Virus record (IMG/VR): IMGVR_UViG_3300044691_000607
Location: 1 to 26,595 of that record
Length of the DNA: 26,595 nucleotides
Source of the DNA: a virus
Direction: 5' to 3' (one strand)
This document shows, one piece after another, positions 1 to 26,595 of this stretch. Position 1 is the stretch's first letter. Every line of letters starts with the position of its first letter. Position numbers and translations under genes: made by a program. The notes below the pieces were generated by a model that did no database searches, was not told the DNA's origin, and worked only from the letters and a program-made list of their open reading frames with translations.

Positions 1-514
1 TGCAGAAGTTTGGGCGGTACATGTGGATCGGGAAGAGCCTCCGCAACGGTGAGGAGGCTCCGAGCTTGAAGTGGACCTGCTTCGCGTCACTGACCGTCTG
101 CTTGACCGTGAAGCTGAGAGCGAGGTCCGGCTCTCCCGATGGGTTCGCCATGTTGACGGCGTAGAGATCGAGCGACGCGCCGACCACGCCGGCGTACTGC
201 TCGATGGTCTGCTGCAGCGCGCGCATCACGTTACTGGCCTGCACCTCGCAGTCGGGCACAGAACCGTTGCTGGATACAGCCAGGTCGCCCATCTGGAAGT
301 TGAACGGCGAGTAAAGCTGCGGGCCGTTGCCATCGTTGGCGTCGAAGGTCACCGCGTCGAGATTGCGCACCAGGCGCACGTGGGTATCGGTCAAGGGGTT
401 GGTGCCGGGCCACGCGAGATCCATCAGCAGCAGCCAGGGTTCACCCGACGCGAGCTTGTGCCGCTCGACGTTGGCGACGACCGAGAGCAGCGAGAAGGGT
501 GGGCGCGCGGGCAT
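1..514 (-). CDS. Minor tail protein L-like (tail tip), 3' end beyond window
   Basis: The visible part is 171 residues read leftward from an ATG at 514 that directly follows the TAG of the upstream gene (517-515); GAGGA just before it can serve as ribosome binding site. The sequence shows the layout of lambda gpL-type tail-tip proteins: an N-terminal beta segment, a middle with SNGSVPDCEVQASNV, and near the window edge an arginine/proline/cysteine stretch (RLFPIHMYRPNFC) resembling the start of the cysteine-containing C-terminal domain that in gpL holds an iron-sulfur cluster. In lambda, gpL acts in assembly of the tail tip between gpM and gpK. Its place downstream of an M-like gene agrees with this. 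Family assignment is by pattern and gene order; a related uncharacterised phage tail family is the alternative. Confidence 0.6.
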   Translation of the reverse strand, partial: MPARPPFSLLSVVANVERHKLASGEPWLLLMDLAWPGTNPLTDTHVRLVRNLDAVTFDANDGNGPQLYSPFNFQMGDLAVSSNGSVPDCEVQASNVMRALQQTIEQYAGVVGASLDLYAVNMANPSGEPDLALSFTVKQTVSDAKQVHFKLGASSPLRRLFPIHMYRPNFC

Positions 515-1567
515 CTATTCCTCGCTCAGCGTGGGGGTGGCGACGGCTGTGCCCTCGCCCGAAGGCGGGCCGAGAAGAGCGACAGTGAAGGGGAGCGCCA
601 GCGCGACGCCTTGGCCGGAGGGGACCGTGACCGGCGGCGGCATCAGCGTGTTGATGACCGGCGTGGCGCTGGTGTAATAGATCGCATAGCCGAGACCGGT
701 GACGAACATCTTTTCCAGGCCGCTGGTGAGCAGAGAGGAGTCGACGGCCACGCCGATGGTTTGCCCGATCAGCAGGGAGAGCGAGGTGCCGATGCTGGCC
801 GCGGTAAATTGCGTGCTGGCGAACGATGCCTCGGGCGAGACGAACCCAGTGTTGAAGGGAACGGTGAACTGGGTGCCGGAGAGTCCGCCGCCGAGGCCGC
901 CATCGGCGACTGCGCCGAACATCAAATATTGCAGACAGAAGTCGTGCACGGAGCTGGCGATGATCGTCGGACAGATGGCAACGATGACAGCGTCGGGCGG
1001 CAGCGAATCAACCAGCGCGAACTCACTCCAGATGGCGCCCCAGTTTCTACTGCCCGTGGGCGCGCTAAAGGTTTTAGTGAAGGCGCCGCTGGGCAGAACT
1101 AGCGAAGCGAGGAAGGCGGCCTGATTGCGCAGGTTCAGCGGCCCGCGGCCCTGCAGGGTGACATCCATGGTGATGGTGCGGCCGATGATCGACGAGATAC
1201 CCAGCCCGCTGATGAAGGCCTGCCCGCTGAAACTGTCGTCGCCAGACTCCGAATCGAGGAAGAAGTTCCACTCCGACGACGTGCGCCGGCCGCTGCCGAT
1301 CGCCGCCTGGATGATGTTGGCCATCTGCGACGGGTCGCCCATCAGGTAGACGTACTTCGCTTTGACCGTCCAGGATGCGCTCGAAGGCAGCCAGTCCTCC
1401 CACGCATCGTCGTCGGTGGTGGTGGCGTCGATCGATTTTTGCTTGATCGTGATCGTCCAGTCGGTGAGGCCGATGACCTGGGTGGCGCTGCCGCCGGGGA
1501 TGTCGATGCCGGGATTGATCCCAACCGTGGTGCGGGCGAAGTCGCCGGTGAGCCGCTTGACTGCCAT
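515..1567 (-). CDS. Second tail-tube-like protein (paralogue of the major tail tube) with long C-terminal extension
   Basis: This 350-residue protein begins MAVKRLTGDF and its first ~150 residues align with the major tail tube protein at 7432-8109 (shared LTGD, QVIGL.DW, DATTTDD, a 20-residue identical run ending in MGDPSQ, and GDDSFSG). It lacks a ~60-residue N-terminal insertion found in that protein. Instead it has ~190 extra C-terminal residues with no recognisable motif, ending in a proline/glycine-rich tail. It lies between the M-like and L-like tail-tip genes, 3 bp after the former and abutting the latter, where lambda has no tube gene. Inference: a specialised tube-like ring in the tail tip, analogous in idea to T4 gp48/gp54 versus gp19. 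It could also be a decoration or fibre-anchoring protein. Confidence 0.7.
   Translation of the reverse strand: MAVKRLTGDFARTTVGINPGIDIPGGSATQVIGLTDWTITIKQKSIDATTTDDDAWEDWLPSSASWTVKAKYVYLMGDPSQMANIIQAAIGSGRRTSSEWNFFLDSESGDDSFSGQAFISGLGISSIIGRTITMDVTLQGRGPLNLRNQAAFLASLVLPSGAFTKTFSAPTGSRNWGAIWSEFALVDSLPPDAVIVAICPTIIASSVHDFCLQYLMFGAVADGGLGGGLSGTQFTVPFNTGFVSPEASFASTQFTAASIGTSLSLLIGQTIGVAVDSSLLTSGLEKMFVTGLGYAIYYTSATPVINTLMPPPVTVPSGQGVALALPFTVALLGPPSGEGTAVATPTLSEE
1332..1390. repeat. 59-bp identical segment shared with 7694-7752 (copy 1)
   Basis: The 59 bases here are identical to those at 7694-7752, both lying inside the tail-tube paralogues and coding in the same frame for the run starting SSASWTVKAK. 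A further 9 bases on one side match with one mismatch, after which the genes diverge clearly at nucleotide level. Identity this sharp within diverged paralogues suggests gene conversion or very strong constraint. Confidence 0.9.
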
Positions 1568-1570
1568 CGC

Positions 1571-1957
1571 CTAGACCTCCCCGATCTCGAAGCTGCAGTT
1601 CTGGCGAAACTCGCCATAGACGAACCCGCAGTCGGTGTAGCTGGGCAGGACCTCGAAGCGGACGGTCAGGGTGACCGGCGTGGCCGGGCGGGTGTCTGGG
1701 AACGTGAAAAGCACCGCTCCGTACACCGCTGTGTTGACGACGAAGTTTTCGAGCGTGGTCTGGTCGGCCAGGGTCAGCATGTCGATGGTGACGGCCCACT
1801 TGCGCCGCCGCCGGGTAAAGCGGGCGCGGGAGCTCGACATCCCGTTTTCCATGGGATCGCGCAGCGTGGGATCGAGCGACGTGGTCTTGGTCCGGAGCGC
1901 CGGCTTGCGGGTCAGCGTCGGGAAGGCGGGGGTGCTCACCGCGTGAGCTTCCCGCAT
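1571..1957 (-). CDS. Minor tail protein M-like (tail tip)
   Basis: This is a 128-residue protein starting at the ATG at 1957; an in-frame GTG at 1939 is an alternative start. It has a basic RRRRKWAVTIDML segment, a central ADQTTLENFVVNTAVYGA region and a C-terminal beta part ending RQNCSFEIGEV. This layout (signal to 'integrate over a field width', then a beta strand close) resembles lambda gpM and related tail-tip proteins, in which a TF..DA.....G....F pattern recurs. Gene order supports it: tape measure upstream and an L-like protein downstream. It diverges from the + strand gene starting at 1996 with under 40 bp between them, so any promoters there must overlap. Confidence 0.55.
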   Translation of the reverse strand: MREAHAVSTPAFPTLTRKPALRTKTTSLDPTLRDPMENGMSSSRARFTRRRRKWAVTIDMLTLADQTTLENFVVNTAVYGAVLFTFPDTRPATPVTLTVRFEVLPSYTDCGFVYGEFRQNCSFEIGEV

Positions 1958-1995
1958 ATTGCCAGATTGTGGCGAATTGCCGCAGAATCCAGCAC

Positions 1996-2796
1996 ATGGG
2001 CGATCTAATCAAGCTGAAGGTGGACGTGGACGGCCCGCTGCGCGGCCTGCGCATGGTGCGCGACCAGGCGCTGCCCTTCACCATCGTCCGCGCCCTTACC
2101 CTGACCGCCCAGGACGCCCAGGAGATCGTGCAGCAGGTAGAGCGCACCGCCTTCACCCTGCGCAACGACTGGACCACCCGCAACACCAAAATCACGCCCG
2201 CGACCAAAGAGACCCTGATGGCCGAGGTCTACACCGACACCGGCAACCGGGCCTCCGGAGCCGTGGACTACCTGCCCCGCCAGCAGGACGGCGGCGAGCG
2301 CGTGCCGGTCTCGGGCCACAAGTACCTGGCGATCCCCACCAACTACCTGTTCAAATACACCTCGAAGAACCGCCCTATCCCCGATAATCTGCGCCCCAGG
2401 GCCATCCTGCCGCCCGACGCGGAGATCGGGGCTACCTACACCGGCAGCTTCAGCTCCGGAAGCCGTGTGGGGGCAGCAGCGGTGAAGCGGGTCATCGGCA
2501 AGGGCACCATGAAGAAGCTTGGGACGAGCGAGTTTGCCGCCTTCACCCAGGTGACGCACAGCGGGTCGCTATGCATCTTTGTGCGGCATGGCGGGATGGG
2601 GTTCAAGGGGGGCAGCAACGATGCCGAGCCCTGGTACCTGCTCAAACGCAACGCCAGCATCAAGCCGCGCTTCCCCATGGAGGCGGTGGTCACCCAGGTG
2701 GTGGGGTCGAACTTCGACCACAACTTCACCCGCGCCGCGGCCGAGGTGGCCGTCAACGATCAGCTGCGCGGCACCGGGCTCACGGTGAAGTTTTAG
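1996..2796 (+). CDS. Phage structural protein, possibly Z-like tail completion protein, in inverted orientation
   Basis: The ATG at 1996 gives 266 residues (MGDLIKLKVDVDGPLRGL); a GTG at 1969 would add nine. The layout resembles lambda gpZ-type minor tail proteins: an N-terminal helical part with many Ala/Thr (RALTLTAQDAQEIVQQVE), a basic segment with TRNTKITPATKET, a middle with glycines and basic residues, and a C-terminal helical segment after NRYP-like 'KPRFPMEAV' ending NFTRAAAEVAVNDQL. No Z-like gene is found in its usual place between the FII-like and U-like genes. Here it is on the opposite strand from all other tail genes and first in a + strand cassette. The Z assignment is a pattern-level inference; it may be another phage virion or moron protein. 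Confidence 0.45.
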   Translation: MGDLIKLKVDVDGPLRGLRMVRDQALPFTIVRALTLTAQDAQEIVQQVERTAFTLRNDWTTRNTKITPATKETLMAEVYTDTGNRASGAVDYLPRQQDGGERVPVSGHKYLAIPTNYLFKYTSKNRPIPDNLRPRAILPPDAEIGATYTGSFSSGSRVGAAAVKRVIGKGTMKKLGTSEFAAFTQVTHSGSLCIFVRHGGMGFKGGSNDAEPWYLLKRNASIKPRFPMEAVVTQVVGSNFDHNFTRAAAEVAVNDQLRGTGLTVKF

Positions 2797-2906
2797 AACA
2801 CCATGCCGTAAATATATTCACACATCGGTCTACTAGGTGACAGACGAGACCGAGGAGACATGAGAGACTAACGGAAGTCGCAACCAGCGACGCGAAGGCT
2901 CCCACC

Positions 2907-3050
2907 ATGGCAACGCTGAATGTCAAAAACTTTCCGGAAGATCTGCTACGCCGTCTCAAGATGGGGGCGGCCGCAGAAGGCATCACTCTGCGGGAACTCG
3001 TCATCTCCAGGCTGGAGACAGCCACCACAATCATTAAACGCAAAAAGTAA
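2907..3050 (+). CDS. Orphan ribbon-helix-helix (FitA/Arc-type) DNA-binding protein
   Basis: This 47-residue ORF (MATLNVKNFPEDLLRRLKMG...) is too short for usual gene finders. It fits the ribbon-helix-helix fold: a beta strand TLNVKNF, then helix PEDLLRRLKMGAAAEG, a turn, and helix TLRELVISRLE. FitA-type antitoxins have the same layout. GAAGG lies 9-14 bp before the ATG. No PIN or other toxin gene follows; the next genes code for membrane proteins. It may therefore act as an autoregulator of this + strand cassette rather than as an antitoxin. The fold call is fairly safe, the role is inference. Confidence 0.75.
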   Translation: MATLNVKNFPEDLLRRLKMGAAAEGITLRELVISRLETATTIIKRKK

Positions 3051-3096
3051 CCACCACGCAGCGCTCACCCTTTTCCGCCCTCGAAAGGTTTTCCCA

Positions 3097-3261
3097 ATGA
3101 AGAGCTTCCTAATACGCGCAGGACTTATCGTTTTATTCTCTCTCCTCCTCACCGGCCTGAATGCCGCCATGAACGTCTTCGACAGCCACGTCGAGGCCGC
3201 CGTCAAAGCCAAACTGCACCAGGCCCAGATTGATGGAACGATCGAGGGGTTATTGAAATGA
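3097..3261 (+). CDS. Small single-pass membrane protein
   Basis: This is a 54-residue protein, MKSFLIRAGLIVLFSLLLTG..., with a positively charged start and one hydrophobic segment at about residues 5-25. It could be a membrane anchor or signal peptide, followed by a short charged tail (VEAAVKAKLHQAQIDGTIEGLLK). AAAGG lies ~10 bp before the ATG at 3097. Its TGA overlaps the ATG of the superinfection-immunity gene (ATGA at 3258-3261), so the two are probably translationally coupled and may act together at the membrane. I do not recognise the family. Confidence 0.65.
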   Translation: MKSFLIRAGLIVLFSLLLTGLNAAMNVFDSHVEAAVKAKLHQAQIDGTIEGLLK

Positions 3262-3635
3262 AAAGCGACTTCAGCGGCGTTGTATTTCTTTTTCTGCTCG
3301 TTCTCTCCTACATGCTCCCCGCGCTGGTCGCCACCACGCGTGGGGTGCGCAGACCCGCAGGCCTGATCCTGCTCAACCTCCTGCTGGGCTGGACCATCCT
3401 CGGCTGGGTCGGCGCGCTGATCTGGGCCGTGCAGGCCGAGACGTCCGCTGGCACGGCGGGCAGCATCCGCCAGCCGATGTATCAGCTCGGCCGATGCGTG
3501 CGCGTGGTGCGCGGCTGGATCGCGCCGGAGAAGAGGGCCTCCGTCCACAGTGTCTATTGCGACCACGCTGATTGCACCGGAGACAAGTGCGTCGGCCCGG
3601 CCTACGAAGACGGCCGCTATCGGAGGCCGCGATGA
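3258..3635 (+). CDS. Superinfection immunity family membrane protein
   Basis: This 125-residue protein has two hydrophobic segments at about residues 7-27 and 32-58. The pattern SYMLPALVATTRG, then ILLNLLLGWTILGWVGALIWA, is the signature of the superinfection immunity (Imm) family, which includes T4 Imm. T4 Imm blocks DNA injection by a second phage at the inner membrane. The C-terminal ~65 residues are soluble with a VYCDHADCTGDKCVG stretch of three cysteines and a histidine, which could bind zinc; this part is not typical of short Imm proteins. It is coupled to genes on both sides by ATGA overlaps. It most likely protects the lysogen against related phages. The family call is strong; the direct exclusion activity is inferred. 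Confidence 0.8.
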   Translation: MKSDFSGVVFLFLLVLSYMLPALVATTRGVRRPAGLILLNLLLGWTILGWVGALIWAVQAETSAGTAGSIRQPMYQLGRCVRVVRGWIAPEKRASVHSVYCDHADCTGDKCVGPAYEDGRYRRPR

Positions 3636-3793
3636 GACGTTACGGAAAAACGATGTCCAGAAGGCAGTGGCGGGAGATTCGACTGGTCCGGTCGCTGTTA
3701 CGTGAGTGGGGCGCGCACCTGTCCGTGATGACTCCGCAGTGTGTTATCCGCCGTGTGGAATCTGGATTCTCTCATCGTAGGCGCGCGACCTAG
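3632..3793 (+). CDS. Small arginine-rich protein of unknown function
   Basis: This is a 53-residue, very basic ORF (MRRYGKTMSRRQWREIRLVR...), starting in an ATGA overlap with the immunity-type gene, with GGAGG-like sequence (cggaggcc) 5 bp upstream. Its TAG (3791-3793) shares a CTAG palindrome with the stop codon of the tape measure gene read on the other strand, so the cassette ends exactly where the late operon's H gene ends. No domain is recognised. The overlap and ribosome binding site argue for a real gene; function is unknown. Confidence 0.5.
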   Translation: MRRYGKTMSRRQWREIRLVRSLLREWGAHLSVMTPQCVIRRVESGFSHRRRAT

Positions 3794-6564
3794 CCACCCT
3801 GGCTGGCGGCGGAGATGGGGCCGCCGCTGGCATGGTCTTCGAGGATGGTGTGGATCACGAAGGCCTTCATATCCGAATCGAAGCTGGTGCCCGTCGTGCG
3901 CGCCGTCACAGGCTGACTGCTGGCGTTGGTGATGTTCATGGTCACATTCGGCGGACCGCTCGAGGGCGCCCGCGTCAGGTCTGCCAGCGCGCCGCTCGGC
4001 ATCGTAGGCGCTGCATCCTTGGGGAAGAAGAGCTCCGGATCGGGCATGATCGTTCCCGGCCCCTTGGGGAACATGAGCTCCGGACCGTCCTCGCTGGTGA
4101 TGATCGGGCTGTCGCCGGAGTAGTCGCCGCCGCCGGCGAAGCCGGGAAAGTTGCCTGGTGAGATGTCCGCGCCGCCACCAGCCGATGCTCCTCCTCCCGC
4201 GCCGCCTCCCGAGAACAGGCCGCTCAGAAACGGCGTGAGAAACTTTTGCGCGGCAAACTTCACCGCGAGCTCGATCAGGTCCTTCTCCATGCTCACCACC
4301 ATCTGGTGGAAGGAATCTTTCCCGCTGAGCGCTCCCTTGCCGATCTGCTCCGCCATCGAGGTCACGCCGTCGCCCAGTTTTTTATAGGGTTGCTGGTCCT
4401 GATTCTGGTCCGGCCGGTTCAGCGTGTCGAGCTCCGCGTGCAGGGCATGCGCCTTCTGGATAAACTCGCCGCCCAGGGTCGCCGCCAGCGCGTCGTACTG
4501 CGCGGTCAGGTCCTTCAGGGTTGCGGCAGTCTCTTTGTTCAGCGCGTTGATCTCTTTGGTCGCGGCCTTGCGCTGGGTGGGGTCCTTCTGTTCGCGGTCC
4601 TTCTGGGCGGCCACGGCCAGCGCGCCCTCGGCCTTGGTCTGGTTGATCTCGCGCTCGACCTCGTTGATGCGCAGCAGCTCCTGCTCCTGCTGCTGCAGCG
4701 CCGCCAGGCCCACGGTGTCGCCGCCGTCGGCGGTAGCCTTCTTCATCGCGATATCCTGCTCGCGCTGCATCAGCGCCAGCCGGGCCTGGATGCCGCTGTT
4801 GTTGTTCTCCTCGATCCGCGCCGCGGCCTTCAGGCTGGCGAGGTTGCGCTCAAGGTCGGTGATCTTCAGCAGCTCCATCTCCTGCTGCTGCAGCGCCTCC
4901 AGAGCGACGGTATCGCCGCCCTGGGCCTTGGTCTTGTCCATGGCGTCCTTCTGCTGTTGCTGCAGCAGAGCCACGCGCGCGCCGATGCCGGTGTTGGTGT
5001 GTTCCTCGAGCTGGGCCGCGACTTTGAGGTCGGCCAGGTGGCGCGTGTCGGCACGCTCCTGGTCTGCCAAAGTTGCGTTTATATCAAGTGCCGACCGTTT
5101 CTCCTCGAGCGCATTGATCTGCTGGTTCAGCTTCACGATCTCGGTCGCGGTCCTCTCTTCCTCGGCCGAGTTGCCGTGCTTGTCGCGGGTCGCTTTCTTG
5201 TCGCCGTGCTGTTTGGTCTGCAGCGCCTGCAGCTGGCCGATGCGCTGGCGCAGCGCGGCCTCCTCCGCATCGAGCGCGTCTTTTTGCAGTAGAAGTTTTT
5301 CGCGGTAATAGTTCGCGTCGCTGGTGAGGAAGAGTTTGTGGTCGGCATCCATCTGCGCCAGTAGAAGCGAGTCGGCCGACTTCTGCGCCGCGGCCTCGGC
5401 GGTCGAGTTTGCCTCGGCCAGAGCCGCCGCTGCAGCCGCGACGTTGTTGGTGGATTTGCCCTTGCCGGTGAGGTCGTCGCCGTGGTCGAAGCCGCCCTTG
5501 CCGTCCGATTTGGGCCTGGGCACAAACGGCGTCACCGGGCCGGGCGCGGGGCCGTTCACCGCGATATCGCGAAACTTCTTCGACTGCTCCGCCAGCTCCT
5601 TGGCCGCGGCCAGGTCCCTGCGCGCGACGTCGCCCATGCCGGGGATCAGAGCTTCGAGGACGCCGAACGCATTCTCCGCTCCGGAGGCGAGGCCGTAGAA
5701 GCCCGCGGTGGTCAAAGCCAGCACGCGGATCATGAACTCGCCCCAGTCCTTCATCATCTCCTGGGTGTCTTTGCCGCCGGCCATCACGCCCAGCATCTGG
5801 GTCAGGCCCGGGGTCAGGCCCTCTGTGAAGGCGACGCCCGCGCCCATGATGTGCTGCTGCAGATCCTTGAGTCTTTGATTCGTGGCTGCAAGAGCTTCGG
5901 CCGCGTCGCCGTCGAGATACACGCCCGCGGCCTGCGCCTTCTGCTTCCACACTTCCCAGTTGTTCCCCACCTCCAGCAGCATGGGGATCATGTCCTGGCC
6001 GCCCTTCTTCAGCAGGCCGTTGGCGAGCTCGAGTCGGCGCACAGGATTCTCTGTCGCGGCGATCGCCTGCGCTACCCGCTTGAACGCGACCTCCGCTCCG
6101 TCGCTCTGGCTGGCCAGCTGCTTGGCATCGAGGCCTAGACCCTTCAAAAACGCGGAGGCCTTTTTATCGTTGCCGTCGGCCGCGTTGCCGATCGACGCGC
6201 CCATCTTCGCCACCGCCTTGGTCAGCGAATCGAACTCGGTGCCGGTGATGGCGGCGGCGTAGTGCAGAGTGCTCAGCGTCTCGACGGCCAGCCCGGTCTT
6301 CTCGTGCGCCTTTTCGATCGCTTCGCCAAACTCCAGCGTCTGGGTGACCAGCTCCTTCAGCACGTCGACGGCCTCATAGAGCAACATGGTCTCGGCGACG
6401 GACTCGAGGTGGCGCTTGATCTGCTCCATGGCCTCGCCGATGCCCGACGCCGACTCCTTCGCATGTTCGGCGGTCTCGCGGAGATGCCGGTCGACGAGCT
6501 CGAGCGCCTTGGCCGCGCTCGCCCCGTCGCCGGTGATCTGGATTACGATTCCCTTAGGTGCCAT
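3790..6564 (-). CDS. Tail tape measure protein (H-like)
   Basis: This 924-residue protein is the longest in the window and lies directly after the G/GT chaperone genes, the fixed position of tape measure genes. It is helical, Ala/Gln/Lys/Glu-rich with long coiled-coil stretches (about residues 380-720). It has a hydrophobic region at about 280-312, a proline-rich linker at 338-352 (PAPGPVTPFVPRPK), and a C-terminal glycine-rich part with FPGFAGGGDYSGDSPIITS and DGPEL, a common tape-measure ending. Residues 510-574 and 575-639 are a direct tandem repeat. It sets tail length and later helps DNA pass into the cell. The start ATG at 6564 follows the T stop at 6583-6581 by 16 bp. It ends convergently against the + strand cassette. 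Confidence 0.93.
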   Translation of the reverse strand: MAPKGIVIQITGDGASAAKALELVDRHLRETAEHAKESASGIGEAMEQIKRHLESVAETMLLYEAVDVLKELVTQTLEFGEAIEKAHEKTGLAVETLSTLHYAAAITGTEFDSLTKAVAKMGASIGNAADGNDKKASAFLKGLGLDAKQLASQSDGAEVAFKRVAQAIAATENPVRRLELANGLLKKGGQDMIPMLLEVGNNWEVWKQKAQAAGVYLDGDAAEALAATNQRLKDLQQHIMGAGVAFTEGLTPGLTQMLGVMAGGKDTQEMMKDWGEFMIRVLALTTAGFYGLASGAENAFGVLEALIPGMGDVARRDLAAAKELAEQSKKFRDIAVNGPAPGPVTPFVPRPKSDGKGGFDHGDDLTGKGKSTNNVAAAAAALAEANSTAEAAAQKSADSLLLAQMDADHKLFLTSDANYYREKLLLQKDALDAEEAALRQRIGQLQALQTKQHGDKKATRDKHGNSAEEERTATEIVKLNQQINALEEKRSALDINATLADQERADTRHLADLKVAAQLEEHTNTGIGARVALLQQQQKDAMDKTKAQGGDTVALEALQQQEMELLKITDLERNLASLKAAARIEENNNSGIQARLALMQREQDIAMKKATADGGDTVGLAALQQQEQELLRINEVEREINQTKAEGALAVAAQKDREQKDPTQRKAATKEINALNKETAATLKDLTAQYDALAATLGGEFIQKAHALHAELDTLNRPDQNQDQQPYKKLGDGVTSMAEQIGKGALSGKDSFHQMVVSMEKDLIELAVKFAAQKFLTPFLSGLFSGGGAGGGASAGGGADISPGNFPGFAGGGDYSGDSPIITSEDGPELMFPKGPGTIMPDPELFFPKDAAPTMPSGALADLTRAPSSGPPNVTMNITNASSQPVTARTTGTSFDSDMKAFVIHTILEDHASGGPISAASQGG
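4648..5037 (-). repeat. Tandem 65-residue (195-bp) repeat within the tape measure gene
   Basis: Two adjacent units code for residues 510-574 (4843-5037) and 575-639 (4648-4842). Both follow the same pattern: LA.LK.AA..EE....GI.AR.AL.Q, then a GGDTV.L.ALQQQE.ELL.I block and a closing LER or VER. The units have diverged but keep the same length with no gaps, so this is a true in-frame duplication in the coiled-coil body that lengthens the tape. Confidence 0.85.
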
Positions 6565-6580
6565 TTGGTTTAGCCGCCAT

Positions 6581-7320
6581 CTAAATCACCTCACCTTGTT
6601 TCTGTCTCTTTGCCAGATGTTTTTCCAGCCGCGCGTTCGCGTCCTTCAACTCCTGCTTCTCGTCTCGCTCCGGCGGCTCTTCGCCTAGCAACTCCTCCGG
6701 CGTGATCTCGGCATCCACATACTGCGAGTTCAGCAGCATCGCTACCCAGCCCGCCTCCCTGTGGGCCTGATTCTCCTGCTGGCGCTCAAAGCCCTGGCGC
6801 GCCAGGTGGTACTCGCGGATGGTCGTCCCCCAGAATTGATCCGGGGTTTGACCTAGGACGCCGCACGCGAACCTCTGCGCCTCGTTGAAGTCGAAGCCCT
6901 GGCGCCGGCGGCGGACGGGCTTGCCGTCTTTGCTTCGGCCGCCTCGGCTTTTCCCGGCTGTGCCGGCGTGGATACGGCGCCGGTGATTGCCATCACCGTG
7001 GCGTTGAAGATGTTCACCAAGGTCCAGGGCCGGATAAACTCATCCGCCTCATTCTCACTCAGGTATTCGCCGGTGCCGGAGATCTCTTCCTGCAGGCCTG
7101 CCCAGAGAAAGTAGGCCAGCGTATCGAGCGATTTCAGTTCGAGCTTCGTCTGCTTCGCGTCGGCGGGGTTGCGCTTGACCGTGTAGAGCGCGCCCAGGAA
7201 GCCGACGCCGTACTTCTCGACCAGAAGCGCGGTGGCCGACTTGGGGAAGAATAGGGTCCGGAGGCGAGGAACGTCGCCGAGGGTGATGGCAATGGCTCCG
7301 CGCGAGGCTGTGATATGCAT
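6581..7320 (-). CDS. Tail assembly chaperone G-T fusion made by programmed -1 frameshift
   Basis: Reading starts at the G start codon (7320), shifts -1 at the heptamer G GGA AAA (6955-6949) and continues to the TAG at 6583-6581, giving about 246 residues. The T-specific part in the -1 frame has no stops: after the shift it reads SRGGRSKDGKPVRRRRQGFD, then FWGTTIREYHLARQGFERQQ, and ends in a charged helical tail (LEKHLAKRQKQGEVI). The DQFW..T..E...A pattern is typical of T-type domains in siphovirus chaperones. In lambda, gpG and gpGT together hold and deliver the tape measure during tube assembly. There is no convincing independent start for the T part. The T stop lies 16 bp before the tape measure ATG. 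Heptamer, frame phasing and gene position all agree. Confidence 0.88.
6853..7320 (-). CDS. Tail assembly chaperone G-like (zero-frame product)
   Basis: The zero-frame product is 155 residues from the ATG at 7320 (MHITASRGAIAITLGDVPRL), which has AGGAG 10 bp upstream (7331-7335). The upstream in-frame extension to 7386 runs through a terminator hairpin and is unlikely to be translated. The N-terminal domain (residues ~1-120) holds LRTLFFPKSATALLVEKYGV and LAYFLWAGL, consistent with small helical tail chaperones; after the slip site the zero frame continues for ~30 low-complexity Ala/Ser/Arg residues and stops at 6853. Most ribosomes are expected to make this short form and a minority the G-T fusion, as in lambda. 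Confidence 0.85.
   Translation of the reverse strand: MHITASRGAIAITLGDVPRLRTLFFPKSATALLVEKYGVGFLGALYTVKRNPADAKQTKLELKSLDTLAYFLWAGLQEEISGTGEYLSENEADEFIRPWTLVNIFNATVMAITGAVSTPAQPGKAEAAEAKTASPSAAGARASTSTRRRGSRAAS
6949..6955 (-). other. -1 ribosomal frameshift slip site GGGAAAA
   Basis: On the minus strand the zero-frame codons CCG GGA AAA GCC contain the slippery heptamer G GGA AAA, the X XXY YYZ form and nearly the same as lambda's GGGAAAG between G and T. Downstream, GGCGGC (about 6942-6937) can pair with GCCGCC near 6910-6902, a possible stimulatory stem. The -1 frame is then open to 6581 and codes for a T-like domain. Confidence 0.88.
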
Positions 7321-7337
7321 AAAGAAAAATCTCCTGT

Positions 7338-7367
7338 AAAAAAGCGGCCCCCACTTTCGTGAGGGCC
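7338..7367 (-). terminator. Rho-independent terminator/attenuator between tail tube and G genes
   Basis: On the minus strand, GGCCCTCAC and GTGGGGGCC (7367-7359 and 7354-7346) form a 9-bp stem with one G-U pair and a GAAA tetraloop, followed by GC and six T residues (7343-7338). It sits after the tail tube stop at 7432 and before the G start at 7320. It probably lowers transcription into the chaperone and tape measure genes, whose products are needed in far fewer copies than the tube. Confidence 0.85.
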
Positions 7368-7431
7368 AATCTGCCTTGCGAAACAAACAACGACGCGCGT
7401 GCGGCCTAGCCCTTCCGCCGCGCCGATCTGG

Positions 7432-8109
7432 TTAGTCCTCCGCCTGGAGGTCTGTGAGGGTTGCCGCGTTCGGTACCGGAGCGGTCTGCGCGATGATGCT
7501 GAGCGGGCCTGTGCCCTTCAGCGAGACATCCTGCCCGACGATCTTGCCGACGCCGGCGGTCCAGTCGATACCGTCGATGTAGGCCATGCCGGAGAAGCTG
7601 TCGTCGCCGGTGTTGGGGTTGGCGAAGAAATTCCAGCGTTGCGGCACGCGCGGGGTGGCGGCGAGCGAGGAGCGGATCTGCGCGATCTGCGAGGGGTCGC
7701 CCATCAGGTAGACGTACTTCGCTTTGACCGTCCAGGATGCGCTCGAAGGCAGTGAGGACTCCCACTCCGCATCGTCCGTGGTGGTTGCGTCGGCGGTCTT
7801 CAGCTTGTACGCGATGTTCCAGTCCATCAGCCCGATCACCTGCTGCTCTGTGGTGGAGACAGTGAGCGTGACGCCTATTGCCGTCGCGGTGGCCGCGGCC
7901 GAGAGAGTGACCACGCCGGCGACGATCGAGAGAATGGTGGCGAGCGCGGGGACCCCGGCGCCGGTGATGAGCTGCCCGGCGAGGAGCCCGATGACGCTCG
8001 ACGGGCTGGCCAGGACTGCGCTGGTCGAGGTGGTGTTTGCGGTGAAGGTGAGGATGGTTCCCCCGACGCTGGTCTGTGCGAGGTCGCCGGTAAGCTTTTT
8101 GGTAGGCAT
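7432..8109 (-). CDS. Major tail tube protein (V-like)
   Basis: This 225-residue protein (MPTKKLTGDLAQTSVGG...) begins at the ATG at 8109 with AGGAG 10 bp upstream. Conserved features of the tube fold are V.GL.DW, an acidic DDAEWE loop, the SSASWTVKAK strand and GDDSFSG. Its place between the U-like terminator and the G chaperone gene, followed by a strong terminator, fits an abundant structural protein. Relative to the paralogue at 515-1567 it has an extra ~60 residues near the N-terminus (about 18-88), rich in Ala, Thr and Val (GQLITGAGVPALATILSI). That insert resembles short beta modules that recur in phage surface proteins and could project from the tube. Confidence 0.85.
   Translation of the reverse strand: MPTKKLTGDLAQTSVGGTILTFTANTTSTSAVLASPSSVIGLLAGQLITGAGVPALATILSIVAGVVTLSAAATATAIGVTLTVSTTEQQVIGLMDWNIAYKLKTADATTTDDAEWESSLPSSASWTVKAKYVYLMGDPSQIAQIRSSLAATPRVPQRWNFFANPNTGDDSFSGMAYIDGIDWTAGVGKIVGQDVSLKGTGPLSIIAQTAPVPNAATLTDLQAED
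7694..7752. repeat. 59-bp identical segment shared with 1332-1390 (copy 2)
   Basis: This segment of the major tail tube gene is identical at all 59 positions to 1332-1390 in the tail-tip paralogue. The surrounding coding sequence has diverged, with protein similarity kept. The repeat is in the same orientation, so recombination between copies would delete the ~6.3 kb between them, including the tape measure gene. Confidence 0.9.
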
Positions 8110-8127
8110 GATTCTGTTGCTCCTGTC

Positions 8128-8559
8128 TTACGGCCAACTCACGCTCGGATCGCTCCGGGTCGTGGAAAATTCAATTTCGTAAATGACCACCAGGGCGACG
8201 GCGTCGACCTCGCCCTTTTCGAGCTCCCACTTGCTGGCCCGCTCGCGGGTGATGATGGCGAGGCCGCCGAGTGTGGGATCGGCCAGCAGCGCGGCGTTGC
8301 CCGCGACGTAGATGGGGTCGATCGCTGCGTCGACCTCGTCGACGGCGATGCCGGTGTAGCGAACGTCGATCAGCAGGCGGCGGTCGATCGAGTCGCTGTC
8401 GTTGTATTCGGGGTCGCTCTCTTTGGGCAGCACGTTGATGGCGGGCAGCTGCGCCTTCGAAAACGCGGCCATGCGCGAGCGATAGGAGGCTGCGCCACCG
8501 GCGCCATTGAGCGCGGCAACAGCCGCTGCGATGATCCGTGACTGGATGCTGACGCTCAC
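8128..8559 (-). CDS. Tail terminator protein (U-like)
   Basis: This 143-residue protein starts at a GTG (8559) overlapping the TGA of the upstream gene (GTGA). It has an N-terminal helix (MSVSIQSRIIAAAVAALNGA), a central LPAINVLPKES strand, SIDRRLLIDVRYTG, an acidic middle helix and a C-terminal ALVVIYEIEFST strand. This is the alpha/beta layout of lambda gpU and related tail terminators, which cap the tube and join it to the head. Position just upstream of the tube gene, as U lies before V in lambda, supports the call. Confidence 0.75.
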   Translation of the reverse strand: MSVSIQSRIIAAAVAALNGAGGAASYRSRMAAFSKAQLPAINVLPKESDPEYNDSDSIDRRLLIDVRYTGIAVDEVDAAIDPIYVAGNAALLADPTLGGLAIITRERASKWELEKGEVDAVALVVIYEIEFSTTRSDPSVSWP

Positions 8560-8858
8560 AGCGATACCGCCTTGAGTTCGTAACAGACGATCGCGCCATC
8601 GCTTACCGCGGTGGGCTCTGAGACCGTGTAGTCCGTGCCGTCGACGTTCACTGCATCCTCCGAGACCGGCATGGGACTAAAGGCGTTGTAGGCGAGCTCG
8701 ACCGAGGGGAAAGCCGTCTCCACTCCGCCGAAGCCCTGGTCGGCAAGCTTGATCTGCACCGGCCGGTTGAAGTTGCCCAGCACTGCCGGCTGGGTGCCAA
8801 AGATGACGGGGACGCCGAAGTCTGCGAAGAACACGGGCAGGTCGGCGTCCCCGAACAT
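8556..8858 (-). CDS. Head-tail joining protein (FII-like)
   Basis: This is a 100-residue beta-rich protein (MFGDADLPVFFADFGVPVIF...) with a strand-loop-strand layout and the VDGTDYTVSEPTAVSDGAIV motif. This resembles gpFII-type connector proteins, where a 'G..Y.V......DG..' strand pair closes the fold. It follows the capsid gene and precedes the U-like gene, exactly the lambda E-FI-FII order. It would sit at the portal-proximal end of the neck. Similarity is by pattern only; another small head-tail adaptor is possible. Confidence 0.65.
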   Translation of the reverse strand: MFGDADLPVFFADFGVPVIFGTQPAVLGNFNRPVQIKLADQGFGGVETAFPSVELAYNAFSPMPVSEDAVNVDGTDYTVSEPTAVSDGAIVCYELKAVSL

Positions 8859-8862
8859 CGAA

Positions 8863-9078
8863 TTACTTTTTCGCCGGGGCCGCGGCGTCCTCTGCGGCGG
8901 CTGCGGTGTCGGAAACGAACTCGGCCTGGTTGCCGCTTGTCAGCGTGTATGCATCGTTCTCGGGGACGCGGACAACCATTCCCTTGAAGAGCGGTGTGCC
9001 GCCGGGGCCAAGGCAGGCCTGGGTGACGCGGATGGCGCGGAGCAGTTTGCTGCCGGCCTGGATCGTGGCGATTGCCAT
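8863..9078 (-). CDS. Small protein in the FI position, function unknown
   Basis: This 71-residue protein (MAIATIQAGSKLLRAIRVTQ) is beta-like in its first ~50 residues, with a C-terminal Ala/Glu-rich tail (DTAAAAEDAAAPAKK). GGAG lies 10 bp before the ATG at 9078. In lambda the small FI packaging accessory lies here between E and FII, but I see no FI motif. A head-associated or decoration role is a guess from position. Confidence 0.55.
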   Translation of the reverse strand: MAIATIQAGSKLLRAIRVTQACLGPGGTPLFKGMVVRVPENDAYTLTSGNQAEFVSDTAAAAEDAAAPAKK

Positions 9079-9129
9079 AAAAACGTTTCTCCAAAAAATC
9101 TGTAACCGTTTGCGTTACTGATGAAGCTG

Positions 9130-9159
9130 GGCGGCCGGGGCAGGTTCTCCTCGGCCGCC
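9130..9159. other. GC-rich inverted repeat after the capsid gene
   Basis: Perfect 8-bp arms GGCGGCCG and CGGCCGCC (9130-9137 and 9152-9159) enclose a 14-nt loop, just after the capsid stop at 9177. There is no T run on the minus-strand side. A weaker 5-bp stem (GTAAC/GTTAC) ending in AGATTTTTT follows near 9088-9113. The pair may form a partial terminator or protect the abundant capsid mRNA's 3' end. Confidence 0.5.
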
Positions 9160-9176
9160 TAGTTTTCTCTCGTCGC

Positions 9177-10547
9177 CTAAACCAGCTGGTCGAGGCAGAC
9201 CGAAAGCGCCTGCGGATAGGTCACGTTCGAATCCACCAGGAAATTCGCGATGATGTTCACCAGCGACTGGCGAGCCTTGGTGTAGGGATCGAGGATGATC
9301 TCCATCGCGCCCCACTCCGCGATCGTCACTGCGCCGAAGCTGCCGCCGATGGCCGCGTGGCAGACGCCGGCCGAGGTGCCCTTGGTGAGCGTCTTGGGCA
9401 GCAGGTTCGACCAGTACGCATCGTGGCCGTTGATGCGGCCCTGTCCGTCGGCCCCGTAGGTGAAGGTCGGCAGCGCGATGGTGTTGGCGAGCTCTGGCTG
9501 GCCGGCCAGGTAGCCTGCGATCTCCGGGGTGAGCATGTACTTCTGCACGCCCAGGACCTCTGCGTTGGCGACAAAGGCCGCGGTCAGCATGTCGATGTAG
9601 AGCTGCTTGGTCGGGGTCGCTCCGTTGGTGCCGAGCGCCTTCAGGTTGACGCCGGTGGTGGTCAGCACGCCGGTGGGCTGGGTGCCGCCGGTGCCGGCGA
9701 TCGCAGCCTTCTCGATGCCGATTGCCGCAACCATCACGAGCGCGTTGCGAACCTTCGCTTCGAAGTCGATTGAGCTCTGGATGAGCAGCTGGCGCGACCA
9801 GCTGGTGCTGGCAGTCGCCCCGAGCGGGGAGAACGGCACCTGGCCGAAGGTGGGATCGACGTCGGCGTTATCCGCGCCGGGATTCTCACCCACCCAGTTG
9901 AAACCGACGTCGCCGGTCATCTTGGGCAGCGCGAAGTTGCTGGAGCAGCCTCCCATGAACTCGGCTCCCAGCGCGGTGAGCCGAAGCGCGGGGCGGAGGA
10001 AGTCGAGGAAGGAGACGAGGTTGGTGGCCACCGTTGCGCCGCCGCCCGTGGTCGAGCCAGGCGAGCCCGCTACGCTGGCGCGCTTGCGGAGCTCTTCGCT
10101 GGTCTGGCGGAAGATGGGCTCGGTGGTGGGGATGAAGAGTCCGCTGGTATCGCGGCCTAATTTCTTGGCGATGGTCTGCGAGATCTCCAGCTCGAAGCCG
10201 GCTTCAGTCGGGGTGCTTCCGCCCGAGGTATTGGCGATGGCGGCGACTGCGCGCATGAAGCTGTAACCTGCGCGCTCTTTTTCGGTGAGCGTGACCTGGC
10301 CGCCCGCGTTGAGCAGGGCTTCCTTCTCGCGCTTCTTTTCGAGGATCGAGGTCGCGACTGCGTCACGGCTCGAGCCGTCGTTGATTGCCTTCTCCGCGAG
10401 CTCGCGGGTAAGGATCTCGGGAAACTGGCGGGCGAGCAGGGTGATGCCGACAGTGCGCTCGCGCTCGGTCTTGATGGCGTCAGTGTGGTCGAGGGTGACG
10501 ACCGCTGCGGGAACAACTGCGGCGGGGACGATTACTTCGTTTGCCAT
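9177..10547 (-). CDS. Major capsid protein from internal in-frame start
   Basis: An in-frame ATG at 10547 (residue 222 of the fusion, MANEVIVPAAVV) is preceded by AGGAG at 10558-10554 with a 6-nt spacer, an ideal ribosome binding site and far better than that of the full-length frame. It gives 456 residues: delta-like helical region plus HK97 capsid fold, without protease. The nested arrangement recalls lambda C/Nu3, where a scaffold starts inside the protease gene, but here it is the capsid itself. Residue 222 falls in the proline-rich linker between the two domains, which supports a designed internal start. Confidence 0.75.
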   Translation of the reverse strand: MANEVIVPAAVVPAAVVTLDHTDAIKTERERTVGITLLARQFPEILTRELAEKAINDGSSRDAVATSILEKKREKEALLNAGGQVTLTEKERAGYSFMRAVAAIANTSGGSTPTEAGFELEISQTIAKKLGRDTSGLFIPTTEPIFRQTSEELRKRASVAGSPGSTTGGGATVATNLVSFLDFLRPALRLTALGAEFMGGCSSNFALPKMTGDVGFNWVGENPGADNADVDPTFGQVPFSPLGATASTSWSRQLLIQSSIDFEAKVRNALVMVAAIGIEKAAIAGTGGTQPTGVLTTTGVNLKALGTNGATPTKQLYIDMLTAAFVANAEVLGVQKYMLTPEIAGYLAGQPELANTIALPTFTYGADGQGRINGHDAYWSNLLPKTLTKGTSAGVCHAAIGGSFGAVTIAEWGAMEIILDPYTKARQSLVNIIANFLVDSNVTYPQALSVCLDQLV

Positions 10548-11210
10548 TTGATTCTCCTGGGTGCTGCGTGTCGGCAAAGCCGGCGGTGTGGCTGGAATGC
10601 CGGCAACTCGCACCGGGTACTGCGGAATGTGGGTGAGGTCTCGGCCGACGCCGACCGAGGGATCAGCGGGGATCGCGACCAGGCTTACTTCGCAGGGCTC
10701 CCACTCGTCGGCTTCGTAGGTGCCGAGGTAGTTGGGGTCTTCGTCGTCTGCCGGATCGATATCGGCAACGCGCTGTTCGCTGTGCACGATGTAGCCGACA
10801 GAGATGTAGGGCAGTGTGCCCTCGCGGACCTCGGTGGCAATGTCCTTCCCGAATTGAGTAGTGTTAAAACGGATATCTCCGCGACCGGTCTTGTCACTGA
10901 TCACCCCGTTCTGCAAAATTCCCGCGCGCTGGTTCGGATCGTGATTCACCAGCACAGCAAGACCCTGGGCGAGGCGGGCGGTTTTGACCGAGCCCTTCGA
11001 GTGATTGAGAACCTCGTACCACCACATCCCGCCCCAGCTCATCCGCTTGATGGGGTTGGCGCTCGAGAAGGAGATGGGGACGACGTTCTCGGCCGGATCG
11101 GCGTCGGCGGCCTTCGCTGCGGCGCGAACATCAAAGACGCGGCTCTGCATCGGCAGCTTCGCCGGGAGGGCGCGTTTGGTCGACAACGGAACGACTGCAG
11201 CGGTGGCCAT
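9177..11210 (-). CDS. Fused HK97-type prohead protease and major capsid protein
   Basis: A single 677-residue frame joins two proteins that are usually separate. Residues ~20-195 are an HK97-type prohead protease: VLNHSKG, LAVLVNHD with candidate catalytic His90, SVGY with Ser137, and EVSLVAIPAD with acidic Glu174. Residues ~222-300 form a charged helical delta/scaffold-like region (KTERERTVGITLLARQFPEI). The rest is an HK97-fold capsid protein, with a Ser/Gly-rich region near 370, NWVGENPGADNADVDPTFGQ, and a C-terminal DPYTKARQSLVNIIANFLVD. The fusion may supply protease inside the prohead at low ratio. An internal start with a strong ribosome binding site (see 9177-10547) would make capsid alone. 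Start chosen at ATG 11210, with no clear ribosome binding site, which fits low synthesis. Confidence 0.88.
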   Translation of the reverse strand: MATAAVVPLSTKRALPAKLPMQSRVFDVRAAAKAADADPAENVVPISFSSANPIKRMSWGGMWWYEVLNHSKGSVKTARLAQGLAVLVNHDPNQRAGILQNGVISDKTGRGDIRFNTTQFGKDIATEVREGTLPYISVGYIVHSEQRVADIDPADDEDPNYLGTYEADEWEPCEVSLVAIPADPSVGVGRDLTHIPQYPVRVAGIPATPPALPTRSTQENQMANEVIVPAAVVPAAVVTLDHTDAIKTERERTVGITLLARQFPEILTRELAEKAINDGSSRDAVATSILEKKREKEALLNAGGQVTLTEKERAGYSFMRAVAAIANTSGGSTPTEAGFELEISQTIAKKLGRDTSGLFIPTTEPIFRQTSEELRKRASVAGSPGSTTGGGATVATNLVSFLDFLRPALRLTALGAEFMGGCSSNFALPKMTGDVGFNWVGENPGADNADVDPTFGQVPFSPLGATASTSWSRQLLIQSSIDFEAKVRNALVMVAAIGIEKAAIAGTGGTQPTGVLTTTGVNLKALGTNGATPTKQLYIDMLTAAFVANAEVLGVQKYMLTPEIAGYLAGQPELANTIALPTFTYGADGQGRINGHDAYWSNLLPKTLTKGTSAGVCHAAIGGSFGAVTIAEWGAMEIILDPYTKARQSLVNIIANFLVDSNVTYPQALSVCLDQLV

Positions 11211-11246
11211 GTCGCGTTGATTGTTATGGGAAGGTCGGAAAAACGG

Positions 11247-11408
11247 TCAAATTGCCTTTGAATCTAGGCGCTCCGCCTCGCCTTGCGCCGGTTGCCCCGC
11301 GATTTTTGCGAGGCACAGCGACGGCCATGCGTGGATCCGCTCCGGAGCTTCGTTTTGTGCGGCCATTACTGTGGCCAGCAGGGAGAGCGTCTGTCTTACA
11401 TTCAGCAT
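11247..11408 (-). CDS. Small protein downstream of portal, unknown
   Basis: This 53-residue ORF (MLNVRQTLSLLATVMAAQNE...) starts 5 bp beyond the portal stop and has a perfect AAGGAG 7 nt before its ATG, placed within the last codons of the portal gene. The N-terminus is mildly hydrophobic; the C-terminus is Ala/Glu-rich. It fills the gap between portal and protease-capsid genes. The ribosome binding site makes it credible; no family is recognised. Confidence 0.6.
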   Translation of the reverse strand: MLNVRQTLSLLATVMAAQNEAPERIHAWPSLCLAKIAGQPAQGEAERLDSKAI

Positions 11409-11412
11409 TGAG

Positions 11413-13077
11413 TTACTCCTTGTCTTCTTCGTCGTCTTCGAGGCCGAGCAGGAAGCCGCGCATCTGGATGAGCTGGCGGAGACCGTACTTCTTTAACAGC
11501 CTCGTCGCTTCGATCGCCGGGTACTTCACCTTCGTAAGCTGATTCCCTTTTGTCGCCCCAGGCGCCGCGCCACCATCGGCACCGGCGGCCGTGTCGTCGG
11601 TCGCGGTGTCGGCGATGCCCTTGGTGTCGGTGCCCAGCTTCACGCCGGCCGCCAGAATGTAATCCTGCTCGTACTTGATCTCGTCGATCGTCTCTTCGAA
11701 GTTGTTGCCGCTCTCCGCCATCTGCTGAGATTGGGACTCGTACCCGTTCTCCACGGACAGCACCGCCGCCTGCATATCCTTGAGCGGATCGACCCACGGC
11801 CAGCCGCGCCCATGATGCGTCGCAAAGCCGAAGTAATCCTCCGGCAGCCCATCGAGCTTCACGATGCCGGCGAGCCAGGCATTTGTCAGCCACCGCTCAA
11901 ATACGGTCTGGCACAAGATCTCTTTGGCGACGTCCTGCTCCAGCCGCCAGGTGTCGCGCTCATCTAAAAGCCCGGCGCGGATCGAGCTGTAATTCACGCC
12001 CTCGCGATCGTTGGCCAGGCTCTCATAGCTGACATCGAGGCCAGCGCCGGCGAGGCGGATTTGACTCTTCATAAAGAACGGGAAAGCCACCGCTGGGTGT
12101 GTCGAGTCCCATGCTTTGAAGGTGACGCCGGCGGGGAGCTGCTCGAGCAGGCCGGGCTCCGACTTCATGGTGATCAGGTTTTCCTCGTCGCGAGGCCCGG
12201 TGTAGCTCTCGTCGGTGGCGGCGTCGGATTCGAAGAAGCCCTGTTTCTCGGCAGCGGTTCGCGCGGCGATCGCTTCGGCCTCGGAGTACTTCACAATCAT
12301 GTGCAGCGGAACCATCGACGGCGCCATCTCCGGGTAGCCGCGGGTCTGGCCCACGCGCTGCGGGACGAAGATGTGGATGATCTCCTCCGCCGGCACGCGA
12401 ATGCGAAACTGCGGCGCGGTGGAGTACTCGGCCGGGTGGCGCTTCCACATGTGGTAAGCGACGGGCATGCCGTAGGGGTCAGATTCGACGCCCATGCGGA
12501 TCTGGTTGCCGTTGGGCATCATGTAATTGAAAAAGTTAATGTCGAGCTGGTCTGGATCGAAGAACTGCAGCGCGAAGTTGAACGGGTTGCGGTCGTACGT
12601 CACCATGCGAATGATGCACTCGCCGTCGCGCTTCCACTGCTCGATCGCGAAGCGCTGCGCCATGTTCCAGCTCAGCTTGCCGGTAACGGTGCAGTTGACC
12701 TTGCGGCCCCACTCTTTCCACGCGAGCTCGATCGCTGTGTTCAGCTTTTTGTTGAGGTTTTTCCCCTTCTTCATGGGGACCTTCATCTGCAGCCCGATTC
12801 CCTTGTCGCCGATGATGTTCTTCTGGCACATGCGGAGATATTTGCGGATCAGCGGATTGTTGGTGGACAGGCGGCGAGCGCGCCCGCGCAGGCCCTGCAG
12901 GTTGGCCCAGAGGTCGAGGTCGGCGGAGCTGTTCGACGTGCCCCAGTCCTCGGTGACGCGGGTGACGCGGCCGGCCTGAAAGTTGAGATCCCGCTTGGCG
13001 GTCGCGGCCAGGGTGTTGCGCTCTTCCATGATGCTGGCCTTGGCGGCCGAGAGATCGAGAATCGTAAGATCAGCCAC
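11413..13077 (-). CDS. Portal protein (lambda gpB family)
   Basis: This is a 554-residue protein with the hallmarks of lambda-family portals: NNPLIRKYLRMCQKNIIGDK near residue 75-95, the GIGLQMKV stretch, WKRDGECIIRMV, FDPDQLDINFF, and HIFVPQRVGQTRGYPEMAPS near residue 235-255, then a helical part with YSEAEAIAARTAAEKQGFFE. The portal forms the dodecameric ring at one head vertex through which terminase packs DNA. It follows the W-like gene with an 8-bp overlap (13070-13077) and precedes the protease-capsid fusion, as in lambda W-B-C. Length is near that of lambda gpB (533). Confident. Confidence 0.96.
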   Translation of the reverse strand: MADLTILDLSAAKASIMEERNTLAATAKRDLNFQAGRVTRVTEDWGTSNSSADLDLWANLQGLRGRARRLSTNNPLIRKYLRMCQKNIIGDKGIGLQMKVPMKKGKNLNKKLNTAIELAWKEWGRKVNCTVTGKLSWNMAQRFAIEQWKRDGECIIRMVTYDRNPFNFALQFFDPDQLDINFFNYMMPNGNQIRMGVESDPYGMPVAYHMWKRHPAEYSTAPQFRIRVPAEEIIHIFVPQRVGQTRGYPEMAPSMVPLHMIVKYSEAEAIAARTAAEKQGFFESDAATDESYTGPRDEENLITMKSEPGLLEQLPAGVTFKAWDSTHPAVAFPFFMKSQIRLAGAGLDVSYESLANDREGVNYSSIRAGLLDERDTWRLEQDVAKEILCQTVFERWLTNAWLAGIVKLDGLPEDYFGFATHHGRGWPWVDPLKDMQAAVLSVENGYESQSQQMAESGNNFEETIDEIKYEQDYILAAGVKLGTDTKGIADTATDDTAAGADGGAAPGATKGNQLTKVKYPAIEATRLLKKYGLRQLIQMRGFLLGLEDDEEDKE

Positions 13078-13687
13078 TAAAGTGCACCGCGACGGTCGTG
13101 GGCAGCTGGTACTCGCCGCGATTCGCCCTTTCCTGTCGGACCAGGCTGCTGTAGAGACTGCGCAGCTGGGTTAGCTCGGTGAGGCTGTAGCGGCGCAACA
13201 TGCGGCCGGCGATGGTGTACTCCTGCACGCCGTTGCCGCCGGTACCGGCCAGCATCAGGTTGATGTTGTCGAGGGCCTTCTCGTTGGGCGATCGCGTGTC
13301 CTGGGGCGCGGTGGCGTCGAGGATGTCGATCGTGACGATGACGCGGCCGAGCGCGACGGTGTAGCGCTGGGCCGGTACCGAACCAGCGGCGGCTAGCGAG
13401 ACGATAGCAAGCCACTGGTAGGCACCGGGCGTCCAGAGTTTGGTCTCGGCCGAGGGGATCAGGATGGTGTAGACGTCGCCCGCGCCGGTGATGTCGGCCG
13501 GTGTGACCACAAACCGCGCTGTGGCGGAGTTGAGCACGTAGGCCAGCACCCAGCCCAGGCTCGGCGGAAAGTCGGAAAAGCCACGCTGCCAGGTAAGCGT
13601 GTCGCCGGCGATGATGTTGCCCGGCTCCGGGGCGACCGGGGCGCCGTCGAGGAATTCGATATTGAACGGGAAGTCGCCGATCGGCAT
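13070..13687 (-). CDS. Head-tail joining protein with C-terminal gpW-like domain
   Basis: The 205 residues have two parts. The C-terminal ~65 (EYTIAGRMLRRYSLTELTQL and following helix) match the gpW pattern: a short strand, a GR.L.R.SL turn and a long helix. The N-terminal ~130 are beta-rich (GDTLTWQRGFSDFPPSLGWV, then WTPGAYQWLAIVS) and end in a DTRSPNEKALDNINLML helix. Lambda gpW is only 68 residues, so this is a two-domain version. It lies between terminase and portal as W does in lambda. gpW joins the portal after packaging and prepares for the FII-type connector. The ATG at 13687 has only a weak CAGG before it; an 85-bp AT-rich gap separates it from the terminase stop and may hold a promoter. 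Confidence 0.75.
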   Translation of the reverse strand: MPIGDFPFNIEFLDGAPVAPEPGNIIAGDTLTWQRGFSDFPPSLGWVLAYVLNSATARFVVTPADITGAGDVYTILIPSAETKLWTPGAYQWLAIVSLAAAGSVPAQRYTVALGRVIVTIDILDATAPQDTRSPNEKALDNINLMLAGTGGNGVQEYTIAGRMLRRYSLTELTQLRSLYSSLVRQERANRGEYQLPTTVAVHFSG

Positions 13688-13772
13688 GCCTGAGTTATTA
13701 GCGGGAACGATCGAAAATGGTCAAAGATGCGATAAAAAGACGCAACCAAATCATTTTTTCAACGATTTAGCC

Positions 13773-15785
13773 CTAGCGGTCCCAGGCTCCGGCCCAGCTG
13801 GTTTTCGCAGGCTCTTTACGTGTTTTTTTCGCTGGCCCGGCAATAATAGGGATGCCGTCGTCGGGAGAGTCCTGGGCCTGTGTGGGGGCTTCGGGGGAAG
13901 ATCCCGGCGCGTCCAGCTTCGCCGGCGCCGGCACCTGTTTCAGCAGGTTCGCGGCCAGCTTCTCCCAGTCCCTGATGTTGAGATCGTCGAGCGCGGCCAT
14001 GGCGTACACGCGGCAGTCGAGGGCTTCGTTGCGCTCCCGCTTCTTGATCCACTTGCGCACCGGCGTCATGCCGTCCATCTCGGTGATCAGCTTCTCGGCC
14101 GTCAGCTGCTCGAAGTAATCGCGGTCGTAGGTGTTGCGATCGATCTTGACGCCCTGCTCGTTCTTATAGGCCTCCGGGAAGTGGCAGAAGCCGGGGCCGA
14201 TATCCTTGATCTTCAGGTTGGCGTAGAGCGACTCCTTCGCTGTATCGATGCCGACCATGCGTAGCTCCACACGCGATTTGTGGGTGCGCTGGGCCCGAGG
14301 CTTCGTCAAAGGCACCGCAGGGCCAGCTTGGCCCTTACAGGCGAAGACGCGGCGGACCTGGCGCGGCCGCACAAAGCGATAGACCGCCGCGGCATGGTAG
14401 CCAGAGTCGATGAACGCCGTCGCAATGCGTAGCCGGGCTCCGGAGGCGTGCAGCCAGGTCCCCTTGAGTATGTCGTCGACCTCTTTCCAGAATGCGGGCA
14501 TGGCGGGGTTGCCGCGTAGGACAAAATAGTCGATCGACCAGGATTCCTCTTCCCTGCCCCAGCCGACGATCTCGCCCTCGACGCGATCTGCCTGGACGTC
14601 GATGCCGCACGTCAGTACCAGGGCCTCGGCAGGCACCTCGGCCTCGTAGACGATGCGGCGGCCCATCAGCTCACCGTCGTCGACCGTCTCGCCAAAGATC
14701 TCGTAGGTCCGCGCCAGGCGGGTATTGATGAAGGCTTTTCGCTCCTGCGGCTTTTTGTAGGCCTTCAGCCAGTCGCCGATCAGCGACTCCCAGGTCTTCC
14801 ATGGGGAGTACAGAACGCTCAGCTGAAAGCCTGCCGCATGACCGTCTCCTCCGCCAGGGTTGGTTTTGCGCCAGCGCGCGGTACCGCCGGCCTTGGCGTC
14901 GCGAATCATGTTCGGCTTTTCGACCTCGAGGATCTCGCAGCCGTGTACACACACGTAATAACACTTGGAGGGCTCATGCTTCGCCGCACCCTTGTTGTTC
15001 GGGTTGGGCCATTTGAGCGACTCCCACACCAGCTCCTGGTAGGTGTGGCAGTGCGGGCACTGCACCTCGTACACGCGATAATCGGTGTTGCTCAGCAGCT
15101 TCTCTATGCGGCTTGAATTCTTAATGCTCGGAGTTGAGCCGAAGATCTTGATGCGGTTCCAGAAATTTGTGGTGCGGGCTTCGGCGATCGTGATCGGGTC
15201 GCCCTTGGTTCCCGACGAGACTGGGAAGTCGTCGACCTCGTCGCCGATCAGCAGACGCGCCGGTCGGCTTGCCAGGGTGCTGGGCGCGTTGGCTCCGGCC
15301 AGGGCGATGAAGCCGCCGGGAAATTTCTTCTTCAGCACGGTGTTGTTGGCGGATCGAGTTTTCACGCTGCCGAAGAGTGGGGTGAGCAGGGGCGTGTCGC
15401 GGATCGCTGTGGCGATGCGCTCCTTCGAGATGTCCTCGGCCAGGGTCTCTGTCGGCATCACGAACAGGATGGGGCTGGGATCGTGGGCGCAAAAGTAAAA
15501 CAGGATGTTGAGCATGCAGGCGGTTTTTCCGCACTGCGCCGCGATCATGTAGACCACGGTCTCGATGCCAGGCTCGTTGACGACGTCCATCATCTCGCGC
15601 TGGTAGCAAGCGCGGTCGGTGTGCCACTGCCCTGGCTCGGGCGAGCCTTCGCGGGGAAGCCTGGCGTGCAGGTCCGCCCACTGTGAGACGGTGAGCTCGA
15701 GCGGAGGCGTAAAGAGCGCCAGTGCCGCAATGATCCCTGCGTCGAGGGAAGCGAGAGAGTCGGAGCTCGATTGGAAGCTACTCAT
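13773..15785 (-). CDS. Terminase large subunit (lambda gpA family)
   Basis: From the ATG at 15785, overlapping the small subunit's end (15778), the protein has 670 residues; lambda gpA has 641. It has a Walker A-like AAQCGKTACML (residues ~82-92), a Walker B LLIGDEVDDF (178-187) and a coupling motif FGSTPS (215-220). After these come a zinc-ribbon-like CPHCHTY...CYYVCVHGC insert and the nuclease part (LTCGIDVQADRVEGEIVGWG and TAFIDSGYHAAAVYRFV), all usual in gpA-type proteins. It cuts concatemeric DNA and pumps it into the prohead through the portal. A longer frame to 15902 exists but lies inside the small subunit gene. Lambda-type gpA usually implies packaging from cos sites. Confidence 0.96.
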   Translation of the reverse strand: MSSFQSSSDSLASLDAGIIAALALFTPPLELTVSQWADLHARLPREGSPEPGQWHTDRACYQREMMDVVNEPGIETVVYMIAAQCGKTACMLNILFYFCAHDPSPILFVMPTETLAEDISKERIATAIRDTPLLTPLFGSVKTRSANNTVLKKKFPGGFIALAGANAPSTLASRPARLLIGDEVDDFPVSSGTKGDPITIAEARTTNFWNRIKIFGSTPSIKNSSRIEKLLSNTDYRVYEVQCPHCHTYQELVWESLKWPNPNNKGAAKHEPSKCYYVCVHGCEILEVEKPNMIRDAKAGGTARWRKTNPGGGDGHAAGFQLSVLYSPWKTWESLIGDWLKAYKKPQERKAFINTRLARTYEIFGETVDDGELMGRRIVYEAEVPAEALVLTCGIDVQADRVEGEIVGWGREEESWSIDYFVLRGNPAMPAFWKEVDDILKGTWLHASGARLRIATAFIDSGYHAAAVYRFVRPRQVRRVFACKGQAGPAVPLTKPRAQRTHKSRVELRMVGIDTAKESLYANLKIKDIGPGFCHFPEAYKNEQGVKIDRNTYDRDYFEQLTAEKLITEMDGMTPVRKWIKKRERNEALDCRVYAMAALDDLNIRDWEKLAANLLKQVPAPAKLDAPGSSPEAPTQAQDSPDDGIPIIAGPAKKTRKEPAKTSWAGAWDR

Positions 15786-16389
15786 CCTCGGCCCGAGGTT
15801 TGCGACTGACAGGTGTGGTCGCCACGCCGGCGAGCCGGGTGCAGAGATCCCGCGCTGACGTGGTGAGCAGGGAGAAGAGCTGGTTGCGATCGCGCACGCC
15901 ATAGATCCGGCCGATCATCAGCGTGGGCCACCCGAGGATCTCGATCTGGAGATTCTTTGCGGTATCCTGCATCACCCGCGAAACGTCTTCGACCGCGACC
16001 ACCTGCCGGCGGCGCTCCCCGAGCTCGAGCTCTTTCAGGTCCGCCTCGGCGATCGTCTTGCGCAGCAGCGCTTCGGCGCCGGTTTTACGGAGCAGCCCGA
16101 CGCGGGCATGCTCTTTATGGATCTCATCGTCCTCGGGCGTGCTGGCTGGCTCTGTGGTGGGCCAGTTCAGCAGCGATTTCCGCGCGTTTCCGTCCTCCTC
16201 GGCTCGCATCTTCACATACCAGGGCAGGACATCAGCCCACACAAAACGCCGACCGCGCTCATCCGACGTTGACGGCATCGCTTTGTCTTTGAGCCAGTTG
16301 CGAACCGTGCGGTCAGTTACGAGCAGCAGCTCCGCGACGTCGTTGATGGACAAAAAATCACACTTCGCGGGCTGCTTCGACTTGGCCAT
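15778..16389 (-). CDS. Terminase small subunit (Nu1-like, winged HTH)
   Basis: This is a 203-residue protein (lambda Nu1 has 181). Its N-terminus carries a winged-HTH: FLSINDVAELLLVTDRTVRN (residues 12-31), WLKDKAMPS, then RGRRFVWADVLPWY. This is the Nu1 DNA-binding domain that recognises the cos/pac site. The middle is a charged helix (LLRKTGAEALLRKTIAEADL) for oligomerisation, and the C-terminus should bind the large subunit. Start ATG 16389 has no obvious ribosome binding site. It overlaps the large subunit start, so translation is probably coupled. Confidence 0.92.
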   Translation of the reverse strand: MAKSKQPAKCDFLSINDVAELLLVTDRTVRNWLKDKAMPSTSDERGRRFVWADVLPWYVKMRAEEDGNARKSLLNWPTTEPASTPEDDEIHKEHARVGLLRKTGAEALLRKTIAEADLKELELGERRRQVVAVEDVSRVMQDTAKNLQIEILGWPTLMIGRIYGVRDRNQLFSLLTTSARDLCTRLAGVATTPVSRKPRAEDE

Positions 16390-16732
16390 AAGCGGAAACG
16401 GAAAATCATTTAAAAAAATTCACAGCTACACCGCCCGCGCGGTAGCGCGTCACCCGCAGCGGTGGAAGTTCGGGGAGGACCCGTGGCGAGCGGCGGGGGT
16501 AAGGACCTTCCTTGCATACAGCCTGGCCAGCCGTCGGCCGGAGCTCGCCGCTGGTATGCGATTGAGGCTGTGCGGTATCGCGACAGCTGGCCGTGTAGGT
16601 TATGGCGCAGTCAGAGAGAAGCCGTCAAACACACGCCCTTGCGTTGTGTGCGGGCGCGCACGCTCAGCCCCTATGCATTGGAGTAGTCTCTGGTTTGCTT
16701 GCGGGGTTGTTCCTAAAACTGGGTGATTAATA
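16390..16732. other. 343-bp non-coding region; candidate cos/pac and late promoter region
   Basis: I find no credible gene here. Terminase binding and cutting sites lie just upstream of Nu1 in lambda-like phages, so the cos site may be in this stretch. It contains an AT-rich tract (about 16404-16420) unlike its GC-rich surroundings, inverted repeats ACCGC-CCGC-GCGGT (16430-16443) and AAGGA-CCT-TCCTT (16501-16513), and G-rich runs at 16472-16500. None can be assigned as the nick site by eye. The AT-rich tract could also hold the late promoter. Confidence 0.4.
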
Positions 16733-17290
16733 ATGGCGATGCAACAGGTCCTGACAGATGCGGCCGGGAAGAATCGCGGCTTTACCCAACCACCAGCTCT
16801 TGTCTCTTTGCGTGCCGATCCACCTCTACTTGTGTGGCGGCGTCTGTTGAACCATGCCGTCGACGAGGCGAAGAAGACGACAGAAGGTCTGCCAACCGAC
16901 CTCGCTATCCTCGCTCGCTGGTGGATAGCCGACCTGCAACCGACTCGTGGTCAGCATGACGAGTGGGAACGTAGCTTTGGCTGTGCCTGTCACTGGTTGG
17001 ATATCGATCCTGTCCTAGAGCGCAAGCGATTAGTGCGCGAGATCGACAAGGCATTGAAGCTGGCGTGGATGGAGGTCTGGTTTCACCTGACCTATCTGCG
17101 TCGCGCCATGGTGCTGAGCTGTGCCGGAATCCCCACCGCGATCGCTGGCCAGTTCATGCTGCCGCTGGCGAGTGAATCGACGTATGACGAAGTCGCTGGC
17201 ATCGACAAACCTGACATGTTCGCGGAATTAGAGCCGATCGAGGCAGGTTGCCCGATCGGCTCGTATGCGTGCGAGTGGCCGAGGCCCTAA
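16733..17290 (+). CDS. Hypothetical protein, isolated + strand gene between early and late operons
   Basis: The 185-residue protein (MAMQQVLTDAAGKNRGFTQP) is the only + strand gene between the two leftward operons. A GGTGA lies 7 bp before the ATG at 16733; a second ATG lies 6 bp on. It is helical, with HDEWERSFGCACHWLDIDPV at about residues 75-95, similar in style to small phage proteins with an 'SF...C..LG.DP..R' pattern, then VREIDKALKLAWMEVWFHL. The position between early genes and terminase is where some phages keep a late-gene regulator, but nothing shows DNA binding. Its 3' end contains a 10-bp inverted repeat and overlaps the convergent gene by 4 bp. Confidence 0.6.
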   Translation: MAMQQVLTDAAGKNRGFTQPPALVSLRADPPLLVWRRLLNHAVDEAKKTTEGLPTDLAILARWWIADLQPTRGQHDEWERSFGCACHWLDIDPVLERKRLVREIDKALKLAWMEVWFHLTYLRRAMVLSCAGIPTAIAGQFMLPLASESTYDEVAGIDKPDMFAELEPIEAGCPIGSYACEWPRP

Positions 17291-17619
17291 ACGCGAGCTT
17301 CATCGAGCTGATGGGTCAGAGTCGGCACAATCGCCTCGGTGGCTTTCGCGGTGGCGCCCTCAATCGAATTCTTGACGAGATCGTTGTTTTTGGTCATCAG
17401 ACCGGTGGCGCAGATGACGCCTGCGAGCCCGTTTTCGAGCTGCTTTCGGTTGGTGATCTGGCTGTCGTGACCGAGTGAGGGATCGACGCGAGCAAAACCC
17501 CAGCGCTGGATGGTTCCGATAGCCTGCTGGGTTACGCCGAGTTGCTCCTGCAGAAACGCCAGCCGCTCCTGTTGCGCAGGCGTCAGATTGTTAATGGGTG
17601 GGTTGTTCGTTTGCTCCAT
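17287..17619 (-). CDS. Hypothetical phage protein, last gene of leftward operon
   Basis: This is a 110-residue protein (MEQTNNPPINNLTPAQQERL) with GGAGG 6 nt before the ATG at 17619. The N-terminal half reads as a helix with Gln/Leu (AQQERLAFLQEQLGVTQQAI), the rest is mixed. No domain is recognised. It ends the run of early genes, overlapping the convergent + strand gene by 4 bp. Confidence 0.65.
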   Translation of the reverse strand: MEQTNNPPINNLTPAQQERLAFLQEQLGVTQQAIGTIQRWGFARVDPSLGHDSQITNRKQLENGLAGVICATGLMTKNNDLVKNSIEGATAKATEAIVPTLTHQLDEARV

Positions 17620-17656
17620 TTGAATCCTCCGGGGACTTCGCCGTGATGGTACACCG

Positions 17657-17842
17657 CTAGACGGGCCTAAGTCGCCCAGCGATTTTGCGTGCGTAGCCTT
17701 CGAGAAATTCGTTGCTATATCTCACCTTCATGTCGGCGCAGGGGTTGACGTGATCGACGATGATCTTCTCCACAATGCCAGCGGGAAGATGGTCACGAAG
17801 CAAAATGTAGAGGAATTGAACAAGCAGCTCGTCGTTTGTCAC
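17657..17842 (-). CDS. Small hypothetical protein
   Basis: This is a 61-residue protein starting at GTG 17842 with GGGAGG 5 nt upstream. It is a mostly helical sequence (TNDELLVQFLYILLRDHLPA, then EFLEGYARKIAGRLRPV), of the type common in phage early regions. No catalytic or metal motif is seen. It is separated by 18 bp from the preceding gene. Confidence 0.6.
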   Translation of the reverse strand: MTNDELLVQFLYILLRDHLPAGIVEKIIVDHVNPCADMKVRYSNEFLEGYARKIAGRLRPV

Positions 17843-17860
17843 GCAAACCTCCCAAAGTCC

Positions 17861-18412
17861 TTAACTCCACCACGGGAGCACCATATCCACGGTGCTCTTC
17901 GATTCTTTGTCATCGAACATAGGCTCGAATACCACGACACCTTTGACGATCCTGTACTTGGTGGTCGCCAATCTAGTAATGCGAGGTCCACGGATCGCAA
18001 CTATGAGGCCGTCCTCGTAGCAGTCGGTTGGCAAATTTCCCATATACGAGTCGAAGCCCTTCATCACCAGTCGGCGCTGTAGCTCAAACGCCTCATATGC
18101 TGCCGGCGTCGTGGGCTCAGCAATTCCAAACCGCTTGCAGAATCCTGAAACGTTGATCATTCGCGCGTCGCTTGTGACCATCACCGCCTGCGAGCACGTC
18201 TGCTTCGCCACCTGCGAAACAACCCACATTACTTTCCGCTTCTCATGTTCGCTGCTCCAGCCCAGTGGAGTGCGCGCTATCTGGCCAGACGGTCCGACGA
18301 TCTTCACCTGCATCCTGAAGCCATCATCCTCGACGACCTTCCGTTTCAGGCTAATCGCCCACTCCATCTCCTCACTAATCAACCGGTCCCAATCGATCGT
18401 TATGTCATCCAT
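17861..18412 (-). CDS. Hypothetical protein, 183 residues
   Basis: The chosen start is the ATG at 18412, whose A is also the last base of the preceding TAA (TAATG), giving MDDITIDWDRLISEEMEWAI. The longer in-frame extension to 18511 lies wholly inside the upstream gene and is not favoured. It has a mixed alpha/beta sequence with SSEHEKRKVMWVVSQVAKQT and VSGFCKRFGIAEPTTPAAYE. I do not recognise a family. The final FEPMFDDKESKSTVDMVLPW is acidic. Coupled translation places it in the early operon. Confidence 0.6.
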   Translation of the reverse strand: MDDITIDWDRLISEEMEWAISLKRKVVEDDGFRMQVKIVGPSGQIARTPLGWSSEHEKRKVMWVVSQVAKQTCSQAVMVTSDARMINVSGFCKRFGIAEPTTPAAYEAFELQRRLVMKGFDSYMGNLPTDCYEDGLIVAIRGPRITRLATTKYRIVKGVVVFEPMFDDKESKSTVDMVLPWWS

Positions 18413-18801
18413 TACGCAAACCTCTTCGCGGCTTTGGCGGCTCGCGCGGCCGCGCAACGTTTCGCGGCTTTCTCGGCCTGGGCATTTTTCCATCGTCGGC
18501 AGGGCCAGCACATTGTTCCTCTCGCCTGTTCGCCCAGCTTGCCGCGACAGTCGGTGCAGCGGCGCTCTTCGAGCTGCGATTCGGTTGTAGCTTTCGCGGC
18601 GAACTCGTCGATGTTTTCATGCATCTTCGCGACCGTCGTGGAACGCGGACAGGGCTTGTCTTCACCACACGCATAGCAGGCGGCCACATTGTCGAGATAG
18701 CCTTTTGCCGGGCAGAAGTGTCCCCTTGTTTTGCAGCTCACACACGCTGTGCCAGCGGTCGGCGGATCGCTGCAATCGAAAACCTCAAATATCCCGCTCA
18801 T
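18412..18801 (-). CDS. Cysteine-rich zinc-ribbon protein with basic tail
   Basis: In 129 residues there are three cysteine clusters: CVSCKTRGHFC (residues ~20-30), CYACGEDKPC (42-51) and CTDC...CWPC (about 82 and 97), enough for two or three zinc sites. The tail (AEKAAKRCAAARAAKAAKRF) is an Ala/Lys/Arg helix likely to bind nucleic acid. It overlaps neighbours on both sides (ATGA at 18798-18801; TAATG at 18412). A DNA- or RNA-binding role in early phage growth is inferred. Confidence 0.7.
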   Translation of the reverse strand: MSGIFEVFDCSDPPTAGTACVSCKTRGHFCPAKGYLDNVAACYACGEDKPCPRSTTVAKMHENIDEFAAKATTESQLEERRCTDCRGKLGEQARGTMCWPCRRWKNAQAEKAAKRCAAARAAKAAKRFA

Positions 18802-18992
18802 TGTGGCTTTTCTCTCTTTCCAAAATACTTCTCAAGGGTAAGCAGTTCGTCGAGCAGGTCGCGCTCGCGAACTCTGCGCCAGCGGCGATCGGACCGATGT
18901 TTCATGTAGAAGAGAAAAGCAGGCAGCACAATCCAGGTCGCGACCATCGCAACTGTGTCCTGCCAGTTCCATCCGTTCATGTCATAGCTCAT
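18798..18992 (-). CDS. Small membrane protein
   Basis: This is a 64-residue protein from ATG 18992, overlapping the upstream TGA (ATGA); a TTG at 18998 would add two residues. One hydrophobic segment, DTVAMVATWIVLPAFLFYM, is followed by a basic/charged tail (KHRSDRRWRRVRERDLLDEL). By the positive-inside rule the tail would lie in the cytoplasm. The function is unknown. Confidence 0.65.
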   Translation of the reverse strand: MSYDMNGWNWQDTVAMVATWIVLPAFLFYMKHRSDRRWRRVRERDLLDELLTLEKYFGKREKPQ

Positions 18993-19360
18993 GGCCAATG
19001 CCCAGCTCCGGTGATCTTTCCCGTTTTTAGAAGTCTAGCGATCCACTCGCCGGCGTCCGCAAACTTCAATCGCTCGCCTCCGTCCCATGCATTCAGGAGT
19101 TCCGCATAGTGACTTTGCAGTTTCACCGATTCTTCGAGTGCCACGAGGACGCCTCCCGCCTTCGTGTACGCAGCGAGATCCAAATGAAGAGTTCGGAATT
19201 TGTGAAACAACTCCGGTTTGCCGTCGACATTGTTATCCATCAGAAGGGCCACTTCTTCGAGAGCATCCAGCCATCCCGGCCGCTCGATGGAGAGCTTCGC
19301 CAAAGCTAGAAGAGTCATCTGCCTCTGACCTTCTTCGAGACGAACATTTGTATCGTTCAC
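18989..19360 (-). CDS. Hypothetical helical protein, 123 residues
   Basis: Starts at GTG 19360 overlapping the upstream TGA (GTGA) and ends in an ATGA overlap with the membrane protein gene. It is mainly helical (MTLLALAKLSIERPGWLDAL; LVALEESVKLQSHYAELLNA). No cysteine clusters, membrane segments or known motifs. Coupling to its neighbours suggests it is expressed as part of the early operon. Confidence 0.6.
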   Translation of the reverse strand: MNDTNVRLEEGQRQMTLLALAKLSIERPGWLDALEEVALLMDNNVDGKPELFHKFRTLHLDLAAYTKAGGVLVALEESVKLQSHYAELLNAWDGGERLKFADAGEWIARLLKTGKITGAGHWP

Positions 19361-19548
19361 GCGCGAACCTCGGGGACCGCGTACTTCATCCAGTTAGGGT
19401 TGTTTCGATGCACCGCGTTGGCACACCGCAGAAAACAATCCCGCAGTTGTTGATCCCCTGTATTCGATGCGGCTCCCGCACCCCATCCCAGGCAGATTGT
19501 GAGCGAATCCATCTCGTCCTTGGTCAATTCGACCGTCACTTTATCCAT
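19357..19548 (-). CDS. Small hypothetical protein, 63 residues
   Basis: The start at ATG 19548 is set by a perfect AGGAGG 6 nt upstream, giving MDKVTVELTKDEMDSLTICL; the longer frame to 19575 lacks one. 'VTVELTKDE.DSL' looks like the start of small helical proteins; GWGAGAASNTGDQQLRDCFL follows. It overlaps the upstream receiver-like gene by 8 bp. The function is unknown. Confidence 0.65.
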   Translation of the reverse strand: MDKVTVELTKDEMDSLTICLGWGAGAASNTGDQQLRDCFLRCANAVHRNNPNWMKYAVPEVRA

Positions 19549-19969
19549 ATCGAACCTCCTTATGATTCGATGCAACCGACTCGACCGGCTTCTTCTTCGG
19601 GCCTCGCTTACGCGCTGTCAGAATTCGCAAACGCTCGTGCAGCTCTGAAGAGAAGCTGAAGGCCTCGGTTAAGAACACATCGACCTTGCATTGATAGAGA
19701 TCGTGATCGGGCTTCGCGCTGATGGCCACGGTGTGGATCTCCGGTTGTGCTTGGACCGCAGCTTCGAGCAGCTCGTCCGATGCGAAAACTGGCAGGTTCA
19801 AAATCATCAGATCGATCGTGCCTGGCTCGGCTGCCTGCAGGATGCCGAGCGCATCGCTGGCCGACAGCGCGCCGAGGACTCGATAGCCCCACGTATCCAG
19901 GACAAACGTCTGGATCGAGAGCTTCTGCTCGCTCGCGGCCACGCACAGCACCACCTTGCGCGGCCTCAT
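19541..19969 (-). CDS. Degenerate receiver (CheY-like) domain protein
   Basis: From ATG 19969 the protein has 142 residues. The order of strands and helices follows a response-regulator receiver: KVVLCVAASEQK, TWGYRVLGALSASDALGIL, IDLMILNLPVF, TVAISAKPD, KVDVFLTEAF. The phosphoacceptor position in the third strand is Asn instead of Asp (LMILNLPVF), the usual acidic pair after strand 1 is AASE, and the late 'Lys-Pro' loop is not kept. It should therefore not be phosphorylated in the usual way. A basic tail RKRGPKKKP follows. It sits among phage genes with ATGA overlap upstream. It may be a pseudo-receiver that binds a host regulator, or a host-derived gene adapted for another job. Confidence 0.65.
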   Translation of the reverse strand: MRPRKVVLCVAASEQKLSIQTFVLDTWGYRVLGALSASDALGILQAAEPGTIDLMILNLPVFASDELLEAAVQAQPEIHTVAISAKPDHDLYQCKVDVFLTEAFSFSSELHERLRILTARKRGPKKKPVESVASNHKEVRYG

Positions 19970-20163
19970 GGCGTCCCTCTGCGGTGAACGCCGTTGCACT
20001 GCAGCCGGGATGGATCCTCGCGGACCCAGATGCCTCTGCAGGCCTTCCCGCACTGGCAGCACTTCTCATCGCCTACGTGGTTCATGGTGGTAGAAGTCGC
20101 CGCGCCATGGCGCAGCTCCCAGCATTGATCGCAGAGGGCGTGGGTCCACGCGCTGCGGCTCAT
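19966..20163 (-). CDS. Small zinc-finger protein
   Basis: This is a 65-residue protein with CDQC (residues 11-14) and CCQCGKAC (about 35-42), consistent with one treble-clef or ribbon zinc site; His residues lie between. Such single-zinc-site proteins are common in phage early regions. It is joined to both neighbours by ATGA overlaps (19966-19969; 20160-20163). The exact target is unknown. Confidence 0.65.
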   Translation of the reverse strand: MSRSAWTHALCDQCWELRHGAATSTTMNHVGDEKCCQCGKACRGIWVREDPSRLQCNGVHRRGTP

Positions 20164-20462
20164 GCGTCCACACTCCGCACCAGCAGAATCGGCTCGTCGC
20201 CCGAGGTTGATATTTGGACCATGACCTCTCTAGGGAAAAAGTCGAACATCTCCGACAGAGAGAGCAGGCGCCCTCGCGCTTCTTCCGGCGGCAAAGGCAT
20301 CCCAGTGATGTTGGCGGACAAGTGATGCCAGCACCTTTTAGCGCCACAGCGGATCGCCTCGTCCCTAGCCAGCTCCGCGCTGTCGCCGTGAACAAAGATC
20401 GCGCCTTGAAATTCCCCATCGTCGGAGAAGCTGATGTACCACCATAGGCGAGTGTCGATCAT
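20160..20462 (-). CDS. Hypothetical protein, 100 residues
   Basis: The ATG at 20462 overlaps the upstream TGA, so this start (MIDTRLWWYISFSDDGEFQG) is preferred over the longer frame to 20507. The N-terminal half is beta-like, with ISFSDDGEFQGAIFVHGDSA followed by a helix ELARDEAIRCGAKRC; the later part has LPPEEARGRLLSLSEMFDFF. It is an alpha/beta small protein with no catalytic motif I recognise. Confidence 0.65.
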   Translation of the reverse strand: MIDTRLWWYISFSDDGEFQGAIFVHGDSAELARDEAIRCGAKRCWHHLSANITGMPLPPEEARGRLLSLSEMFDFFPREVMVQISTSGDEPILLVRSVDA

Positions 20463-20608
20463 GGTGTATCCCGAAACAGCCGGCGCATCCGCCAGCGCTG
20501 GATCCACCTATAGGCATGCATGGCCAGCTTCGCAGCGAAAAACGCTAAAAGTAAGCCGAACGCAAGATCCCATAGGGAAAGGTTGAGGTGAAGGGTGAAG
20601 TGAATCAT
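20459..20608 (-). CDS. Small single-pass membrane protein, 49 residues
   Basis: This short ORF reads MIHFTLHLNLSLWDLAFGLL, with a hydrophobic segment up to about residue 29 and a strongly basic end (YRWIQRWRMRRLFRD). Both ends are in ATGA overlaps (20605-20608 and 20459-20462), strong evidence that it is translated. It is below the length cut-off of most gene callers. A membrane role is inferred only from composition. Confidence 0.65.
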   Translation of the reverse strand: MIHFTLHLNLSLWDLAFGLLLAFFAAKLAMHAYRWIQRWRMRRLFRDTP

Positions 20609-20841
20609 GCGGCAGGCCTCAACGCGCGCCGGTCAGGAGGCGGCTGGTCGCGCAGCGCGAACTGCCCATAGTGCGCCGACTGTTTGGCTGCGCCGCGGGC
20701 TTCGACTGCCCTTCCCTGCTCGATGTAGCCGAGGGCGATTTCTCCCCAGTACAGAGTGATGAGCAGCAGACCACTATAGGGGGGGATTCGTTCGTTGAGG
20801 AAGCGCGCTTCGGTCCACGCGATCTGGTGCGCTGTGATCAT
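20605..20841 (-). CDS. Hypothetical protein, 78 residues
   Basis: From ATG 20841, in an ATGA overlap with the preceding gene, it reads MITAHQIAWTEARFLNERIP. The longer frame to 21270 lies in the shadow of the upstream genes. A hydrophobic helix (SGLLLITLYWGEIALGYIEQ) and an Arg/Pro-rich tail follow. No known family. It could be a peripheral membrane protein. Confidence 0.6.
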   Translation of the reverse strand: MITAHQIAWTEARFLNERIPPYSGLLLITLYWGEIALGYIEQGRAVEARGAAKQSAHYGQFALRDQPPPDRRALRPAA

Positions 20842-21176
20842 GGTGTCTCTCCGATCGGTGCTTCGTAGAAAATTCCCTCGCCCACGACGAAGGGCTGCGC
20901 CTCGATATAGGCGATGCAGGTGCGCCGCTCCATCCAGTCGTGATGCGAGATGTGGACGACGTCGCGGATCAGCATCAGGTCGTCGCGCCAGTCTTGCGTG
21001 GAGGGTGCGCGCAGCGCGTTGATGAAGACGGCATCGATCGCCATCTCGCCTTTGGTGCCGCGCAGCTCCGGCTCCATCAGCATGTTGAGCACCAGCGCAT
21101 CGTGCCACACCTGCTGTTCGCCGCGGCGCTCGATCAGGTGCACCAGACAGCCGCGCGTGATTGCGGGGGCGATCAT
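20838..21176 (-). CDS. Hypothetical protein, 112 residues
   Basis: This is an alpha/beta protein with MIAPAITRGCLVHLIERRGE, VFINALRAPSTQDWRDDLML and VVHISHHDWMERRTCIAYIE. His and acidic residues are scattered through the middle but form no recognisable metal motif. ATGA overlaps on both sides place it in the coupled early operon. The function is unknown. Confidence 0.6.
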   Translation of the reverse strand: MIAPAITRGCLVHLIERRGEQQVWHDALVLNMLMEPELRGTKGEMAIDAVFINALRAPSTQDWRDDLMLIRDVVHISHHDWMERRTCIAYIEAQPFVVGEGIFYEAPIGETP

Positions 21177-21349
21177 CGGAACATCTCAGACTGCACCGCG
21201 GCCTCCGGCTTTCGCGCTTCGACAGGTTTAGCCATGCAAACCATGCATGGGCCTCTTCGGCCGTCGTCAATTCTGTGCTCGGTTTCCTTGCCGCATTTGT
21301 TGCACCAGACGGCAGCGCTGATGGTGTTTTTCGGATAGTGCTCGCTCAT
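21173..21349 (-). CDS. Small zinc-ribbon protein, 58 residues
   Basis: This ORF (MSEHYPKNTISAAVWCNKCG...) has CNKC and CMVC pairs 19 residues apart (C16/C19 and C35/C38), a standard four-cysteine zinc ribbon as in phage proteins that bind nucleic acid. Overlaps of the ATGA type on both sides (21346-21349 and 21173-21176) show it is part of the operon despite its size. Confidence 0.7.
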   Translation of the reverse strand: MSEHYPKNTISAAVWCNKCGKETEHRIDDGRRGPCMVCMAKPVEARKPEAAVQSEMFR

Positions 21350-21921
21350 GGCTTAGCCTCCCCTGGCAAACCGTAGTCGTACGCTCCAGCCATCGTGATG
21401 CGATAGAAGCGATCAACCCGCGCCGCTGTCTTCGCCGTAACCTCGAAGTGTTTGAATTGGAGAGCTCGGGTTTTGAGCCCGAAGCGACACGCCAGCTCGG
21501 CCTTTGTAAAACCTTCCTCAAGTAGTTTGTTGATTTTTCGCCAGGTCGGATCTGCGTCGATCAGCGCACCTCCGGCGTAAGCTTTTCTGTTTACCCCCAG
21601 GATGCTGCGCTCTGTACGCTGGCGGATCCTCTCACGTTCGCCCGATCGGATCTTCATCACAATCGAACGGGCGACGCTTGCTGCATCCGCCACCGTTTTG
21701 TATCCGACCCCCAGCGTCGAAAGCCTGCGAATGTGTCGTCTCGCAGCAGCAGCGGAGACGATCCCATTCCAATCGCCGTTACTCCGTGCCAGACTTCGCT
21801 CGGTCTCGTACCGTGAATTTGCTGCGCGGCAGAGCATGCATTTACATCCGCCCATATATTTCAGCCGCGTACCGTGCGGTTTGTTCGCCGCCAGGATGCC
21901 TACGCTCTTCAATCCGTTCAT
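21346..21921 (-). CDS. Phage DNA-binding protein with C-rich N-terminus and HTH
   Basis: The N-terminus (HGTRLKYMGGCKCMLCRAAN) matches a pattern seen in many phage and actinobacterial HTH proteins: HGT...Y..GC.C..CR.AN..YE. After this comes a helix-turn-helix-like stretch GVGYKTVADAASVARSIVMK (residues ~72-91) and, near the C-terminus, a second one (GFTKAELACRFGLKTRALQF). The 191-residue protein is therefore likely a sequence-specific DNA-binding regulator. Start ATG 21921 overlaps the previous TGA. Confidence 0.7.
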   Translation of the reverse strand: MNGLKSVGILAANKPHGTRLKYMGGCKCMLCRAANSRYETERSLARSNGDWNGIVSAAAARRHIRRLSTLGVGYKTVADAASVARSIVMKIRSGERERIRQRTERSILGVNRKAYAGGALIDADPTWRKINKLLEEGFTKAELACRFGLKTRALQFKHFEVTAKTAARVDRFYRITMAGAYDYGLPGEAKP

Positions 21922-22139
21922 GGCTTCGCCTTCGCGGCGATCGCGCTGCCGTAGGGTGTGCCGGCGGGGCTGACGGCCCAGGCGTTGGCGCGATTGTAGG
22001 CAATCTGCGCGAGGAGCTTATCCGTGAACGCGGCCTGCGCGGCCTTGGTCTGGCCGAGGCGCGGCTCGCGGCGCTTGTGAATTGGCGGCTTGTGAACTGT
22101 GCCATGATGACTGCTAGGTTTGCTCGGTTTATCTGCCAT
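21918..22139 (-). CDS. Small basic hypothetical protein
   Basis: This is a 73-residue protein (MADKPSKPSSHHGTVHKPPI) with a Lys/His/Pro-rich N-terminus and an Ala-rich helix (AAFTDKLLAQIAYNRANAWA). Starts 11 bp inside the upstream paralogue's end and ends in an ATGA overlap. Basic composition suggests nucleic-acid contact, but this is not shown by any motif. Confidence 0.55.
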   Translation of the reverse strand: MADKPSKPSSHHGTVHKPPIHKRREPRLGQTKAAQAAFTDKLLAQIAYNRANAWAVSPAGTPYGSAIAAKAKP

Positions 22140-22695
22140 GGGTGCCCTCCATCTCTTCCAGCTCCTGGAACAACACGCGAACCTCTGTGGCGGCCGCGGT
22201 CACCTCGCCCGGCTGTTTCTTCGGCTCGTAGGTCGCGGCGAACTGGTCGCCGTCGCTCTCGAAGATCCGCGCCAGGATCAGCAGGCCCTCGGCCAGCTGC
22301 TCGGTGGTCTCGAAGTCGATCTCCAGCCGGCCGCGGCTGAGTGTGATCCAGCTGGGCAGCGCCGCCAGCCCTACCGGCTCCAGATCGCGCCGCACCAGCG
22401 AGCGCGGCCGCCGGCGCGAGACGTTCTCTTTCTGGAGACGCTGAGCGAGCACGACCGCGGCCACGTCCTCGGCTTCGTTCACCGCATGCAGGAACTTCCG
22501 CAGCGCGTCTCTCTCGACCAGGTGGGCCGATCCGATCCTGGTCGTAGGCAATAGATCGAGCAGATTGCCGGCCGCGCGCGGCTGCAGCTTGAACAGCAGC
22601 TCGAGGTCGCGGCGGTCATAGTGCGAGCGCACCGAATTCTCCACCGAGCGGCGAATTTCAGGAAGACGCGGAAGCCAGGAAACTGAGCGCGCCAT
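22129..22695 (-). CDS. HTH-like protein, paralogue of the gene at 23249-23797
   Basis: This 188-residue protein shares its start (MAR.VSWLPRL.EIRRSV..S) and length with the protein at 23249-23797. The segment RRDLELLFKLQPRAAGNLLD, then IGSAHLVERDALRKFL, resembles the HTH-plus-wing of excisionase/MerR-type proteins. The C-terminal half has SRGRLEIDFETTEQLAEGLL, shared with the paralogue (SRGLLTIRFEITEQLVQGLA). GAGGA lies upstream of the ATG at 22695. A regulator or DNA-binding role is inferred. The two copies flank one gene. Confidence 0.6.
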   Translation of the reverse strand: MARSVSWLPRLPEIRRSVENSVRSHYDRRDLELLFKLQPRAAGNLLDLLPTTRIGSAHLVERDALRKFLHAVNEAEDVAAVVLAQRLQKENVSRRRPRSLVRRDLEPVGLAALPSWITLSRGRLEIDFETTEQLAEGLLILARIFESDGDQFAATYEPKKQPGEVTAAATEVRVLFQELEEMEGTHGR

Positions 22696-22710
22696 AAAGA
22701 CGGTTCCTCG

Positions 22711-23238
22711 TTAGGCAGCCACCTGATGCAGTTGTGCTGCGAGCTGAGTCACTGCGCGAGCCACCCATTCGACGTCGCGATACTTCATTCCTAAAACCCT
22801 AAGATCAATACGATCGAAGAGATGCTGGAACCCGGGTACCAGGTCCCAGGCGTGCATACAGTCGAAGCCGAACCACCACACATCATCGGGGGTGCCGGGC
22901 TCGGGGATGTGACAGACGCCCTGCCAAGGGTGCGGCCGGTGATCGCAGCCAGCGGTGTAATTGAGATCGCGAGCGCAATGTAGCTTTTCAACCGCCTCAT
23001 AGTGCCTGGATTTGCGGTACAGCGGGTGTCCGGGAGTCACACCCGCATAACCGCACAGTGCGCCCACGTAATTGCGCACGATCAGACATGGCAGCCCGGT
23101 AGCTCGATCGACCCACTGTATTTTGTCGGGTTCACGCTGCCAGATGCCTTTGGGAAGGTCGGCCTTCTCCGCGGGCATGAACCACGCCTGGACCGTCTCG
23201 GGGATCGCAGCGGGGAGCATCTCTTTTGTAAGGTGCAT
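22711..23238 (-). CDS. Conserved-type phage protein, 175 residues, unknown function
   Basis: The protein contains VDRATGLPCLIVRNYVGALC-G-YAGV..GHPLY and, later, GTPDDVWWFGFDCMHAWDLV followed by YRDVEWVARAVTQLAAQL. This set of motifs (a Trp/Phe 'WWFGFDC.H..D..PG' core) recurs in phage and prophage proteins of unknown role. AAGGAG lies 7 nt before the ATG at 23238. His and Cys residues (CARDLNYTAGCDHRPHPW) could bind metal. It sits between the two paralogues as the second gene of the operon. Confidence 0.65.
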   Translation of the reverse strand: MHLTKEMLPAAIPETVQAWFMPAEKADLPKGIWQREPDKIQWVDRATGLPCLIVRNYVGALCGYAGVTPGHPLYRKSRHYEAVEKLHCARDLNYTAGCDHRPHPWQGVCHIPEPGTPDDVWWFGFDCMHAWDLVPGFQHLFDRIDLRVLGMKYRDVEWVARAVTQLAAQLHQVAA

Positions 23239-23248
23239 CAGCCTCTCC

Positions 23249-23797
23249 TTATTCGGATGGCCGTTGCACCTGCCATCCGCGCATGCCCACGGCTCTGTCG
23301 AACTCCGAGGGCATCTTCTCCTCAGGTTCGTACTTCAGGGCGAATTCGTCGCCATGCTCGGCGACCATTCGCTCCACCAGCGCCAGCCCCTGGACCAGCT
23401 GCTCGGTGATCTCAAAACGGATGGTGAGCAGGCCGCGGGAGATGGAGATGGAATCGGGGAGGGCTGGCATCCCCCGCGGCGCACTGTCGTCCAGCACCAT
23501 CGTCCTCGGCTTGTTCCAGTTCGGATCATGCTTCCTCCGGCGCAGCCTGCGATACAGAGCGGCAACATCAGGGGCCTTGCTTACCCGCTCCAAAAACCGT
23601 TCCAGGACCTCGCGCGGCACCAGCCGCGATGGCCCTACTTCTACCGTTTCCAACATTTCGATCATCTTCCCCGCCATCCGCGGACCCAGACCGAAGAGCA
23701 GCTCTAGCTCCCGGCGGTTGTAATGCGTCCGCGTGGAACCCCTAACTGAGCGGCGAATCTCTTGCAGGCGTGGCAGCCAGGAGACAGTTCGCGCCAT
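23249..23797 (-). CDS. HTH-like protein, first gene of the leftward operon
   Basis: This 182-residue protein opens the leftward early operon and is the paralogue of 22129-22695. It has YNRRELELLFGLGPRMAGKM and VGPSRLVPREVLERFLERV, again HTH- and wing-like, and SISRGLLTIRFEITEQL. GGGG (minus-strand 'AAGGGGTTCCCCAT') precedes the ATG at 23797. As the gene next to the divergent control region and integrase it is a candidate regulator (repressor, anti-repressor or excisionase), but no such function can be shown from sequence. Confidence 0.6.
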   Translation of the reverse strand: MARTVSWLPRLQEIRRSVRGSTRTHYNRRELELLFGLGPRMAGKMIEMLETVEVGPSRLVPREVLERFLERVSKAPDVAALYRRLRRRKHDPNWNKPRTMVLDDSAPRGMPALPDSISISRGLLTIRFEITEQLVQGLALVERMVAEHGDEFALKYEPEEKMPSEFDRAVGMRGWQVQRPSE

Positions 23798-23861
23798 ATG
23801 GGGAACCCCTTAAAAGCCCAGCATTCTTCGCAGTGGTGACCTCCATCAGCCCTGGGGGGAT

Positions 23862-23881
23862 AAGTGCTAGACCTAGCACTT
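23862..23881. promoter_or_regulatory. Perfect 9-bp dyad, candidate operator in the divergent control region
   Basis: AAGTGCTAG and CTAGCACTT (23862-23870 and 23873-23881) form a perfect inverted repeat with a 2-bp spacer in the 139-bp region between the leftward operon (start 23797) and the integrase (start 23937). The size and symmetry fit a dimeric repressor site. It also could act as a weak hairpin or as part of an attachment site. Confidence 0.6.
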
Positions 23882-23901
23882 TCTTAAATACCCCCTGACA
23901 A
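23873..23901 (-). promoter_or_regulatory. Possible leftward promoter overlapping the operator
   Basis: On the minus strand TTGTCA (23901-23896), five of six matches to the -35 consensus, lies 17 bp from TGCTAG (23878-23873), a poor -10 element that lies in the dyad. If real, a protein on the dyad would block this promoter. The -10 match is weak, so this is only a candidate. Confidence 0.3.
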
Positions 23902-23936
23902 TACCACTTGTCGCATCCGGTGTAAACTCTCAAATA

Positions 23937-24842
23937 ATGCGAGGTCAAACTACTAAACCCGCGCCCGGCTTACTGGTCGGCGGCCGCACCCCGGTGGCCC
24001 TCATCGATTTGGTTTTAGCCGCACTTCCCTCCCCCAATACCCGCAGGGCATACCGGCACGCGATCAGCGAGTTATTCAGCTACGCGGCCGGCCGGCCAGT
24101 CACCCGCGCGCTGCTGTTGGAGTGGCGCGCGGCCCTGGCCACCAGGATCTCTGCCGCTACCGTCAACCTCCAGCTCTCGGCCGTGCGGCGCCTGGTCCGC
24201 GAGGCGAGGCGGTCCGGAGCGATCGACGGGCAGGAGGCGGCCGAGCTGCTCGAGGTCCGGGGCCTGCCCCAGCGCGGCCGGCGGACCGGCAACTGGCTGA
24301 CCCCGGAACAGACGCGCCAGATCCTCGCTTTGCCGAATCGCAAAACTCTGCGAGGCCGGCGCAATTTTTGTGTGCTCGCTCTATTGATCGGCTGCGGGGT
24401 GCGCCGCAGCGAGCTGGCCGCCCTCGAGGTGGAAGCCCTGAAGCGCCGCGACAACCGCTGGGTGCTGGCGGATCTCGCCGGCAAGGGCGGACGGGTGCGC
24501 ACGGTGGCGGTACCGAAGTGGGTGATGACGGCGATCGACGAGTGGAGAGCCGCGGCGAAGATCAAGGCCGGCAAACTGATCCGCCGGCTCACGCTCGTCC
24601 CCGAGGGACTCAGCGAGTACGCGATCTGGGAGATCGTGAGCCAGCACGCAGCGCGGATCGGCGTGTCGAACCTGGGGCCGCATGACCTGCGCAGGACCTG
24701 CGCGAAGCTCTGCCGGTCCAAGGGCGGCGACATCGAGCAGATCCAGTTCATGCTCGGCCACGAATCCATCCGCACCACACAGCTGTATCTCGGCACGATG
24801 CAAAACCTCGAGACCGCTGTGAACGACAACCTGGGGTTATGA
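23937..24842 (+). CDS. Tyrosine integrase/recombinase
   Basis: This 301-residue tyrosine recombinase has the full catalytic set: Arg156 in GCGVRRSELAAL, Lys183 in AGKGGRVRTVAVP, His249 and Arg252 in PHDLRRTCAKL, His275 in LGHESIRTTQ and nucleophile Tyr284 in QLYLG. Residues ~20-110 form the SAM-like core-binding domain (SPNTRRAYRHAISELFSYAA). Length and XerC/D-like organisation fit a phage integrase. There is no Shine-Dalgarno before the ATG at 23937; translation may be leaderless or from a downstream start. It heads the rightward operon, next to the dyad. Confidence 0.93.
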   Translation: MRGQTTKPAPGLLVGGRTPVALIDLVLAALPSPNTRRAYRHAISELFSYAAGRPVTRALLLEWRAALATRISAATVNLQLSAVRRLVREARRSGAIDGQEAAELLEVRGLPQRGRRTGNWLTPEQTRQILALPNRKTLRGRRNFCVLALLIGCGVRRSELAALEVEALKRRDNRWVLADLAGKGGRVRTVAVPKWVMTAIDEWRAAAKIKAGKLIRRLTLVPEGLSEYAIWEIVSQHAARIGVSNLGPHDLRRTCAKLCRSKGGDIEQIQFMLGHESIRTTQLYLGTMQNLETAVNDNLGL

Positions 24843-24843
24843 C

Positions 24844-25107
24844 ATGGCAAATGGAAACAGCGAAGCGATCGACCATTTTATTCCCGGCCTGATTCGCTAC
24901 GTCAACGAACACATTGAGACTGGAGGCTTCCTCCGCGCCGTACTCGAGAACGATCTGCGCGAGGCCTGCGACCGCGCCGATCCCCTCTCGCGCCCGGTGC
25001 TGGCCGACCTGGTGACCTATATCGAATTGATACTGCCCGCGGAGTGCTGGGGATCTCCGGAGAAGGTGAAGGCGTGGCTAGATTTTTATCACCAACAATC
25101 ACAGTGA
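24844..25107 (+). CDS. Hypothetical protein following integrase
   Basis: This 87-residue acidic, helical protein (MANGNSEAIDHFIPGLIRYV) starts 1 bp after the integrase stop. It has REACDRADPLSRPVLADLVT and a final ESPEKVKAWLDFYHQQ-like helix. Small acidic proteins of this sort are common in phage early operons. No family is recognised. The tight spacing means it is co-transcribed with the integrase. Confidence 0.65.
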   Translation: MANGNSEAIDHFIPGLIRYVNEHIETGGFLRAVLENDLREACDRADPLSRPVLADLVTYIELILPAECWGSPEKVKAWLDFYHQQSQ

Positions 25108-25118
25108 AGGAGGGAGAG

Positions 25119-25283
25119 ATGCTCGTCATCACCATGTTCGCAGTTGCGGAAATTTTTACGCTCGCGGGAACGGCACTGGGACGTGGGCATCACTACCAGG
25201 CCGGCTTTCTAGGGTTGTGCGGATGGGTCGCCTTTCTTCTTCACAACATACTGGTACGCCGACGCGAGCGAATCGAGGACTAA
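25119..25283 (+). CDS. Small two-segment membrane protein
   Basis: The ATG at 25119 has AAGGAGG 5 nt upstream, so this start (MLVITMFAVAEIFTLAGTAL) is favoured over the in-frame extension to 25044. The 54 residues hold two hydrophobic stretches (about 2-20 and 28-45) and a basic tail (VRRRERIED). Its stop overlaps the next ATG (TAATG at 25281-25285). Function unknown; a holin-like size, but no evidence beyond that. Confidence 0.6.
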   Translation: MLVITMFAVAEIFTLAGTALGRGHHYQAGFLGLCGWVAFLLHNILVRRRERIED

Positions 25284-25543
25284 TGGCTCAACAAATAATC
25301 GAGCGAGAGTGGGTGAGCTTCAAAAACAGGGTGATGCATCCCCAGTCGCCACCCAACCAGGTCACCGAGATGAAGAACGCTTTCTACGCCGGTGCGCTGT
25401 CCGCCTTCGTCACGGTACAGAATGCGGCCGAACTGCCTCCAGACGTGGCGTGCCGCGTGCTGGACGGTTTACAGCGTGAGTTTGAATCGTTCTTTCAATG
25501 CCTGGTGAGCAGCTATGCCAACGTACAGAAATACGATTCTTAA
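25283..25543 (+). CDS. Hypothetical protein, 86 residues
   Basis: Starts at ATG 25283 in a TAATG overlap, reading MAQQIIEREWVSFKNRVMHP. The sequence has EMKNAFYAGALSAFVTVQNA, a stretch seen in many small phage proteins ('E...AFYAGA.....'), and a C-terminal helix. The family is of unknown role. It overlaps the regulator gene by 29 bp. Confidence 0.65.
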   Translation: MAQQIIEREWVSFKNRVMHPQSPPNQVTEMKNAFYAGALSAFVTVQNAAELPPDVACRVLDGLQREFESFFQCLVSSYANVQKYDS

Positions 25544-26210
25544 ATCGCTCCCCGACGACGTGATCCAGCGGCTGCAGCTGCGGATGGTGACGCTCGACAA
25601 CGAGCGCCGCATCGAGTATCCCGGCGAGCCGATCGACAACCTGTTCTTCGTCGAGAGCGGCATGGCGTCGATGACCACGACGTTTCTCGATGGCTCGCAG
25701 GTGGAGGTGGGGATGTTCGGCTTCGAGGGCGTGATCGGGATCTCCGCGCTGATGGGGACCAAGCTTTCTCTGAACCGGGTGTATGCGCAGATCGATGGCT
25801 GCGGGTACATGGGGCCGATCGCCACGGGGCGTCTGGAGTTCCAGCGCGGCGGCCTCTTTCAAACCCTCGCGCTGCGCTACGTGCAGACCCAGCTGGTGAC
25901 GGCGATGCAGTCGGCCGGCTGCAACGCGCGGCACAACTTAGAGCAGCGCCTGGCGCGCTGGCTTCTGCTGTGCGCCGACCGCGCCGGCAGCGACACCTTC
26001 CGCATGACCCACGAATATCTGAGCGACATGCTGGGCACCACGCGGTCCACCGTCTCGATCGCCGCGGCCGAGGCGCAGAAGGCCGGGCTGATCGAATACA
26101 CGCGGGGCTTCATCCGGATCCTCGATGTCGTCGGGCTCGAGGCGCGGGCGTGCGAGTGCTACCGCACCATCAAGAAACACCTGGATTCCTATGCGGAGTT
26201 TGCACAATGA
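25515..26210 (+). CDS. Crp/Fnr-family transcriptional regulator
   Basis: This 231-residue protein has a cNMP-binding-like beta-barrel domain (residues ~1-125: GEPIDNLFFVESGMASMTTT; MFGFEGVIGISALMGTK), a linker helix (LEQRLARWLLLCADR), and a C-terminal winged HTH (FRMTHEYLSDMLGTTRSTVS; KAGLIEYTRGFIRILD). The usual phosphate-binding GE/R.A motif of cAMP-binding Crp is not kept (FEGVIG, then NRVYAQ), and no Fnr-type cysteines are seen, so its effector is unknown. It overlaps small genes on both sides (29 bp upstream, ATGA downstream), so it is embedded in a phage-like operon rather than standing alone. It may control phage or host genes. Confidence 0.88.
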   Translation: MPTYRNTILKSLPDDVIQRLQLRMVTLDNERRIEYPGEPIDNLFFVESGMASMTTTFLDGSQVEVGMFGFEGVIGISALMGTKLSLNRVYAQIDGCGYMGPIATGRLEFQRGGLFQTLALRYVQTQLVTAMQSAGCNARHNLEQRLARWLLLCADRAGSDTFRMTHEYLSDMLGTTRSTVSIAAAEAQKAGLIEYTRGFIRILDVVGLEARACECYRTIKKHLDSYAEFAQ

Positions 26211-26380
26211 CCCGCGAAGAGCAGGCCCTGCTGTTTCTGATTGCAGCTGGCCATGCCCTCCGCTCGTATCAGTACGGGAATGACAGCCCCGATCTCGCTG
26301 AAGAGATGGCAGACAGCATCGACGAATTTTTTGAAGAAGGAAGAAAGCAGGCAAAAAATGAGCTGGTCCGTCAGATTTGA
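26207..26380 (+). CDS. Small acidic hypothetical protein
   Basis: This is a 57-residue protein from ATG 26207 (ATGA overlap with the regulator gene), MTREEQALLFLIAAGHALRS. It has a helix, then an acidic segment EMADSIDEFFEEGRKQ. It overlaps the next gene by 23 bp. No family is recognised. Coupled position makes it likely real. Confidence 0.6.
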   Translation: MTREEQALLFLIAAGHALRSYQYGNDSPDLAEEMADSIDEFFEEGRKQAKNELVRQI

Positions 26381-26595
26381 AAAGCCCGTCCGCAAGGCAG
26401 AAGCCTCCGCGGCGATCGATGCCCTCACCACCGAACCACAGACCGCAGGCCCGATCATCGAGCAGCTCGATGCGGCGAAGGCCGCCGCGAAGTGGCTGCT
26501 GCTGAGCGTGCCCGGCTCGCACATCATGGTCGCAATTTCCGGTCACGCGAACGGGATCTGCTGGCAGAAGTCGGCGACCTCGGCAAACGATTGCG
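26358..26595 (+). CDS. Hypothetical protein, 3' end beyond window
   Basis: The ATG at 26358 starts a frame open to the right edge (79 residues seen: MSWSVRFEKPVRKAEASAAI...). It has an Ala/Asp-rich helical part (IIEQLDAAKAAAKWLLLSVP) and a beta end with GSHIMVAISGHANGICWQK. This is a small phage-type protein of unknown function; the stop is not visible, so length cannot be judged. Confidence 0.6.
   Translation, partial: MSWSVRFEKPVRKAEASAAIDALTTEPQTAGPIIEQLDAAKAAAKWLLLSVPGSHIMVAISGHANGICWQKSATSANDC

Follow-up and report, generated by a model that had tools for sequence, protein, structure and literature searches.

A lambda G/GT-type −1 frameshift predicted at an invariant GGGAAAA heptamer in the tail assembly chaperone gene of an uncultivated phage

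The stretch of DNA analysed here (the window; 26,595 nt, positions 1 to 26,595 of IMG/VR record IMGVR_UViG_3300044691_000607) belongs to an uncultivated tailed phage. On its minus strand, a tail assembly chaperone gene lies between the gene for a major tail protein, recognized by weak matches only, and that for a tape measure protein, for which the matches are clear. A tail terminator gene is also present upstream of the chaperone gene. The features of the region are as follows.

7432–8109, minus strand: probable major tail (tube) protein, just upstream of the chaperone gene (phrog_3884 major tail protein, E 4.7e-4)
6853–7320, minus strand: G-like zero-frame product, a tail assembly chaperone of 155 aa (ORF from ATG 7320)
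6955–6949, minus strand: slippery heptamer G_GGA_AAA, in the correct phase, and identical and in phase in 12/12 distinct relatives
6853–6948, minus strand: dual-coded overlap, in which the low-complexity tail of the zero frame coincides with the beginning of T
6581–6949, minus strand: T-like extension in the −1 frame after the predicted slippage, 122 codons plus stop (open frame, PF09550 match, Ka/Ks)
6791–6895, minus strand: Phage_TAC_6 match inside the T extension (E 5.8e-7, profile positions 1–35 of 58, no internal stop)
3790–6564, minus strand: tape measure protein of 924 aa, immediately downstream of the chaperone gene (best match to PHROG families for the tail length tape measure, E 4e-14)

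Against PF06199 (Phage_tail_2), the product of 7432–8109 scores 19.2 bits, below the cut-off of 23.8. The leader that lies 5' of the G start (7318–7420, minus strand) contains 'GGCCCTCACGAAAGTGGGGGCCGCTTTTTT', which is hairpin-like and has a T run; in relatives, too, GGGGGCC precedes a run of T. A terminator or attenuator separating the major tail and chaperone genes is one possible role for this element. In the loci L017–L021 (IMGVR 3300030688 and others), the interval from the tail gene to the start of G appears to contain short tandem repeats, with VVSESEG* repeated in translation.

Elsewhere in the window, a 677-aa protein (9177–11210, minus strand) has an S78 prohead protease domain (PF04586) at its N terminus and a major capsid domain (PF05065) at its C terminus, and on this domain content its gene is a fused protease–capsid gene. 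A tyrosine integrase is encoded at 23937–24842 on the plus strand, opposite to the structural genes, and is followed by a Crp-type regulator (25515–26210, plus strand), a gene either of the phage or of flanking host DNA. The phage is probably temperate.

The zero frame of the chaperone gene has a possible ribosome-binding site (AGGAGA) within the 20 bases before ATG 7320, and closes at a stop codon at 6855–6853. At the heptamer it reads CCG GGA AAA GCC, with the first G of GGGAAAA in codon position 3, exactly the phase claimed in the preliminary description; this reading, of the form X_XXY_YYZ, provides the phase needed for tandem −1 slippage. The same description had the zero frame ending some 30 low-complexity residues later and the −1 frame open for about 120 codons, nearly to the tape measure gene, and both statements hold. 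After AAA the zero frame adds 31 Ala/Ser/Arg-rich residues of low complexity before it closes. In the −1 frame, the open stretch runs from 7041, beyond an upstream stop at 7042, to the stop at 6583–6581; it provides 122 codons after the heptamer and ends 16 bases before the tape measure ATG. The predicted GT fusion would be 246 aa in length. GGGAAAA occurs four times in the window against 2.24 expected, so the motif by itself would mean little. The features that exceed chance are its phase, its location where the frame switches and its retention in 12/12 distinct relatives.

Scans of IMG/VR identified these relatives as 12 distinct loci, near copies being left out of the count (L006, L007, L008, L009, L010, L011, L017, L022, L024, L025, L027 and L028). 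Protein identity is 36–83% in the T part and 41–85% in the G part. All 12 carry GGGAAAA in the same phase, and homology to T goes on in the −1 frame. In the DNA alignment the seven bases of the heptamer are invariant, and the stretch that follows is variable and contains indels. In these genes, 6.7% of the codons for Gly are GGA and 25% of those for Lys are AAA, and Pro-Gly-Lys encoded as CCG GGA AAA would be expected in about 1% of cases from local codon usage, yet it is found at 13/13 loci (the window and its 12 relatives), although the loci are mutually related and multiplied codon probabilities are thus not a true significance. Synonymous sites elsewhere are far from conserved, with Ks of 0.44–1.5 in G and 0.48–0.99 in T. 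The heptamer and its phase, for which conservation in related phages had been proposed as a check, are invariant across 13/13 distinct loci. Searches with tblastn of 50,697 phage records, using the G part, the T part and the T part of a distant relative, gave no match, and a scan of genome contigs gave no confirmed relative. On the tblastn searches, and at the sensitivity used, this phage group is without relatives among the isolated phages searched.

The T part matches the tail assembly chaperone family PF09550 (Phage_TAC_6) at 25.2 bits, above the gathering cut-off of 23.4. PF09550 was also matched by every T part scanned at a threshold of E ≤ 0.1 (12/12, the window and 11 relatives; best E 3.8e-10). 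Ka/Ks values, calculated for the window against six relatives, are consistent with coding in this frame. Past the overlap, the −1 frame of the T part gives 0.18–0.42, and each of the other two frames gives about 0.95 or more; purifying selection acts here on the −1 frame and not on the others. Within the G part, Ka/Ks for the zero frame is 0.21–0.69, and values for the remaining frames are at least 0.89. The frame under selection thus differs between the two parts, which indicates a change of coding frame, a necessary consequence of a −1 shift at the heptamer. The domain matches and the purifying selection together bear out the −1-frame coding potential anticipated in relatives.

The G part is less readily assigned to a family. 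The zero-frame product has a weak match to phrog_2115 'tail protein' (E 6.5e-4), which is matched by 10/11 members of the G alignment (best E 1.3e-7). No convincing family match was found for the G part in Pfam. An AlphaFold2 model of G residues 1–124, built from the alignment, is fair (pLDDT 81, pTM 0.76), and the viral models nearest to this fold include several tail assembly proteins and chaperones (first E 5.6e-4); the agreement is loose (TM no higher than 0.64, high rmsd) and counts as supporting evidence only. Solved structures searched by sequence with G and T gave no match, and comparison of the G fold with solved structures returned only weak rows of unrelated proteins (Z 3.2 or less).

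This arrangement closely resembles that of phage lambda, in which the slippery heptamer is GGGAAAG. In both, the site precedes the tape measure gene, the −1 slip, which is predicted here, falls near the end of the G gene and the heptamer is of the GGGAAA type, ending in A here and in G in lambda. The G and T parts of the present phage belong to sequence families other than those of lambda. As in lambda gpG/gpGT, T lacks a start of its own and a short and a long product are predicted; in lambda, the G:GT ratio is approximately 30:1, and the binding partner is the tape measure protein for G and the tail tube subunit for T (PMC5009743). Long-tailed phages widely conserve tail chaperone frameshifts (PMC5009743), and one set of 3,679 phage genomes contains 2,397 tail assembly chaperones annotated as frameshifted (PMC10885494). 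For Microbacterium phage Bush (cluster GA), a −1 shift at GGGAAAA has been described in its tail assembly chaperone gene (PMC11749239). By this published description, the heptamer is identical to the one found here and the direction of the shift to the one predicted here, although Bush is an isolated actinobacteriophage and the present phage is uncultivated.

A lambda G/GT-type programmed −1 frameshift, by which one gene yields two tail assembly chaperones, is almost certainly the correct reading of this locus. What is directly established is the anatomy of the locus and its gene order, the conserved heptamer and its phase, the chaperone domain and the selection that acts on the −1 frame; slippage itself, its rate and the roles of both proteins we infer. 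Most ribosomes would stay in the zero frame until its stop at 6855–6853 and produce the 155-aa G-like protein. A minority would slip back one base, with the P- and A-site tRNAs on GGA AAA of G_GGA_AAA, and continue in the −1 frame to 6581 to produce the 246-aa G–T fusion. By analogy with lambda, coating of the tape measure protein may fall to the G part and recruitment of tail tube subunits to the T part, and the rate of slippage would fix the G:GT ratio.

The only serious rival to a frameshift is independent initiation of T, as a separate gene with its own, possibly non-standard, start reached by re-initiation or coupling, in which case the heptamer would be incidental. Separate T-type genes do exist: RcGTA has two tail chaperone functions in its tail gene cluster, as here, and they are described as separate genes, tail chaperone 1 (g10) and tail chaperone 2 (g10.5), unlike those of this locus (PMC11409702). 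The G part also differs from g10 in having no match to the g10 domain, PF11836, at E ≤ 1. ATC and CTG codons are present in the −1 frame, and in L010, L011, L017, L027 and L028 a −1-frame GTG lies upstream of the heptamer, within the G coding region. However, the −1 frame of the window is closed at 7042 and has no ATG, GTG or TTG before 6739, a position inside the T part and already beyond the TAC_6 match at 6895–6791. T thus lacks an ordinary start of its own, in agreement with what had been proposed for 6581–6949. The relatives likewise have no ATG, GTG or TTG from the heptamer to the conserved GFDF segment that opens the domain, and a separate start would leave the invariant in-phase GGGAAAA of 13 loci unexplained. 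Independent initiation is accordingly considered very unlikely.

Transcriptional slippage on the A run of the heptamer could also generate frame-shifted mRNAs. This run is no longer than AAAA, far below the lengths at which productive polymerase slippage is known, and only tandem tRNA slippage calls for the preceding GGG in X_XXY_YYZ phase; this explanation is improbable in the extreme. A frame switch within one functional unit may resemble a single-frame gene broken by an indel or a sequencing error, and this vanishingly improbable alternative is ruled out because 12 other distinct contigs switch identically at the same heptamer.

A GGCGGC/GCCGCC stem had been suggested to follow the heptamer, and this pairing is indeed present in the minimum-energy fold. 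The region after the heptamer is, however, no more stable than dinucleotide shuffles (z = −0.29, for folds without pseudoknots), and a consensus fold of 12 sequences contains compensatory change in 0/8 predicted pairs. The stem can form but is therefore not supported as a stimulator or other functional element. Individual folds of the loci differ from one another, and no Shine–Dalgarno-like stimulator was seen by eye just upstream of the heptamer. A more specific reading is that a PF09550-type T in an uncultivated phage lineage is reached only via a −1 shift at an invariant GGGAAAA, apparently with no conserved downstream stimulatory structure. This is plausible, though rather less than an even prospect.

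The locus is a new example of the lambda G/GT-type −1 shift, a mechanism long known and widespread in long-tailed phages, and understanding of the mechanism itself is unchanged. What is gained is a correct annotation for a GT fusion that would escape ORF callers, together with a set of 13 divergent loci that share one invariant slippery site. If the structure-free reading is true, this lineage would be a new instance of the shift with a simple signal.
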